From NCBI GenBank assembly GCA_902805635.1, contig CADCTC010000293.1, forward strand, positions 1-64,000: a DNA stretch of 64,000 nucleotides, in the 5' to 3' direction. The notes beneath the pieces were generated by a model. That model did no database searches. It was not told the DNA's origin and saw only the letters and a list, made by a program, of their open reading frames with translations. The translations under genes and the position numbers were made by a program. This stretch comes from an uncultured Chloroflexota bacterium (lineage in GTDB: Bacteria; Chloroflexota; UBA11872; UBA12225). This document shows, piece after piece, positions 1 through 64,000 of the stretch. Numbering within the stretch: position 1 is the first letter of the stretch; each line of letters begins with the position of its first letter.

Positions 1-81
1 TCTTTAATGCCCATAATGCCCAACACTCCAAGATTATGGAGTCATCACACGGGCCGGCATACGAGAGCGAGAGAAAGCACA

Positions 82-654
82 ATGGCTATCGCCACCGGGG
101 CAACTGTGGCGTCCACCGCATCCACCCCTTCAGCGGCGTCGCAGGCCGCTGCGGGGCTACATGGAATATCCGGAAACACTGCAACCTTAGCACCCTCACA
201 GCGCACCTGCGCGCAGTGCCGCGCCGAGATCGTCCGGCGCCGGCGCACGTCCCGGCAGAACCAGGACCTGTGCACCGCGTGCGACCAGCGCGAGCGGCGC
301 GCTGCCTACTTCCGCAATTACTACGAGGAGCACAAGGACCGCATTCTCGATAAGAACCGGCGTTGGGCACGCGACAACAAGACACGCATCGTGTCACTGC
401 GCCAGACTCGGCGCGCGAAGAGCGTGGATGGCGCCTCAAGCAAGTCCTGCCTGGATTGCGATACGCCGGTTACCCGCGCCGAGCGCTGCCGCAAGTGCTA
501 CATCCGCTTCCGCTACGCCACCGATCCCACCTACCGCGCCCGGCGCCTGGCCACCACCCGTCGCTGGCTGGACAAGCGCCAGCAGGATCCCGCCGTCACG
601 CGTCGGACAACCACCCGCGTTACAAAGCGCTCTGCACAGATGATCGCCAACTAG
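82..654 (+). CDS. Basic CxxC-rich protein, unknown function
   Basis: Predicted 190-residue protein that I do not recognise. It carries two pairs of CxxC motifs, CAQC with CTAC near the middle and CLDC with CRKC further on, which suggests two zinc knuckles. Between them is a very basic, tyrosine-rich helical stretch (AYFRNYYEEHKDRI and onward). Such stretches flank HNH-type and other DNA-binding domains, but no HNH core is visible. I chose the ATG at 82 because GAGAGAAAG lies just upstream; an in-frame ATG at 7 would add 25 residues of poor composition. Nucleic-acid binding is inference only. Confidence 0.6.
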   Translation: MAIATGATVASTASTPSAASQAAAGLHGISGNTATLAPSQRTCAQCRAEIVRRRRTSRQNQDLCTACDQRERRAAYFRNYYEEHKDRILDKNRRWARDNKTRIVSLRQTRRAKSVDGASSKSCLDCDTPVTRAERCRKCYIRFRYATDPTYRARRLATTRRWLDKRQQDPAVTRRTTTRVTKRSAQMIAN

Positions 655-663
655 CGCGGCTCC

Positions 664-861
664 TCAGTCCACGTGGCATTGGCGCCGCGTCGTGCCGAAC
701 TGCTGCCGCGGGTCGTCATAGCGCTGCAGCTTCTGCATCAACGCGGCACGCGCCGCAGCCTGCTCCTGCGTCCCGACCTGGACACGCTCCAGAAACGTGA
801 TCAGCTTGTCGTAATCGGCACGGTCTTGTGGTGGGACGGAAAGTGGTGTCATGGTTGGCAC
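664..861 (-). CDS. Small hypothetical protein, 65 aa
   Basis: Short ORF with a GTG start preceded at 6 bases by AAGGG; an alternative ATG lies three codons in. The product is mostly helical by composition, with a region DRADYDKLITFLERVQ followed by Ala- and Gln-rich helix, and has no Cys, no membrane segment and no signal peptide. It converges on the CxxC gene to its left (9-bp gap). I cannot name a family, and the gene call rests on start context and coding-like composition only. Confidence 0.4.
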   Translation of the reverse strand: MPTMTPLSVPPQDRADYDKLITFLERVQVGTQEQAAARAALMQKLQRYDDPRQQFGTTRRQCHVD

Positions 862-1044
862 AGAGAACCCTTGCCGACCGCGGCTGCCCTTCGGCGCCGC
901 GGCCCCAGCCGTTCACGGTACCATCCCGTGCCGGTTGTGGCAGTGAAAACTTCACACCGAGTCGGGAACACTTCTTGCCGGTGAAGCGCCACGTGCGCAC
1001 GTATTCGTCGCTGCGCTCAGACAGGAGAGCACAGGAGGCACTGC
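862..1044. other. Divergent intergenic region
   Basis: This 183-bp gap lies between a minus-strand small gene and the plus-strand TIM-barrel gene, so it should hold promoters for both. I see a small dyad, GTGAA-N3-TTCAC near 945-957, but no convincing -35/-10 pair. Confidence 0.4.
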
Positions 1045-1881
1045 ATGCGGTTTGGCTTCAACCCACGGATCGACGCCACTACCAAGCCGGAGATGGTCCA
1101 GCGCCTGAGGGACGCCATGGTGGCAGCGTACGAGCTGGACTTCGACGTCATCGAGATTTCTCTCACCGACCGGATCTTCGAGCTCGGGCTGCGCACCGTC
1201 TTTGGGGGCGAGCTGTTGGACATCATGTCCACGTCGCCTTTGCGCTTCCACCTGCACCTGTTTCCACCGGACGAGCGCGAAGGCGATCCTGGAATCAGCA
1301 ATGCCAGCGCGTACCCGCGCAGCGTGCAGCTACGCCGTCTGACCCAGGTGATCGAGTACTTCGAGGCCAACCACCCGATGCAGCTCTACCTGGTACACGC
1401 CGGGATCCGCACGTCGGCCTTCGAGACGCACCTCAAGTCGCTCCGCCGCAGCCTTGATGCCCTGGACGTGCTCTATCCCGGCGTGCCGCTGGCCCTGGTG
1501 AACGACCGGCCCGGTGGTGTGCTGGAGCGCCCACCGGACTTCCTGGAGCTGCTCGACGCGTCTCCCAACTTGCGGTACGTGTTTAACACCGGCCTGGCCT
1601 ATCGATCGGTGGACTACAACCGTGAGGCGTACTCGTGGTTGCTGCGCAGCCTGGCCCGCTTCGAGGACCGGCTAGCTGAGATCCAGTGGAGCAACGGCGC
1701 CCCGGGTGCGGGGCTCAACAAGCCGCTGCATGCCGACCTGGACCGTGGCCTGGACGTGCGGCGCACCATACAGGTTATCGGGCGCAATCCCGCGGTGGTC
1801 CACCTCTTCGACACCGTAGGCGGCAGTGTGTCCGCGCTGGCCCGCGAGCGCCGCGTGGTCTACAACGGAGCGCGCTTCTGA
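1045..1881 (+). CDS. Sugar phosphate isomerase/epimerase-like TIM-barrel protein
   Basis: 278 residues, the usual size for the xylose isomerase-like/AP endonuclease 2 superfamily. The N-terminus MRFGFNPRIDATTKPEM is followed by a strand with acidic end (FDVIEISL), HLHLFPP, YLVHAGI and a late WSNGAP segment, which fits a TIM barrel with His/Glu/Asp metal ligands at strand ends. Substrate cannot be told. The ATG has a strong upstream AGGAGG. Its TGA overlaps the proposed start of mnmE, so the two are probably co-transcribed. The family call is by overall pattern, so moderate confidence. Confidence 0.6.
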   Translation: MRFGFNPRIDATTKPEMVQRLRDAMVAAYELDFDVIEISLTDRIFELGLRTVFGGELLDIMSTSPLRFHLHLFPPDEREGDPGISNASAYPRSVQLRRLTQVIEYFEANHPMQLYLVHAGIRTSAFETHLKSLRRSLDALDVLYPGVPLALVNDRPGGVLERPPDFLELLDASPNLRYVFNTGLAYRSVDYNREAYSWLLRSLARFEDRLAEIQWSNGAPGAGLNKPLHADLDRGLDVRRTIQVIGRNPAVVHLFDTVGGSVSALARERRVVYNGARF

Positions 1882-3326
1882 TACGCCTGGACGACACTAT
1901 CGCCGCCATCGCCACGCCGCCGGGCGAAGCGGCAATCGGGATCGTCCGCCTCTCTGGGACCGCTGCGCGCGAGATCGCGGAGCGCCTCTTTCGACCGTCA
2001 CACCGGCTTCGGGGGCTGGTCTGGCAGTCGCACCGGCTCTACCATGGGCACGTTGTCGATCCCACGACCGGCGCGCGGGTGGACGAGGTGCTGCTGGCCT
2101 ATATGCGCGCGCCGCGCTCCTACACCGGCGAGGACGTGGTGGAGCTGCACTGCCACGGCAGCCGTGCCGGCCTGCGCGAGATGCTGCGTCTGGCGGTGCA
2201 CGCGGGGGCGCGTCCCGCCGAACGTGGTGAGTTCACGCTGCGCGCCTTCCTGGCTGGCCGGCTGGACTTGGCTCAGGCGGAGGCGGTGGTCGATGCCGTA
2301 CAGGCGCGCACGCCCGCCGCGCTTTCGCTCGCGGTGGAGCAGCTCGGCGGCGGCCTGTCGGCGGCGGTGCGCGCCGTCCGGCGCGAGCTGCTGGAGGTGC
2401 TGGCCCAGCTGGAGGCGACGATTGACTTCTCCGAGGACGACGTGCCCGACCCGCCGCCAGAGCCACTGCTGGAGCAGCTGGCGCGTGGCCGGGCACAGAT
2501 CGATGGCCTGCTCGCTACCGCACGCGCCGGCCAGATCATGCGCGAGGGAGTCCGCATCGCGCTGGTAGGGCGCCCCAACGCCGGCAAGAGCAGCCTGCTC
2601 AACGCGCTGCTGCAGAGCGAGCGCGCCATCGTCACGCCCATCGCCGGCACCACGCGCGACGTGATCGAAGAAGCCATCGACCTGGAGGGCATTCCCGCCG
2701 TCATCGCGGATACCGCCGGCATCTCCGAGAGCCACGATCCCATCGAGCGGCTGGGAGTGGCTCGCAGCCGCGCCGCTGTCACTGCCGCTGACGTGGTAGC
2801 GCTAATCGTCGATGGCAGCGTGCCACTCGCCGCGGGGGACTCCGCGCTGGCCAGCGAGGTGCGCCGCCGGTCTACCAGAGACATGGACGGAGGCGAGGAA
2901 GCAGGCGCGGCCAACGGCGGCGCAGCGATCGTGGTGTTGAACAAGAGCGACCTACCGCTGTGCGTCTCCCCGACCGAGGCGGGCAGTCTCCTGCCGGGCG
3001 CCGCGGTGGTCGCCGTCTCGGCCCTCGCAGGGAGCGGACTGGACGATCTTCGGCACGCGCTCGCTCGTACCGCACTTGCCGGGCAGCCTGCCGCCCACGC
3101 GACGCACGGCGCTACGGTAGTCGCCAGCGCGCGTCACCGCGACGCGCTGGAGCGTGCGCGCCATGCGGTCGCGGACGCGGCGGCGGCGCTCGCGGAGCGC
3201 CGAGTGGCGGACGTGGTCTGCACAGATTTACGAGTGGCCCTGAACGCCCTGGGTGAGGTGACTGGCGACAGCGTGACGGAGGCGCTGCTCAGTGAGATTT
3301 TCGGGCGCTTCTGTATCGGGAAGTAG
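1878..3326 (+). CDS. mnmE: tRNA uridine-5-carboxymethylaminomethyl modification GTPase MnmE
   Basis: MnmE acts with MnmG (not in this window) to install cmnm5 groups on U34 of several tRNAs. The folate-binding N-terminal domain begins DDTIAAIATPPGEAAIGIVR. The G domain has P-loop GRPNAGKSSLLNALL, DTAG switch and NKSD specificity motif, and the protein ends in the catalytic CIGK motif. About 482 residues, slightly longer than usual because of a Gly/Ala-rich insert after the DTAG region. No ATG, GTG or TTG sits at the homologous start. The best candidate is CTG at 1878, with GGAG 7 bases upstream, overlapping the TGA of the previous gene; CTG 1887 or ATA 1881 are alternatives. The function is secure but the start is not. 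Confidence 0.93.
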   Translation: MIRLDDTIAAIATPPGEAAIGIVRLSGTAAREIAERLFRPSHRLRGLVWQSHRLYHGHVVDPTTGARVDEVLLAYMRAPRSYTGEDVVELHCHGSRAGLREMLRLAVHAGARPAERGEFTLRAFLAGRLDLAQAEAVVDAVQARTPAALSLAVEQLGGGLSAAVRAVRRELLEVLAQLEATIDFSEDDVPDPPPEPLLEQLARGRAQIDGLLATARAGQIMREGVRIALVGRPNAGKSSLLNALLQSERAIVTPIAGTTRDVIEEAIDLEGIPAVIADTAGISESHDPIERLGVARSRAAVTAADVVALIVDGSVPLAAGDSALASEVRRRSTRDMDGGEEAGAANGGAAIVVLNKSDLPLCVSPTEAGSLLPGAAVVAVSALAGSGLDDLRHALARTALAGQPAAHATHGATVVASARHRDALERARHAVADAAAALAERRVADVVCTDLRVALNALGEVTGDSVTEALLSEIFGRFCIGK

Positions 3327-3452
3327 ACCGGCGAGCCCGCCCGTACCCTCCTGCGAACAACCCCGACGCCGGCCGGCGATTCCCATTGCTGCCGCCTCTG
3401 GGAGTAGGGTACGCTTGAACCCTACTACCTCAGTGATTACCGGGAGGCAGGC

Positions 3453-3830
3453 TTGAACCCCAGACGTCCCTCGCGGGCTCCGGGAGGCGCTTCGCGCGGA
3501 CAGAGCGGTGGCTCGAACCTCGGCGACGACTCCCCGGCCCAGACAAACCTCGGCATGCTGCTCCAACGCGCGCTCAAGGATGCCGAGCAGACCGCCCAGA
3601 GTGCAGATTCGGTCGCGCCCCAAAACGCGATGGAAGCGATAGAAGAGCGCGACACTAAGCTGTGCGCTAACTGCTTCAACGCCAAGACCTTTAAAGACAC
3701 CGACAGTCGGATGATGACGCGTTGCGCCCAGGACCTGTGGCTGCGGCCCGCCTACACGCTGGAGGATCTCAACAACAACCGGGTGCGCCGCTGGCATGCG
3801 GACTGCCCCGAGTACGACGACGAGGAATAG
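3453..3830 (+). CDS. Small Cys-containing protein, unknown function
   Basis: 125 residues, starting at a TTG with GGGAGG about 6 bases upstream. The first half is Gly/Ser/Arg-rich and probably disordered. The second half has CANCFNAKTF, then single Cys residues in MMTRCAQDLW and HADCPEY, which could form a four-Cys zinc site, and an acidic tail YDDEE. I do not recognise the family. Compact Cys-rich proteins of this kind are often nucleic-acid or protein binders, but nothing here fixes a role. Confidence 0.6.
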   Translation: MNPRRPSRAPGGASRGQSGGSNLGDDSPAQTNLGMLLQRALKDAEQTAQSADSVAPQNAMEAIEERDTKLCANCFNAKTFKDTDSRMMTRCAQDLWLRPAYTLEDLNNNRVRRWHADCPEYDDEE

Positions 3831-3849
3831 GCGCTAGTTTCGCCTCCTC

Positions 3850-3916
3850 CGTTCGTGGTGAGCCTGTCGAACCAGACCGTTCGGCAGGCTCAGGGGCACC
3901 TCGTCGAAGGGTGAGG
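3850..3916. repeat. REP-like palindromic repeat
   Basis: Intergenic palindrome with 14-nt arms at 3859-3872 (TGAGCCTGTCGAAC) and 3879-3892 (GTTCGGCAGGCTCA), 13 of 14 positions pairing, followed by a half copy to 3916. The same core (GAGCCTGTCGAA) recurs at 5491-5530. It lies between convergent genes and may double as a terminator stem. Confidence 0.75.
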
Positions 3917-3919
3917 GCG

Positions 3920-4786
3920 TTAGCTCTCCGGCGCCAGCGGCAGGCGCAGCGCCAGGCGCACGCCCTGACCGGTTTCTGGCACCGGGCTCTCCACCACCAC
4001 GCTGCCGCCGTGCGCCTCCGCCACGCCACGCAAGATGTATAGGTCCGCGCGCGCCAGCCGGCGCTCGGCGGTCAAGCTGGGGTCCTCCAGCAGCTGGTCG
4101 AAGAGCCGAGCGCGCTCCAGTGGCGCTAATGGGTCGCCTCGATCCTCTACCACGAGCGCCGCCTGTTCACCCTCACGACTCAGGCGGCACACCACCGCCA
4201 CCGAGGGATCGGTGCGGTAGGCGAAGAAATCTAAGAGTACGCGCGCCATCTGCGGCACACGCTTGGCGTCGGCGGTCGCGTAAAGCGACGGTGTTTCCAG
4301 CTCCAGCGCCGGCGGAAGTCGCTCTGCCCGCCATGCGCCGAGCGCGACGCGTAGCGCGGACGCCAGGTCCACTCGCGTCGGGATCAGTGCGATGCGCTGC
4401 AGCCGCACGCGCGAAATATCCAGGAGCACGTTTGTCATGGCGGAAAGCCGATCAGACTGCTCAATAATCGTCTGCAACCCCGACGCAATCGCGCCGTCGA
4501 CAGCCACTGTCCCGGTCCGGTTGCGCTGCATCAGCTGCGCGTAGCCGCGGATTGAGGTCAGCGGCGTGCGCAGGTCGTGCGCCAGCAGCGAGATGAACTC
4601 GTCCAGCTCGTGCTGCTCGTCGCGGCAGCGTGCCAGCGTCTCTTGCAGCGCAGCGAGCTCGCGCCGCAGCGAGGCGGCGTCCGCCTCACTGCCGCCTTCT
4701 CCGTCTCCACTCTGGGCCGTCACGTCGGCCCAAAGGAGCAGCACGCCGCGTGCCACGCCGCCGCGCGGAACGCCGCCTACAAGCAC
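3920..4786 (-). CDS. HisKA-type sensor kinase with degenerate ATP-binding domain
   Basis: The open frame extends upstream, but a GTG at 4786 (GAGG 4 bases upstream) gives 288 residues and avoids running into the divergent gene. The N-terminus (VLVGG to LLLWADVT) resembles only the last strands of a PAS domain. The dimerisation domain has a proper H-box (LLAHDLRTPLTSI). The catalytic domain is degenerate: VLLDFFAYRTD replaces the N-box and lacks the Asn, EDRGDPL lacks the second Gly of G1, and RADLYILRGVAEAHGG has lost the glycine-rich G2. It may not bind ATP and could act as a phosphatase or scaffold. No response regulator is adjacent. Confidence 0.78.
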   Translation of the reverse strand: MLVGGVPRGGVARGVLLLWADVTAQSGDGEGGSEADAASLRRELAALQETLARCRDEQHELDEFISLLAHDLRTPLTSIRGYAQLMQRNRTGTVAVDGAIASGLQTIIEQSDRLSAMTNVLLDISRVRLQRIALIPTRVDLASALRVALGAWRAERLPPALELETPSLYATADAKRVPQMARVLLDFFAYRTDPSVAVVCRLSREGEQAALVVEDRGDPLAPLERARLFDQLLEDPSLTAERRLARADLYILRGVAEAHGGSVVVESPVPETGQGVRLALRLPLAPES

Positions 4787-4835
4787 CGGCCTCGCAAGCG
4801 GTATCCTGAGAGGCGAAGAAGTACAGGGAAGCACC

Positions 4836-5381
4836 ATGAGCAATACGGCTGCGCCGCCGGCCAACGCGGCAATTTCCATCAGGACGACGCTGGCCAACTC
4901 CAAGTGGTTGGGCAAGCCATCTCCCAAGTCGGGCAAAGAGATCGCCCTGGGCGACCAGGTGGTGCTGTGTCCCAAGTGCTACACGCCACACCTGCTGGCC
5001 GATTGGCGTGAGAACGACAACAAGTGCGCGGTAGACGGCACGCCCGCGCGAGTAATCGAGCGTGCGGCGCGCGCCACGGGCGACGCCGCTCCCGCCGCAG
5101 CAGCCGCTGCCCCGGCGACATCAGCCGCTCCCGCGGCGGCCGCGGCGCCGGCCCGACCAGCCGCGGCCGCCGCTGCTCCAGCCGCAGCCGGGAGCGCACC
5201 GGCGGTGCAGGCAGCCAGCGTCGTCGTCGATCCTTACCGGTTCGCGCGCGTGGTGGAGGCGACGCCGGTTTCAGAAGTTTGGCGGCGCAATATCATGACG
5301 GTGTTCTGGATTCTGGTGATCTGGGCCGTCTTTGTCACCATCATCTACCTGGCCGAACTGGGGCCTGGCGCCCGCATCTAG
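4836..5381 (+). CDS. Half-RING, tail-anchored membrane protein
   Basis: 181 residues from the ATG after CAGGGAAG. Residues about 40-70 hold LCPKCYTPHLLADWREND followed by NKC, resembling the second half of bacterial RING-like zinc fingers (CxxC, PH, W, EN, C); the first Cys pair normally present upstream is absent. Then comes a long Ala/Pro linker and one membrane helix close to the C-terminus (IMTVFWILVIWAVFVTIIYL), so the zinc module is probably cytosolic on a tail anchor. It is divergent from the degenerate kinase gene with a 49-bp gap, so shared control is possible. Zinc binding is inferred and function is unknown. Confidence 0.72.
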   Translation: MSNTAAPPANAAISIRTTLANSKWLGKPSPKSGKEIALGDQVVLCPKCYTPHLLADWRENDNKCAVDGTPARVIERAARATGDAAPAAAAAAPATSAAPAAAAAPARPAAAAAAPAAAGSAPAVQAASVVVDPYRFARVVEATPVSEVWRRNIMTVFWILVIWAVFVTIIYLAELGPGARI

Positions 5382-5430
5382 GCCGCGCTGCGCCTCTGCC
5401 GCGTCGGCGTCTGGTGCATGCGCAAATAGT

Positions 5431-5461
5431 AAAGGGCCAGGCGCGATGCGCCTGGCCCTTT
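5431..5461. terminator. Bidirectional hairpin terminator
   Basis: Perfect 14-bp stem (arms 5431-5444 and 5448-5461) with a 3-nt loop. Each strand begins AAA and ends TTT. It sits between the convergent RING-like gene and groEL, so it can serve both. Confidence 0.85.
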
Positions 5462-5490
5462 GCGAGCAGTGTGCTTAAGCGTCACCTCGT

Positions 5491-5530
5491 CCGTTCGCCC
5501 TGAGCCTGTCGAAGGGCTCACGACGAACGG
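5491..5530. repeat. REP-like palindromic repeat, second copy
   Basis: Outer arms CCGTTCG and CGAACGG with an inner TGAGCC/GGCTCA pairing. It shares the CTGAGCCTGTCGAA core with the copy at 3850-3916. It lies between the terminator and the groEL stop codon. Confidence 0.75.
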
Positions 5531-5548
5531 GTCAGGGCAACCGCCTCT

Positions 5549-7174
<1,626 letters not shown>

Positions 7175-7313
7175 TGTGTACCTCCTGCTTTCCTGCATTG
7201 CTCGCTGATGCGAGCTCTATGCTGTGTGTCTTGCCGCGGGGATTTGATTGCCCCCTGCGTGCTCAGCCCGCGCCACGAGACAGGTGCCTTCCGGCTTGTG
7301 CCAACGCCCCGGA

Positions 7314-7340
7314 TTAGCAGTCTCGCGGCGAGAGTGCTAG
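7314..7340. promoter_or_regulatory. CIRCE operator, promoter-distal to proximal copy 1
   Basis: TTAGCAGTC-N9-GAGTGCTAG matches the HrcA-binding CIRCE consensus TTAGCACTC-N9-GAGTGCTAA at 16 of 18 positions. It lies just downstream of the groEL -10 box, in the start of the leader. Confidence 0.92.
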
Positions 7341-7345
7341 GCAGG

Positions 7346-7374
7346 AGTATACGCAGAGAATTAGCAGTGTGCAA
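7346..7374 (-). promoter_or_regulatory. groEL sigma-70 promoter
   Basis: Read on the minus strand: TTGCAC (7374-7369), 17-bp spacer, TATACT (7351-7346). The -35 box overlaps the second CIRCE and the -10 abuts the first, so HrcA at either site would block RNA polymerase. The leader is about 165 nt. Confidence 0.85.
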
Positions 7375-7387
7375 GCGAGACTGCTAA
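7361..7387. promoter_or_regulatory. CIRCE operator, copy 2
   Basis: TTAGCAGTG-N9-GACTGCTAA, 16 of 18 CIRCE positions. It covers the groEL -35 box. The two CIRCE copies are offset by 47 bp. Confidence 0.9.
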
Positions 7388-7446
7388 CACCACGCTCCTC
7401 GGCCCTGGAAACCGCTGCACAAGGCACCGACAGGTCTGCGCGTTTG

Positions 7447-8859
7447 TCAGCCGACCTGCTCTATCAGGGTGAGCGAGGACGGCGTGCCTCCGGTGCTGAG
7501 AGTCTCGCGCACGGTGCTCTTGTCGGGGTCGATGACGCTGATCGAGCCGGAGCCGGAGTTGGCGACGTAGAGGCCGCTGCGGGCCAGGATAGCGCCCTGC
7601 GGGGCGCGACCGACGGGGATCAGGTCGGTCACCTGGCCAACCGCCAGGTCAACCAGCTGCACCGAGCCGAGCAATTGGTTAACAACGAAAACGCGCTTGC
7701 CGTCAGGGTGAGGCACCACGCCGGAGGCGCCGGTGCCGACCTCGATGGTGCGCCCCATCTCGGCGGTATGGGCGTCCATCTCCATCAGCCGCTCGCTGCT
7801 CAGGAACACCATGAACAGACGGCTCCCATCGGGGGAGACCGCCATGTCGGTGGGCCACTGCGCCAGGCGCGCAGTCTTGAAGACGCTGCCGGCGGCAACT
7901 TCGATGAACGAGACGGCGGTAGACGAGCGATGCCGCGCGAAGAGCACCGCTCCGTCAGGCCGGAAGCGCATGCCAGCCGTCATCTGTCCCATGTTGATGC
8001 GCCGCAGCACATCCCAGGAGACGGTATCCACCTCGTGCAGCGTGCCGGTCTCAGTAGAGTCCGGGGCGAACGTGGCCACCCACAGGCGCCCATCCTTAGG
8101 GTTCACCGCAAGCGCGCTGATCGGCCCGCCGTTGAGCTGCACCTGGCGCTCCACAGTCAGATCGGTTCCGCTCAGCACCCACAGGTCCGGGCTGCCCGAC
8201 CAGGTGGCGTACACCTTGCTCGCGTCGCGCGCCGGTGCTTGAAGGGTGAGTCGCCCTTGGCCCAGCGGGTCGCTGTGCTTGAGCAGCAGACTCGACGCGG
8301 CATCCACCAGGCTCAGGCGCGGGGTGGTGGTATGGCCGACGAACAAGCGCGAGAGCAGCGTGCCCGCTACGCGCGCCGCGGGCTCCAGCCGCACCTGAAT
8401 CAGCTGCGCCGGCGCCTGTACCGGCGTGCCAGGGCCGGGCACCGTCACCGGTCGCTCCACGTTCACCGGCCCGGCCATCCCGGGGGAGAACCCCTCGCGC
8501 CGCGCGGTGACGCTATAGCCCGTACTTACCGGTACGCTCAGGAACGCCTCGCCGGACGGCCCGGTCTCCTGCGACGCGGCGACGGCATTGAAGCGATCCC
8601 GCAGTTCCACCAGGGCGAGCGCCACCGGCTGGCCAGCAGGATCGGTCACCTGGACACGCACGCGGGAGCGCGGCGGGCCGGGCGTAGGAGTCGGCGTGTT
8701 GCCCGGACCCAGCACTGGAGCGCCGGCGATGGGCACCACCGCCTCGCCGGTGGCGACCGAGCGCACGCTCAGCTTGGCGCCGGCCAGCACCAGACCGACC
8801 GCGGCCAGCGCCAGCACAGGCCACCAGCGGCGGAGCAGTGACGGCCGGCGGGCTTCCAC
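7447..8859 (-). CDS. Membrane-anchored beta-propeller protein with carboxypeptidase-regulatory-like domain
   Basis: 470 residues from a GTG start. One N-terminal membrane helix (WWPVLALAAVGLVLAGA) and a short Thr/Pro linker precede a beta-sandwich resembling carboxypeptidase regulatory domains (VRVQVTDPAGQPVALALVEL to YSVTARREGF). The C-terminal ~270 residues are a YVTN/WD40-like propeller with repeats such as VSPDGSRLFMVF, PHPDGKRVFVVN and VANSGSGSISVIDPD. It is probably anchored outside the cell with the propeller exposed. It is the last gene of the minus-strand MoxR/VWA run, 33 bp after the double-VWA gene, so it is likely co-transcribed. Ligand unknown. Confidence 0.82.
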   Translation of the reverse strand: MEARRPSLLRRWWPVLALAAVGLVLAGAKLSVRSVATGEAVVPIAGAPVLGPGNTPTPTPGPPRSRVRVQVTDPAGQPVALALVELRDRFNAVAASQETGPSGEAFLSVPVSTGYSVTARREGFSPGMAGPVNVERPVTVPGPGTPVQAPAQLIQVRLEPAARVAGTLLSRLFVGHTTTPRLSLVDAASSLLLKHSDPLGQGRLTLQAPARDASKVYATWSGSPDLWVLSGTDLTVERQVQLNGGPISALAVNPKDGRLWVATFAPDSTETGTLHEVDTVSWDVLRRINMGQMTAGMRFRPDGAVLFARHRSSTAVSFIEVAAGSVFKTARLAQWPTDMAVSPDGSRLFMVFLSSERLMEMDAHTAEMGRTIEVGTGASGVVPHPDGKRVFVVNQLLGSVQLVDLAVGQVTDLIPVGRAPQGAILARSGLYVANSGSGSISVIDPDKSTVRETLSTGGTPSSLTLIEQVG

Positions 8860-8892
8860 AGGGTTAGTTCTATTCTAGCGGGCTGGAAGCCT

Positions 8893-11592
8893 CTAGCGGC
8901 GCCGGCCGCCCTGGATCGGGTGCAGGGAAAACGCCGGCACCGGCACGCGCGGTAGGCGGATCGCGCCCAGGCGGCCGGAGACGGCGCGGCGAGCGTCCTT
9001 CATGTCGTGGATGGACGGCTTGAGACGGCGCAACGCCACGTCAGCCAGGAAGAGCAGCAGCGCGGCCATGATCAGGTGCGGCCAGACGTCCTGCGGCTGC
9101 ATGCGCTTGCTGGTATCGCGCCGCCAGCTGTCGGCCGGCTTCTCCATCGTGGGCGCGCCAGTGTCGGCCGCCAACCGCTCTAGCAGCACGCGGTTGCTGC
9201 CGCTCAGCCGGTATTCCGGCAGGTGCGGTAGTGCATACCCCGTCGTCTGGGTAGCCACGGCGGCGCCGGCGTCGTCGGTCTGTGTCACGTTGACGAAGTA
9301 GACGCCCTCGCCGGCCAGCGCGAAGCGCCCTTCGTAGCGGCCGGGGGCGGTCTGCGGCAGCGCGACGCGCCTCCCCGTTCCGTCGGGCAGCACCACGTCG
9401 GCTTGCGTGCGCAGGTGGTTGCGGAACTCGCCGGTGGTCTCCACCGACTCGACGCGAACCTGCGCGCTCTCGCCGTCGGGCCGCACCACCACCTGCAGGC
9501 CGCGCTCAGCCGGTGCAGGCATCGCCCAGCGCACCGTCTGCGCCCACAGCCGGGAGAACTGGTCGGTGCCCGCCCAGTCCTTGCCCCACTCACCATCCAC
9601 GTCGGCGGTCCACGCCAGCGCGCGGCCCAAGCCGAACTGCCACTGCGCCAGCACCACCTCGTCCTGGTCGCTGCTGAGAATAGTCTCCACGCCCGCCTTG
9701 GGAGAGACGCGCACGTACCCGTGCAGCAGCGGGAAATCGGCCGGCACCAGGCCGCGCACCGCCGGAGCGGGCGTGACCAGGCGCGGCTTGAAGTCGCGCT
9801 CCTGCTTGAAGCTGCGTCCCGCCAGACGTGCCTCCTGCGTCATGATGCGCGGCACGTCGCTGGCGTTGGTCGAGTTGTAATAGCGCCCCTGCCCGGTGCG
9901 CGCGATCAGCTGCAGGTCGGAAGCGGCCCTACCGGTGGAAGCAATGCCCAACGTGGAGATCGTGATGCCGCTGCGGCGCATCGCCCCGGCAAGCTGCGCG
10001 AACGCCGCCGGGCTGCCCTGCTCGCCATCGGTCAGCACGATGACGTGCTTGACGCGCGCCTGCACCTGCTGCAGGCCGCGGTAGGCCAGCTCCATCGCCC
10101 GGAAGATGTCGGTGCCGCCGTCGGGCTGAATGGTGGCGATACGGTCTTGAACCGCCTGGATGTCGCCCCGGCCGCGCACCGTCCTCACGTCCGCGATCCA
10201 GCGTGCGTCGTAGTCGAACCCGATGACGCCTACCTGGTCGCCGTCCTGCACCGTCTCAACCGCCTGGGCGGCGCCCGCCTTGGCCAGGTCCATGCGCGAC
10301 GTGCGCCGGTCGCCGGTGTCGGTGGCGGACATGCTGCCGGAGCGGTCGATGACCAGTACCAGTGCCAGCGTCGCCGCCTGATCGCGGTCGGGCGGCTGCA
10401 CCGTGACGGGCAGCGCCTCCTCCAGCGGCGTGTTGGCGTATTCGCCCAGGCCAAAGGTGCGCTCGCCGCCGATAACCACCAGCCCCTTTCCGTAGGTGGA
10501 GACGTAGTCGCGCAGCAGTTGCTGGCGGTCCCGGCGCAGGTCGTCGGCGTGTACGTTGTTGAGGATCACCGCCTCGTACGGCAGTAGACCGCCCATCTGG
10601 GCCGGCGCCTGCGCCGGCGGGAGCACGTCCAGGTTGACCTTCGCCCGCTGCAGCGCGTTCCGCAGCGTAGGAGACGTACCCCCATCGATGAGCAGCACGC
10701 GCGCCGGGTCGCCGATGATGGTGTGCGCCCAGCTGGTGTTGTTCTCCGGTCGGCTGTCGTTGGCGACCTCTAGCTCGGCCTTGAAGGCCCAACCACCGCG
10801 CGCCAGATCGCCCAGCTCCACCACCACCTCGCGCGGGCCGGTCTCCAGCTGCACGGGCTGCTCGTATACCAGCTTGGAGAACTCGCCGCCGTTGGCCCAG
10901 ATTCGCAGCGTGCCTTCCTGCTGGGTGGCGGACTGCAGCGCCAGGCGCATCTCGGCGGGCTCGCCCTCGCGCAACGCAGGCGCCACGGAGAAAGAGGTAA
11001 TCGCGTTGTCTTGCAAGCGCTGCGGCAGCGCCAGGACGGAGACTTCCACGTCGCGCAGTTGCGGGCGCAGCAGGTCGCGCTGGGCGTCGCCCAGCGTCTC
11101 GATGCCGTCCGAGAGCACCACGATGCGCCGCAGCGGCCCGCTGCCGTGCGCCGGCAGCATGTCCGCCGCCAGCGCCAGCCCCGCGCCCAGGTTGGTCGCC
11201 GTTCCGGCCGGCGGCTCGCCCCACTGGGCGTGGTCGCGCACTTTGCCAAGCGGCAGCTCCACGCGCGGCGCGGCGCCAACGGTGACGATGCCCGCCAGGT
11301 CATCCGCGCCGGCGGCGCCCATGGCCTGGCGCACCCACGTCTTGGCCCCCTCCTGAATGTCCGCCGGCACGCTGCCGGAGAGGTCCACCACAAAGACGGT
11401 GGCCACCGCCTTCGCGGGGGCAGGCAGGCGCAGTCCCGTCAGCGCCAGCACCACCGCCAGCGCCGTGCCTAAGCGTAGCCACAGCACCAGCGGCCACGGG
11501 CCGCGCGGCGCCGACCGGCGTCGCACCGCGAGCACGTAGAACGCCACCAGCGCCGGCAGCAACAGCAGGTAGACGGGGTGGGTAAGGCTCAT
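8893..11592 (-). CDS. Large membrane protein with two VWA domains and a glutamine amidotransferase-like domain
   Basis: 899 residues starting at MSLTHPVYLLLLPALVAF; the ATG overlaps the TGA of the upstream gene (ATGA). Two N-terminal membrane helices are followed by a first von Willebrand A domain with intact MIDAS DLSGS (70-74), a GATase-like segment (RVLLIDGG to VVIGGERTFGLG), a second VWA domain with DRSGS at 416-420 and IVLTDGEQ, a beta-rich C-terminal region and a final helix near 855. VWA proteins beside MoxR and DUF58 (BatA/B, CoxD-type clusters) act in metal-dependent complex assembly or envelope stress. The extracellular placement of the domains is inferred. Confidence 0.87.
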   Translation of the reverse strand: MSLTHPVYLLLLPALVAFYVLAVRRRSAPRGPWPLVLWLRLGTALAVVLALTGLRLPAPAKAVATVFVVDLSGSVPADIQEGAKTWVRQAMGAAGADDLAGIVTVGAAPRVELPLGKVRDHAQWGEPPAGTATNLGAGLALAADMLPAHGSGPLRRIVVLSDGIETLGDAQRDLLRPQLRDVEVSVLALPQRLQDNAITSFSVAPALREGEPAEMRLALQSATQQEGTLRIWANGGEFSKLVYEQPVQLETGPREVVVELGDLARGGWAFKAELEVANDSRPENNTSWAHTIIGDPARVLLIDGGTSPTLRNALQRAKVNLDVLPPAQAPAQMGGLLPYEAVILNNVHADDLRRDRQQLLRDYVSTYGKGLVVIGGERTFGLGEYANTPLEEALPVTVQPPDRDQAATLALVLVIDRSGSMSATDTGDRRTSRMDLAKAGAAQAVETVQDGDQVGVIGFDYDARWIADVRTVRGRGDIQAVQDRIATIQPDGGTDIFRAMELAYRGLQQVQARVKHVIVLTDGEQGSPAAFAQLAGAMRRSGITISTLGIASTGRAASDLQLIARTGQGRYYNSTNASDVPRIMTQEARLAGRSFKQERDFKPRLVTPAPAVRGLVPADFPLLHGYVRVSPKAGVETILSSDQDEVVLAQWQFGLGRALAWTADVDGEWGKDWAGTDQFSRLWAQTVRWAMPAPAERGLQVVVRPDGESAQVRVESVETTGEFRNHLRTQADVVLPDGTGRRVALPQTAPGRYEGRFALAGEGVYFVNVTQTDDAGAAVATQTTGYALPHLPEYRLSGSNRVLLERLAADTGAPTMEKPADSWRRDTSKRMQPQDVWPHLIMAALLLFLADVALRRLKPSIHDMKDARRAVSGRLGAIRLPRVPVPAFSLHPIQGGRRR

Positions 11593-13598
11593 CGGTGGTA
11601 CCACCACCATTCAACCAGCAGGCCCAAGATGATCAAGACGCCGAGCGGCCGCCACCACTCGCTGAACGTCCTCTCCACACCTGGGCCAAGCTGCACAGTC
11701 TGCGGCTTGGCGCCCGCGATGGTAGAGAGGTTGCCCACCTCCTCACGCGGCTTGAGATCGGCCAGCGTTGCCTCGCGCCCAGCCGGCAGTACGGTGGCCA
11801 CATACACCCGCTTTGCGATGACGTCAGCGCCGGAGAACTGCGTCACGGTGTACGCGCCCGGCCGGGTGGTGTCCAGGAAGCGGATCGGCTGGTTGCCGTC
11901 AAAGCTGTACTGGCGGCGGTTGGGCGTCTCCACCTGCACGCGGCTGGCGCGCGGCAGCGGATGCACCAGCAGCGCACTGCCCGGCACCAGCTCGCTCTCG
12001 GCGTCCGCGCCACGTCCCAGGAACGATGTCTCGCCGGTCAGCCAGTTGACGGTGTTAGCCACCAGCACAGGAAAGCCAATCCGCCCAAATAGGTTGGTCG
12101 CTCGAAGGTCGAAAGCGAAGACCGCCGCCCGGTACGCGCGGTAAGTCTCTGCGGCAGGCGACGGCGGGTAGCCGGCGAACGCTAGCGGCGCCTCGCGCGC
12201 GCCGACCGCCTCTTCGGCCCAGTCGGGCAGGCGCACCTTCTTGGACTCCGCGACCGAAACGCCCGTCAGGTCCACACCCGCCAGTAGCGGGCTAGGCAAC
12301 ACGCGCTCGATCTTTGCGTCGTTGACGTCTCGGGCCCCGTCGCTGCGCCGCCCAAGCGTGCCGGTCACCGTGATGGGCGAGCCGCGCGCGGGCGGGTCGA
12401 TCAGCAGCCAGTGGCCCGGCGGCGGCGTGGCCGGGAACCAGCCTTCAAAGATGTACACGTCGTATCCGCCGGGCTGGTAACCCTGCGAATCGGTCTTGGT
12501 CAGCTCCACACCCGGCACCGCGCGCAGGGCGCGGTCGAGCTGGTCGCTGCGCGCGCCGACCAGCAGCACCTTGCGCGTCGGCGCCGCCGCGGCGGTGGTG
12601 GTCGCCACGTTGTCCAGCGCCAGCAGGTCGTTGCGTCCAAACGACGCCTGCACCACCGACGCCGTTGGCGGGAACTCTGCCAGTACCGTTTCCCAACTGT
12701 TCTGCGCCGGGATAGTGATGGGCTGCTCGAGCGACAGCTGTCCGTCCACCATGACGCGCAGTGGCCCGGTGGCCGGCTGCGCGCCGAAGTTGCGCACCCG
12801 CACGAACACTTCCAGCTCGCCGCCACGGTCGCGCCGTGCCGCCAGCGAGGTAATCGCCTGATTGTCCGCCTCGCCGCGTCCCACGCGCATCACCTGGACG
12901 GCGATGGCCGGCCGGTAGGTCACCCGCTCCGTGTCCATCACCCCGCCGGTGATGAGCACCACCTCGCCCAACCGAGCGTTCTGCGTCAGGCCACCGGCCA
13001 CAGCCAGTGCGTGCCCGGCGTTCAGCTCGGTGGGACGCGCCTGGATGCGCTGGATCCCGGCGCGCAGCGCGGCCATGTCCCCCGGCACGCTGCCCTGGGC
13101 CGCGACCTCCGTGTGGTCGGCCATCGCCATCACGACGGCGCGGTCGCCGGGGCGCAGCTGTCCCAGCAGCTGCATCGCACGGCCCTTCGCCTCGTCCAGG
13201 CGGGTCACCTGCCCGCCGCTGCCGCCGCGACCCGCGACTGCAGGATCGCCGTCGTTGGCCAGCATCGGTTCCGACGCGTCGATGGCGAGCACCACCGTGT
13301 GCCCCACGGGTGTACTGCGATTCAGCGCCGGCCGTGCCAGCAGCAGGGCACCCAGCACCGCCAGCAGCACTTGCAGCAGCAGCAGCAGGTGGCGCTTAAG
13401 CCACTGCACCGGGCTGCGCGCCGACTCTTCCTTGAGCACACCTTGCCAGAGCCAGGTGCTGGACACCTCGTGACGCCGACTGCGCGGTTTGAGCAAATGC
13501 AGCCCCACCACCGCGGCCGCTGCGAGCAGCCACAGCAGGCTCCAAGGCGAGAGCAGCGACATGCCCGTCGTGCCGGCAAGTGTGCTCAGCGGGCTCAC
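11589..13598 (-). CDS. BatA-like membrane protein with degenerate VWA domain
   Basis: 669 residues if started at the GTG that overlaps the DUF58 stop (GTGA); an ATG twelve codons later (13562) begins MSLLSPWSLLWLLAAAAVVG. The N-terminus has the BatA pattern: membrane helix, HLLKPRSRRHEV, second helix ending LLLARPAL. A VWA-like domain follows, but its MIDAS reads DASEP instead of DxSxS, and the later LITGG lacks the usual Asp, so metal binding is doubtful. A GATase-like segment (VLLVGARSDQ, YIFEGWFP) and a C-terminal helix complete it. It is coupled to both neighbours and probably partners the double-VWA protein. Confidence 0.85.
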   Translation of the reverse strand: MSPLSTLAGTTGMSLLSPWSLLWLLAAAAVVGLHLLKPRSRRHEVSSTWLWQGVLKEESARSPVQWLKRHLLLLLQVLLAVLGALLLARPALNRSTPVGHTVVLAIDASEPMLANDGDPAVAGRGGSGGQVTRLDEAKGRAMQLLGQLRPGDRAVVMAMADHTEVAAQGSVPGDMAALRAGIQRIQARPTELNAGHALAVAGGLTQNARLGEVVLITGGVMDTERVTYRPAIAVQVMRVGRGEADNQAITSLAARRDRGGELEVFVRVRNFGAQPATGPLRVMVDGQLSLEQPITIPAQNSWETVLAEFPPTASVVQASFGRNDLLALDNVATTTAAAAPTRKVLLVGARSDQLDRALRAVPGVELTKTDSQGYQPGGYDVYIFEGWFPATPPPGHWLLIDPPARGSPITVTGTLGRRSDGARDVNDAKIERVLPSPLLAGVDLTGVSVAESKKVRLPDWAEEAVGAREAPLAFAGYPPSPAAETYRAYRAAVFAFDLRATNLFGRIGFPVLVANTVNWLTGETSFLGRGADAESELVPGSALLVHPLPRASRVQVETPNRRQYSFDGNQPIRFLDTTRPGAYTVTQFSGADVIAKRVYVATVLPAGREATLADLKPREEVGNLSTIAGAKPQTVQLGPGVERTFSEWWRPLGVLIILGLLVEWWWYHR

Positions 13599-14614
13599 GC
13601 CACGATCCTGCGTGACCGCAGCTGGTGAAAGACCAGGTCCTCCAGAGGCATTGCGGTGCTCACGGTCAAGTAGCGCACCAACCGCCGCGCGCAGTACGCC
13701 TCGGTCTCCCCAATCCACTCGGAAAGCCGGCGGCGGTACGCCTCGACCATCGATGCATCGATCGACATGCGGACCTTCTCGCCATTCTCGCGGTCAAGCA
13801 GCTCAACCTCGCCCAACGCCTCCGGGTCACTCTCCAGCGGGTCCAGCAGGTGCAGCAACACCACCTCGAATCCTCGGTCCAACAGCGAGGTCAGCCCCTC
13901 TAGACCACCGGGATTGAGCAGGTCAGTCATCAGCACGGCCAGGCCGCTGCGCCGGTGCATGGCGGTGTACGCACGCAGCGCGCCCTTCACGTCAGTGCCG
14001 CCGGCGGGGCGTAGGTCGGAGAGGAAGTTGAACAGCCGCCCGGTCTGCCCCTTCGACCGCAGCGGGGGCAGGTGCGTCGTCAATCGCTCGCTGAAGCCCA
14101 CCGCTTCAACCTGGTCCTGGCTGGACAGCGCGGTATACCCCAGCGCCGCAGCCAGCCGGCGGGCATACATCAGCTTGTTGTGGCGGCCGTAGTCCATGCT
14201 GCGCGAGCAGTCCACCAGCAGGTGGACGGTGAGGCTCTCTTCGTCCTCGCGCAGCTTGACGAACAGCTTCTCCGAGCGGCCGAAGACGTTCCAGTCGATC
14301 TGGCGCAGGTCGTCGCCTGGGGTGTACTCGCGGTAGTCCGCGAACTCCACCGACGTGCCACGCTGCTTGCTGCGCCGGCCTCCGTGGCTGGCTGCGCCAT
14401 GCGTCCGATTGGAGACCAGCTGCAGCCGCTCTAGGCGGCGCATGAACGCCTCGTCGAAGAAGTGACGGTACGCCGATGCAGACGCCGGGTCGTCACGTGA
14501 AGCACGCAGCGCGGGCGCTGCGCCGTCCGCCGGCGTGAACCAGGAGAACCGCCCACCGCGAGGCGCGGCCGCCGGCTGTTCCACCGCGCCTGCCTGCCCC
14601 AACGTGTCCGTCAC
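13595..14614 (-). CDS. DUF58 family protein
   Basis: 339 residues, GTG start. DUF58 proteins accompany MoxR ATPases and VWA proteins and have a VWA-like fold. The signature YTPGDDLRQIDWNVFGR is clear, followed by the acidic LLVDCSRSMDYG (MIDAS-like DCSRS) and SGLAVLMTDLLNPGG. An N-terminal ~55 residue Ala/Gly-rich extension precedes the domain, and there is no membrane helix, so it is cytosolic. Start is 20 bp after the MoxR stop; stop overlaps the next start, consistent with one operon. Confidence 0.92.
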   Translation of the reverse strand: MTDTLGQAGAVEQPAAAPRGGRFSWFTPADGAAPALRASRDDPASASAYRHFFDEAFMRRLERLQLVSNRTHGAASHGGRRSKQRGTSVEFADYREYTPGDDLRQIDWNVFGRSEKLFVKLREDEESLTVHLLVDCSRSMDYGRHNKLMYARRLAAALGYTALSSQDQVEAVGFSERLTTHLPPLRSKGQTGRLFNFLSDLRPAGGTDVKGALRAYTAMHRRSGLAVLMTDLLNPGGLEGLTSLLDRGFEVVLLHLLDPLESDPEALGEVELLDRENGEKVRMSIDASMVEAYRRRLSEWIGETEAYCARRLVRYLTVSTAMPLEDLVFHQLRSRRIVA

Positions 14615-14634
14615 CGAGGATTCCGAACCGCTGC

Positions 14635-15656
<1,022 letters not shown>

Positions 15657-15660
<4 letters not shown>

Positions 15661-17522
15661 GGCTTGGGGCTTTCCGGCGTGAAGTATTGACGCACCGGAT
15701 CCGCCAGGTCCAGCGGGACCGCGTTGATGTCCATGCCGGAGCCTACCGGCGCCGCACTGATCGGCCCGCTTGGCAGCGGCGCCTGCGAGGCAGGCTGCGA
15801 CGGCGGGGCGTTCGGGTTAGGCGGCCGCCAAGACGATGGGCCATCGCGCACTTCGGCATCCACGGTCAACATCTGTCCTTGCGTCGCCAGGCGCGTCGCT
15901 GGTCCGCTGCGCTCCTGCCCGGTGCCGGTACCGCCACCTTCGCCCTGCCCTCCGCCCGCGCCCTGCAGTCCGCCGTTCCGCAGCTCTTGCTCCATTTGGG
16001 CAATTTGGGACGCATCACCGGCTTGTCCCCCCTCGCTGCGTGGACCGGAGCTGCGCTGCTGGCCGGCCTGCTGCCCCTGCTGACCGCCCTGCTGCCCTTG
16101 CTGCCCTTGCTGCCCTTGCTGCCCTTGCTGGGCGTTCTGGGGCAGCTGCGGCTGACCACCGTTCTGCATCTGCTGCTGGCGATTCTCCAGCTCACGCTGC
16201 GCCTGCAGCTGCTCTCCCGTCTGGCGCACCTGGTTAGCGGCATCGCGAATGGCCTGCTGCGCCTCCTGGTTGCGGAACTGGCTCAGCGCTTGGCTGGCTC
16301 GCTGCGCGGCATCGGCGAGCTGACGGTCCTTATCGCCGATCTGCTGCGACGCCTGCTGGAATGCCTGGGCCAGCGACTGCCGTTCGCCCGGGCTGAGGTT
16401 ACGCGCCTGGTCGGCCAGCTGGTTCAGCTGCTGGCTGGCACGCTGCGTATCGCCGGAACGCAGCGATTCACCCGCCGCCTTGCCGGTCTGGGTCTGGCGC
16501 ATCGCTTCGCCCAGGCTGGACAGCGCCTGCTGCCGGTCCGCGGCGTTCGGGTTCTGCTGGTTGGCACTGTTCTGCTGCTGCTGCGCCTGGCTGGGGCTGT
16601 TGCCAGACTGCGCGCCGAACGGCTGGTTGTCCTCGGGAGGCTGTGGTGCCGCGAGCAATCCTTGCGCTTCGCCCGCGTCCTGGGGGCGCTCAGACAGGGC
16701 GCGCACGGCGGCACCTGCCTGCGCGTCGGTCTGCGGCTGAAAGCGCGGCTGCGCTTCGTCTTCACGCCTGTTAGGGTCGGCCATCGCCAGTGCGTCGCGG
16801 TCCGCCTGCCCCGGCAACACGCCGCCGGCTGGCCAGAGCGCCAGCGCCAGCGCCGCCGCCATCGTGGAGGCGCCCCATGCGCCGTTACGCGTCGCCGTCC
16901 GCCGGGAAGCGCTCCCCCTGGCGAAGAGCGGGAAGGCAGCACGCGGGTTCACCGCGCCCAGCGTGGCAAGCGCGTCGCCCACCTGGCGTTCCACCAGTGG
17001 GCCCTGGCTCAGTTGGTCGGTGAGCTCTAGCGCCGTCGCCACACGCTCGCGCAGCCCCAGCGAGGCGTCCACGCGTCGCGCGGTCTCGAACGGTCCGATG
17101 GCCTGGCGCACGACCGCTAGCACCGTGAACACGCCACCCAGCGCGCCAAACGGCAGCGCCAGGTAGACCAATCCTGGCAAGCCAAACACTCGCGCCAGGA
17201 TGGTCAGCGTGAACGCTATGAGTCCGCCAATGAACAGGGCGCGGGGAAGCTGCTGGATGGTGCGCTGGCGGCGCAGCCGGCTCGCGAGTGGCGCCAGCTG
17301 CCGCTCCAGTGCGCTCCCCGCATTGCGCGCCTGGAAAGTCCGTTCGTAGCGCGAAGGCAGACGGCGCTCCGCGTCAATAGCCGCATCGCGCAAGCGCCCG
17401 CCGGCAACCCTGGCGGCCGCAGCCCCCGCCCTGGCGTGGCGTGGTAGCGCACGCGCGCTTGCCACGCCGGCAGCGAGACGGCGCTTAAGCGGTCGGGCGG
17501 GTGGCGAGGCTTGGAACAACAA
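15657..17522 (-). CDS. Coiled-coil, Gln-rich membrane protein heading the MoxR/VWA operon
   Basis: 621 residues from a TTG start with GGTAGG 5 bases upstream. Two membrane helices near residues 93-140 (ALFIGGLIAFTLTILARVFG and the following segment), a possible third near 220, then a long Gln/Ala-rich helical region of heptad-like repeats ending in a QQG tandem repeat and a low-complexity tail. The layout resembles the DUF4175-type proteins found next to MoxR-DUF58-VWA genes, but I see no diagnostic motif. It is first in the coupled operon and probably a scaffold that spans the membrane. Confidence 0.75.
16092..16127. repeat. 9-nt tandem repeat coding for Gln-Gly-Gln
   Basis: Four exact copies of CTGCCCTTG on the plus strand, encoding the QQG run in the minus-strand coiled-coil gene. 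Such runs vary in copy number by slippage without breaking the frame. Confidence 0.9.
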
Positions 17523-17905
17523 GTGAGCCTACCTTTATTGTATGACGCCTCCGCGCCTGGTGAAGCACCGCCCTCACCGGGCGCCGAAGTGGCCGGCGCG
17601 CGCAAACGGCAGACACAGCGAGGACGAAAACCACACCTGGAGGCGTGCCCGGTAAGGGCAATACCCGTGCCGTGATTGTCCCCGCTGCCACCTTACCACC
17701 GGTGGCGCCGCGCGTAAAGCAACTGATGCGCAGCGCGCGGCGCCGCCGGCTTGTGCAGAACCGACAGGTACCCAACTCAACGCCATTCGGCCCCCCGCGG
17801 ATTGATGCGCGTGTAAGACCTTTGTTAAGTACGGGTAGTGCACGCGCCGCCACGCAGCAATACACCCATTGACGTGCCGCGGACGGTACCCTAGAGTGAC
17901 GGCAG
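17523..17905. other. 383-bp divergent intergenic region
   Basis: Between the MoxR/VWA operon (minus) and the Fur-family gene (plus). It holds TACAAT on the minus strand (17542-17537), which may be the -10 of the operon, and the Fur-gene promoter at the right end. GC-rich palindromes occur between but I see no gene in it. Confidence 0.6.
17869..17897 (+). promoter_or_regulatory. Promoter of the Fur-family gene, leaderless
   Basis: TTGACG (17869-17874), 17-bp spacer, TAGAGT (17892-17897). The ATG begins 14 bases after the first base of the -10, so the transcript should start at or within a few bases of the ATG. Confidence 0.75.
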
Positions 17906-18394
17906 ATGCTCGCATCCCCTAGACCATCACGCTCGATTCGCCCGGGCTCCGCCCGTAAGGCGTCATTCCAAGATCGCGCGCGCACCGCGCTGCGCTCCGA
18001 AGGCCACCGCATGACCCAGCAGCGCGACGTGCTGCTGGACGTGATCGAGCACGCGGGCGAGCACCTGGACGCCGACGGCATCTACCGGCTGGCGCGCGAG
18101 CGTGACAACCGGATCAGCCTCTCCACGGTCTACCGCACCCTGGCGCTGCTCAAGCAGCACGACCTTGTGGACGAGCTGCACCTCAGCGAAGAGCACCACC
18201 ACTACGAAGCCAAGACCGGCGCGGCGCAGCACTATCACTTCGTGTGCACGTCGTGCGGCGCTGTCAAGGAGTTCACCGGTGGCGCGGCCGACCGGCTGCG
18301 CGAGGAGCTGGAGCGTGAGCAAGGCTTACGCGTCACCGGCATGCAGCTGGACCTCTCCGGTCTCTGCTCGCGCTGCGTCGCGCGCGCGGCCTGA
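17906..18394 (+). CDS. Fur-family metalloregulator
   Basis: 162 residues. Winged-helix DNA-binding domain with the recognition region ISLSTVYRTLALLKQHDLV, then a metal-sensing domain containing EEHHHYE, HYHFVCTSCG and a C-terminal CSRC, the two CxxC pairs of the structural zinc site. The family includes Fur, PerR and Zur; I cannot tell which metal or peroxide is sensed. There is no Shine-Dalgarno, and the promoter places the start at the 5' end of the mRNA. No obvious transport genes are adjacent. Confidence 0.92.
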   Translation: MLASPRPSRSIRPGSARKASFQDRARTALRSEGHRMTQQRDVLLDVIEHAGEHLDADGIYRLARERDNRISLSTVYRTLALLKQHDLVDELHLSEEHHHYEAKTGAAQHYHFVCTSCGAVKEFTGGAADRLREELEREQGLRVTGMQLDLSGLCSRCVARAA

Positions 18395-18480
18395 CCCAAC
18401 AACCGAGCACCCGCGCAGCGGGAGCGCAGGGCGTTAGGGCGCGCAGCGCCATCCTCACGACCGAATACCCCCGGCCGCTC

Positions 18481-18486
18481 TATAAT
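18481..18486 (+). promoter_or_regulatory. -10 box TATAAT before the DUF2249-like gene
   Basis: Consensus TATAAT whose first base is 15 bases before the ATG at 18496, implying a leaderless or 1-3 nt leader mRNA. The -35 region is weak. Confidence 0.6.
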
Positions 18487-18495
18487 CTGCCGGAC

Positions 18496-19122
18496 ATGAC
18501 CAGCCTGCCGCCAGCGGCGGCCGGCCTAGCGGGGGCGGCGGATGCACTGGCGGGGGACAGCTTCGAGCCCGTCGATGCGGTGCGCGAGCCGGCGTCAGCC
18601 GGCGCCACCCAGGCCGTGCCGCGTGCGGCGGCCACAACGCACATCGGAACCGGGCAGCAGCCAGGCCCTGGCCTCGACACCGGGTCCCATCCAGACCGCG
18701 GTCCTGGACCCGGATGGGAGCCACGTCTACCGGCGGTGCGCGCGTCGGGCGCGCCGGTGGAGCTCACGCTCGACCTGCGTGGCACGCCGCCCGACAAGAT
18801 GCTCGCGCGCCTGTTCGGCGCGCTCGAACGCGTCAGCGAGGACGTGACCCTGGTCGCGCTCGTGCGCGACACGCCGGAATTCGCCAGCATCGTCGCGGCC
18901 GCGTATCAGGCGCTACGCCAGCACGGCTACTGGTCGGACAGTTCGCGTTTCCCGGCCGGCACGCAGCGCATGCGCATCGCCCGCCGCGGCCCGCGCCGCG
19001 GTCCCGGCACCGTCCGCGGCCGGGACGCCGACCGCCCCGCAGAACCCTCCTACGTCCCGCCTCCACCGCGGGCAATCGCCGAACAAAGTGAGGACCAGGA
19101 CTCAGGCGGCTCCAGCGAGTGA
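18496..19122 (+). CDS. DUF2249-like domain protein with low-complexity flanks
   Basis: 208 residues. The first ~85 residues are Ala/Gly/Pro-rich and probably disordered. Residues about 88-160 resemble a DUF2249/SirA-like fold: LTLDLRGTPPDKMLARLF, then LVALVRDTPE and a C-terminal strand QRMRIARR. DUF2249 domains occur in redox- and nitric-oxide-related proteins, but the role is unknown here. The tail is Arg- then acid-rich. Its 3' end overlaps the convergent queG stop by 21 bp. A TATAAT box 15 bases upstream supports this start. Confidence 0.6.
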   Translation: MTSLPPAAAGLAGAADALAGDSFEPVDAVREPASAGATQAVPRAAATTHIGTGQQPGPGLDTGSHPDRGPGPGWEPRLPAVRASGAPVELTLDLRGTPPDKMLARLFGALERVSEDVTLVALVRDTPEFASIVAAAYQALRQHGYWSDSSRFPAGTQRMRIARRGPRRGPGTVRGRDADRPAEPSYVPPPPRAIAEQSEDQDSGGSSE

Positions 19123-20250
19123 GAGCTCTAGCTCGTGCCTGAGATCTGATTCTGCGTCGACGGCCAGCCACGCCGCGTCGAGTGCTTGGCGTGCCCTTGG
19201 CGCCTCGAACCGTCCCAAGGCCCAGGCGGCGTGCTCGCGCACCAACGGATGCCGCGACGCGTCAACCAATGCAGATGCCAGGACGGGAATTGCGGCGGGG
19301 TCACCCAGGTTGCCAAGCGCGACACACGCGTTGCGTTGCAGGCCCCACGACTTGGCGCGCATCACCGGCGTGCCGCGGTAGCGCGCGCGGAAGGCGGGGT
19401 CGTCCATCTCCAGCAGCGGGACCAGGCGCGGGAACGCGGCTTCGTCGTCGTACGCCCGAAGTGCGGCGATGCGGGCGGGCAGGGCTCGGCGGTTGACGGG
19501 ACACACCTCCTGGCAGTCATCGCAGCCGAAGACCCAGCTGCCCATCAGCGGGCGCAGGTGGCGCGGGATGCGGTCCTTCAGCTCGATGGTGAGGAAGGAG
19601 ATGCAGCGCGGCGTGTCCAGCACGCCGGGCGCGACCAGGGCGCCAGTTGGGCACACGTCCAGGCAGCGCTGGCACGCGCCGCAGCTCTTCTTCACCGGCC
19701 GGTCGGGCTCCAGCGGCAGGTCCAGGATCACCTCGCACAGGAACGCCCACGAGCTGGCTCCGGGCAGGAGCAGCATGGTGTTCTTGCCGAACCAGCCCAG
19801 CCCTGCTCGCTCGGCCACGGCACGCTCGGCCAGCGGGCTGCTATCCACGAAGAAACGCGCCTTGACCGGCCGGCCGGCAATCGCCTCAATGCGCCCCACC
19901 AGCTCGCGCGCCAGCTCCTTCAGCACGTCGTGATAGTCGCGGCCCCAGGCGTAGCGCGCAATCCGCCCGCGCGGCTCTCCGGCCTGTACTTCCGGCGCTT
20001 CACGCTGCCCCAGGTAGCTCGCCGAAAGCGCCAGGATGCTCTGTGCACCCGGCAGCAGCTCCTGCGGACGCGTCGCCAGCCGCGCTCGCTCCGCCGTGAA
20101 CCAGCGCAGTCCATCCATGTGCCCCGCCTCGATCCGCTCCAGGATCGCCCGCTCCGCCTCGCGCAGCGGCTCGGCGTCCGAGACGCCTACGCGGTCGAAA
20201 CCCAGCTCGAGTGCGGCGGCTTTGATGTCTTGGGTGAGAGGGGTAGTCAT
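19102..20250 (-). CDS. queG: Epoxyqueuosine reductase QueG
   Basis: Last step of queuosine biosynthesis, reducing epoxyqueuosine in tRNA using cobalamin and two [4Fe-4S] clusters. The protein has the catalytic Asp segment FFVDSSPLAERAVAE (D136), the first cluster motif CGACQRCLDVCPTGAL (190-205), CISFLTIE and the second motif CDDCQEVCP (243-251). A C-terminal HEAT-like region follows. 382 residues, normal. No other queuosine genes are nearby. It could also be a QueG-like paralogue, but the match is good. Confidence 0.93.
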   Translation of the reverse strand: MTTPLTQDIKAAALELGFDRVGVSDAEPLREAERAILERIEAGHMDGLRWFTAERARLATRPQELLPGAQSILALSASYLGQREAPEVQAGEPRGRIARYAWGRDYHDVLKELARELVGRIEAIAGRPVKARFFVDSSPLAERAVAERAGLGWFGKNTMLLLPGASSWAFLCEVILDLPLEPDRPVKKSCGACQRCLDVCPTGALVAPGVLDTPRCISFLTIELKDRIPRHLRPLMGSWVFGCDDCQEVCPVNRRALPARIAALRAYDDEAAFPRLVPLLEMDDPAFRARYRGTPVMRAKSWGLQRNACVALGNLGDPAAIPVLASALVDASRHPLVREHAAWALGRFEAPRARQALDAAWLAVDAESDLRHELELSLAGAA

Positions 20251-20292
20251 CGGGCAAGTAGTTTCATCGACATCTGCCAGGCAGTACCGCCG

Positions 20293-20387
20293 TCATCCCG
20301 AGCGCAGCGAGGGACCCAATCCGCCGGCAGATGCCGGTGGCCACAGGTAAACGCCTTCCACTTGATCCCTCTCTGCGCTCGGGTTGA
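20293..20387. repeat. Interrupted inverted repeat, 22-nt arms
   Basis: Arms 20293-20314 (begins TCATCCCGAGCGCAG) and 20366-20387 (ends CTGCGCTCGGGTTGA) match at 20 of 22 positions after inversion, with a 51-nt centre. This looks like an intergenic mobile or structural repeat. Its right end supplies a TTGACA upstream of the polymerase gene. Confidence 0.7.
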
Positions 20388-20437
20388 CACGCGGGACGTT
20401 CGGCGTGGTCCTTGATAGGCTATCGGAAGCCGAGCCT
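20388..20437 (+). promoter_or_regulatory. Leader of the polymerase gene, weak promoter evidence
   Basis: TTGACA begins at 20384 at the end of the inverted repeat. The nearest -10-like sequences (GATAGG at 20414) are too far for a normal spacer, so the promoter cannot be assigned. GGAAG lies 9 bases before the ATG. Confidence 0.3.
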
Positions 20438-22735
20438 ATGAACGCGATATCCGCCCCGGTCAATGTCCCCGAAGCGGATGCCGCTCCCGCGACGATAGGA
20501 TCCGAGCCACACGTTCACCCACACGTCGATTTGGCTGCCCTGCTGCACGGCCGGGCGCCGCTGGCACGCATCGTCGCGGTGGAGCCGGCGGGGCAGGACG
20601 CGGTTACGCTCTACCGGCGCACTGAAGAAGGCGCGGTGATCGCCGAACGTGACACCTTCCGGCCATGGCTGCTGGCATCCGCCGAAGCGGTGACGCACCT
20701 GCCGGCCGGCGACCAGAGCGTAACGCCGCTGCCCGGCACGGGCGAGCTGAACCGTCTGGTGGAGTTCGCGCGCTGGCAGCCGCTCCAGTCCGCCCAGAGC
20801 GTGCTGGCCGACGCGGGCGTACCGCACTTCTCCTACGCCTCTTTGGTGACGCAGTACCTCGTGTCGTCCGGACGCACGCTCTTCTACGACATGCGCTTCG
20901 AGGACCTGCACCGCGTGCAGCTCGACGTCGAGACGGCGTCGCTGCGTCCGACCGCGCCCGAAGCGGCGGTGCTGCTCCTCGCGCTGACCGACAACCGCGG
21001 CTACGAGCAGGTGCTGTCATCCGCGGTTGGGAGCTCAGGCGGTGACAGGAGCATCGACGAGGCCGGCATGCTACGCCGGCTCACCGAGCAGCTGGCGCAG
21101 CTCGACCCCGACGTGATCGAGGGGCACAACGTCGTCGACTTTGACCTGCCGTACCTCGCGGCGCGCGCCGAGCGGCTGGGCGTCCCGCTCACCTGGGGCC
21201 GCGGCGGGCAGCGCATTTGGCTGCAGGAGAAGCAAGGCCGGCTAAAGGTAGGCGCGCGCCTGCTCCCCTCGGTGCGCGTGCACATCCACGGCCGCCACAT
21301 CCTGGACACCTACCAGCAGGTGCAGCGCTTTGACGCCGCCGCGGGCAAGCTGGAGAGCTACGCGCTGAAGCCGGTGATGGAGTCGCTGGAGCTGGTGCGC
21401 GACGACCGCGAGTTCGTGGACCGCACCTCGATCAACGACCTGTGGCGCGAGGACCCCGACCGCCTGGCCCGCTACTGCCTGGACGACGCGCGCGACGTAC
21501 GCACCCTAGCCGAGCTGGTCACGCCGACCGACTTCTACCAGAGCCAGGTCGTGCCGCGCACCTACCAGGACGTAGCTACCGGCGGTACCGGCGAGAAGAT
21601 CAACGCGCTGATGGTGCGCGCCTACCTGGCGTCTGGCCGCGCCGTGCCGCTGCCAGAGCCGGCGCGCCCCTATCCCGGCGGCTACCTGGAGCTGCGCCAT
21701 GCCGGTGTCTTCCACCGCGTGGTCAAGTGCGACGTCGAGAGCCTGTACCCGGCGGTCATGCTCAACTTCGACTTCAAGCCGCGCTCAGACACGCTCGACA
21801 TCTTCCTCCCCCTGTTGGAGAACCTCACCCGGCAGCGCCTGCACGCCAAGCACCAGATCCGCGCCGCGCGCGGCGGCGACCGTGCCTACTGGACCGGCCT
21901 CTCCTCGTCGTACAAGGTGCTCATCAACAGCTTCTACGGTTATCTCGGCTACGGGCGCGCCAACTTCAACGACTACGACGCCGCCGAGCGGGTCACCACC
22001 ACCGGCCAGCGCCTTATCAAGGATGTGCTCACAGCGCTCGAGGAGCGGCGCTGCGAGATCATCGAGGTGGACACCGACGGTGTCTACTTCGTCCCGCCGC
22101 CCGAGGTGGACACTGAAGCGGCCGAGACGGCCCTGATCGAGCAAGTCGGCCGTGTCCTGCCGCCGGGCATCAACCTGGCGCATGACGGCCGCTACGCCGG
22201 CATGGTGGCACTCAAGCAGAAGACCTACTTCCTGCTGACCTACGACGGCAAGCTGCTAGCCACCGGCTCCAGCCTGCGCTCGCGCCGCGACGAGCGCTAC
22301 CTGCGCGAGTTCGGACGGGAGGCCGCGGTGCTGCTGGTGGAGCAGGGCATCGAGACTGTCAGCGAGCGTTATCTTGCGCTTGCCCGCCGCGTCCAGAAAG
22401 GCGAGCTGCCGGTGGACCAGTTTGCGCGCCGCGAGAGCATTACCTCCAAGACGTTCCACTCCCCTGGCCTCAAGCGCCTGGCCGCCGCGGCGCACGGCGT
22501 GGCGGTGGGCCAGAAGGTGGAGGTCTACCAGCGGGCTGACGGCAGCTTGGCGCTCACCTCTGAGTACAACCGCGACGAGGACCGCGACTACCTGCTGCGC
22601 CGCCTGCACGACATGGCCCGCCGCCTGGAGCCGTTGTGCGCTACCCCCACCGAGTTCACGCGCCTCTTCCCCAAGCTCAGCGCCAAGACCGACCCCGACG
22701 CACCCCGCCTGATCCAGCTCTCGCTGTTCGACTGA
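20438..22735 (+). CDS. Family B DNA polymerase (Pol II-like)
   Basis: 765 residues, close to E. coli Pol II. The exonuclease domain is intact: Exo I LDVETASL (D166, E168), Exo II EGHNVVDFDLPYL, Exo III YCLDDARD. Polymerase motifs follow: A KCDVESLYPAV (D432), B KVLINSFYGYLGY, C EVDTDGVYF (D545, D547). The last residues QLSLFD match the sliding-clamp binding motif. Pol II-type enzymes act in repair and translesion synthesis. I chose ATG 20438 (GGAAG upstream) over the TTG at 20384, which lies inside a repeat and may be a -35 box. Confidence 0.94.
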   Translation: MNAISAPVNVPEADAAPATIGSEPHVHPHVDLAALLHGRAPLARIVAVEPAGQDAVTLYRRTEEGAVIAERDTFRPWLLASAEAVTHLPAGDQSVTPLPGTGELNRLVEFARWQPLQSAQSVLADAGVPHFSYASLVTQYLVSSGRTLFYDMRFEDLHRVQLDVETASLRPTAPEAAVLLLALTDNRGYEQVLSSAVGSSGGDRSIDEAGMLRRLTEQLAQLDPDVIEGHNVVDFDLPYLAARAERLGVPLTWGRGGQRIWLQEKQGRLKVGARLLPSVRVHIHGRHILDTYQQVQRFDAAAGKLESYALKPVMESLELVRDDREFVDRTSINDLWREDPDRLARYCLDDARDVRTLAELVTPTDFYQSQVVPRTYQDVATGGTGEKINALMVRAYLASGRAVPLPEPARPYPGGYLELRHAGVFHRVVKCDVESLYPAVMLNFDFKPRSDTLDIFLPLLENLTRQRLHAKHQIRAARGGDRAYWTGLSSSYKVLINSFYGYLGYGRANFNDYDAAERVTTTGQRLIKDVLTALEERRCEIIEVDTDGVYFVPPPEVDTEAAETALIEQVGRVLPPGINLAHDGRYAGMVALKQKTYFLLTYDGKLLATGSSLRSRRDERYLREFGREAAVLLVEQGIETVSERYLALARRVQKGELPVDQFARRESITSKTFHSPGLKRLAAAAHGVAVGQKVEVYQRADGSLALTSEYNRDEDRDYLLRRLHDMARRLEPLCATPTEFTRLFPKLSAKTDPDAPRLIQLSLFD

Positions 22736-22796
22736 CACGCGACGCGTGTCGCGCGTCCACTACACTCCGGCATCTCGAACAGAGCAGGAGCAAGCG

Positions 22797-23681
22797 GTGA
22801 GGATCGTTCAGTTTGTGAGTGCTAGCGGCGCGCAGCGGGTGGGTGCAGTGCGAGGTGGCGAAGTATTTGACATAACCGATCAGGCGGGCGGGTCTGCCCT
22901 GGCGGCGCTGCTGGCGCACGCCCGAAGCAGCGTAAGTGCAGACGGCGGCGAGCGCGTGGGCACGCTTGACGAGCTCAACGCGGCGGCGCAGTCTGGCACG
23001 GCGCATCTGCGCATCCCTATTGACTCGCCGGAAGTGTGGGGGGCGGGCGTCACCTACAAGAAGAGCGCCCAGTTCCGCGACGAGGACACCTCCACGTCCA
23101 AGGGCATCTACGACATGGTGTACTCCGGCCCCCGGCCGGAGCTCTTCTACAAGGGGCGCGCCGTCCACTGCGTCGGTCCCAACGAGGCGGCCGGCATCCG
23201 TGCCGACTCGGCCTTTACCGCGCCTGAGCCCGAGCTGGCGCTGGTGCTCAGCGCCAAGGGGGAGATACTGGGCTTTACCCTGTGCGACGACGTCTCCGCC
23301 TGGGACATCGAGCGCGAGAACCCGCTCTACCTGCCCCAATCCAAGATTTTCCTGGGCTGCGTTGTGCTCGGCCCCACCATCGTCACGCCTGATGAGCTAG
23401 GCGATCCGCAGGCGCTCACCTTGCGCTGCACCATCGAGCGCGGCGGCGAGACGCTCTTCGAGGACAGCGTCGGCCTGGACCGCATCAAGCGCACGTTCGA
23501 AGAGCTGATCCACTACCTGCGCTTGAACAACCCGATCCAGGACGGCGCCGTGTTGACCACAGGCACCGGCATCATCGTCACCCAGGAGCAAGCCCTGCGC
23601 GAGGGCGACACCATCACCCTCTACTGCGACCCGATCGGCTCCCTGCGCCACGGCATGCGTAAGCTGCCTGAGGACGCGTAG
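22797..23681 (+). CDS. Fumarylacetoacetate hydrolase family protein, 2-keto-3-deoxy sugar-acid dehydratase-like
   Basis: 294 residues from GTG 22797 (AGGAG 6 bases upstream). The FAH fold is marked by WGAGVTYKKSA, RPELFYKG, APEPELALVL and DDVSAWDIERENPLYLPQ, with metal ligands expected at the Glu of PEPEL and the Asp of DDVS. The NPLYLPQSKIF segment is typical of 2-keto-3-deoxyarabinonate dehydratases rather than of catechol-pathway isomerases, so pentonate catabolism is a reasonable guess. No dehydrogenase or lactonase is adjacent to test it. Confidence 0.85.
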   Translation: MRIVQFVSASGAQRVGAVRGGEVFDITDQAGGSALAALLAHARSSVSADGGERVGTLDELNAAAQSGTAHLRIPIDSPEVWGAGVTYKKSAQFRDEDTSTSKGIYDMVYSGPRPELFYKGRAVHCVGPNEAAGIRADSAFTAPEPELALVLSAKGEILGFTLCDDVSAWDIERENPLYLPQSKIFLGCVVLGPTIVTPDELGDPQALTLRCTIERGGETLFEDSVGLDRIKRTFEELIHYLRLNNPIQDGAVLTTGTGIIVTQEQALREGDTITLYCDPIGSLRHGMRKLPEDA

Positions 23682-23689
23682 AAGGACAC

Positions 23690-23717
23690 AAACGGGCGAC
23701 GTGACCGCCGCCCGTTT
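23690..23717. terminator. Hairpin between convergent genes
   Basis: AAACGGGCG (23690-23698) pairs with CGCCCGTTT (23709-23717) around a 10-nt loop. The arms end in AAA and TTT, so it may work in both directions. Confidence 0.75.
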
Positions 23718-23734
23718 CCGAATTGCTGTGGCCG

Positions 23735-24250
23735 TTAGTTGCCCCCACCCGCCGCGACGAGGTTGCCGGCTCCGGCCGCCACGATGGCATTGCACCGGTC
23801 AGCGCTGAGCCCTGCAGCCAGCTGGCTGAGCTGTGCGCTCGTCATACCCGAGCGAACGAAGCCGCCGCCGTTGTCGGAGATAAAGTTGCCGCCGTTGGTG
23901 GAAATGAAACCGCTACCGTTGTCCGAATTGATGGCAGCGCTGTTTTGGGAGATTAGCGCAATCGGAACGACGACCAAACCGCTGGCGCCGGTGGAAACGC
24001 CGGCGCCGTTCTCGCTAATCGCAGCGCCGCCGTTGTGGCTGATGACCGCTGCGCCGTTATGGCTGAGCACGCCGGCGCCGGCATTCCCGACGATGTTGCC
24101 CCCGTTGTTGACCAGGATGCCGGCGCCGGCATTCCCGACGATTCCGACGCTGTTATTCCCAACGATGCCCGCGCCAGCGTTGCCGACAATCGTTGCGCCA
24201 TCGGCGCCGATCGGCGTTCCGCCGCCTTGTGCCACTCCCCTGGTGCGCAT
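23735..24250 (-). CDS. Octapeptide-repeat protein, predicted beta-solenoid
   Basis: About 171 residues from the ATG at 24250; the frame stays open upstream to 24343. Most of the protein is about a dozen consecutive eight-residue units of the form I-V-G-N-x-G-x-G, with aliphatic or Phe at position 1, Asn usually at 4 and Gly at 6. Examples are IVGNAGAG, VLSHNGAA, VISHNGGA, LISQNSAA, FISTNGGN and FISDNGGG. A helical break (TSAQLSQLAAGLSADRCNA) precedes two last units IVAAGAGN and LVAAGGGN. The regular hydrophobic/Asn/Gly spacing suggests a stacked solenoid. No signal peptide or anchor is seen. Function unknown. Confidence 0.7.
   Translation of the reverse strand: MRTRGVAQGGGTPIGADGATIVGNAGAGIVGNNSVGIVGNAGAGILVNNGGNIVGNAGAGVLSHNGAAVISHNGGAAISENGAGVSTGASGLVVVPIALISQNSAAINSDNGSGFISTNGGNFISDNGGGFVRSGMTSAQLSQLAAGLSADRCNAIVAAGAGNLVAAGGGN
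24071..24142. repeat. 24-nt exact direct repeat, 48-bp offset
   Basis: 24071-24094 and 24119-24142 are identical and lie two octad units apart inside the repeat gene. This points to recent duplication or gene conversion of two-unit blocks. Confidence 0.85.
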
Positions 24251-24305
24251 GTGGCGCCATCCGGGTGTCCGTCGGCGATTTGCACGTAACCAGACCGGCG
24301 ATCTG

Positions 24306-24782
24306 GTGGGGACAAGCATCACCGTGCCCGTCTGCCGCGACACGTTACCGCTCCTGATAAACGACCCGCTCTGTGCGCCGCTGCTGCGCGCCCTGTGGAC
24401 ACCCGAGCAGCTTGCTGCACTATCGGCGACCGTTGATGAGTCCGAGGTCTACTACGCCATCGCACTCGCGTATACGTCCTGGAACCCTGAAGCCACGCGC
24501 GCCGCGTTGATGCGCGACTGGTTCGGCCTCTACGCCCGCGGCGGTATGTACCTCTGCACCGTGTCTCTCCCCGGCTGGAGGCGCCTGCTGGAAGCGGCGG
24601 GTTTCCAGCGCGTGGAGAGCGCGCGCCCCGACCTCTGGGATCTAGATGGCGCCGGGTACGTGCTCGACCTGCGCCACCGTGGAGTAGACGGCTGGATCGA
24701 CTCGTTGATCGATAACGCCGGGGACGAGCTGCCGCCTCCGGCCAAAGTGGTAGCCGCTAGCGACCCGGACGCTGCCGCTTGA
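24306..24782 (+). CDS. Orphan ORF, possible fragment
   Basis: About 158 residues if started at GTG 24306; ATG 24249 and GTG 24324 are alternatives. The ATG at 24249 interlocks with the start codon of the divergent octad gene (CATG), leaving no room for promoters. The product has coding-like content (LLRALWTPEQLAALSATVDE, SWNPEATRAALMRDWFGLYA, WRRLLEAAGFQRVESARPDL, GYVLDLRHRGVDGW) but matches nothing I know. The missing Shine-Dalgarno and abrupt N-terminus suggest the remnant of a longer gene. It ends 88 bp before the MerR gene. Confidence 0.45.
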   Translation: MGTSITVPVCRDTLPLLINDPLCAPLLRALWTPEQLAALSATVDESEVYYAIALAYTSWNPEATRAALMRDWFGLYARGGMYLCTVSLPGWRRLLEAAGFQRVESARPDLWDLDGAGYVLDLRHRGVDGWIDSLIDNAGDELPPPAKVVAASDPDAAA

Positions 24783-24833
24783 GGGTAGTGGGTTGTCCTG
24801 GCGCCGTACCGTTCTGTCGCGGCGCGCCACCCC

Positions 24834-24864
24834 TTGACTCTCCAGTTGGTGGAGGGTCCATAGT
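24834..24864 (+). promoter_or_regulatory. MerR-type promoter with operator dyad
   Basis: TTGACT (24834-24839), an unusually long 19-bp spacer and CATAGT (24859-24864), the promoter geometry that MerR-family activators untwist. A dyad GACTCTCCA/TGGAGGGTC (24836-24858, 8 of 9 pairs) fills the spacer. The GTG at 24871 is 7 bases past the -10, so the mRNA is leaderless and the gene is probably autoregulated. Confidence 0.82.
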
Positions 24865-24870
24865 GTCCGT

Positions 24871-25680
24871 GTGACCGACCGGCACACCGAGGACAAGAGC
24901 CACGCGCAGGAGACCCTGTTCACCATCGGACAGCTCGCCCGCCGCACTGGGCTCTCCGTACGCACCATTCGGTTCTGGTCGGACTGCGGCATCCTGCCGC
25001 CGACCGACCGCACCGACGCCGGCTACCGCGTCTATGACGGGGAGGCGGTGGCGCGCCTGGAGCTGGTGCGCACGCTGCGCGAGCTGGGACTTGGCCTGGA
25101 CGCCGTCCAGCAAGTCCTGGCGCAGCAGGCCACGCTGCGCCAGGTGGCGCAGACCCACGTAGCCGCCCTGGACGCAGCGATCCGGACGCTGCGCCTCCAC
25201 CGGGCGGTGCTCCGCACGGTTGCCAAACGCAGCACCACCATAGAGGAGATCACGCTCATGAACAAACTTGCCCGGCTCTCCGCCCAGGAGCGCCAGCAGA
25301 TCATCGACGACTTCGTGGACCGCGCTTTTGCCGGCATCGACGCCGGTGCGCCTGGCGCCGGCATCGCGCAGGCAATGCGCCAGATGCCCGCCGATTTGCC
25401 CGACGACCCCACTCCGGAACAGGTGGACGCGTGGGTAGAGCTGGCCGAGCTCGTGCAGGACCCCAGCTTCCAGGAGCGCGTGCGCCTGATGGCCGTCACC
25501 GGCGCGCAGGGGGGCCAGCCGCAATCCGTGCCGGCGCCAAACCCGCAGCTCGTCTCCGAGCACGCCGGTGGAACGCTCGCGGCGGGCGTCCGTCCCGATT
25601 CGGCTGAAGGTAAGGCGGTGCTGGACCGCATGGTGCCGGCCGGCACGTCAAGTGAAGCCCGCACTCAGCTGCGCGAGTAG
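24871..25680 (+). CDS. MerR-family transcriptional regulator, truncated by an in-frame amber codon
   Basis: The N-terminal MerR domain is clear: FTIGQLARRTGLSVRTIRFW, YRVYDGEAVARLELVRTLRELG, then a long dimerisation helix. The C-terminal ligand or effector region is about 170 residues and unknown. The frame stops at TAG 25678, giving 269 residues, but the same frame continues for 43 coding-like codons (LETFTDARVERYWQLMG to TWLIQALRAHG) to a second TAG at 25810-25812. So this is either a truncated gene, a readthrough site or a sequencing error. The promoter has the MerR 19-bp spacer and a dyad, so autoregulation is likely. Confidence 0.88.
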   Translation: MTDRHTEDKSHAQETLFTIGQLARRTGLSVRTIRFWSDCGILPPTDRTDAGYRVYDGEAVARLELVRTLRELGLGLDAVQQVLAQQATLRQVAQTHVAALDAAIRTLRLHRAVLRTVAKRSTTIEEITLMNKLARLSAQERQQIIDDFVDRAFAGIDAGAPGAGIAQAMRQMPADLPDDPTPEQVDAWVELAELVQDPSFQERVRLMAVTGAQGGQPQSVPAPNPQLVSEHAGGTLAAGVRPDSAEGKAVLDRMVPAGTSSEARTQLRE

Positions 25681-25812
25681 CTAGAGACCTTCACCGACGC
25701 CCGCGTCGAGCGCTACTGGCAGCTGATGGGTACGCTCAGCGGTCGGCCGCCCTTCCCGTCCTTGAACCCCGCCTTCACCTGGCTCATTCAGGCGCTCCGA
25801 GCGCACGGGTAG
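25681..25812 (+). pseudogene. In-frame C-terminal remnant of the MerR gene
   Basis: 43 codons directly after the amber stop, same frame, protein-like (ERYWQLMGTLSGRPPFPSLN, AFTWLIQALRAHG) with no start codon or Shine-Dalgarno suited to separate translation. Intact relatives would be expected to be about 313 residues. Confidence 0.65.
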
Positions 25813-26178
25813 CGTCGCCCTTGCTGGTGCCCGCATCCCCGCGGGCACATTCCCCCTGCAAGCCCCTCCCGCTCGCTCGGCGTGGCTAATTGACCTGCCG
25901 GATTTTGCCTGCAGATTCGTCTTCAAAGTAGGGAAAGCATCGTAAGCACCGCATTTCGGCCGCCGCTCCACCCCAGGCGGCCGTCCCAGCTCGGAACCTT
26001 CGCTCGCTACCCGCACTTACGCATGCGTGTGGCAGGGGCAACAAAGGGCAACAAATGACAACAAAGCAGTGGCTCGGTGACCACTCGGGCCCGGAGTCAC
26101 AAAAAGTCACAACCGATCACAAGATCGGCGACCGCAAAAGCCAGGACGGCTACAAATCGCTACAACCGGCTACACATT
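25813..26178. other. 366-bp convergent intergenic region
   Basis: Between the end of the MerR frame and the end of the epimerase gene. I see no gene or clear terminator. Its right half holds the phased ACAA array described separately; the left half looks unstructured. Confidence 0.6.
26039..26176. repeat. Nine ACAA motifs in three 10-bp phased triplets
   Basis: CAACAAA occurs at 26039, 26049 and 26059. CACAA occurs at 26098, 26108 and 26118. CTACAA/CTACAC occurs at 26150, 26160 and 26170. Within each triplet the spacing is exactly 10 bp, one helical turn, while the base before the core changes between triplets (CA, CA, CTA). Most of the intervening bases differ. Confidence 0.8.
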
Positions 26179-27138
26179 TCACGCCGCTGCGTCTGCTTTG
26201 GGGGCGCCAAGCGGCCCATGCCACTCGCGCCACCACTGGTACGCCAGCGGTATGCCGCGCGACGCCGGGAACTTGGGGGCGTAGCCGAGTAGCGTGCGCG
26301 CCTTCGTCAGGTCTGCAACATACTTGCCGATCTCGCCGGTGCGCTTCTCGCCGATGGTGATCTTCGGCTCCACGCCCGCCGCCTGTGCCACCAGCAGCGC
26401 CGCCTCCAGCAGGGTGGTGCCCTCGCCGTACCCCAGGTTGATCGCGTGACCCGAGACCGACGCCGTCTGCGACACCAACTTCTGGATGCCCAGCACCACG
26501 CCGTCGATGGCGTCGTCGATGTACGTGAAGTCGTAGGTCTTGTCCCGGCCGAAGATCGTGATCGGCTCGCCACGCGGGATGCGGTCGCACAGTAGCGGCA
26601 CGAAGCGCCCGTTGCGCGCCAGGTCGTCGTACCGGCCGTACACGTTGCTGAAACGGAAGATGATGAACGGCACGCTGTAGCAGCGCTCGTAGGCGCGGAT
26701 CAGCGCTTCGTCCGCCAGCTTGGCTGCCGCGTACGGGCTGGCAGCCTCCTCGATGCGCACCGCGTCTTCGGGAACGGGGACGGTCTGCTGCTCGCCGTAG
26801 GTCTCGCGCGAGCTGCCGTAGATCACTGGCGTGCCCGTCGCGCGGCAGTATTCCAGCGTGTGGTGCGTGATCGTGTAGTTGTCCAGTGCGTTCGCGGGGT
26901 GCTCCACCGACTCGTGGACCTTCGCCCGCGCCGCCAGGTGGACCACCACGTCGCCACGCCCCCAGGCGGCCACGCGCGCCTCGTCGGCCTGGCGCAGGTC
27001 CTCCAGTCGCACCGGGACACGCTCCGTCCACGGGTTCGGGGACTTGTCGACGCCGAACACTTCGTGCCCCTCGTCGAGCAGGCGCAGCGCCAGGCTCGTG
27101 CCGATCAGTCCGCTCGCCCCGGTAATGATGACGCGCAT
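26179..27138 (-). CDS. NAD-dependent epimerase/dehydratase (extended SDR)
   Basis: 319 residues from ATG 27138, which has AGGAG 7 bases upstream; the frame is open 15 codons further. Rossmann motif GASGLIG at the N-terminus, active-site Ser region YGSSRETYG and YAAAKLADEAL (YxxxK). FSNVYGRYDDLARNGRFVPL and YIDDAIDGVVLGI fit nucleotide-sugar epimerases. Substrate (UDP-glucose, other NDP-sugar) is not determinable. It is divergent from a LysR gene across 173 bp, so it is a candidate target of that regulator. Confidence 0.9.
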   Translation of the reverse strand: MRVIITGASGLIGTSLALRLLDEGHEVFGVDKSPNPWTERVPVRLEDLRQADEARVAAWGRGDVVVHLAARAKVHESVEHPANALDNYTITHHTLEYCRATGTPVIYGSSRETYGEQQTVPVPEDAVRIEEAASPYAAAKLADEALIRAYERCYSVPFIIFRFSNVYGRYDDLARNGRFVPLLCDRIPRGEPITIFGRDKTYDFTYIDDAIDGVVLGIQKLVSQTASVSGHAINLGYGEGTTLLEAALLVAQAAGVEPKITIGEKRTGEIGKYVADLTKARTLLGYAPKFPASRGIPLAYQWWREWHGPLGAPKADAAA

Positions 27139-27186
27139 CGCTCCACTCCTATCGTCACCGACCAGAACCGTTGGCACCGCCACACT

Positions 27187-27208
27187 CCCCTCTCCTGTGG
27201 GAGAGGGG
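27187..27208. repeat. Pyrimidine/purine hairpin, 9-bp stem
   Basis: CCCCTCTCC (27187-27195) pairs exactly with GGAGAGGGG (27200-27208) around TGTG. Similar C/T-rich stem-loops occur at 33725-33748 and near 52068-52166. Position in the epimerase/LysR promoter region. Confidence 0.7.
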
Positions 27209-27286
27209 TCGGGGGTAAGGTCTAGCCGCCTGTCTCATCATCGCGCGTGGCGTTCGATAAGTCCAATAGAACTTCGCCGAAGGATT

Positions 27287-27303
27287 GATAGACAGCGGTT
27301 ATC
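27287..27303 (+). promoter_or_regulatory. Candidate LysR box
   Basis: GATA-N9-TATC (27287-27303), an interrupted dyad that contains the T-N11-A signature of LysR-family sites. A second T-N11-A occurs at 27258-27270. TATCAT at 27300-27305 could also be a -10 box, 12 bases before the ATG. Confidence 0.5.
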
Positions 27304-27311
27304 ATCGCACT

Positions 27312-28208
27312 ATGGACCTGGGGCAGTTGGAAGCATTTGTCGCGATCTGCCGCAGCGGTAGCTTTCACGCGGCGGCTCGAGCGCTGCACCTAAGCCAGCC
27401 GGCCATCACCTCACGCATCCGTGCTCTGGAGTACGCCGCCGGAGCGGACCTGCTAATCCGCAAGCGCGGCCACGTCGCTCCCACCGACGCCGGCCGCGCC
27501 CTGCTGCCCCACGCCCGGGCCGCACTCGACGCGGTCGCGGAGGCGCACCGTGCCGTCGGAGGCGCGCGTGAGTCGGGCACCGTCCGGCTGGCAGTTTCGG
27601 TGAACGCGGGCGCGTACCTGCTGCCCGAGTTGCTGCGCTCCTTCTGGGCACGCCATACGCTGATTGAAGTGGATGTGCGCGTTTGCCCCGCCGCCGAGGT
27701 GGCGTCGCGCGTGCTCGACGGCGAGGCGCAGATTGGCCTCACCCGCCCGGCGCCCGAGCAGTCCGGCCTTGTGCTGCATCGCTTCCCCGACGACCCTGTG
27801 CGACTCGTCGTCCCGCCGGACCATCCCTTCGCATCGCACCCATCGGTCACCAGTGCCGAGGTGGCGGCCGAGCAGCGCCTGATCGTGAGCTCGGATAAGG
27901 CTTACTGGGAAGACCTGCGCGCGCAGTTTGCCCGCGCCGGCGCCGCGGTACACCCTGTCCTGGACGCCGGCCTGCTGGAGGTGAGCAAGCAGCTCGTCAC
28001 GGCTGGCATTGGTGTCGCCTTCTTGCCCGAGCTGCTCGTCCGGGAGGAGCTGCGCACCGGCCGCCTGGTTGCCGTACCCGTGGCGGATCTGGAGCTCCCC
28101 GTCGTCTCCGCCGCCATCCTGCGTGCCGAGGGCCGCGATCTGCCGGCGCCCGCAGCGGCACTTTGGGAGGTGGCCACCGGCGACGAGGTCACCCTGCTGG
28201 TCGCTTAG
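27312..28208 (+). CDS. LysR-family transcriptional regulator
   Basis: 298 residues. N-terminal winged HTH MDLGQLEAFVAICRSGSFHAAARALHLSQPAITSRIR and a periplasmic-binding-like effector domain (SGTVRLAVSVNAGAYLLPEL, GIGVAFLPELLV). No Shine-Dalgarno precedes the ATG, and a possible -10 lies 12 bases upstream, so a leaderless mRNA is possible. It may control the divergent epimerase gene and itself. Its 3' end overlaps the end of the PEP carboxylase gene by 4 bp in convergent orientation. Effector unknown. Confidence 0.93.
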   Translation: MDLGQLEAFVAICRSGSFHAAARALHLSQPAITSRIRALEYAAGADLLIRKRGHVAPTDAGRALLPHARAALDAVAEAHRAVGGARESGTVRLAVSVNAGAYLLPELLRSFWARHTLIEVDVRVCPAAEVASRVLDGEAQIGLTRPAPEQSGLVLHRFPDDPVRLVVPPDHPFASHPSVTSAEVAAEQRLIVSSDKAYWEDLRAQFARAGAAVHPVLDAGLLEVSKQLVTAGIGVAFLPELLVREELRTGRLVAVPVADLELPVVSAAILRAEGRDLPAPAAALWEVATGDEVTLLVA

Positions 28209-31189
28209 CCGGTGTTCTGCAGCCCGGCCGCGACGCCGTTGATAGCCAGCGCCACCACCTGGCGTAATGCCGTGGCCTCGTCCCCATCTTCCGGGACGCG
28301 TCGCAGCTGCTCGATGGCGGCGAGCTGCACGAAGCTGAGTGGGTCCACGTAGGGGTTGCGCAGCCGGATCGAGCGGCTGAGCACCGGCGACGCCTCCAGC
28401 AGCGCGGACGCGCCGGTGACGCGCAGGATTGCTTCTTCGGTCGCGCGCCATTCCGCTTCGACGTGGCCAAACACACGCTCGCGCAGCTCCGGGTCATCGC
28501 AGAGCGCGCCGTAGAGCCGCGCCACCGCCAAGTCGGCCTTGCCCAGGCCCAGCTGCGCGTTGTCCACCAGCGACCGGAAGAACGGCCACTGCCGGTACAT
28601 CTCCGCGAGCTGCTGCCACCGCGGTCCACCATCCCGCCCGGCGTGCGTGCGAAGGGCCGACCCCAGCCCGAACCAACCGGGCAGGCCGTGGCGACTCTGG
28701 ATCCAGCTGAACACCCACGGGATGGCGCGCAGGTCCTCGATCCGGTCGCTGGCCTTGCGTTTGGCGGGGCGCGACCCGATGCGCAGCCCCGTGATCTGCC
28801 CGATGGGTGTCGCTGAGCGGAAGTACTCGATGAAACGCGGCTCCTCATACACCAGCCCGCGGTACGCTGCCAGTGCCGCGGGCGAGATGGCGTCCATTGC
28901 CTCCAGCCACTCCGGGCGCGGCTCGCGCTGCGCTTCGGAGACGGCCGGATGCTCCGGCGCCAGGCTGGCGCGGATCACCGCGTTGAGCGTCTGCTCCAGG
29001 TGCCGGTGGGCGATCTCCGGGTTGCCGTAGCGGGCAAAGGCGGCCTCCCCCTGCTCGGTGAGGCGCAGGCTGCCGTTCAGCGTCCCCGGCGGCTGCCCCA
29101 TAATGGCGCGATTGGTCGGCCCGCCGCCCCGGCCAATGGCGCCACCACGGCCATGGAACAGCAGCAAGTCCACCTCCGCCTCGCGACAGGTCGCCGCCAG
29201 CGCGCGCTGGGCGCGGTAGAGCTCCCAGTTCGCCGTGACGAAGCCGCCGTCCTTATTGCTGTCCGAGTAGCCGAGCATCACCTGCTGCCGATTGCCCCAG
29301 GCGGCCAGCTGGCGCCGGTACACCGGCAGCGCGAACAGGTCACGCATCAGCCCGGCGCAGCGGTAGAGGTCGTCGATCGTCTCGAACAGCGGCACGATCT
29401 GCAGTGTGTCTGAGAGCCCCGCCTCCTTGGCAAGCAGCAGTGGCTCCAGCATGTCGCTGATGCCGTTGGTCATGGAGATGATGTAGACGCCGCACGCCTC
29501 CGCGCCCAGCTCCGCCTGCAGCCGCCGCGCCGCGTCAAAGACGGCTAGCGTCTCGGCTGTCTCCGGCGTGTACGCGCTGCGCCGCCAGACCAGTGGCCGC
29601 GGGTTTTCGATCTCCCGCGCCAGCAGGGCAATGCGTTCGTCTTCCGGCAGGGCAGCGTAGTCCTCCGCCACTCCCGCCACGCGCAGCACCTCGGCGATGG
29701 CGGCCTCGTGTACCGCGCTGTGCTGGCGCAAGTCCAGCCGCGCCAGGTGGAAGCCGAAGATGTCCAGGCGCAGCAGCACGTCGCGCAGCCGGCCTTCCGC
29801 CAGCGGTGCGGCGCCACGCGCGCGGAGCCCGGCGTGAATCGCCTCCAGGTCGGCGCGCAGCTCGTCCGGACGGTGGTACTGCACGCGCTCGTCGTTGGGC
29901 AGCGGCCGTTCCACCACCACGTCCGAGCGCCACAGGTCCTGGGCCCGCTCGTGCTCGCTTTGTTCGGTCTGCTCAGTCTGCTCGGTCTGCTCGCCGGCTG
30001 CCGTCTGCTGCCGCCCCCGCGCCAGCACCGCCGCGTTGATCCGCCGCGCCGCCCGCAGGCGCGCCAGCATGAACCCCAGCAGGCGCCGGTACGGCTCGGT
30101 CGCGAAGCGCGTCTCCATGCTCGGCGCCAGGTCAGGCATCAGCGCCTCGTACTCGGCCAAGCGATCCGCGATGCCGGCGTCACCATGCCCAGACGGACCA
30201 GAGACGCTCAGGTGGCGCTGGAGCTCACGCAGATCACGCTCGTAGAGTAGGAGCGCTGTCTCCTTGTGCAGACGCAGCGTGTGCTCGGTCACCTCGGCGG
30301 TGACGTTGGGGTTGCCGTCGCGGTCGCCACCGATCCATGAGCCGAAGCGCAGCAGTGCCGGCGCATCCAGCGCCTCGCCGGGGTAATGCTGCGCCAGCGC
30401 TTGGCGGAGGTCGCGGTACAACGTGGGCACCACGCTCCAGAGCGACTCCTCGAAGTAATAGAGGCCGTTGCGCACCTCGTCCAGGACGGTCGGGGCGGTT
30501 TGGCGCACTTCGTCGGTCAGCCACAGCGCGGCGATCTCCTCGCGCATGCGCTCGTTCAGACGCTCCACCTCGTCGGGGGCCAGGCGTGGGTCCCCCGCGT
30601 GCGCCACCAGGTCGCGCAGCCGCTGAAGCTTGTCCAGCAGCGTGCGGCGGCGTGCCTCGGTCGGGTGCGCGGTGAAGACCGGCTCCACCGACAGGCGCTC
30701 CAGCAGCGCGCGCACCACCGACACGGGCACGCCCGCGCGGGCAGCGGCGGCGATGGCATGCTCGATACTCTCGCCACGCGGTTGGTCCGGCGCTGCCTGC
30801 TGACGCTGGCGCAGCACCCGCACCCGGTGGTGCTCCTCGGCCGAGTTCACCAGGTGGAAGTAGGCGGTGAAGGCGCGGACCAGCAGCCGCATCTCATCCA
30901 ACGGCAGATTGCGCGTCCGTTCCAGCAGTGCCTGCCCCGCCTCGCCGAAGTCGGTCGGAGATGGGTCTGCGGACCGCAGCGCCCGCGTCTGCGCGCGGTA
31001 GTCTTCGACGAGCTGGTACGCGCTGTCGCCTTCGAGAGAGCGCAGCACGTCGCCAAGCAATCGGCCGAGCGTGCCTACGTCGCGGCTGAGCTGGTCCGCC
31101 TCCTGGGTACTCGAGCTCCCGCTCATAGGGGTGCCGGCACTGTTGGCGTTGCCTGCGTTGCTGGGGTTGTCGGCGCTGCTGGCGCTCAT
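28205..31189 (-). CDS. ppc: Phosphoenolpyruvate carboxylase
   Basis: Carboxylates PEP to oxaloacetate for anaplerosis. 994 residues, within range for bacterial enzymes. Catalytic His in VFTAHPTEARRR (H175), the Mg/PEP loop GGDRDGNPNV, GYSDSNKDGGFVT, the mobile loop LFHGRGGAIGRGGGPTN and GQPPGTLNGSLRLTEQGE are all present. The C-terminus ends NGVAAGLQNTG as in canonical enzymes. An acidic/Gln insert (EQTEQTEQTEQSE) lies before residue 420. The start ATG shares a base with the stop of the upstream gene (TGATG), so the two are coupled; GTG 31192 is an alternative. Confidence 0.97.
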   Translation of the reverse strand: MSASSADNPSNAGNANSAGTPMSGSSSTQEADQLSRDVGTLGRLLGDVLRSLEGDSAYQLVEDYRAQTRALRSADPSPTDFGEAGQALLERTRNLPLDEMRLLVRAFTAYFHLVNSAEEHHRVRVLRQRQQAAPDQPRGESIEHAIAAAARAGVPVSVVRALLERLSVEPVFTAHPTEARRRTLLDKLQRLRDLVAHAGDPRLAPDEVERLNERMREEIAALWLTDEVRQTAPTVLDEVRNGLYYFEESLWSVVPTLYRDLRQALAQHYPGEALDAPALLRFGSWIGGDRDGNPNVTAEVTEHTLRLHKETALLLYERDLRELQRHLSVSGPSGHGDAGIADRLAEYEALMPDLAPSMETRFATEPYRRLLGFMLARLRAARRINAAVLARGRQQTAAGEQTEQTEQTEQSEHERAQDLWRSDVVVERPLPNDERVQYHRPDELRADLEAIHAGLRARGAAPLAEGRLRDVLLRLDIFGFHLARLDLRQHSAVHEAAIAEVLRVAGVAEDYAALPEDERIALLAREIENPRPLVWRRSAYTPETAETLAVFDAARRLQAELGAEACGVYIISMTNGISDMLEPLLLAKEAGLSDTLQIVPLFETIDDLYRCAGLMRDLFALPVYRRQLAAWGNRQQVMLGYSDSNKDGGFVTANWELYRAQRALAATCREAEVDLLLFHGRGGAIGRGGGPTNRAIMGQPPGTLNGSLRLTEQGEAAFARYGNPEIAHRHLEQTLNAVIRASLAPEHPAVSEAQREPRPEWLEAMDAISPAALAAYRGLVYEEPRFIEYFRSATPIGQITGLRIGSRPAKRKASDRIEDLRAIPWVFSWIQSRHGLPGWFGLGSALRTHAGRDGGPRWQQLAEMYRQWPFFRSLVDNAQLGLGKADLAVARLYGALCDDPELRERVFGHVEAEWRATEEAILRVTGASALLEASPVLSRSIRLRNPYVDPLSFVQLAAIEQLRRVPEDGDEATALRQVVALAINGVAAGLQNTG

Positions 31190-33708
31190 CACACGACCGT
31201 AGCAGGCCGCTGGAAGGGTGTGTGGTCGGCGGTTTGCGTACCGTCACCCGCCGTCGAGGTGGCCGCGTTCTCGTCGATGTCAATCGTGAGCGCGCGCAGC
31301 CCGGCCATCATGAACGCGGCAAAGAGGCACACGCCGCCCAGCACGGCGGGCACGGTCAGGCTCCAGGCCAGGCCGAGGCCGTAGGCATACACCTGCGCCA
31401 CCGCCATCGCGAGCAAGTGCACCGCCACCAGCAGTGCGGCCCAGCTGCCGTGGCCAGCGGAAGCCAGCACGCGCAGCGCCGCCGGCAGCGGCACCCCCAA
31501 GCACAGGCCGAGCGGCGCCAGCAGCGCCACCGCCACCGCGACGCGCACTTCTGTCCCATGCCCCACCAGGCCGCCGGCCACCAGCGGCAGCAGCTCCAGC
31601 AGCGCGACCCCCAACGCTCCGCCCGCCAGGCACGCCCACCCGATGGTGGGCCGCAAGGCGCCGGGACGCAGCATGGCCAGCAGGCTGCCGGCAGCCGCGC
31701 CCAGGAAGAGCGCACCATAGACCACCGGCCCACTCAGCGCGGGTTGTCCCCAAAGTGGTGGTATGCGGTGCAGCAGCGGCAGCAGCGTGAAGCCCCATCC
31801 GCCACCGATGGCGGCGGCGAACCCCAAGAATCGCCAGGGCAGTGCCTGCTCCAGGAACGCCGCCGCTTCGGCCTCGGCCACACCGCCGCCATCGGCCGCA
31901 TCCCACACCGGCCGGCGGCACAGCCACGCTACCCCACCGACAATGGCGGCCAGCACGAGCGGCGTCAACAGGAAGAACCAGGGCAGCCCTTTACTCGCCT
32001 CATAGAAGAACGGCCGCGCGTCGGTCGCGGGGCGGATGTCGTATGGCGCCTGCGCCTGCACCCCGGCAGGCCCCACGTCTTGTAATGCCATCGCCGCCAG
32101 CGCGGGGTAGAGTTGCAGCGACTGCTGCTCCAGGTGGGGCAGGAAGAGCGGCAAGAAGGGGGTCTGGCTCAACACCTGCGCCAGGTCACGCATCTCGTCT
32201 TCGAGGTAGGGAGTCTTGCGCACTGTCAGCAGCGGCAGCACGATGCGCGCCTCACCGCCGCTCTGCTGCGCCGCCGGCTGATTGTTCAGCGCGATCAGCC
32301 GGCGCACCGCCTCCCGCGGCGCGGCGCCGCGCGACGTCCACGTCTGGAACGCCGTACTGAAGGCGCGCAGCAGCTCCTCCTCATCGCGCAGCTCTACCAC
32401 CAGCCGGCCGTCCTGGCGCAACGCATCCATGTAGTCGCCGAATGCCTGCTGGGTGAACAGGTGGCTGCCCGCCATCGCGCCACCAGGCTGGGCCGGGCCA
32501 GCGCTCGCCAGCGTGAGCACGATCACATCGAACTGTTCACCCGACGCGCGCAGGAAGGCGCGCGCGTCTAGGGGGACCACCCGCACCTGCGGCCGATCGA
32601 ACACGCCGCCGTTGTAGTCGGCCAGGGACCTCGCGGCTTCCAGCTGCGCGGCGGCGGGCTCCGCCACCACCACCTCGCGTGCGCCGCCGGCTAGCGCCAT
32701 CAGCACCTGCTGTCCTCCGCCCGCGCCGATGACCAGCACCCGGTCCTTGGCGCCGGGGAGCAGGAACGGCAGGTTGCCGATGTCGGCGCGCAGTGCCTGC
32801 GCCCCCACGCCGCCGCCTCCGGTAGAGCCAGCGCCGGATGTCCGGTGCATTAGCCCCACAAATGCGCCGTCCTGGTACACCCACCTGGCATCCGGTGCGC
32901 GCGGGGACTCGGTCACGTCGGTACGCCCGGCACTGGACCAGCGCGAAAAGACGATGGTTTCGCTCTCTTCGCCCACGCCAACACTGTTAAACAAGGGCTT
33001 CGGAGCGGCGATCTGCTCCGGGTCTGCCGGCGCCCAGCCTCCGAGCAAGTGCGCCGGCAGCGCCAGCGCGCCCACCAGGCCGAGCAGCCCGGTCGCCACA
33101 CCGGCCAACACCCGCTTCCAACCACGTCCCTCTTCCAGATCGTCGTCCACGGCGATAGTGGCGTCCCGGTCTGAGCGACCTGCCACCAGGCCGGTGCCAC
33201 CGATCACCAGCGCGGCCAGCGCGAGCAGCAGCGACGACAGGAAGGCGGAACCCGGCGGAGTGAGCGCCGCCAGCAGCGCGGGGAACGCCACCGCCGCCAA
33301 GCCGGCTCCAAGCAACTGCGCTGCCGCCACGAACCCGGCCATGCGCGGGGCCATCTGGTAAAGCGCCGCCAGCGCCGTGCCGAGCCCTACCCAGGCAAGC
33401 CACAGCAGCACCCAATCTCCCAGAACGAACGCCGTAAACAGCCCGTATCCCGCCGCCGATGTGGCCAGTGCGGCGAAGGCGCTTCCGGCCGCGGCACCGG
33501 CCGCAGCGATTCCCGGCCGGCGTCGCGGGTGCCACCCGACACGATGCGTGATGAGCGCGCCGGTGGCAGCGCCGAAGAACGAGAGCGCCAGCGTCACGAA
33601 CGCGCGCGCCGGCGAGTCGAGAAACCCATAAAGGCGGGTCAGCGCCAGCTCGAGCAGCAGCGTGGCCGCCCCCACCAGGAGCGCCGCCACGCACACCACG
33701 AATCGCAC
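31189..33708 (-). CDS. Polytopic membrane protein with spermidine-synthase-like domain
   Basis: 839 residues, GTG start. Several N-terminal membrane helices (AALLVGAATLLLELALTRLYG; LALSFFGAATGALITHRVGW) are followed by a soluble Rossmann-like domain resembling polyamine aminopropyltransferases: VLVIGAGGGQQVLMAL, EVVVAEPAAAQLEAARS and FDVIVLTLA. More membrane helices complete the C-terminal third. The usual DGE/Asp catalytic set is not evident, and this fusion family is mostly of unknown function. It is coupled to ppc by a TGATG overlap, which hints at a shared mRNA rather than a shared pathway. Confidence 0.82.
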   Translation of the reverse strand: MRFVVCVAALLVGAATLLLELALTRLYGFLDSPARAFVTLALSFFGAATGALITHRVGWHPRRRPGIAAAGAAAGSAFAALATSAAGYGLFTAFVLGDWVLLWLAWVGLGTALAALYQMAPRMAGFVAAAQLLGAGLAAVAFPALLAALTPPGSAFLSSLLLALAALVIGGTGLVAGRSDRDATIAVDDDLEEGRGWKRVLAGVATGLLGLVGALALPAHLLGGWAPADPEQIAAPKPLFNSVGVGEESETIVFSRWSSAGRTDVTESPRAPDARWVYQDGAFVGLMHRTSGAGSTGGGGVGAQALRADIGNLPFLLPGAKDRVLVIGAGGGQQVLMALAGGAREVVVAEPAAAQLEAARSLADYNGGVFDRPQVRVVPLDARAFLRASGEQFDVIVLTLASAGPAQPGGAMAGSHLFTQQAFGDYMDALRQDGRLVVELRDEEELLRAFSTAFQTWTSRGAAPREAVRRLIALNNQPAAQQSGGEARIVLPLLTVRKTPYLEDEMRDLAQVLSQTPFLPLFLPHLEQQSLQLYPALAAMALQDVGPAGVQAQAPYDIRPATDARPFFYEASKGLPWFFLLTPLVLAAIVGGVAWLCRRPVWDAADGGGVAEAEAAAFLEQALPWRFLGFAAAIGGGWGFTLLPLLHRIPPLWGQPALSGPVVYGALFLGAAAGSLLAMLRPGALRPTIGWACLAGGALGVALLELLPLVAGGLVGHGTEVRVAVAVALLAPLGLCLGVPLPAALRVLASAGHGSWAALLVAVHLLAMAVAQVYAYGLGLAWSLTVPAVLGGVCLFAAFMMAGLRALTIDIDENAATSTAGDGTQTADHTPFQRPATVV

Positions 33709-33724
33709 CGGTCTTAGACCCTCA

Positions 33725-33748
33725 CCCGTCCGGCAGTATACGGACGGG
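33725..33748. repeat. Stem-loop upstream of the membrane protein gene
   Basis: CCCGTCC (33725-33731) pairs with GGACGGG (33742-33748). The loop contains TATACT on the minus strand (33740-33735), a possible -10 box for the gene starting at 33708, although no -35 is clear. Confidence 0.55.
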
Positions 33749-33798
33749 AGAGGCGTATTAGTTGTATGTCCTGCCGGGGCGGTGACGAGGCGCGACTG

Positions 33799-34509
33799 CT
33801 AGTGTTGGGAGGCGTCCCAGCGAAGCAGCGCGCCGAGTGCCCTGGGGGAAAACGTCACTTGAGGGGCCGTGTCGCCCTGCGGCACGGCGAACGTGACGGA
33901 GCCCTGCACCTGCTGCCCGGCGGCCACGCGACCGCTGCTGAGCCAGCCAGCGCTGTTGACCGCCGTGGCCTGGATCGTCCGGCCACGCGAGTCGCGCACC
34001 TTCCAGTCGGCCAGGGCATACGGCAGCGCCTGCTTGCCCTGGTTATCGATCACCACGGTCGCGGTCATGAGTTGCGTGCCTGCGGGGGCCTCACGCCCGG
34101 CCTCGGCCGTACTACGGCGCACGTCCGCTACCTGAACCACCACACCGTTGACAACCTGCGACTCACCCAGTGCCTGCAAGGGCAACGTGCGCGAGGGAGC
34201 GGTAAGGAAGCTCAGCGGCGTGTTGTCCAGCGCCGACGTTACCCGGCTCATCGGCGAGCCAGTCGGCAGCACGTCGGCTGCGAACGAGCCGAGCAAGAGG
34301 CCAAACAGGACGGTGCACACTAGCACAATGCCGTCCAACCAGGCGCGGTGCGACGTGAGCGCGGCGGTGCCGGCAGAATAGTGCCGCATTGCCTCCGGGC
34401 GAAACGCCTGCTGGTCCCGGAACCCTTGCCTGCGCATCACCTGGATGCCGCAAGCCCAGCACGTGCCCGCCTGACGCAGGTTTTGCGCGCCGCACTGTCT
34501 GCACTTCAT
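33799..34509 (-). CDS. Zinc-ribbon, membrane-anchored DUF4352-like protein
   Basis: 236 residues. The N-terminal zinc ribbon (MKCRQCGAQNL, CWACGIQ) would face the cytosol. One membrane helix (GIVLVCTVLFGLLLGSFAADV, about residues 60-80) leads to an extracellular Ig-like domain of the DUF4352 type (VNGVVVQVADVRRS, MTATVVIDNQGKQALPY, GSVTFAVPQG). AGAGGAG lies 11 bases before the ATG. Such domains are thought to bind surface or stress ligands, but the role is unknown. It is between the membrane fusion gene and the sigma factor gene on the same strand. Confidence 0.78.
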   Translation of the reverse strand: MKCRQCGAQNLRQAGTCWACGIQVMRRQGFRDQQAFRPEAMRHYSAGTAALTSHRAWLDGIVLVCTVLFGLLLGSFAADVLPTGSPMSRVTSALDNTPLSFLTAPSRTLPLQALGESQVVNGVVVQVADVRRSTAEAGREAPAGTQLMTATVVIDNQGKQALPYALADWKVRDSRGRTIQATAVNSAGWLSSGRVAAGQQVQGSVTFAVPQGDTAPQVTFSPRALGALLRWDASQH

Positions 34510-34632
34510 CGCCGTGGGAACTCCTCTGGTAAGCGCTCACCGCCTCTGGCGGCGCGCAACGTGACGTAACGAGCGTCACCTACAAAAGCAATTCCCGTGC
34601 CGTGCCCGTGCCGTGCCCAAGCCGGGTTACTG

Positions 34633-35820
34633 CTAGGACAGGTACTCGTTCAGCCGTGCGGTGTGCGACTGGTCGCGCAGCTTAGTGAGCGCCTCACACT
34701 CGATCTGGCGCACCCGCTCGCGGGTAAGTCCCACCTCCTCCCCGATCTCCTGGAGCGTGAGCGGCTCGCTGGCGCCCAGGCCGTAGCGCAGCTCCAGGAT
34801 GCGCCGCTCACGCGAGGTGAGCTGTGCCAGGAGACGCGCCATCTCGTCGCGCAGCAGACGCCTGTCGGCGACCTCTTGCGGCTCCTCGGACGTGCGATCC
34901 GGCACCACGTCACCCAGCTGTCCATCGCCCTGGTCGCCCAGCGGGGACTCGAGTGAGACGGTGGTGCGGCACGCGAGCAGGATGTCGTTCACCCGCGCGG
35001 CTGGCAACCCCAGCGCGTGCCCGATGTCGTCGGCGGTTGGGGGATGGCCCAGCTCCTGCTCCAGGCGGGGCACCACGGCGCGCAGCTTGGCCAGCTTCTC
35101 CACGATGTGCACGGGCAGCCGGATGGTGCGTGACTGGTCGGCAATGGCGCGGGTGATAGCCTGCCGGATCCACCAGGTGGCGTAGGTGCTGAACTTGAAG
35201 CCGCGATGGTAGTCGAACTTCTCCACCGCCTTCATCAGCCCCAGGTTGCCCTCTTCGATGAGGTCCAGCAGCGAGAGGCCGCGCCCGGTGTACTTCTTGG
35301 CAACGCTGACCACCAGGCGCAAGTTCGCCTCGATCATGCGTGCGCGTGAGCGCTCGCCATTGGCGGCCACCACGCGCAGCTCAATCCGCCGGCCGCGTGG
35401 CAGGTCTGGCTCGGCCAGCAGCTCCAGCGCCAGCCGCCCGCGCTCGATGGCCTGCGCCAGCTCCACCTCCTGCTGCGCCCCCAGCAGCGACACACGCCCA
35501 ATTTCGCGCAGGTAGAGCCGCACCGAGTCGTCGGTGTCACCCGCGGTTTCCGCGGCGCGGGATGGCTGCAGCTGCGCCGCGTCGGCGTCCGCCGCGGCGG
35601 CCTCCAGCGCCGTGATCTCCAGCGCAGCGGCGTCCCCCTCGGACAGCGTGAAGCCTGCCGGCGGCTCCTCGTCGTGCTGGACCCGAGCGGTAACGGTCGC
35701 TGCAAGGTGCGGCACGCGCCACGGCATCAGCCGGCGACGCAGCGCAGTGTCGGCGGCCGCGTCCGCCCCCAGCGGGGCAGAGAACGCGTCGCGATCACGC
35801 GCGTCGATGGATACCACCAT
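34633..35820 (-). CDS. RNA polymerase primary-type sigma factor (sigma-70 group)
   Basis: 395 residues. Region 1.2 ([22 protein letters not shown]), regions 2.1-2.4 ([58 protein letters not shown]), region 3 and region 4.2 ([21 protein letters not shown]) are complete, and the region 2.4 sequence would read a canonical TATAAT -10. An acidic, Ala-rich N-terminal extension of about 95 residues replaces region 1.1. This is the housekeeping sigma (rpoD/sigA) or a close RpoD-like paralogue. It is divergent from acpP. Confidence 0.95.
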
Positions 35821-35892
35821 TCACCCCCTCAATCATGGCAGGTTAGGGCGACACGGCGCTTGTGTATCACCTGTGCGGCTGCCCTTACCCTG

Positions 35893-35898
35893 TATAAT
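35893..35898 (+). promoter_or_regulatory. -10 box TATAAT for acpP
   Basis: Consensus TATAAT 53 bases before the acpP ATG. No good -35 is visible at 16-18 bp, so it may be an extended or weak promoter. Confidence 0.6.
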
Positions 35899-35945
35899 GC
35901 CGCTCACAGTCAACTTCGTACGACTCGTACGCTACGGGGAGCTTC

Positions 35946-36188
35946 ATGGCCGACAGCCCAACATTTGAGCGACTGCGGGACATCATCGCGGACACGCTCA
36001 AGGTAACGAAAGACAAGGTCACTATGGAGGCGTCCTTCCAGGATGACCTCAAGGCCGACTCATTGGACCTGGTGGAGCTCATCATGGCCTTTGAGGACGA
36101 ATACGGTGTGGAGATCCCAGACGAAGACGCTCAGAAGATCCGCACCGTCTCCCAGGCGCTGGAGTACGTCCAGACTCACCAGTCGTAG
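35946..36188 (+). CDS. acpP: Acyl carrier protein
   Basis: 80 residues, acidic, four-helix pattern. The phosphopantetheine attachment site is Ser39 in [13 protein letters not shown]. It carries growing acyl chains in fatty acid synthesis; GGGGAGC precedes the ATG. It stands alone, with no fab genes beside it, and is followed by a strong terminator. Confidence 0.98.
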
Positions 36189-36200
36189 CTCCTCGCTAGA

Positions 36201-36220
36201 GATACGGGCGGGGGCGTATC
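36201..36220. repeat. Small hairpin after acpP
   Basis: GATACG (36201-36206) pairs with CGTATC (36215-36220), 8-nt loop. May add to termination. Confidence 0.45.
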
Positions 36221-36242
36221 CCCGTTTCCGTCAGGCACATTG

Positions 36243-36276
36243 GGCCCTTCGCCGTACGGCGGGGGGCCTTCTTCTT
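36243..36276 (+). terminator. Rho-independent terminator of acpP
   Basis: About 11-bp stem of GGCCCTTCGCC with GGCGGGGGGCC (36243-36268, two G-U pairs), then TTCTTCTT (36269-36276), which also covers the end of the convergent reductase gene. Confidence 0.82.
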
Positions 36277-37240
36277 AGGAGGCAGCCGCCACCCGCTGTC
36301 GCCAGTAATCGAGCAGGTCGACCAGAGTCCGCTCTAGCGGCATCTGCGGTTCCCAACCGGTGTGCTGGTGCAGCCTGGTAGCGTCGCAGACCAGGGTAGG
36401 CACATCGAGTGGCCGCAGGAGCGCCGGGTCTTCCTTCACCTGCACGGGGACGCGGCTCAGCCCCAGCAGCATGCCCAGCAGCTCCTCGATCCGCCGCCCG
36501 ATGCCGCAGCCGACGTTGTAGACCTCCCCCGGCTGTCCCTTGGTTGCCGCCAGGAAGTACGCGCGCACGACGTCACGCACGTCAGTAAAGTCGCGCACCG
36601 CAGTCAGGTTGCCCACGGTCATGACCGGCTCTCGCGTGCCTGACTCGATCTCCGCGATCTGGCGTGCGAAGCGGCTGGCCACGAAGTCGTCGCTCTGGCG
36701 CGGTCCGGTGTGGTTGAAGGCGCGCACGCGCACCGCCTGCAGTCTATGCGAGACGGCGTACTGGTAGCCGAACAGGTCCTGCGCCACCTTGCTCACCGCG
36801 TACGGATCGGTGGGGCGCAGCTGCGCGCTCTCATTGATCGGGTTCTCTTCCGGCCGCACCAGGCCGTACTCGTAGGCGGAGCCCACCACCAGCACGCGCG
36901 CCTGCGGACGGTGGCGCAACACCGCCTGGATGACGTTGAGCTGGCCGGCGGCGTTGTCCATCAGCGTGCCGGCCGGATCGCCGAACGCCAGCGCTACCGA
37001 CGCCTGCCCCGCCAAGTTGAGCACAACGTCCGGTGCTGCCTGCGCTATGGCGGCATGCACGGCGACGGCGTCACGCACGTCTCCTGGCAGAAACTGGCAG
37101 CGGGCAGTCAGGTGGGCGGCATGCCCTAGGCGCGCTGGGTCGCGCACCAAGCCCACAACATCCACGCCCGACCGGGCCAGGCAGTATTCCGCCAGGTGGC
37201 TGCCGGCGAACCCGCTGATGCCGGTGATGAGGACGCGCAT
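36275..37240 (-). CDS. GDP-6-deoxy-D-mannose reductase-like SDR
   Basis: 321 residues, ATG start. Rossmann motif GISGFAGSH, SAYEYG, YAVSKVAQDLFGYQ (YxxxK) and the FNHTGPRQSDDFVASRFARQIAEIE stretch typical of GDP-4-keto-6-deoxymannose reductase (Rmd) and GDP-mannose 4,6-dehydratase relatives; VGNLTAVRDFTDVRDVVRAY also fits. This enzyme would make GDP-D-rhamnose for surface glycans. The dehydratase partner (gmd) is not adjacent. It is the last gene of the minus-strand run, 88 bp after metK, separated by a long inverted repeat. Confidence 0.85.
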   Translation of the reverse strand: MRVLITGISGFAGSHLAEYCLARSGVDVVGLVRDPARLGHAAHLTARCQFLPGDVRDAVAVHAAIAQAAPDVVLNLAGQASVALAFGDPAGTLMDNAAGQLNVIQAVLRHRPQARVLVVGSAYEYGLVRPEENPINESAQLRPTDPYAVSKVAQDLFGYQYAVSHRLQAVRVRAFNHTGPRQSDDFVASRFARQIAEIESGTREPVMTVGNLTAVRDFTDVRDVVRAYFLAATKGQPGEVYNVGCGIGRRIEELLGMLLGLSRVPVQVKEDPALLRPLDVPTLVCDATRLHQHTGWEPQMPLERTLVDLLDYWRQRVAAAS

Positions 37241-37244
37241 ATCA

Positions 37245-37324
37245 GGACTGAGAGGCGAGGACTGAGGACTGAGTGTAGCCGTCTTGGCGCCCGAACTCAG
37301 ACCTCAGTCCTCGCCCCTCAGTCC
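37245..37324. repeat. 30-bp inverted repeat between metK and the reductase gene
   Basis: Arms 37245-37274 (built from GGACTGAG units) and 37295-37324 match at 28 of 30 positions with a 20-nt centre. It would form a very stable hairpin in the mRNA. No T-tract follows, so attenuation, RNA processing or a mobile-element remnant are all possible. Confidence 0.85.
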
Positions 37325-37328
37325 TCCC

Positions 37329-38585
37329 TTACGCTCCCGCGCCGACGAGCTCGCGCTGCGGGACCAGGCCGGCGGCGGCGCGCAGGGCAGCCGCCTTGTC
37401 GGTGACTTCCCACGGCGCGTCGATGTCGGTGCGGCCGAAGTGGCCGTAGGCGGCGGTCTTCTCGTAGATCGGCCGGCGCAGGCGCAGGTCGCGGATGATC
37501 GCGCCGGGCCGCAGGTCGAAGTGCTCGTCGATCAGCTTGACGATCAGCTCTTCGTCCACCTTGGCGGTGCCAAACGTCTCGCAGGAGATGGAGATAGGCT
37601 TGGCCACGCCGATGGCGTACGCCAGCTGCACCTCGAAGCGGTCGGCCAGGCCAGCGGCGACGACGTTCTTGGCGACGTAGCGCGCGGCGTAGGCGGCCGA
37701 GCGGTCCACCTTCGTCGGATCCTTGCCGGAGAAGGCGCCGCCGCCATGGCGCGCCACGCCGCCGTAAGTGTCCACGATGATCTTGCGCCCTGTCAGACCC
37801 GAGTCGCCGCGCGGGCCGCCGATCACGAAGTTGCCGGTGGGGTTGACGAAGATGCGGGTCTGGGCGTCCAGCAGGTTGGCGGGCACCACCTCGCGAATGA
37901 TGGCGTTCTCCACGTCGCGCCGGATCTGCTCCTGGGTCACATCCGGGTCGTGCTGGGTGGAGATGACCACCGTGTCCACGCGCACCGGCTTGCCGTGCGC
38001 GTACTCCACCGTCACCTGGCTCTTGCCGTCCGGGCGCAGGTACGAGAGCTGCCCGCTGCGGCGCGCTTCGGCGAGCGCCCGGCAGAGGTCCTGCGCCAGC
38101 GCGATCGTTAGGGGCATCAGCGACTCGGTCTCGTTGCACGCGAAACCGATCATCATGCCCTGGTCGCCAGCGCCGATCCCTTCCACCTCGGCATCCGACA
38201 TCTCGCCCAGCTTCTCTTCCAGCGCGTGGTCCACACCCATGGCGATGTCCTCGCTCTGGCGGCCGAGCTTGACGTCGATCTCGCAATCGGGTGACGCGCC
38301 CAGCTCGCTGTCGGTGTACCCGATGCGGCGCAGCACGCCGCGCACCAGCTCCTGCACCACGTCTACCGGCGGCAGCGGCGACACCTCGCCGTAGACGGCG
38401 ACCCAGTCACCCTCGCGGTTGGACTTGGCAGACGCCTCACAGGCGACGCGGGCGCGCGGGTTCTGGCTGATGCACCAGTCCAGCACCGCGTCCGAGATCT
38501 GGTCGCAGACCTTGTCCGGGTGCCCTTCGGTCACGGACTCGGAGGTGAAGAGCAGCCGCGGGCTGCGCATGAATGTCGTGGTCAC
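37329..38585 (-). CDS. metK: S-adenosylmethionine synthetase MetK
   Basis: Makes SAM from methionine and ATP. 418 residues. [70 protein letters not shown] and [19 protein letters not shown] cover all conserved metal and nucleotide sites. Start GTG 38585; a second start, ATG 38570, is possible. It sits 15 bp after the pfkB gene and shares the operon with genes that recycle methylthioadenosine, a SAM by-product. Confidence 0.97.
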
Positions 38586-38600
38586 GGTCGAATCTCCGTC

Positions 38601-39527
38601 CTATACTTCGTCAAAGTAGGTGAGCTCGCGGAAGTCGCGGTACCGCTGGCGCAGCTCGTCGCCGGTGAGGGTGGCCAGCCGGCGCACGCTGAAATCTTCC
38701 ACGGTGAACGATGCCACCGCGCTGCCGAAGACCAGCGCGCGGCGCAAGTGTGCCATAGACATGTCCCCCGCACCGGCGAGGTAGCCCAGGAACCCACCCG
38801 CGAACGAGTCGCCCGCACCGGTGGGGTCCTTCACGTCTTCGAGCGGGTAGGCCGGGCAGTAGAAGAACTGGTCGCGGCCCTCCTGCTCGTTCCGCTGGAA
38901 GAGCACCGCGCCGTACTCTCCCTTCTTGATGATGAGCGTCTTGGGCCCCAACGCGATGATCTGGCGCGCACCCTTGAGCAGGTTGGAGGTGTCGGCGTAC
39001 TGGCGCACCTCCTCTTCGTTCATCATCACGATGTCCACGCGCCGGATCACGTCGGTCAGCGCCTCGCGCGCGCTGCTGATCCAGAAGTTCATCGAATCAA
39101 GCATGGTGAGCTTCGCCCCCCGGCTCTGCTCTAGCACGCGTAGCTGGAGCACCGGATCCACGTTGGCCAGGAAGACGTACTCGGCGTCGCGGTAGCTCTC
39201 TGGCAGCTTGGGATTGAACTCGGCCAGCACGTTGAGCTGCGTGTCCAGCGTGTCGCGCTGGTTCATGTCGAAGTGATAGCGACCGGACCAGCGGAAGCAG
39301 CGTCCCGGCAGCGTCTCCAGCCCCTCTATGTCCGCCTTCTGCGCCAGGAGGGTGCGGTGCTCCTGTGGAAAATCTTCGCCAACCACGCTGACCAGCTGCA
39401 CCGGCGCGTGCAGCGAGGCCGCCGCCGCGAAGTACGCCGCCGACCCACCCAGCGCCTCGTCCACCCGCCCAAACGGCGTCTCCACCGTATCGAGACCGAC
39501 CGTCCCGACACACAAGATAGGGGCCAT
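38601..39527 (-). CDS. PfkB-family carbohydrate/nucleoside kinase
   Basis: 308 residues. The PfkB signatures GGSAAYFAAAASL near the N-terminus and DPTGAGDSFAGGFL (catalytic Asp in GAGD) near the C-terminus are intact, as is MMNEEEVRQY. Members include ribokinase, adenosine kinase and sugar kinases; the substrate is not clear. Its ATG directly follows the mtnP TAA, and it sits inside an apt-mtnA-mtnP-metK operon, so a role in salvage of ribose-type or nucleoside by-products of SAM use is a good guess. Confidence 0.9.
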   Translation of the reverse strand: MAPILCVGTVGLDTVETPFGRVDEALGGSAAYFAAAASLHAPVQLVSVVGEDFPQEHRTLLAQKADIEGLETLPGRCFRWSGRYHFDMNQRDTLDTQLNVLAEFNPKLPESYRDAEYVFLANVDPVLQLRVLEQSRGAKLTMLDSMNFWISSAREALTDVIRRVDIVMMNEEEVRQYADTSNLLKGARQIIALGPKTLIIKKGEYGAVLFQRNEQEGRDQFFYCPAYPLEDVKDPTGAGDSFAGGFLGYLAGAGDMSMAHLRRALVFGSAVASFTVEDFSVRRLATLTGDELRQRYRDFRELTYFDEV

Positions 39528-40409
39528 TTACTCTCCCAGATACTTCCGAACCAGTATGCCCAAACGTGCCTTTGCCTGCGGCGGGATCAGGTCGCGCTGG
39601 GTGAGGATGGCGTTCTCAAGTGCCGAGGCGCACGGACACGCGCGCTCACCCCCCGCTTCACCCACATGCGGCAGCGCCTCGCGGATGATCTGCTTGCCCG
39701 TCTCAACATTCTGCAGCAGCGTCTTGATCACCATCTCCACGGTCACGTCCTCTTCGGTTTCATGCCAGCAGTCGTAGTCGGTGACGAAGGCGAGCGTGGC
39801 GTAGCAGATCTCCGCCTCGCGGGCCAGCTTCGCCTCCGGCAGCGCGGTCATTCCGATCACGTCCACACCCCACTGCCGGTAGATGCGGGACTCGGCGCGA
39901 GTAGAGAACTGTGGACCTTCCATGCAGATGTAGGTGCCACCGCTGTGGACGCGCGCGCCTGCCCGCGTGGCGGCCTGGAACAGTATCTGGCCCAGGTCGG
40001 CGCAGAACGGGTCCGCGAACGACACGTGCGCCACGATGCCGCCGTCGAAGAATGTGCTTACACGCGCCTTCGTCCGGTCGAACAGCTGGTTGGGGATCAC
40101 CACGTCCAGCGGCGCGATCTCCTCTTTCATGCTGCCGCAGGCGCTGACCGAGACGATGTACTCCACACCCAACTGCTTGAGCGCGTAGATGTTGGCCCGC
40201 GCCGGCAGCTCAGTGGGCGAGATGCGGTGGCCGCGCCCGTGGCGTGGCAGGAAGGCCACCGGCCGCCCTGCCAGCCGCCCCGTGACGATGGCGTCGCTAG
40301 GTTGCCCAAACGGCGTCTCCACCCATTCCTCGCGACGCTCCTCCAGATCAGGGAAGTCATAGAACCCGCTGCCGCCGATGACGGCGATGCGTGCCTCTTG
40401 TTTGGTCAA
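39528..40409 (-). CDS. mtnP: S-methyl-5'-thioadenosine phosphorylase MtnP
   Basis: Splits methylthioadenosine with phosphate into adenine and methylthioribose-1-phosphate. 293 residues. [48 protein letters not shown] and [19 protein letters not shown] identify the MTAP/PNP-2 family. The TTG start overlaps the mtnA TGA, with GGAG 8 bases upstream. Adenine produced here feeds apt, two genes upstream. Confidence 0.95.
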
Positions 40410-41494
40410 CGTGATGCTCCGTGAACTCCCTCTCCCGCCAGGAGAGTCTTTCCCCGCGCGACCTCGACAGCCTCCCTGAGACTCTCAACATACGGCGGGC
40501 CATGGACGCCTTCTTCGGTGATGATGGCGGTGACGTAGCGGTGCGGCGTCACGTCGAAGGCAGGGTGCGCCGCGCGCATCCCGAGTGGCGCCATCTGCTG
40601 TCCGCGCAACTGCGTCACCTCAGTGTGGTCGCGCTCCTCGATCGGGATCAGGTCACCAGAGGCGAGCGCCAGATCGACGGTCGACGTCGGCGCCGCGACG
40701 TAGAAAGGGATGCTGTGTTCCCTGGCCAGGATGGCCAGGCCATACGTGCCAATCTTGTTCGCCACGTCACCATTGGCGGCGATGCGATCGGCGCCGACGA
40801 TGATCTTCTGCACTCGCCCGCGGCCCATGAAGTGGGCCGCCATGTTGTCGGTGATGAGCGTGCAGTCGATGCCGGCCTTGAGCAGCTCCCAGGCGGTCAG
40901 GCGGGAACCCTGGAGGAACGGCCGTGTCTCGTCCACCCAGACATGGAAGCGCGTGCCCCGCTCGTGCGCCGCGCGCAGCGGCGCGAGGGCGGTGCCGTAG
41001 CTCACCGCCGCGAGCCCGCCTGCATTGCAGTGGGTCAGCACGCCGTCTCCCTCCGCGAACAGCGCCGCGCCGTGCGCCCCAATGGCGCGCGAGCACGCCT
41101 CGTCTTCCACCGCGATACGCTGCGCCTCGTCCACCAGCGCGGCGCGCACCTCGTGTGGCGCGCTGCCGGCTACCCGAAGCGCCGCGCTGCGCATGCGCTC
41201 GATGGCCCAGAAGAGATTGACCGCCGTCGGTCGCGTCTTGGCGAGGGCGCCGCACGCCTCCTGGATGGTGGCGTTAAGCGTATCGTCGGGCGCGCGGACC
41301 GCCGCCAGCGCCTCGCCCATCGCGGCGGTGACGCCGATGGCCGGCGCACCGCGCACCTGCATGCTGCGGATGGCGTGCGCCACCTCCGTGTAGTCGCGGC
41401 AACGCACCACCTCTTCCTCCAGCGGCAACCGAGTCTGGTCGATCAGCCAGACTTCGGCGCCGCCGGGTGTGTCGTGCCACTCAACGGTCTTCAT
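40406..41494 (-). CDS. mtnA: S-methyl-5-thioribose-1-phosphate isomerase MtnA
   Basis: Converts methylthioribose-1-phosphate to methylthioribulose-1-phosphate. 362 residues. [16 protein letters not shown], catalytic Cys in [27 protein letters not shown] and catalytic Asp in [20 protein letters not shown] are intact. An eIF2B-related regulatory subunit is a theoretical alternative, but these motifs and the context favour MtnA. Its ATG shares a base with the apt TGA. Confidence 0.96.
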
Positions 41495-42039
41495 CAGTAG
41501 GAGAGCAGCGAGTGCAGCTCATACCCACCCAGGCGATCTCGCCCGTGCAGGAATGAAAGCTCCACCACCACTGCGATGCCCATCACTGTGCCGCCCAGCT
41601 GCTCTACCAGCGTCACCGTGGCGGCGGCCGATCCACCGGTGGCCAGCACGTCGTCCACAATAAGCACGCGCTGGCCCGGTTTGATCGCGTCGCGGTGTAC
41701 TTCCAGCACGTTGGAGCCATACTCCAGCGAGTATTCAGTCCGGATCACGTCGGCCGGCAGCTTTCCGGGCTTACGCACGGGGACAAAGCCGGCACCGAGC
41801 TCGTAGGCCAGTGGGCAGGCGAAGATGAACCCGCGCGACTCCACGCCAACCACGCAGTCGATCTGCATGCCGCGGTAGTGAGAGACCAGACCCTCGATCA
41901 CCTGCCGGAAGGCCGGGCCGTCCTTGATGAGGGTGGTGATGTCTTTGAACAGGATGCCCTTCTGCGGGAAGTCCTGCACGTCTCGGATGAGGGCTCCCCA
42001 CGCAGCCGAGGCTTCTGGTGATGTCGGTGTGGTCGCCAT
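41494..42039 (-). CDS. apt: Adenine phosphoribosyltransferase
   Basis: Converts adenine and PRPP to AMP. 181 residues. [33 protein letters not shown] and the PRPP loop [14 protein letters not shown] are present. First gene of the minus-strand operon that continues into mtnA, mtnP, pfkB and metK. It recovers the adenine that MtnP releases from methylthioadenosine. Confidence 0.97.
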
Positions 42040-42100
42040 GCTAGTCCCGGCTGTCTCCCGGTTGCCGCCTGCGGACGCGGGGGCGTCGCGGCAATCCGCC

Positions 42101-42124
42101 TACAATTTGGCTGGCGTACGCCAG
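42101..42124 (+). promoter_or_regulatory. -10 box followed by a perfect 14-nt palindrome
   Basis: TACAAT (42101-42106) and CTGGCGTACGCCAG (42111-42124), which covers the expected transcription start and ends one base before the ATG of the thioredoxin-like gene. It may be an operator or a 5' mRNA hairpin. No good -35 is visible. Confidence 0.5.
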
Positions 42125-42125
42125 C

Positions 42126-43094
42126 ATGAGGTCCGGATTGTTCCACACCTACCCTAGTCGCTCTGAAACCCGCATCGAGGGCCGTTCTCGCAGAGGTACA
42201 CGCAGGACGCTGCTGAGCTCCCTTGGCGCCGGCAGCGCAGCAGCGTTGCTGGCGGCGTGCGGCGGCGCCCCTTCCGGGGGCCAGATCACAGACCGTGGCA
42301 GCACCGCGGGCTCCGCGAACGGGCTGCTGGTGCAGCCGGTGATCCCCGGCACCGACACCGCGGTGGGACGCAACCGCTTCGCGCTGGCCATTCTGCAGGT
42401 AGGCAAGGGCGGCGCGCTGCCCGCGCCGCTGGCGGAGGCCGACCTGAGTCTGCGTTTCTTCCATCCCATCGAGCCGCAGCCGGTTGCCAAAGGGGAGGCC
42501 AAGCCGGAGTTCCGCTACGTCACCGACAAGACCAAGGGGCTCTACATCGCGCAGGTGCAGTTCGACCAGCCGGGCGCCTGGGGCGTGGAGGTGAGCGGAA
42601 CGGCGGCGGGACAGCCGCTGGCGACAGCGCGCGTCCAGTTCCAGGTGAAGCCCAGGGCGGAGACGCCGGCGATCGGCGCCCCTGCGCCGCGCAGCCGCAA
42701 CCTGACCCGCCACGACGTAGACGACATCAAGAAGATCGACTCGGGCGCCACGCCGAACGACATGCACGAGGTCTCCATCGCGCAGGCGCTGGAGCTCAAG
42801 AAGCCGCTGGTCGTGCTGTTCGCCTCGCCCGGCTTCTGCGCCACACAGACGTGCGCGCCGCAGTTGGGCGAAGTGCAAAAGCTCAAGACCAAGTACGGCG
42901 ACCGCGCCAGCTTCGTGCACGTGGAGATCTTCAAGGACACCACGACGCGTGCCCCGTACGAGGCGGTGGTCGAGTGGGGTCTGACCAGCGAGCCGTGGAC
43001 CTTCCTGGTGGACAAGGAAGGCAAGATCGCGGAGAAGTACGAGGGCCCGGCGCCCATCGAGGAGATGGAAGCGGCGCTGGCGAAGCTGGTTTAG
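42126..43094 (+). CDS. Thioredoxin-like lipoprotein
   Basis: 322 residues. Tat-like RRGTRRTLLSS and lipobox LLAAC (Cys45) suggest export as a surface lipoprotein. A beta-sandwich region (LQVGKGGALPAPLAEADLSLRFF; GAWGVEVSGTAAG) precedes a thioredoxin-like domain PLVVLFASPGFCATQTCAPQL, with Cys238 and Cys243 spaced CxxxxC rather than CxxC, and later EPWTFLVDKEGKI. It resembles SCO/TlpA-type copper or redox chaperones, but the spacing is atypical. A palindrome lies just before the ATG. Its end overlaps the convergent next gene by 4 bp. Confidence 0.8.
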   Translation: MRSGLFHTYPSRSETRIEGRSRRGTRRTLLSSLGAGSAAALLAACGGAPSGGQITDRGSTAGSANGLLVQPVIPGTDTAVGRNRFALAILQVGKGGALPAPLAEADLSLRFFHPIEPQPVAKGEAKPEFRYVTDKTKGLYIAQVQFDQPGAWGVEVSGTAAGQPLATARVQFQVKPRAETPAIGAPAPRSRNLTRHDVDDIKKIDSGATPNDMHEVSIAQALELKKPLVVLFASPGFCATQTCAPQLGEVQKLKTKYGDRASFVHVEIFKDTTTRAPYEAVVEWGLTSEPWTFLVDKEGKIAEKYEGPAPIEEMEAALAKLV

Positions 43095-43420
43095 TCGCTG
43101 ATCCGGTACGCAACCAGTGCGTCGCCGGCCTTGCGGTAGTAGATCGTGACGGGGTTCGCGAAGGTCATGTGGTCGCGCAGGTGGCCCGGAGTCCATTTGG
43201 CGTCGGCGCTCGGGTCCACTAGGAAGCGCTGCTCGCGACCGTCCGAGGTGCGCAGCATGATCGCCGCAGTGTGACCAATGTCGCGCGCTTCTACGCTGGT
43301 GACGATTCCCCGTAGCTGCGGCTCGCGCATACTGCCATAGGCAAGCCAGCCCAGCACGGCAAGCAGGATGAGACCGGCCAGGATCAGCGTCAGCGCAATG
43401 GCGCAACGAGAAATCGCCAT
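43091..43420 (-). CDS. Small single-pass membrane protein
   Basis: 109 residues. One N-terminal helix (CAIALTLILAGLILLAVLGWL) and a short beta-rich domain (LRGIVTSVEARDIGHT, RFLVDPSADAKW, VTIYYRKAGDALVAYRI) that resembles an OB-fold. Its ATG directly follows the TAA of the upstream gene (TAAATG), so these two are one unit. I do not recognise the family. Confidence 0.65.
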   Translation of the reverse strand: MAISRCAIALTLILAGLILLAVLGWLAYGSMREPQLRGIVTSVEARDIGHTAAIMLRTSDGREQRFLVDPSADAKWTPGHLRDHMTFANPVTIYYRKAGDALVAYRISD

Positions 43421-43786
43421 TTAGAGTGGCTGCGCGGGTGACAAATCGGGCAGAACTGCGCCGTGGCGGACGCTGAGGCACCACCGGCGGTGGCCGGTTA
43501 TAGCGTCGGCGCGCTCCAGGAACCGCTCGCCATGGCCGGTGGGGAAGCCGCGTATCCCCGCGCGCGCCGTGTAGTACACCTGCGTCTCGTAGCGCCCGAG
43601 AAGTACGGCGGCGTCCTCCACGTACCGGGGGCCGGCGTCGTCCGGACCGTAGCGCAGGTCCACGGTACACACCAGCCACGGATGGCCTTGTGGATCGTGA
43701 ACCACCGTCTCATCCAGTGCGTCCGGGTGCTCGTCCGCGGGGGCGACCACCCCCGGCATTCCTAGCACTCGCGCCTGCTCTGCCAT
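43421..43786 (-). CDS. Hypothetical protein, 121 aa
   Basis: Starts at ATG 43786. Beta-rich sequence (ALDETVVHDPQGHPWLVCTV, RYVEDAAVLLGRYETQVYYT, WCLSVRHGAVLPDL) with no signal peptide or motif I can name. First of a two-gene unit with the small membrane protein. Weak Shine-Dalgarno. Confidence 0.6.
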   Translation of the reverse strand: MAEQARVLGMPGVVAPADEHPDALDETVVHDPQGHPWLVCTVDLRYGPDDAGPRYVEDAAVLLGRYETQVYYTARAGIRGFPTGHGERFLERADAITGHRRWCLSVRHGAVLPDLSPAQPL

Positions 43787-43895
43787 CCTGGCGTCCCGCT
43801 ATCCTGGCCCTGCTCGTTCTAGCCGTTCACGCTGCACCGAGTATATCCGCCGCGAAGTTGCACTCATTGCCGCGTAGAGATCGCAGAAACGCTCC

Positions 43896-43901
43896 TATAA
43901 T
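43896..43901 (+). promoter_or_regulatory. -10 box TATAAT for the M16 peptidase
   Basis: TATAAT 72 bases before the GTG at 43968, with no good -35 at 17 bp. It ends immediately before an in-frame TTG at 43902, which therefore cannot be the start. Confidence 0.55.
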
Positions 43902-43967
43902 TTGGCGTACCCATCTTCTGCGCCAGCGCATCTCACGCTCGCTCCGGCGCACCCCTTTGAGGCCCCC

Positions 43968-45440
43968 GTGCTCTTTCCCAAACTGAACAACACCGCGCGT
44001 CGTTTGTCCCTGGCCGTCGCCGGCCGCGCCCCAGCCATCTTGCCGGCGCTGCCGGACCCGTCCCAGGATGGCGACGCGGCGCCCGACGACGCGTGGGGGC
44101 TCTGGCGCGACGCGCAGCGCTCGGTGCTGCCTAATGGATTGCGCCTGGTGACGGCCCGTCTGCACCGATCTGGCTCGGTTGCGGTGACGGTGGGGCTGGA
44201 GGGTGGCTCGCGGTACGAGGCGGAGGCGCAGTGCGGCATCAGCCACGTGCTCGAGCATATGTGTTTCCGCGGAAGCGATCGCTGGCCGAGCAGCTTCCTG
44301 CTCACCTCATCCATCGAGGAGCTGGGCGGCACGCTGGATGGGTACACCCACCGTGAGGCAACGGCGTACTACAGCCGCTTGCCACGCGCATACGCCGGCA
44401 AGGCGTTAGAAGTGATCTTCGACATGGTGCGTCACCCGCGCCTCACGGCAGAGGACTTCGCGCTGGAGCGCGACGTTGTGCTCGAAGAGATCCACCAGGA
44501 CGAAGCGACCAGCGCTGTGGTGGCTGAAGAGGCGCTGGACGCGCTGTTGTGGCCGGGGCACCCGCTCTCGCGCGCGCCGGTGGGGACGGAGGCGGCCGTC
44601 ACGGCGCTGACGGTGGAGGACGTGCGCACCTACTGGCAACGCCACTACACGCCAGACCGGTGCATCGTGGCCGTGGCGGGTGACCTGGAACACGACGAGC
44701 TGGCCGCCACGGTGGCGCGCCTGGCGGAAGACTGGCAGGCGCAGCCACCCGTGGAGTCGGAGCTGGCGCCGGTGCCAGCGGAGCCGGCCGAGCCGGAGCT
44801 CGAATCACGCTACGCCAGCGGCCAGACCGCGTATGTCTACGCCGGGGTGCGGGGCCTGCCGTCCACCGACCCCGACCGCCCGGCGCTCGAGCTGCTCAGC
44901 TGCGCCCTCGGCGAGCTGGCGTCGTCGCGCCTGTGGGCTGACCTGCGTGACGGGCGCGGCCTGGCGTACGACGTGGGCTCCGAGGTCACATCGTACACGG
45001 ACACCGGCGGCGCACGGATGTGGGCCGGCGTGCCGCCCAAGAAGGCCGGTGAGGCGGTGGAGCGCATGATCGCGCAGGCGGAGGCGCTGCAGCAGGGGCT
45101 GCCGCTGGACGAGTTCCAGCGCGCCAAGAACTACATCGTGGGCGAGCTCACCATGGCGTGCGAGACGACCGAGGAGATGGCCCACTGGCTGCTATGGAGC
45201 GAGCTGGCGCACCGTCGCCTGATCCCGCCTGGGGCAGCGCGTGCTACCTACGAGCGTGTCGTCCCGGAAGACGTGCAGCGCGTGGCGTCGGTGTGGGCGC
45301 CGTCGCGCCTGCAGGTGGCCATCGCCGGCCCCACGCCACGGCGCGCCGCGCGCCTGCGCGCGCTGGTGAAGGGCACGCCGCTTGCAAGCAAGTCCACTAA
45401 GTCCCCGCGCCCACGCACCCGCACGCGCCGTCGGGCATAG
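43968..45440 (+). CDS. M16-family zinc metallopeptidase
   Basis: 490 residues from GTG 43968 (GAGG 5 bases upstream). The inverted zinc motif HxxEH is present as SHVLEHM (93-97), followed by YTHREATAYY and LERDVVLEEIHQDEATSA, which carries the distal Glu ligand. The C-terminal half has the R/Y-type partner domain with LRDGRGLAYDVGSEV. Single-chain M16B enzymes of this size process peptides; the substrate is unknown. No signal peptide, so cytosolic. The last ~35 residues are very basic. Confidence 0.93.
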   Translation: MLFPKLNNTARRLSLAVAGRAPAILPALPDPSQDGDAAPDDAWGLWRDAQRSVLPNGLRLVTARLHRSGSVAVTVGLEGGSRYEAEAQCGISHVLEHMCFRGSDRWPSSFLLTSSIEELGGTLDGYTHREATAYYSRLPRAYAGKALEVIFDMVRHPRLTAEDFALERDVVLEEIHQDEATSAVVAEEALDALLWPGHPLSRAPVGTEAAVTALTVEDVRTYWQRHYTPDRCIVAVAGDLEHDELAATVARLAEDWQAQPPVESELAPVPAEPAEPELESRYASGQTAYVYAGVRGLPSTDPDRPALELLSCALGELASSRLWADLRDGRGLAYDVGSEVTSYTDTGGARMWAGVPPKKAGEAVERMIAQAEALQQGLPLDEFQRAKNYIVGELTMACETTEEMAHWLLWSELAHRRLIPPGAARATYERVVPEDVQRVASVWAPSRLQVAIAGPTPRRAARLRALVKGTPLASKSTKSPRPRTRTRRRA

Positions 45441-45594
45441 ACCGGGCTACGGTACGTGATGGGCGTATACGCCTACTTGCGTCCTGTCAAACTGTGGCGA
45501 ATAATGGCTAAAGAGGCCATCAGCGTGCCACCAGTGAACGACTGTGGCGCAAGAACGCGGACAACGCACGAGCGCAATTGGAGGAGATCCAGCC

Positions 45595-46989
45595 ATGGAC
45601 GATCAAGGCAATTCACGGGCAGCAAGCGGAGGGGTGACGCGGCGCGAGGTGATGGCATCGGTGATGCCCGGAGTGGCGTCGGGTGTCGTGCTGGCAGCGT
45701 GCGTGCCCGGCGGCAACAGCTCGGCTGAGCCGCCCGGCCTTGGGAAGGAGCCGGTGACCATCCGCTGGAGCACCTGGGGCGACCAGAACAACCCCTTCAA
45801 CACCCAGGCCGTTCCGCGCGGCCTGCAACTCTTCACCCAGAAGTTCCCCAACGTCAAGGTGGAGCCGGAAGTGCAGCTCGAGCCGGATTGGCCCCAGAAG
45901 CTACGCACTGAGTGGATCGCCGGCACGGGCGTTGACCTGACCGGGCACTGCTGCCAGCACAGCATCGCGTTCTCACGCGAGGGCTTCCTGCTCAACATGG
46001 ACCCGTACTTGAAGCGGGACGCTAAGGCGGTGCCGACCGAGGACTACGTCGAGTGGCTGATGAAGCTGTTCAACTCGAAAGAGAATGGGCAGTTCGCCCT
46101 GCCGATGTACACCGGCACTATCGCGCTGATGTTCAACCGGCGACGGTTCCAGGAGAAGGGCGTGCCGCTGCCGGACGACACCTGGGACTGGGCCAAGTAC
46201 CGTGATATGGGGCTCCGGATCGCCGACCCCGACGCCAAGCGCTGGGCGCGCGCCGACGTGGGCCCCAACTCGATGTACCGCCGGTTCCACCAGATTGGCG
46301 CCAACGCGGTAGACCCGAAGGACGACCGCGTGGCCGCGTTCACGTCCGCGAAGGCGATCGAGGCGCTGGAGTGGGAGCGCAACCAGATCCACCGGGACCG
46401 CACCGTGGTGCAGACCCTGGGGCCCAAGGCGCCCCCCGAAACCGGCCCCGATAGCCAGACGCACTTCGTGCAGATCAACTCCGGGTACATCTCCATGTGG
46501 GAGGGCGGCGCGTTCACGCTGGCCCGCTACGTGGCCATGCTCAGCGACGAGGTTGACTGGGACGCCGTGCCGCTGCCCAAGGGACCGGCGGGGCGCTTCA
46601 CGCTGGCGACGAACGACGGCTGGAGCATCTCCAAGGCCACTAAGGCTAAGGATGCGACCTGGGAGTTCCTCAAGTTCCTGCAGTCCGACGAGTGGACCGA
46701 CCTGGCCACGCGTCACGCCAGCCAGCAAAGCGCCCGCAAGAGCCACCAGCAGCGGTGGCTCACCGCGGTTAAAGAGTCGAGTCCCAAGCTGGCCAACAAG
46801 AACCTCAAGGCGTTCACCGAAGGGATCGAGAAGGGCTACGCACGCCCGATTGAGTTCTGGCGCAAGGACGTGGAGGCGAAGCGGATCTTCAACGAGGCGT
46901 ACAACAAATCGGTGCGCGATGGCGACGAGGAAGTTGGCATCGCCTTCCGCGCCGCCGCGGAGCAGATCAACCAGATCAATAAGGTGTAG
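45595..46989 (+). CDS. Extracellular solute-binding lipoprotein 1
   Basis: 464 residues from ATG 45595 (GGAGG upstream). Tat motif TRREVMASV and lipobox VVLAAC (Cys36) predict a membrane-anchored lipoprotein exported folded. The mature part is a family 1 type carbohydrate-binding protein: VTIRWSTWGDQNNPFN, LFTQKFPNVKVEPE, ALPMYTGTIALMFNRRRF, VPLPKGPAGRFTLATNDGWSI. It should deliver a sugar or oligosaccharide to an ABC importer, but none is encoded nearby. Paralogue of the next two genes. Confidence 0.9.
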   Translation: MDDQGNSRAASGGVTRREVMASVMPGVASGVVLAACVPGGNSSAEPPGLGKEPVTIRWSTWGDQNNPFNTQAVPRGLQLFTQKFPNVKVEPEVQLEPDWPQKLRTEWIAGTGVDLTGHCCQHSIAFSREGFLLNMDPYLKRDAKAVPTEDYVEWLMKLFNSKENGQFALPMYTGTIALMFNRRRFQEKGVPLPDDTWDWAKYRDMGLRIADPDAKRWARADVGPNSMYRRFHQIGANAVDPKDDRVAAFTSAKAIEALEWERNQIHRDRTVVQTLGPKAPPETGPDSQTHFVQINSGYISMWEGGAFTLARYVAMLSDEVDWDAVPLPKGPAGRFTLATNDGWSISKATKAKDATWEFLKFLQSDEWTDLATRHASQQSARKSHQQRWLTAVKESSPKLANKNLKAFTEGIEKGYARPIEFWRKDVEAKRIFNEAYNKSVRDGDEEVGIAFRAAAEQINQINKV

Positions 46990-47121
46990 TAGCGCTCGCC
47001 CCAGTCATACAGCCACCTCCCGCTTGCGTTGCCGGCGCTGCGGCTCGATAATGGCGCCAGACTGGTGGCGAATCACCATCGCCACGCCGGTCCTATTTTC
47101 AAGTACAGGGAGACCAGGCCA

Positions 47122-48558
47122 ATGGCAGTGGGTGTGCATGTGACAGCGGCGGCGCGGACCGGCGGCGTGCGGCGCCGGCGGCTCTTGGGGGGAATACCGG
47201 CGCTCGGCGCTACGGGCGCCGTCATGGCGGCATGCACATCGGGTGGTGCCGGCGCGGACCGCATCTCACAGGGTAAGAGCGAGCGTGAGGTGACCCTGCG
47301 ATGGTCTACGTGGGACAACTCACAGGGCAATTTCAACACCGACGCCGCACCAAAGGGTGTCGCGCTCTTCAACCAGAAGTTCCCCAAGACCAAGATCATC
47401 ATCGAGCCGCAGGACCCCGGCGCCGGCGGCGTCACGTGGCAGACGAAGAACAAGACAGAGTGGATCGCGGGGAACGGCCCCGACCTCTCCGGCCACTGCT
47501 GCACCGACGGCGTGCAGTGGGCGCGCGAAGGACTGTTCGTCGACCTGGACTCGCGCATGAAGCGCGACATCCCGGCCAAAGTACGCGAGGACTTCATCGA
47601 GTACTTGATGAAGCTCTTCAACCAGCCAGGCGCGGGGCAGTTCGGCCTGCCGATGTACACCGGCGCGCTGGCGCTGTACTACAACAAGACCCTCTTCCAG
47701 AGAAAGGGAATCGCCCCGCCGGACGACACGTGGGACTGGAACAAGTACCGCGAGATGTCGCTGCGCCTGCACGACCCGGCCAACGGCGTCTGGGCGAGGC
47801 GCCAGATCCGCGGCATCGACCGCGTGGTGCAGAAGATCCACCAGGCGGGCGGCAACTGGGTGGACCCCAAGGACGACACCAAGGCAGCCTTCGACCGGCC
47901 GGAGGCCCTGGCAGGCCTGATGTACGAGCGCGACGCCAACCTCAAGGACAAGCTGACCGCACGTGAGGGCGAGGTAGGCAACCTGGGCGGGCTGGACCTC
48001 TGGAAGGGCATCTCGGCGCAGCGCTGGGCGATGTGGGAGGAAGGGTCCTGGATCCTGGTCCGGCAGACCTTCCTGGTGGAGAAGGACGTTGTGCCACAGT
48101 GGGACGTGGCGCCCCTGCCCAAGGGACCCAAGCAGCGCGACGCGCTGGCCACCCACGACGGCTGGGCCATCTGGAAGGGATCAAAGGTCCAGGACGAAGC
48201 ATGGGAGTTCATGAAGTTCTTGATCGACGACCAGTGGGTGGAGATCGCGGCCGGCATCGTCGGCCACCAGCCCGGCCGCAAGTCATTCCAGGAAAAGTGG
48301 GTGCGCCTGGTGAAGCAGGCCAACCCGACGCTGGCAGATAAGAACCTCAAGCCGTTCACCGATGCCATCGCGCAGAACTACGCGCGGCCCAAGGAGTTCT
48401 TCAAGAAGAACCAGACAGAGGCCGAGGTCATCATCAACACGATGCTCAACGAGGCGGTCTACTCTTCCGAGACGAGCACGACGATCAAGAACGGCGAGAA
48501 GGCGCTCGACGCCGCCGTGAAGGACGCCGCTGCGCGCGTCAACGACCTAATGAAGTAA
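47122..48558 (+). CDS. Extracellular solute-binding lipoprotein 2
   Basis: 478 residues from ATG 47122. Tat-like GVRRRRLLGG and lipobox AVMAAC (Cys38). It shares with its neighbours VTLRWSTWDN, LFNQKFPKTKII, GLPMYTGALALYYNKTLFQ, VAPLPKGPKQRDALATHDGW and the C-terminal NGEKALDAAV. The middle GVQWAREGLF and GCT-rich CCTDG segment differ slightly, which suggests a different ligand. Binding specificity cannot be predicted. Confidence 0.9.
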   Translation: MAVGVHVTAAARTGGVRRRRLLGGIPALGATGAVMAACTSGGAGADRISQGKSEREVTLRWSTWDNSQGNFNTDAAPKGVALFNQKFPKTKIIIEPQDPGAGGVTWQTKNKTEWIAGNGPDLSGHCCTDGVQWAREGLFVDLDSRMKRDIPAKVREDFIEYLMKLFNQPGAGQFGLPMYTGALALYYNKTLFQRKGIAPPDDTWDWNKYREMSLRLHDPANGVWARRQIRGIDRVVQKIHQAGGNWVDPKDDTKAAFDRPEALAGLMYERDANLKDKLTAREGEVGNLGGLDLWKGISAQRWAMWEEGSWILVRQTFLVEKDVVPQWDVAPLPKGPKQRDALATHDGWAIWKGSKVQDEAWEFMKFLIDDQWVEIAAGIVGHQPGRKSFQEKWVRLVKQANPTLADKNLKPFTDAIAQNYARPKEFFKKNQTEAEVIINTMLNEAVYSSETSTTIKNGEKALDAAVKDAAARVNDLMK

Positions 48559-48598
48559 CTCGCGTAGCCTACGGCCCGGTACGTGTCATGCTAGAAGC

Positions 48599-50035
48599 AT
48601 GACGACCACCCGACGTTCCTACCTGAGCGGCGCTGCCGTCAGCATCGGCAGCGCCGCCCTGGCCGCGTGCGGCCCGCTGGGCGGCAGCGCGGACAAGATC
48701 GCGCGCGGCAGGAGTGACAAGCAGGTCACCCTGCGGTGGAGCACCTGGGGAGACGACCAGAACTCCTTCAACCGCGTGGCGGCGCCCAAGGGGCTGGAGC
48801 TCTTCAAGCAGTCCTTCCCCAACGTCAAGGTGCAGATCGAGCCGCAGATCGGCGAGGACTGGCCGACAAAGAACTACACCGAGTGGATCGCCGGATCCGG
48901 CCCGGACATGACCGGCCACGCCGGCCAGTGGGGCGTGCAGTGGGGACGCGAGGGGTTGCTGTGGGACATGGCGGCGGCGATGAAGAAGGACGTGCCGCCG
49001 CGCATCCTGGACGACTATGTGGACTGGCTGATGAAGCTGTTCAACCTGCCGGAGCGCGGCCAGGTTGCCTTGCCCATGTACTCCGGCACCGTTGCGCTCT
49101 TCTACAACAAGACCGTCTTCCAGCGGAAGGGCGTCGCGCTGCCGGACGCAAGCTGGGACTGGACCAAGTACCGCGACGCCGCCATCAAGCTGCAGGACCA
49201 GACACGCCCAACTGCGGGCGGTGACAGCCAGACCGGCCAGGGCAACCAGGTGGCGAGCTTCACCTTTGGGCGGCGCCAGGTGCGTGGCTACGACCGCGTG
49301 ATGCAGCGCATCCACCAGGCGGGTGGCAACTACGTGGACCCCAAGGACGACAAGAAGTGCGTCCTGGACACGCCGCAGGCGCTCCAGGCGCTGCAGTACG
49401 AGCGCGACACCAACCTCAAGGACAAGGTCACCGGAATCGAGCCTGAGTACGAGGTCACGCGCGGCATGGACTACTTCAAGGCGCTGACCAACCAGCGCTT
49501 CGCCATGTGGGAGGAAGGATCGTTCGCGCTGGTGCGCTTCACCACTCAGGTGGAGCGTGACGTGCTCTCGCAGATCGACGTAGCCCCCCTGCCCAAGGGA
49601 CCCAAGCAGCGCGCCACGCTAGCCACCAACGACGGCTGGAGTATCTGGAAAGGCAGCAAGTCCATCGACGAGGCGTGGGAGCTGGTGAAGTTCGTGCAGT
49701 CCGACGAATGGACCGAGATCAACGCCCAGGCCACTGGGCAACAGCCGGCGCGCAAGAGCTTCCAAGAGCTGTGGGTAAAGCTGGCCAAGCAGGGCAACCC
49801 CGGCCTGGCGCACATGAACCTGAACGCCTTTGCCGAGGCGATCCAGCAGAACTACGCGCGCCCAATCGAGCTCTTCCGCCAGCAGAAGTTCTCGCGCGAC
49901 GTGATCCTCACCGCCTTCGACGAAGCGGTGTATGCCAGCGAGACCGACCGCAAGGTCAAGAATGGCGAAAAGGCGCTGGACGCCGCCATCACTGATGCCG
50001 TGAAGCGGGTGAACGACTTGAACGCCAGAGCGTAA
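48599..50035 (+). CDS. Extracellular solute-binding lipoprotein 3
   Basis: 478 residues. TTRRSYLSG and lipobox ALAAC (Cys24). The mature domain has VTLRWSTWGDDQNSFN, LFKQSFPNVKVQIEP, ALPMYSGTVALFYNKTVFQ, VAPLPKGPKQRATLATNDGWSI and the tail NGEKALDAAITDA, most like copy 2. Only 40 bp separates it from copy 2, so they may be co-transcribed. Probably a recent tandem duplicate with altered ligand. Confidence 0.9.
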   Translation: MTTTRRSYLSGAAVSIGSAALAACGPLGGSADKIARGRSDKQVTLRWSTWGDDQNSFNRVAAPKGLELFKQSFPNVKVQIEPQIGEDWPTKNYTEWIAGSGPDMTGHAGQWGVQWGREGLLWDMAAAMKKDVPPRILDDYVDWLMKLFNLPERGQVALPMYSGTVALFYNKTVFQRKGVALPDASWDWTKYRDAAIKLQDQTRPTAGGDSQTGQGNQVASFTFGRRQVRGYDRVMQRIHQAGGNYVDPKDDKKCVLDTPQALQALQYERDTNLKDKVTGIEPEYEVTRGMDYFKALTNQRFAMWEEGSFALVRFTTQVERDVLSQIDVAPLPKGPKQRATLATNDGWSIWKGSKSIDEAWELVKFVQSDEWTEINAQATGQQPARKSFQELWVKLAKQGNPGLAHMNLNAFAEAIQQNYARPIELFRQQKFSRDVILTAFDEAVYASETDRKVKNGEKALDAAITDAVKRVNDLNARA

Positions 50036-50060
50036 TCGTGCTGTCATCTAGAGTGCCGCG

Positions 50061-50540
50061 TTACCTCGCCTCTTGCAGCTCGATCACGTTGCCGAACGGG
50101 TCCTGGAAGAAGACCTGCTCCGCGCCCACGGCGCCGGTCTGCACGTGGAACTGGATGCCGTGACGCTCCAGCTCCTGTTTGGCGTCTCCTAGGTCCTCCA
50201 CCGCCAGCGCGATGTGGTCGCGGCGCGTCACACTGAGGGCCGCCGTCCGGTTGGCGGAAATCGAGTTATCGGCCGTGTCGGTCTGGCGCGCGCCGACCAG
50301 GTGGATTTGGTCCAGCGACACCGGCGGCGGCCCCTGCTCCCGGTCATCCACGGACCCCGGTCCATCGGCGGCGCCGCTAGGGATATTGAACCACCAGCCC
50401 GGGGTACCGGGGATGTCCGGCCGCCCACCGTCCAGCGGCAGGCCCATCACCTCGCCATAGAAGTGGCGTGCCGCCGCCACTCCGTCCGCACTGCCATCGA
50501 TCTGCACTGCGTGGTGCAGGAAGCCTACGACCTTCAACAT
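50061..50540 (-). CDS. VOC-family (glyoxalase-like) protein
   Basis: 159 residues. Paired beta-alpha-beta-beta-beta modules with FLHHAVQIDG, HFYGEVMGLP, RRDHIALAVEDL and FFQDPFGNVIELQE, giving the usual His/Glu metal ligands. VOC proteins include glyoxalases, dioxygenases and resistance proteins; the reaction here is unknown. A perfect 22-nt palindrome sits directly upstream of the ATG, between it and tRNA-Val. Confidence 0.87.
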   Translation of the reverse strand: MLKVVGFLHHAVQIDGSADGVAAARHFYGEVMGLPLDGGRPDIPGTPGWWFNIPSGAADGPGSVDDREQGPPPVSLDQIHLVGARQTDTADNSISANRTAALSVTRRDHIALAVEDLGDAKQELERHGIQFHVQTGAVGAEQVFFQDPFGNVIELQEAR

Positions 50541-50541
50541 C

Positions 50542-50563
50542 TGTAGGCAGTGTACTGCCTACA
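50542..50563. promoter_or_regulatory. Perfect 22-nt palindrome between tRNA-Val and the VOC gene
   Basis: TGTAGGCAGT (50542-50551) pairs with ACTGCCTACA (50554-50563) around GT. It ends 7 bases from the tRNA 3' end and begins 2 bases before the VOC ATG. No T-tract, so a tRNA processing stem, an operator or an SD-masking hairpin are all possible. Confidence 0.6.
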
Positions 50564-50569
50564 TCAGGG

Positions 50570-50643
<74 letters not shown>

Positions 50644-50701
50644 GCGTGCCAAACAAGCGCCGCGTGGCGCGTGCGTGCCATTAAAGTATATCAAGGGGGT
50701 T

Positions 50702-51835
50702 CTATGGCTGCCCGGCACGTCCTGCCTCCACCTCGGAGACGCGGACCTTCGCCGGACCGAGTGGCCCAGCGGCGGGATCGAGCCGGTACGGCTGCGAGAC
50801 GCGCAGCTCGGCGAGTATCGCGTCGGCGGCGCCGGGTCGGGCCAGCTGCACGTCCAGGTCCACAGCCACCAACTCGCCCGCCGCCACCTGGCCGCCGATC
50901 TCGGCGGCGGTGAGCAGCCGCTCGTCCGGGTTCTCGGTGCCGGCGTAGAGCGGCGAGAGCAGGCCCGTTGCCAGCGCGCCAAACGCATCGCCTGCGCCGG
51001 CTCGCGCCTGCCCTTCCAGCACCAGTGTGTACCTGCCGGGGATGCTCGCCGGCACTTCGAAGCTGAAGCCGCCGTCCCCTGCCGCGGGAGGCGTCACCAG
51101 CGCGCCGAAGGTCTGGCTAACGACGATTCCGGGCTCCACCACTCCGTTGGCCCCACCGTCGGGATGCACCACCAGCGGCCACACGGGACCCGTGACACGG
51201 AAGCGCAGCACACTCACCGAGGGCGAAAACGGGCGCGTCGCGCTGAGCTGGCCGTCCGGCTGCACCAACACCGTCTCCCCGGCCTGGAGGTCCACCTGCT
51301 GGCCGGCGCCGGTCTGGACCGACATCACGCCCTCGCGCGTCCAGCACTGGAAGGAGCCGTCGGGGAGTACCCGCGCGCCGATCTGGCTGCCGCGCACCAC
51401 CGCCACGGCATTGGGCGTGCGCACCTGGAACGTGGCGGCGCTCGACGCCAGGGAGACCACGCGCGCCCAGATGGTGCCGGCGTTCAGCTGCAGCTGGAAG
51501 TCCCGCGCTGCGGCGTCACCGCCCGTCCCTGCCTGGAGGCGCTCCACCACAACGTCCGTCCCCGGCGTCAGCGTCAGCGTGCTGCCCTCGAAGAACGTGA
51601 GGAGCAGGTTGGCATCTTGCCCGGTGATCAGCCGGTCTCCCACCCGCACATCCTGCCCGTCTACCGCCGCCACGACGGCCGCGCGCGCCTGCTCGGAGTA
51701 CTGGCTGTCGCCGCGCAGGATGGTCAGCGTGGACTGGTTGGCTAACCGTGGCGCAGGGGGCAGCGTCGCCGCCGCGGCGACGTGTGGGACGAGCGCCAGC
51801 CCGGAGGCCACCACAAGGCGCCTGAGAATCGACAA
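50702..51835 (-). CDS. FecR-domain exported protein
   Basis: 377 residues from TTG 51835, whose product begins LSILRRLVVASGLALVPHVAAAA, a signal peptide with a likely cut after AAA; GGGG lies 5 bases upstream. The FecR-like domain carries ITGQDANLLLTFFEGSTLTLTPGTDVVVE and VRTPNAVAVVRGSQ. In the FecI/FecR family such domains sense envelope signals and control a sigma factor, but no sigma factor is adjacent. A long beta-rich C-terminal domain follows. It lies between two tRNA genes on the same strand. Confidence 0.83.
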   Translation of the reverse strand: MSILRRLVVASGLALVPHVAAAATLPPAPRLANQSTLTILRGDSQYSEQARAAVVAAVDGQDVRVGDRLITGQDANLLLTFFEGSTLTLTPGTDVVVERLQAGTGGDAAARDFQLQLNAGTIWARVVSLASSAATFQVRTPNAVAVVRGSQIGARVLPDGSFQCWTREGVMSVQTGAGQQVDLQAGETVLVQPDGQLSATRPFSPSVSVLRFRVTGPVWPLVVHPDGGANGVVEPGIVVSQTFGALVTPPAAGDGGFSFEVPASIPGRYTLVLEGQARAGAGDAFGALATGLLSPLYAGTENPDERLLTAAEIGGQVAAGELVAVDLDVQLARPGAADAILAELRVSQPYRLDPAAGPLGPAKVRVSEVEAGRAGQP

Positions 51836-51897
51836 GGGAGCCCCGCCCCAGCGGAGCTCCCTCGTGTACAGGAGGAAATTGCGTACTGCCAAACTAG

Positions 51898-51969
51898 AGC
51901 GGGCAACGGGGCTCGAACCCGTGGTCTCAACCTTGGGAAGGTCGCGTGTTACCACTACACCATGCCCGC
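51898..51969 (-). tRNA. tRNA-Gly (anticodon CCC)
   Basis: 72 nt cloverleaf on the minus strand: acceptor GCGGGCA/TGCCCGC with discriminator T, anticodon stem CGACC/GGTTG with loop TTCCCAA (anticodon CCC), T-stem ACGGG/CCCGT. CCA is not encoded. Confidence 0.97.
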
Positions 51970-52067
51970 ACGCCCGTTGGGACTAGCCCCCACGGCGGTG
52001 CGGTGACCGCGCGCTAATCTTAGCAAAGTCGCGACCCCAGGCCGGCGCCGTTCGTCGTAAGAGATAA

Positions 52068-52166
52068 CCCCTCCCCGGAGGGAGAGGGGAGCTTCGCATA
52101 CCGAGGTCTTGGCAGGTAGCCACCATCGCAAGGGTCGCCACCCCCCCTCTCTCCGCGGGGGAGGAG
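52068..52166. repeat. Two C/T-G/A stem-loops before the TolB-like gene
   Basis: 52068-52089 (CCCCTCCCCGG and its complement) and 52141-52166 (CCCTCTCTCC with GGGGGAGG). The second hairpin includes the GGAGGAG that should be the Shine-Dalgarno of the next gene, so it could mask it. Both resemble the element at 27187-27208. Confidence 0.55.
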
Positions 52167-52176
52167 TTGAACACGC

Positions 52177-53217
52177 ATGACAAGTCGCCGCTCGCTTCTC
52201 GCCAACGCGCTTCCCCTAGCTGCCGCCGCGTGTGGGCCTTCCCTTTCCACCTCGGCGCCGGCCGGCGGTGGCCGTGAGCCCAGCGACTCCGGCAGCACTG
52301 TCCAGCCGGCGGCGGGGAAGACTGCCGCTGGACGGCTGCTGTACGTCTCCGACGCGGACGTGTGGACCTGGGAGCGCAGCGGCGCGCAGCGGCTGACGCG
52401 CGACCGGGTCAGCCGCCAGCCCGTCTGGTCACCCGATGGCAAGCAACTCGCGCACGTGAAAATCCACGTCAACTCCTCGGAGCTATGGGTGACTGACGCC
52501 GGCGGCGCCAACGCTCGCGTGCTCACCGACAACTTCTCCACGGTCATCACGCGCAACAACTGGGCGTTCCGCCCCGCCTGGTGGCCGGACGGGTCACGCT
52601 TGCTGTACCTCTCCGAGGAGAAAACTAGCGATTTGATGATCTGGCAGGTGGGCCTGGACGGCAAGAACCGGCGCCAGTTCCTGGCCGTGCCGGACTTTGA
52701 GGGCGGCCTGGACATGCCGTCGGTGTCGCCAGACGGCAAGCGCCTGCTGGCGGTGAGCTACCGTACCGCCGGCTCCCGCTCTCAGGTCTTCGCCTACACG
52801 CTGCCCAGTGGCCCGTGGCGCCAGCTCACCGAGCATCCGGACGGCGCCTACGATCCCGCGTGGTCGCCGGATGGGTCGCGGGTTGCCTACACCACGCGTC
52901 GGCGCGGCCGGAACGACATATGGACCATGCAGGCCGACGGCTCACAGGACCAGCCGCTGACAGACTCCGGGTCCTGCCGCGCCCCGTGCTGGTCCCCGAA
53001 CGGTCAGCAGATCGCCTATCTTTCGGCCGAGGGCGGAGCATTCGACATTTGGCTCGCCGCGGCGCCCCTGGCCGGCCCGCCGGCAACGCCCACTCGCGCC
53101 GCGGCTGCCACTCCTGCGGCCACCGCACCGGCGGCGCCGGCAAAGCTGCCACAGTCCCGTGCCCTGACCAAGGGGCTTAACATCGACGCAGTTTCCGGGT
53201 TGTCCTGGACCAGATGA
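52177..53217 (+). CDS. TolB-like beta-propeller lipoprotein
   Basis: 346 residues. N-terminal MTSRRSLLANALPLAAAAC gives a Tat-like twin Arg and a lipobox Cys19. The mature part is made of PD40/WD40-type blades: PVWSPDGKQLAHVK, RPAWWPDGSRLLYLSE, PSVSPDGKRLLAVSY, PAWSPDGSRVAYTTRR, PCWSPNGQQIAYLSAE. The C-terminus has an Ala/Pro/Thr-rich linker. It is a likely surface propeller with no enzymatic motif. Its end is 3 bp from the FtsB-like start, so it heads the operon. Confidence 0.85.
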   Translation: MTSRRSLLANALPLAAAACGPSLSTSAPAGGGREPSDSGSTVQPAAGKTAAGRLLYVSDADVWTWERSGAQRLTRDRVSRQPVWSPDGKQLAHVKIHVNSSELWVTDAGGANARVLTDNFSTVITRNNWAFRPAWWPDGSRLLYLSEEKTSDLMIWQVGLDGKNRRQFLAVPDFEGGLDMPSVSPDGKRLLAVSYRTAGSRSQVFAYTLPSGPWRQLTEHPDGAYDPAWSPDGSRVAYTTRRRGRNDIWTMQADGSQDQPLTDSGSCRAPCWSPNGQQIAYLSAEGGAFDIWLAAAPLAGPPATPTRAAAATPAATAPAAPAKLPQSRALTKGLNIDAVSGLSWTR

Positions 53218-53220
53218 CAC

Positions 53221-53703
53221 ATGGCCGGCACCACGTTTAATTCACCCGACAGCGGCGGGCCGCCGGCATCGGAGCCGGGGGCGCCGGTAACGCCCGTGAC
53301 GGCGATTCAGCGCTCCCGCGCTATCTCCCCCGCGCAGCTCACCGTCCTGGTGGTGTGCTGCGTCTCGATCTACTTCGTGGTCGCCTTCTACGGCAAGAGC
53401 CTGGATAGTTACCGGCTCAACCAGCGCGCAAACATAGTACTCCGTGAGAACGCGCTGCTCGAACGGCAGATCAAGGAGCTCCAGGAGCGCGTCGCCTACC
53501 TCTCTACTGAGTCCTACGTAGAGACCACGGCGCGCGAGAAGCTGAACCTGGTCAAGCCCAACGACCGGCCCATCGTGGTCTTGCCGGCTCAGTTGGAAGT
53601 GGCCGGCGTGGAAGGTCCGCCTTTACCCTCGGAGTACCCGCGCCCTCTGGCTGATCTGGGCCACGCCGCCGACTGGCTGTACTTCTTCTTCGGGAACCGG
53701 TAG
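53221..53703 (+). CDS. FtsB/DivIC-like septum formation protein
   Basis: 160 residues. Disordered N-terminal ~38 residues, a single membrane helix (LTVLVVCCVSIYFVVAFYG), a coiled coil (NIVLRENALLERQIKELQERVAYL) and the family motif AREKLNLVKPNDRPI. FtsB/DivIC proteins join the divisome at the septum. The context (tilS-hpt-ftsH downstream) is common for this family in several phyla. A C-terminal ~30-residue tail is unique. Confidence 0.82.
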   Translation: MAGTTFNSPDSGGPPASEPGAPVTPVTAIQRSRAISPAQLTVLVVCCVSIYFVVAFYGKSLDSYRLNQRANIVLRENALLERQIKELQERVAYLSTESYVETTAREKLNLVKPNDRPIVVLPAQLEVAGVEGPPLPSEYPRPLADLGHAADWLYFFFGNR

Positions 53704-53716
53704 GTCTGCCGGCCGG

Positions 53717-54835
53717 ATGACGACTCGGCCGTTCTCCCGACTGCCCATAGTGCGCCGGGTCGAAGGGTTCATCCGTGAGCGCGGCCTGTTCACGGAGGGC
53801 GAGGCAGCGGTGGTCGCCGTCTCCGGTGGCGCCGACTCGGTCTTCCTGCTGCGAGCGCTGCAAGGCCTTTCGCGCCCGCTCAACCTGCGCCTGCACGTTG
53901 CTCACCTGGACCATGGCTGGCGCGGCGCCGAAGCTGAGCAGGACGGCCTGTTCGTCCGGCAGGTAGCCGAGCGGCTCGGCCTCCCCTGCCACGTCGGCCG
54001 GGTGGACGCCACGCGCCTGTCGCGCGAAGCCGCACTTTCCCCAGAGGAAGGCGCGCGTCTGGCCCGCTACCGGTTCCTGGCTGAGGTGTGCACACGTCAC
54101 GGCATCCCAACTGTGGCCACTGGGCACACGCAGGACGACCAGCTGGAAACGTTCCTGCTGGCGTGGCTGCGCGGCAGCGGTCAGCTGGGACTCGCCGGCA
54201 TGCCCGCAGCCGGGTCGCTGCCCGCCGCCGGAACGGGCGCCGCAGTCCGGTTGGTGCGTCCGCTGCTTTGCTTGAGTGCCATTGAAGTGCGCCGCACGCT
54301 CGCGGAGGTAGGGCAGCCCTGGCGCGAAGACGCGACAAACCAGGACCGCCGCCTGCTACGCAACCGGGTACGCCACGAGGTGCTACCGCTGCTCGAAATG
54401 CTGGCGCCGGGCGTCCGCGACACTACCCTCCGCTCGATGGACCTGCTCAGGATGGACGCAGACTACCTAGCGGCGAGGGCACGCGAGGCGGCCGGCGAGG
54501 TGTTGTCCGAAGAAGGCGGCGTCCTGGCGGCCAGCCGCTGTGCGTTTCTCGCACTGCACCCGACCCTTCGTGCTCGCGTGCTTCAGGAGAGCGTGCGGCG
54601 CCTCCAGGGACACTCGCGCGATGTCGAGGCGGCGCACCTGGACGGCGCGTTGCGCGCCATCGAGCGGGGCCGTGGCGGCGCGACCGTACGCCTATCGGCG
54701 ACCGTCACGCTGCGCCTCCACCGCGGCCGGCTGCGCTTCGAGACCACCCCACCGTCGGCTGAGTCGGGCCAGACCACGTCTGCGCCCGGCACCGGAACCG
54801 GGGCGGACGGCGGCGCACCGGCGCATCCCGGATAA
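53717..54835 (+). CDS. tilS: tRNA(Ile)-lysidine synthase TilS
   Basis: Converts C34 of tRNA-Ile(CAU) to lysidine, essential for AUA decoding. 372 residues. The ATP-pyrophosphatase P-loop SGGADS is at 36-41; LHVAHLDHGWRG, VATGHTQDDQLETFLLAWLRGSG and the basic RRLLRNRVRHEVLPLL further on are typical. A short C-terminal domain is present, ending in a low-complexity tail. Start 13 bp after the FtsB-like gene. Confidence 0.95.
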   Translation: MTTRPFSRLPIVRRVEGFIRERGLFTEGEAAVVAVSGGADSVFLLRALQGLSRPLNLRLHVAHLDHGWRGAEAEQDGLFVRQVAERLGLPCHVGRVDATRLSREAALSPEEGARLARYRFLAEVCTRHGIPTVATGHTQDDQLETFLLAWLRGSGQLGLAGMPAAGSLPAAGTGAAVRLVRPLLCLSAIEVRRTLAEVGQPWREDATNQDRRLLRNRVRHEVLPLLEMLAPGVRDTTLRSMDLLRMDADYLAARAREAAGEVLSEEGGVLAASRCAFLALHPTLRARVLQESVRRLQGHSRDVEAAHLDGALRAIERGRGGATVRLSATVTLRLHRGRLRFETTPPSAESGQTTSAPGTGTGADGGAPAHPG

Positions 54836-54836
54836 T
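54831..54836 (+). promoter_or_regulatory. Possible -10 box for hpt
   Basis: GATAAT, overlapping the tilS stop codon and 15 bases before the hpt ATG, which would give a leaderless or near-leaderless hpt mRNA. The -35 region is poor, so this is tentative. Confidence 0.35.
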
Positions 54837-54845
54837 CCCTCAGAC

Positions 54846-55454
54846 ATGCTGCCCCCGTCATCCATTCAAGCCACGCCTCCGGCCGAGCCGCCCGCACCGT
54901 CCACGGGCGCGACGCACACGCATGACGACATCGAGCAGGTGCTGATCAGCGAAGAGCAGCTCGCGGAGCGGGTGCGCCAGCTGGCGGCGGAGCTGCGTCC
55001 GCTCTATGCCGGGAGCGACTTGATCCTGGTAGGCGTGCTCAAGGGGGCAATCATGTTCATGACCGACCTTGCGCGCGAGCTGCGCCTGCCGTTGGAGATG
55101 GATTTCATGGCCGTCTCCAGCTACGGCAACGCCGCGCAGTCCAGTGGTGTGGTGCGCATCAACAAGGACCTGGACACCAACATCGAGGGGCGGAACGTTC
55201 TGCTGGTTGAGGACATCGTGGACAGCGGCCACACACTGCGCTACTTGCTGGAGAATCTGAACAACCGCAACCCTGCCAGCCTGCGCGTCTGCGCGTTGCT
55301 GGACAAGCAGGCGCCGCGCAAGGCTGACGTGCCCGTGGAGCACGTCGGTTTCAGCATCCCGAACCAGTTCGTGGTGGGGTACGGCCTGGATTATGCGGAG
55401 CACTACCGCAACCTCCCCTACATCGGCGTACTCAAGCCGGCGGCGTATTCTTGA
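54846..55454 (+). CDS. hpt: Hypoxanthine phosphoribosyltransferase
   Basis: Salvages hypoxanthine (and guanine) to IMP/GMP using PRPP. 202 residues, extended at the N-terminus by about 25 Pro/Thr-rich residues. VGVLKGAIMFMTDLAREL, MAVSSYGNAAQSSG, the PRPP loop VLLVEDIVDSGHTLRYL and FVVGYGLDYAEHYRNLPYI are diagnostic. It lies between tilS and ftsH, the usual cluster. Alternative in-frame starts would add residues of poor quality, so I used this ATG. Confidence 0.96.
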   Translation: MLPPSSIQATPPAEPPAPSTGATHTHDDIEQVLISEEQLAERVRQLAAELRPLYAGSDLILVGVLKGAIMFMTDLARELRLPLEMDFMAVSSYGNAAQSSGVVRINKDLDTNIEGRNVLLVEDIVDSGHTLRYLLENLNNRNPASLRVCALLDKQAPRKADVPVEHVGFSIPNQFVVGYGLDYAEHYRNLPYIGVLKPAAYS

Positions 55455-55497
55455 GCAATTCTTACACTGGATAGCACTCGATATGGCGCCAGCGGCA

Positions 55498-55503
55498 TAT
55501 AAT
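55498..55503 (+). promoter_or_regulatory. -10 box TATAAT for ftsH
   Basis: Consensus TATAAT 20 bases before the ftsH ATG, implying a leader of about 8 nt. No convincing -35 at 17 bp. Confidence 0.6.
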
Positions 55504-55517
55504 CGAAAGAACGCCCA

Positions 55518-57422
55518 ATGAAGATGGATACGCGCTGGCTGCGCAACTCTTTTGTCTACCTGGTGATCATGGTCGCCGTGCTGGCGATCTTCTTCACGCT
55601 TTTCAGCCCTCCCGCCCGGGAGGCGCAGATCCCCATCAGCGACATGCTGGCCATCGTCAAGAAAGACGCACTGGCCAACCGTGTAGACACCATCACAGTG
55701 GATGGCAACAAGCTGATTGCAGACACCTCCGAAGGGAAGAAGACCGCGGTCAAGCAGGACCGCACCGACATCATCGAGCTGCTCCAGCGGGAGAACATCC
55801 GCTTCGAGCAGGTGAAGGTGGACATCCGCCCGCCCAACCAGTTCGGCTCATGGCTGGGCATCCTGGGGTCCTTCTTGCCGGTAATCATCTTTGGCGCGCT
55901 GCTGCTGTTCATGATGCGCCAGGCGCAGGGCTCCAACAATCAGGCGCTCTCCTTCGGCAAGTCCCGCGCGCGCATGTTCATGGGCAACAAGCAAACCATC
56001 ACGTTCGCCGACGTGGCGGGCGTGGAAGAGGCCAAGCAAGAGCTGGCCGAGGTGGTGGAGTTCCTCAAATACCCGGAGAAGTTCGCGGCGCTGGGCGCGC
56101 GCATTCCCCGCGGCGTGCTGCTGGTGGGACCGCCAGGCACCGGCAAGACGTATCTCTCACGTGCCGTGGCAGGCGAGGCGGGGGTGCCGTTCTTCAGCAT
56201 CTCCGGCTCGGAGTTCGTGGAGATGTTTGTCGGCGTGGGCGCCAGCCGTGTGCGCGACCTTTTCGACCAGGCCAAGCGCAACGCGCCGTGCATCGTCTTC
56301 GTGGACGAGATCGACGCTGTGGGTCGCCAGCGTGGTGCCGGGTTGGGTGGATCGCACGACGAGCGCGAGCAGACGCTCAATCAGATCCTGGTGGAGATGG
56401 ACGGCTTCGACACCAACACCAACGTGATTGTGCTGGCAGCTACCAACCGTCCCGACGTGCTGGACCCGGCGCTACTGCGCCCCGGTCGCTTTGACCGGCG
56501 CGTGGTGTTGGACAATCCCGACATCCGCGGGCGCAAGTCCATCCTGGACGTGCACGCGCGCGGCAAGCCGCTCGAGAAGGAAGTGGCGTTGGACGTGCTG
56601 GCCAAGCAGACCCCCGGCTTCTCCGGCGCCGACCTGGCAAACCTGCTGAACGAAGGCGCCATCCTCTCGGCGCGGCGCAACAAGAAGTCGATCGGCATGT
56701 CCGAGCTGGAAGAGGCGATCGATCGTGTCATCGCGGGGCCGGAGCGCAAGAGCCGCGTCATCGGCGAGCGCGAGAAGCGCATCACCGCGTATCACGAGGT
56801 CGGCCACGCGCTGGTCGCCAAGATGCTGCCTAACTGCTATCCGGTGCACAAGATGTCCATCGTGGCGCGTGGCATGGCAGGCGGCTACACGCGCTACCTG
56901 CCTCCGGAGGACCAATACCTCTATACCCGCTCGTTCATGGAGGACACACTAGCCTCTATGCTCGGTGGCCAGGCAGCCGAGGAGACAGTCTTCAACGAGC
57001 TGACCACCGGCGCGTCGGATGACCTCGAAAAAGCGACCGCGATGGCGCGCTCGATGGTCACGCGCTATGGCATGAGTCGCAAGCTCGGGTCACAGGTGTA
57101 CGGCAAGAAGGAAGAGCTGATCTTCCTGGGGCGCGACATCCAGGAGACGCGCAACTACTCGGACGAGACGGCGCACGCCATCGACCAGGAGGTGAGCTCC
57201 ATCCTCCAGCACGCTCACCACCGAGCGAAAGAGATCCTCACAAAGCATCGCGCCAAGCTAGAAGAAATCGCAGAGCGCCTGATCAAGGACGAAACGATCG
57301 ACGAGGACACCTTCAACTCGATGTTCGACCAGCCCTTCGACGGCGCGGTGAACGGCGAGGCGCTTCCCGTAGACGCCGCCTCCGGCTTCCCTGCCAGCGC
57401 CCCCAAGGCGCAGGTGGCGTAG
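55518..57422 (+). CDS. ftsH: ATP-dependent zinc metalloprotease FtsH
   Basis: Membrane-bound AAA+ protease that degrades unfolded and regulatory membrane proteins. 634 residues. Two membrane helices (11-30 and 112-133), Walker A GPPGTGKT (204-211), Walker [11 protein letters not shown], second region of homology [21 protein letters not shown] and zinc motif HEVGH (426-430) in the peptidase domain. The tail is Ala/Pro-rich. Last gene of the FtsB-tilS-hpt-ftsH run; a strong terminator follows. Confidence 0.98.
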
Positions 57423-57474
57423 ACCACAGCTCCCTTCGGCAGCAGCTCAGCGTCACCGCTTGAGGTAAAGCGTC

Positions 57475-58785
57475 TCACGGGCAAGGATCTGATCCTTGCC
57501 CGTTTTCTTTTGCATCGCCACCGGGGCCAAACCACCATAAGAACAGCCCTGCCGCGACCACATAGCACACCGCGGTACCAAGATACGGCGGCCGGTACCC
57601 CACGCTCTCGATGAGCTGTCCCCCAAGCCAGGTGCTGGCGGTGCGGGCGGCGCCGTCAGCCAGCCAGATGAGCGAGTTGCCGGCGCCGTGCAGCGCCACG
57701 GGGAGCACGGCCATGCGCAAGCTCATCTGGAGCGGCGCCGCCATGTTCATCAGCGCGCCGCGCACCAGGAACGCCGGCCCGGCCACGGCCAGCGTGGGAC
57801 CAAAGCCCACCATGAGCAGCAGCGGGACTGACGCCAGCTGGGTCCAGCCGATCGCGTTCGCTACGCCGAAGCGCGCCGCGAGCGCAGGCGCCCACAATGT
57901 TGCCAGCAGCCGAGTGGCCGTGCCGGCGGCGCTGAGCCAGCCGTACACGGCCGGCGACGCGCCAAGATCTGTCACGAAGTAGACGTTGAGGTAGGGCGCG
58001 AACAGCCCGGCGCCTGCACCAATGGTGGCGGCGATGACCGCCAGGCGAAGCGCGGCAGGCTCACGCATCGCCGCCAGCCACCCTTTCATTGCCGCACGAG
58101 TCGTGCGGGCTGCCGATGCACTCTGCGAGGCAACTCTTGTTGAACCTCTCGTGGCAGCTGTAAGGGAAATTGAAGTGGCATTAGACGAAGGCTCGGCCAC
58201 GGCGAATAGGAGCGGGAAAGAGCAGATTCCTATCGCGCTGCCCGCTACAAGAGCCACCCTGTAAGCGGTCACCTGGTCAGTCGCCGCCAGGAGGAGGGCT
58301 GCTGTCTGCGCGGCGAGCGCCGTTCCCACCGCGGCGAAGCCGAGCGTGATCGCGGTGTCAAGGCTGAACAACGCGTCCGGCCGCCGGGTGCCGGACACGC
58401 GGACCAGGAACGGCGCCGCCGCCACGTAGTACGCGGCGGCGCCCAACCCCGCAGTGGCGCTGCCGGCAATGAGCACCGGCGTGGAGGTCCACCACAGCTG
58501 CGTCCCGATGCCGGCGCCCGCCACCAGGCTGGACCCAAGCAGTACCGCGCGCGGCCCTACCCGGTCTGTGAACCAGCCGCCGAGCGCTATGCCCAGACCC
58601 GCGCCAGCGGCGCCGGCGGTCAGCAGTGCGCCGAGGAAGGCCGCGTTATACCCTAGCGCCAGGATGTACAGGTTGTAGGCTGCCCCATACGCACCGGCGG
58701 CGAAGGCGGAGCACGCCTCCGCCATCAGGTACAGGCGTGCGCTCCGGGAGGCACTCCGCCACGTATCCAGGGTGGACCGGAGCAC
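57475..58785 (-). CDS. Major facilitator superfamily transporter
   Basis: 436 residues, GTG start with no clear Shine-Dalgarno. About a dozen hydrophobic helices with the loop 2-3 signature GGWFTDRVGPRAVLLGSSL (MFS motif A) and a central Ser/Thr/Arg-rich loop. Substrate unknown; drug, sugar or organic-acid export are all possible. The final residues KENGQGSDPCP are encoded by the ftsH terminator hairpin, so the C-terminus was shaped by it. Convergent with ftsH. Confidence 0.88.
   Translation of the reverse strand: MLRSTLDTWRSASRSARLYLMAEACSAFAAGAYGAAYNLYILALGYNAAFLGALLTAGAAGAGLGIALGGWFTDRVGPRAVLLGSSLVAGAGIGTQLWWTSTPVLIAGSATAGLGAAAYYVAAAPFLVRVSGTRRPDALFSLDTAITLGFAAVGTALAAQTAALLLAATDQVTAYRVALVAGSAIGICSFPLLFAVAEPSSNATSISLTAATRGSTRVASQSASAARTTRAAMKGWLAAMREPAALRLAVIAATIGAGAGLFAPYLNVYFVTDLGASPAVYGWLSAAGTATRLLATLWAPALAARFGVANAIGWTQLASVPLLLMVGFGPTLAVAGPAFLVRGALMNMAAPLQMSLRMAVLPVALHGAGNSLIWLADGAARTASTWLGGQLIESVGYRPPYLGTAVCYVVAAGLFLWWFGPGGDAKENGQGSDPCP
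57477..57511. terminator. Rho-independent terminator of ftsH
   Basis: 13-bp perfect stem (arms 57477-57489 and 57491-57503) followed by TTTCTTTT (57504-57511). The same DNA encodes the last residues of the convergent MFS gene. Confidence 0.95.
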
Positions 58786-58810
58786 AGTGGCTTACGCTGC
58801 GTCCCCCACA

Positions 58811-58834
58811 GGCATGCCCAGGGGCATGCCCAGG
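58811..58834. repeat. 12-nt tandem repeat GGCATGCCCAGG x2
   Basis: Two exact copies, 58811-58822 and 58823-58834, in the short gap between the MFS gene and the small membrane protein gene. The GGCATGCC core is palindromic. Confidence 0.75.
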
Positions 58835-58848
58835 GAAAAGCGCTGCCG

Positions 58849-59115
58849 CTAGGTGCTAGGAACGCTGCTCAGGTCGGCGGCCGTGGGTGCAGGCGGGGCG
58901 AGATCGTCCGGCTCCGGGTTGACGAGCTTGTAGCAGAAGTAGCCCACTGCGCTGACGATGGCCAGCTGGATCAGACGGCCGAAACCAATCAGCCCCAGCA
59001 CGCCAAACACGATCCGCAGCGGCAATGTGAGCACCCAGAACACGAGCCCCAACGCGAAAAGCGCCAGCCGGAACGGCAGCGTCACAATCCACCAGAGCAG
59101 CTTGAAGAGAAACAT
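58849..59115 (-). CDS. Small membrane protein, 88 aa
   Basis: Begins MFLFKLLWWIVTLPFRLALFALGLVFWVLTLPLRIVFG, so two or three closely spaced hydrophobic helices, possibly re-entrant, then a Pro-rich acidic tail. GAGGGG lies upstream of the ATG at 59115; a TTG one codon before is also possible. It is too short to name. The membrane-flanking Arg residues put the tail inside or outside by rule, but this is not settled. Confidence 0.68.
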   Translation of the reverse strand: MFLFKLLWWIVTLPFRLALFALGLVFWVLTLPLRIVFGVLGLIGFGRLIQLAIVSAVGYFCYKLVNPEPDDLAPPAPTAADLSSVPST

Positions 59116-59207
59116 CAACTCACCCCTCGCAGGTCTGTTTCCACCCTACCACACGCACCGCACCTATGGTATCGCGGTACTGCTGCCACACTCCAGGGTT
59201 GCGAGAA

Positions 59208-59732
59208 CTACGCCGGCGTCGCCGCTGCCACCTGCGGTGCGGCAGGCGCCAGGTACACCTTGCGCCCACGTGCCAGGCCACGAACGCTGAGCAGGTGCGA
59301 GAGCCACCAGACCACCACCTCCACCTCGGCAGTAGTCAGTGTCATCTGCACCGTCACCGGCCACAGGCCCGGCCATGCGTGGCGCGCAAGCGGCTCGGCC
59401 ACCAACTTCCACACACCGAACAGCGTGGGCGCCAGCAACACCACCGCCCACGAACTCCGCGCGGACCAGCGGAACCCAGCCCCTTTGTCCAGGTCCCCCA
59501 AAAGGATCTGCACGCGCACCACGTACGTCGCCAAGAACCCAATACCGGCTATCAGGGCGAGTACGACAAGTAACAACGGAGGCACAAAACCAAGCCAGAA
59601 GCCCCTGCCGGTGGAGAGGAAGATCCCCCACAGCGTCAACGCAGACAGCAAGAAGAGGACGAACCACAGGAAGTGGTACATCAGCGTGTACGTTAGCGGT
59701 TTGGGAATCTGGTCGTTTGTGGCTGCTGGCAT
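59208..59732 (-). CDS. Multi-pass membrane protein, unknown function
   Basis: 174 residues if started at ATG 59732. Three to four hydrophobic helices (YTLMYHFLWFVLFLLSALTLW, FVPPLLLVVLALIAGIGFLATYV, SWAVVLLAPTLFGVWKLVAE). The frame is open far upstream into the glycosyltransferase gene, but that part reads like antisense junk. It may be a small permease or scramblase-like protein, which I cannot show. Confidence 0.6.
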   Translation of the reverse strand: MPAATNDQIPKPLTYTLMYHFLWFVLFLLSALTLWGIFLSTGRGFWLGFVPPLLLVVLALIAGIGFLATYVVRVQILLGDLDKGAGFRWSARSSWAVVLLAPTLFGVWKLVAEPLARHAWPGLWPVTVQMTLTTAEVEVVVWWLSHLLSVRGLARGRKVYLAPAAPQVAAATPA

Positions 59733-59835
59733 CGTCAGCTCTATCGCTAGCGGCAATGTGGTTGGAGTGAGCACCCTCCCCTCACCGTGCCGGAGAGGCG
59801 GGAGCCCCTGCTGCGCATGGGCAGCAGACCTGAGG

Positions 59836-61044
59836 TCAGGATGGAGTCGCCGAGAGTCTAACCTGGCCGGGAACGGCGAATAGCTGGTCGTAGAAGGCCA
59901 CCAGGCGGCGACCGGCGGCGTCCCAGGTGAAGTCATGCTCGGCACGCTCGCGCAGCTGGCGGCCCAGCGTCGCGCGCTTGCCTGGGTCGTCAAGTAAGCC
60001 CTGGATCGCGTGACCCAGCGCGGTGATGTCCCCCGGGGGCGCGTAGACGCCCAACGGACCGAGCAGCTCGCGCGACACCGCCGTCTCGTAGGCCACCGCC
60101 GGCAGGCCCATCGCCATATAGTTCAGCAGCTTGCCGTTGCCCTCGGTTGCGGAGAGCTTGGCGGAAACCGCCACGTCCACCAGTCCCAGATGGAGCGCCA
60201 GCTGGTCATACGGCACCCGACCGGTGAACGTCACGTGGTCCAGGATCTGGAGGTCGTGCGCCTGCTTGCGGTAGCGCTCCAGTCCGGGATACCCCATCAC
60301 CAGGAAGTGCGTGTTGGGCCGCCGCTCGACGATCTGGCGTGCCGCGTACAGCAGCTGCCCCACGCCCTGGTATTCGGCCAGCAGTCCCACGTAGCCAACC
60401 ACGTCACGGTCGTCGGGGATCGCGAGCCGGCGGCGCAGCGCGGCCACTGCGTCGGGAGCCGGCGCGGTGAACTCGCGCAGGTCCACCGCGTCGGGCAGGC
60501 TGTGCACGGGTCGCCGGGTGCGGGCGCGCAGCGCTTCAGCCTGATTCTCGGTACTGGTCAAGGTCAGGTTGGGGAGGCGCTCGATGGTGCGCTCCAGCCA
60601 GGTGAATGGCCAGTACAGCGGACTTTTCCGGTGCAGGAACTGGTGGTCCAGCATCTCGCGCGTGAGGCTACCCTGATAGTCGAACACCAGCGGTACGCCT
60701 CGTAGCCGGCTGACCAGCCAGCCAATCAGCGCCCCCTCGTGCAGGTGCGCGTGCACGAGGTCGATTGGGCCAGCCGCCAGCGCCGCGCGCGCCGCCAGTA
60801 GGACATCGAAGTAGAGCTTGTGGTAGTGCGATCCGATCCGCACCTCGGCGTGCCACGGCACGCGCGGCATCCGGATCACCCGCATCCCCTCCACCCCCTG
60901 CGGGTCCGAGCCGGTGTGATAGGTGCAGACCGTCACCTGGTGTCCCAGCCGCCCCACTGCCCGCGCCTCTTCCAGAATGCGGACATGGCACCCATAGTCC
61001 GCGAAAAACGAGGTTGGCGCAATCGCCAGGACGCGGTAGCCCAA
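59836..61044 (-). CDS. Family 4-type glycosyltransferase
   Basis: 402 residues from TTG 61044; TACAAT on the minus strand 12 bases before suggests a leaderless start. GT-B fold: N-terminal LAIAPTSFFADYGCHVRILE, LVHAHLHEGALIGWL, and C-terminal VGYVGLLAEYQGVGQLLYAA, HFLVMGYPG, LGLVDVAVSAKLSATEGNGKLLNYMAMGLPAVAY, with the EX7E-like acidic region partly present. It probably adds a sugar to a glycolipid or polysaccharide. Divergent from thiL, with starts only 33 bp apart. Confidence 0.85.
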   Translation of the reverse strand: MGYRVLAIAPTSFFADYGCHVRILEEARAVGRLGHQVTVCTYHTGSDPQGVEGMRVIRMPRVPWHAEVRIGSHYHKLYFDVLLAARAALAAGPIDLVHAHLHEGALIGWLVSRLRGVPLVFDYQGSLTREMLDHQFLHRKSPLYWPFTWLERTIERLPNLTLTSTENQAEALRARTRRPVHSLPDAVDLREFTAPAPDAVAALRRRLAIPDDRDVVGYVGLLAEYQGVGQLLYAARQIVERRPNTHFLVMGYPGLERYRKQAHDLQILDHVTFTGRVPYDQLALHLGLVDVAVSAKLSATEGNGKLLNYMAMGLPAVAYETAVSRELLGPLGVYAPPGDITALGHAIQGLLDDPGKRATLGRQLRERAEHDFTWDAAGRRLVAFYDQLFAVPGQVRLSATPS

Positions 61045-61077
61045 CTCCGGATTGTACCCTTGTCTCCTGGAACGGGC

Positions 61078-62115
61078 GTGAGCACGCTGCGGCAGATGGG
61101 GGAATTCGGCCTGATCGGCAGGCTGACGGCGGCGCTCGGCGGCGACGCCGCGGCCGGGCAAGTCGAATCAGCCAGGCTGGGCGGCGGCCTGCTAGTGGGC
61201 ATCGGCGATGATGCGGCGGCGTGGATGCAGCCCAACGCCGTGCTGGTGGCCACAACCGACATGCTGGTGGAGGGCATCCATTTCAACCTGGACTGGACCA
61301 GTTGGTATGACCTGGGCTGGAAGGCGCTGGCAGTGAACCTGAGCGACGTGGCCGCCATGGGCGCCGCGCCCGGCGTGGCTCTGGTGTCACTGGGGCTGCG
61401 GCCGGATACTCCGATCGCAGACGTCGAAGCGTTCTACGCTGGGATGCAAGAACTGGCGACGGTGAGCGGCTGCACCGTGGCCGGCGGCGACACCGTCTCA
61501 GTATGCTCGGACACCGTAATCAACGTTGCCGTGCTCGGCAGCATGCCGGCCGCCGAAGCTGGGACATTGCTGCGCCGCGGCCACGGCCGGCCCGGCTACC
61601 GGCTGGGGGTGACCGGCTTCCTGGGCGCCTCGGCCGGCGGACTGCACGCGCTCCGCACCGGCGTGGACGTGACAGTGTCCGGTGTTGGCGCACTGCTTGA
61701 CGCACACAGGCGTCCGCAACCGCGCCTGGAGGCCGGCGCCGCACTGCGCGCCGCGGGAGTACGCTGCGCAATGGACGTATCCGACGGTCTGCTGGCTGAC
61801 CTGGGGAAGCTGTGCGCGACCGCGGGGTGCGGCGCGACAGTGCGGGCGGACTCGTTGCCGGTTCATCCCGCTTTGCGCTCGCTCTTTCCCGATATGGCGC
61901 TCGGCTGGGCAGCGGGCGGCGGCGAGGACTACGAGCTGCTCTTCGCTGCGCCGCACGACGTGATGGAGCGTGCGGTGGCAGCGCTGATGCTGCTCGGACT
62001 GCCGGCGACCGACATCGGCGAGTTGGTGACCGATCCGGACGTGCGAATAGTCGACGGCGCAGGGCAATCGGTCACAATCCAAGCGCCCGGCTGGGACCAT
62101 TTCGGGCATGCTTGA
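61078..62115 (+). CDS. thiL: Thiamine-monophosphate kinase ThiL
   Basis: Phosphorylates thiamine monophosphate to the pyrophosphate cofactor. 345 residues from GTG 61078; ATG 61096 (MGEFGLIGRL) is an alternative. GIGDDAA, TTDMLVEGIHF, NLSDVAAMGAAP, CAMDVSDGLLADL and GGGEDYELLFA are conserved. Its 3' end overlaps tsaE by 8 bp. No other thiamine genes are adjacent. Confidence 0.94.
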   Translation: MSTLRQMGEFGLIGRLTAALGGDAAAGQVESARLGGGLLVGIGDDAAAWMQPNAVLVATTDMLVEGIHFNLDWTSWYDLGWKALAVNLSDVAAMGAAPGVALVSLGLRPDTPIADVEAFYAGMQELATVSGCTVAGGDTVSVCSDTVINVAVLGSMPAAEAGTLLRRGHGRPGYRLGVTGFLGASAGGLHALRTGVDVTVSGVGALLDAHRRPQPRLEAGAALRAAGVRCAMDVSDGLLADLGKLCATAGCGATVRADSLPVHPALRSLFPDMALGWAAGGGEDYELLFAAPHDVMERAVAALMLLGLPATDIGELVTDPDVRIVDGAGQSVTIQAPGWDHFGHA

Positions 62116-62587
62116 CTTCATTAGCCACAGCGCGGCGCAGACTCACCGGCTCGGTGCCCGGCTGGGGGAACTGCTCCAGGCGGGGGACGTACTGCTGCTT
62201 GAGGGTGACCTGGGTGCCGGCAAAACTGTTTTTGCGCAGGGCGTTGCCGAGGGTCTGGGCATCCAGGACCCCGTCACCAGTCCCACATTTACCCTGATCC
62301 ACGAGTACGAGGGCCGCCTGCCGCTCTACCACGTGGACCTCTACCGGCTGGCCGGCGACCCGGACGCCGCCGCCATCGGCCTGGAGGAGTACCTTTGGGG
62401 CGAAGGCGTCACGTTGATCGAATGGCCCGACCGCGCCGGGAGGCTGCTGCCGCCGGAACGGCTTACCATCGCGCTGCGCCCGGTGGCGCCGCAGGCGGAC
62501 TCCAAGCGAGCCATCCGGCTGACCCCCACGGGCGAACGGTTCGCTCAGCTGATCGGCGACTTCAAGCGGCAGGCATTCGGCATATGA
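62108..62587 (+). CDS. tsaE: tRNA t6A biosynthesis ATPase TsaE
   Basis: 159 residues. Walker A GDLGAGKT (33-40), [20 protein letters not shown] and LIEWPDRAG define the family. TsaE, TsaB, TsaC and TsaD make N6-threonylcarbamoyl-A37 in ANN-decoding tRNAs. It overlaps thiL by 8 bp and tsaB by 4 bp (ATGA), so the three are coupled. Confidence 0.96.
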
Positions 62588-63294
62588 CGATCGATCCGAA
62601 GGACCCCTGGAGCGCCGCGCCGGCTGAGGCGCCGCTGATCCTGGCGCTGGATACCTCCAGCAAGATCGGCGGCGTCGCGCTCTGCCGGGGCTTTGAGCCG
62701 CTAGGCGAAGAGACCTGGCTGGTCGGTGGCAGCCAGACCTCGCAGGTGCTGCCGGCGGCGGCGCGGCTATGTGAGCGGGCCGGCGTGCGCGTTGCCCAGC
62801 TTGGCGTGGTGGTGGTAGCTACCGGCCCCGGCTCCTTCACCGGGTTGCGGGTCGGCGCCAGCCTGGCTAAGGGGCTGGTGGCGGCGCTCGGCCTGCCGCT
62901 GGTGGGCGTGCCAACCCTGGACGCCGTTGCCTACCAGCACCGCGCCGCTACCGGGCACATCGTGGCGCTGGTGGACGCTGGGCGCGGCCAGGCCTACGCG
63001 GGCACCTACCGCAGCGGAGCTCGCGGCACGTTCCCGCGCGGCGAGCCGCAGGTCTTTTCCGACGAAGAGCTGGCAGCACATGTCGCCGGCCTGACGGGCA
63101 ACGTGTTGGTGGCGGGCGAGCTCGGATCGGAGCGCGCGCGCTCGCTCGCGGCGCTGCCGCGCGTGCGGGTGGCGTCCCCGGCCACCACGCTGCGGCGGCC
63201 CGCGTTCCTTGCCGAGCTGGGGTTCGCGCAGCTGCTCACGGGCGGACAATCTGATGCCGCGGCGCTGCAGCCGCTCTATCTCAAACGCGGCTGA
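62584..63294 (+). CDS. tsaB: tRNA t6A biosynthesis subunit TsaB
   Basis: 236 residues. ASKHA fold: LILALDTSSKIGGVALC and VVVATGPGSFTGLRVGASLAKGL are diagnostic. TsaB heterodimerises with TsaD and is needed for t6A formation. Start ATG overlaps the tsaE stop. The first ~15 residues precede the usual start (LALDTSS). Confidence 0.95.
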   Translation: MTIDPKDPWSAAPAEAPLILALDTSSKIGGVALCRGFEPLGEETWLVGGSQTSQVLPAAARLCERAGVRVAQLGVVVVATGPGSFTGLRVGASLAKGLVAALGLPLVGVPTLDAVAYQHRAATGHIVALVDAGRGQAYAGTYRSGARGTFPRGEPQVFSDEELAAHVAGLTGNVLVAGELGSERARSLAALPRVRVASPATTLRRPAFLAELGFAQLLTGGQSDAAALQPLYLKRG

Positions 63295-63390
63295 CTTACC
63301 ATCTCTCGCGACGTCCCACCAAGCTGACTACTCTCACAACGCAGGTAGCCCTGACCCCTGACCGCCCTGACCGTTCTGACTGGACATGCC

Positions 63391-64000
63391 GTGCCGTACC
63401 TCATCGAGCCGATGCGGACCAAGGACATCCCCGAGGTGATCGACATCGAACGGGAGTCCTTCAGCATGACTTGGCCGGCCAACTCCTACAAGCGCGAGCT
63501 GGAGGAGAACCGCATGGCGCACTACGTGGTGCTGCGCTATGAAGCGGGCGCCGGTGAGCAGCCCTTTCCCCGCAAGGCGCGCGACCCACGCCCCTTCCCG
63601 CTGTCGCTGCTGCCGTCGCTCGACCGCGAGCGGTCCACCCAGCAGGACCCGCCGGTGATCGGCTATGGTGGCCTGTGGATGATGGTGGACGAGGCGCACG
63701 TCACCTCCATCGCCGTACGACCGGAGTTCCGCGGCAAGGGCATGGGCCAGCTGGTCATGCTCGCACTCTTCGACGTGGCCGTCACCCGCGACGCGCGCTG
63801 GATGACTCTGGAAGTGCGCGTGACCAACAAAGGCGCGCAGGCGCTCTACAAGAAGCTAGGCTTCCGCGATGCCGGCATCCGCCCGCGCTACTACACCGAC
63901 AATAACGAAGACGCCGTGATCATGTGGAGTGAAGACCTGCGCAGCGCCGGCTTCCGCGAGCGCTACACCAAGCTCAAGGCTGAGCTCTCGCGACGCTTTC
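63391..64000 (+). CDS. RimI-like N-acetyltransferase, runs off the window
   Basis: Open from GTG 63391 to the end, 203 codons, no stop. The N-terminus VPYLIEPMRTKDIPEVIDIE and VTSIAVRPEFRGKGMGQLVMLAL (acetyl-CoA-binding R/Q-x-x-G-x-G/A) followed by ALYKKLGF mark a GNAT of the RimI (ribosomal S18 N-acetyltransferase) type, which commonly sits with tsaE/tsaB. An insert of about 35 residues between early strands (GEQPFPRKARDPRPFPLSLL onward) is not in typical RimI. It may be a GNAT of other substrate. Confidence 0.85.
   Translation, partial: MPYLIEPMRTKDIPEVIDIERESFSMTWPANSYKRELEENRMAHYVVLRYEAGAGEQPFPRKARDPRPFPLSLLPSLDRERSTQQDPPVIGYGGLWMMVDEAHVTSIAVRPEFRGKGMGQLVMLALFDVAVTRDARWMTLEVRVTNKGAQALYKKLGFRDAGIRPRYYTDNNEDAVIMWSEDLRSAGFRERYTKLKAELSRRF

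Follow-up and report, generated by a model that had tools for sequence, protein, structure and literature searches.

The closest described systems are ice-nucleation proteins and beta-solenoids. InaZ contains degenerate octapeptide repeats, and the ice-nucleation repeat has the consensus GSTxT(A/S) (PMC6400192). The window analysed here, a stretch of 64,000 nucleotides from an uncultured Chloroflexota bacterium, contains a minus-strand gene whose product resembles ice-nucleation proteins in its octapeptide period, its Gly-rich units and a proposed solenoid fold. Based on this period and a possible solenoid, one might take it for an ice-nucleation-type or antifreeze protein that orders water; an earlier note on this DNA had compared it with ice-nucleation-type repeats. 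We consider this role extremely improbable, and the kinship found no support. The protein lacks GSTxT(A/S) and any TxT motif, has only about 14 octads, far fewer than ice-nucleation proteins, carries no secretion signal, and has no Pfam match at E <= 1, Ice_nucleation (PF00818) included. Moreover, the octads of its relatives sit in lipoproteins, several of them with NHL propellers.

Organization of the octad gene

The octad gene (Table 1) begins with an ATG at 24250 and ends with a stop codon at 23735-23737; the ORF, its coordinates and the dozen or so units described in the earlier note are correct. Twelve clear octads lie in phase, eight in a first and four in a second block, and the 14-residue stretch between them is probably what is left of two octads that eroded and lost 2 of their 16 residues. 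Across a core of 110 residues, shifts of 8, 16 and 24 residues gave identities of up to 0.40, a value reached at no lag from 2 to 40 in any of 20,000 shuffles. The consensus of the window octads is h-h-S/G-x-N-G-G/A-G/N. Gly occupies position 6 in 10 of the 12 units, and Asn is found more often at position 5 (9/12) than at position 4 (5/12). The unit I-x-x-N-x-G proposed earlier thus describes the first five octads but not the whole set. A second flavour, IVAxGGGN, is present at the C-terminal end, where a profile made without window rows (A4) found its sole match (E 7e-4) among 400 genomes of the phylum, and the two degenerate N-terminal octads align with IVAQGGGN LVGASGAQ of the relatives. 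Two exact 24-nt duplications had been claimed; only one was found, with its copies 48 nt apart. DNA divergence between octad units is about 50%, yet the Ser, Asn and Gly positions are kept, and 172 codons stay open across at least 14 units with no frameshift.

Table 1. Features of the octad gene and its surroundings, in window positions.
Feature	Position	Strand	Basis or remark
Octad-repeat ORF, 171 aa + stop	23735..24250	-	ORF call; outside-profile match E 1e-16 (not literal, composition bias)
Two degenerate N-terminal octads, GVAQGGGT PIGADGAT	24191..24238	-	alignment A5
Block 1, eight octads: IVGNAGAG IVGNNSVG IVGNAGAG ILVNNGGN IVGNAGAG VLSHNGAA VISHNGGA AISENGAG	23999..24190	-	
14-residue interruption, VSTGASGLVVVPIA	23957..23998	-	between octad blocks
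Block 2, four octads: LISQNSAA INSDNGSG FISTNGGN FISDNGGG	23861..23956	-	
C-terminal second-flavour octads, IVAAGAGN LVAAGGGN	23738..23785	-	profile A4 match
Exact 24-nt duplication, copy 1	24119..24142	-	
Exact 24-nt duplication, copy 2	24071..24094	-	
orfX, divergent neighbour, putative gene	24252..24782	+	
MerR-family regulator	24871..25680	+	in-frame TAG at 25678
Extra segment (octad gene, orfX, MerR)	23682..26178	.	absent from same-family relative (L102)

A plus-strand ORF of 347 aa (23739-24782) overlaps the gene, is open across the repeat and runs on into orfX, and the minus frame might be nothing but its shadow. Several observations make this very improbable. For Ser at octad position 3, one block uses AGC but the other TCC or TCG, codons that are more than one step apart. 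A profile made from Sericytochromatia proteins only, with no window sequence, matched the whole octad frame at E 1e-16, a value that is not to be taken literally because of a large composition bias in the HMM score; the next match was a shuffled control (E 0.75), and the next real window frame followed at E 7.7. Finally, the octad proteins of Sericytochromatia read the minus-strand frame, behind lipobox signals. Because of the codon swap, the outside profile matching that frame alone and the relatives' reading behind signal peptides, the minus frame is, on sequence grounds, the coding frame of the repeat. It also keeps the octad motif; the earlier note had held that a frame without conservation would point to non-coding DNA or a chance repeat. 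Neither the octad frame nor any other minus frame upstream encodes a signal peptide, which confirms the absence noted before.

Distribution and relatives

The window protein has no match in Pfam (E <= 1), NCBIfam, PHROG or PDB sequences, which bears out the statement that its family could not be named, and no description of the octad repeat was found in the literature. The gene is single-copy in its own genome. The window protein itself matched none of 60 relatives, octad profile A1 none of 150 relatives, and profiles A3 and A4 each none of the 399 other genomes of the phylum. No homologue of the window protein was present in plasmids, phages or IMG/VR, where a relaxed DNA pattern matched only unrelated proteins and tandem repeats. 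A frame in locus L085 was rejected as an octad member, and an artificial mixed alignment (A2) was left out.

A DNA pattern for three consecutive octads was scanned through 84,980 species genomes and yielded 29 stretches, mostly in Cyanobacteria bacterium RYN_339 (G151), with one in Sericytochromatia S15B-MN24. The real range of the octads may be wider because such a strict pattern would miss other variants. The genome scan also pointed to Microbacterium, Novosphingobium, Dehalococcoidia SJ813, Chloroflexi casp150, Fibrobacter, a Clostridia bacterium, Synergistaceae and Cloacimonadota, but the reading frames there lack the octad consensus and these hits were taken as noise. When these eight genomes were rescanned with the profile, a match appeared in Synergistaceae only, to a simple tandem repeat (E 6.6e-5); this and a value of 8.9e-4, from tandem-repeat or short matches in two unrelated genomes, mark the noise level of the profile. 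The window gene is the only octad copy found outside Sericytochromatia.

Sericytochromatia are a non-photosynthetic relative of cyanobacteria. RYN_339, with 129 matching stretches in about 113 open frames, is putatively placed among them from the protein architecture that its octad proteins have in common with those of S15B-MN24, not from a taxonomy record. Two more genomes near RYN_339 (G404 and G409) have the same architecture, in which a lipobox signal is followed by a Pro/Ala-rich linker, the octads and an NHL propeller or other domains. Among 62 open frames counted, some of which are overlapping copies of the same gene, 54 have a lipobox ahead of the octads; the window frame is one of the eight that lack it. 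NHL propellers follow the octads in three of four relatives' proteins scanned. The octad segment of the relatives has no counterpart in Pfam, NCBIfam or the sequences of the PDB. In the 7-Mb genome of RYN_339 the octad-bearing open frames, more than 100 in number, make up a very large unnamed lipoprotein family.

The search among relatives that the earlier note had proposed thus led to proteins that do carry the repeats. The window protein fits their pattern, hh[SAG]x[NGD][GSA][GAS][GSNA] in units of eight residues, and its consensus agrees with that of 204 pooled relatives' octads at each of the eight positions. The two flavours, IISxNGGG and IVAxGGGN, are mixed within one protein in the window as in three relatives (L036, L028 and L045). 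By contrast, the Sericytochromatia lipoproteins are mostly 400-1100 aa long with lipobox, linker and C-terminal domains, whereas the window protein has 171 aa, lacks the lipobox signal peptide and ends in octads, with no NHL, other C-terminal or Pfam domain.

Short Gly-rich repeats can converge, and the octads could have arisen here by local 24-nt duplications, with no homology to those of Sericytochromatia. The exact 24-nt duplication is a recent local one, identity between the window protein and the relatives' octad segments is just 28-48%, and octads are absent from the rest of the phylum. However, it is two distinct flavours that the window and Sericytochromatia have in common, and the profile is specific, with none of 399 phylum genomes matched and, in 299 genomes around Novosphingobium, a single hit that was short and marginal. 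We hold convergence to be the less probable origin, though one that deserves attention.

Predicted fold

Structure prediction, as suggested in the earlier note, did not give a regular solenoid for the window protein. Modelled by AlphaFold together with 16 relatives, it was unstructured, with low confidence (pLDDT 57, pTM 0.27) and no strands; a disordered model was among the outcomes that the earlier note had named as refuting its reading. By contrast, the 218-residue octad region of the relative L036 was modelled with 19 strands, each 3-4 residues long and almost all at a spacing of 8 residues, which amounts to a regular array with one strand per octad (pLDDT 64, pTM 0.46). Foldseek matches of this model were mostly beta-solenoids, none significant (best E 0.28, low TM-scores). 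Nearly all of these weak matches belong to this general class, which takes in left-handed beta-helices of the LpxA/LpxD type, bactofilin and ice-binding proteins and whose repeat lengths and sequences differ from the octads. Based on the L036 model and these matches, long octad arrays are likely to form a beta-solenoid, so that the solenoid put forward earlier, though not its two octads per rung, gains indirect support from the relative but not from the window protein.

The module may be written as [ILV][IV][SG]x-N-G-[GA]-[GSN], with I-V-A-x-G-G-G-N as its second flavour. Each octad would contribute a single short strand; its aliphatic residues would pack in the interior, and the Asn-Gly turns would stack. 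Because the module sits between lipobox and linker on one side and NHL propellers or other domains on the other, the octads of Sericytochromatia are probably a solenoid spacer on the cell surface.

Genomic context

In a genome of the same family (G002) 97 bp lie between the genes for FAA hydrolase and NDP-sugar epimerase, against about 2.5 kb in the window. The order Fur-like, short ORF, QueG, PolB, FAA hydrolase, epimerase and PEP carboxylase is kept in G002. Judging from this common gene order, the contig is probably native to the lineage, and by the same comparison the octad gene lies inside a lineage-specific insertion of about 2.5 kb. Its divergent neighbour orfX has no relatives in Pfam, NCBIfam or PHROG, nor in any of the 40 further genomes that make up the class, and no promoter-like site was found for the octad gene.

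Other features of the region were recorded in passing. Beyond the TAG of the MerR gene, as assembled, the frame runs on for 43 codons (25678-25814), and the C-terminus so formed is plausibly MerR-like. Where the insertion borders on its surroundings (26040-26190), the non-coding DNA has clusters of three short repeats that end in ACAA. A LysR-type ORF (27285-28208) separates the epimerase gene from that for PEP carboxylase; it seems to be a further insertion because the corresponding interval in G002 measures only about 230 bp. In a further relative (L105, G004:C299:5000-12500; 4004-7228, minus strand) the family-B DNA polymerase has an in-frame interruption of about 1 kb. A weak match to Hint_2, falling just short of the Pfam cut-off (E 6e-6), suggests an intein that is absent from the PolB of the window.

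Origin and significance

The explanation we prefer, with confidence that is about evenly balanced, is that the octad gene, set within a lineage-specific insertion and possibly decaying, codes for a stand-alone version of an octapeptide-repeat module that is so far undescribed. The strandless model of the window protein, the pLDDT of 64 and pTM of 0.46 for L036 and the lack of significance of the Foldseek matches count against it, as do the capacity of short Gly-rich repeats to converge and the composition bias of the HMM match. The window copy would have retained octads of both flavours, with export signal and partner domains either lost or never there, and its product may be a small cytoplasmic solenoid protein or the relic of a larger octad protein. 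Gain of the gene by horizontal transfer would fit the distribution.

In a less probable reading the ORF no longer has a useful product. It would be a non-functional, decaying remnant from within the octads of a longer surface protein, either imported or left over. This reading agrees with the absence of a signal peptide from the upstream frames, of a partner domain and of a promoter-like site, with the eroded 14-residue stretch and the degenerate end octads, with the in-frame stop in the neighbouring MerR gene and the lack of relatives of orfX, and with the absence of the segment from the syntenic genome G002. However, the long open frame with no frameshift and the conservation of Ser, Asn and Gly positions despite the divergence of the DNA argue against a mere relic. 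It is tempting to speculate about the opposite case, a functional cytoplasmic stand-alone solenoid that is shared by transfer with the surface-protein system of Sericytochromatia and has found a new use, for example in an intracellular filament or scaffold, but to this we assign a rather low probability.

The window protein is a small target for structural work because the module occurs there without its usual anchor and head. The octad module lies outside Pfam, NCBIfam and PDB sequences, yet a single Sericytochromatia genome contains it in more than 100 open frames. With a name for it, a large share of the probable surface proteome of Sericytochromatia would become annotated.
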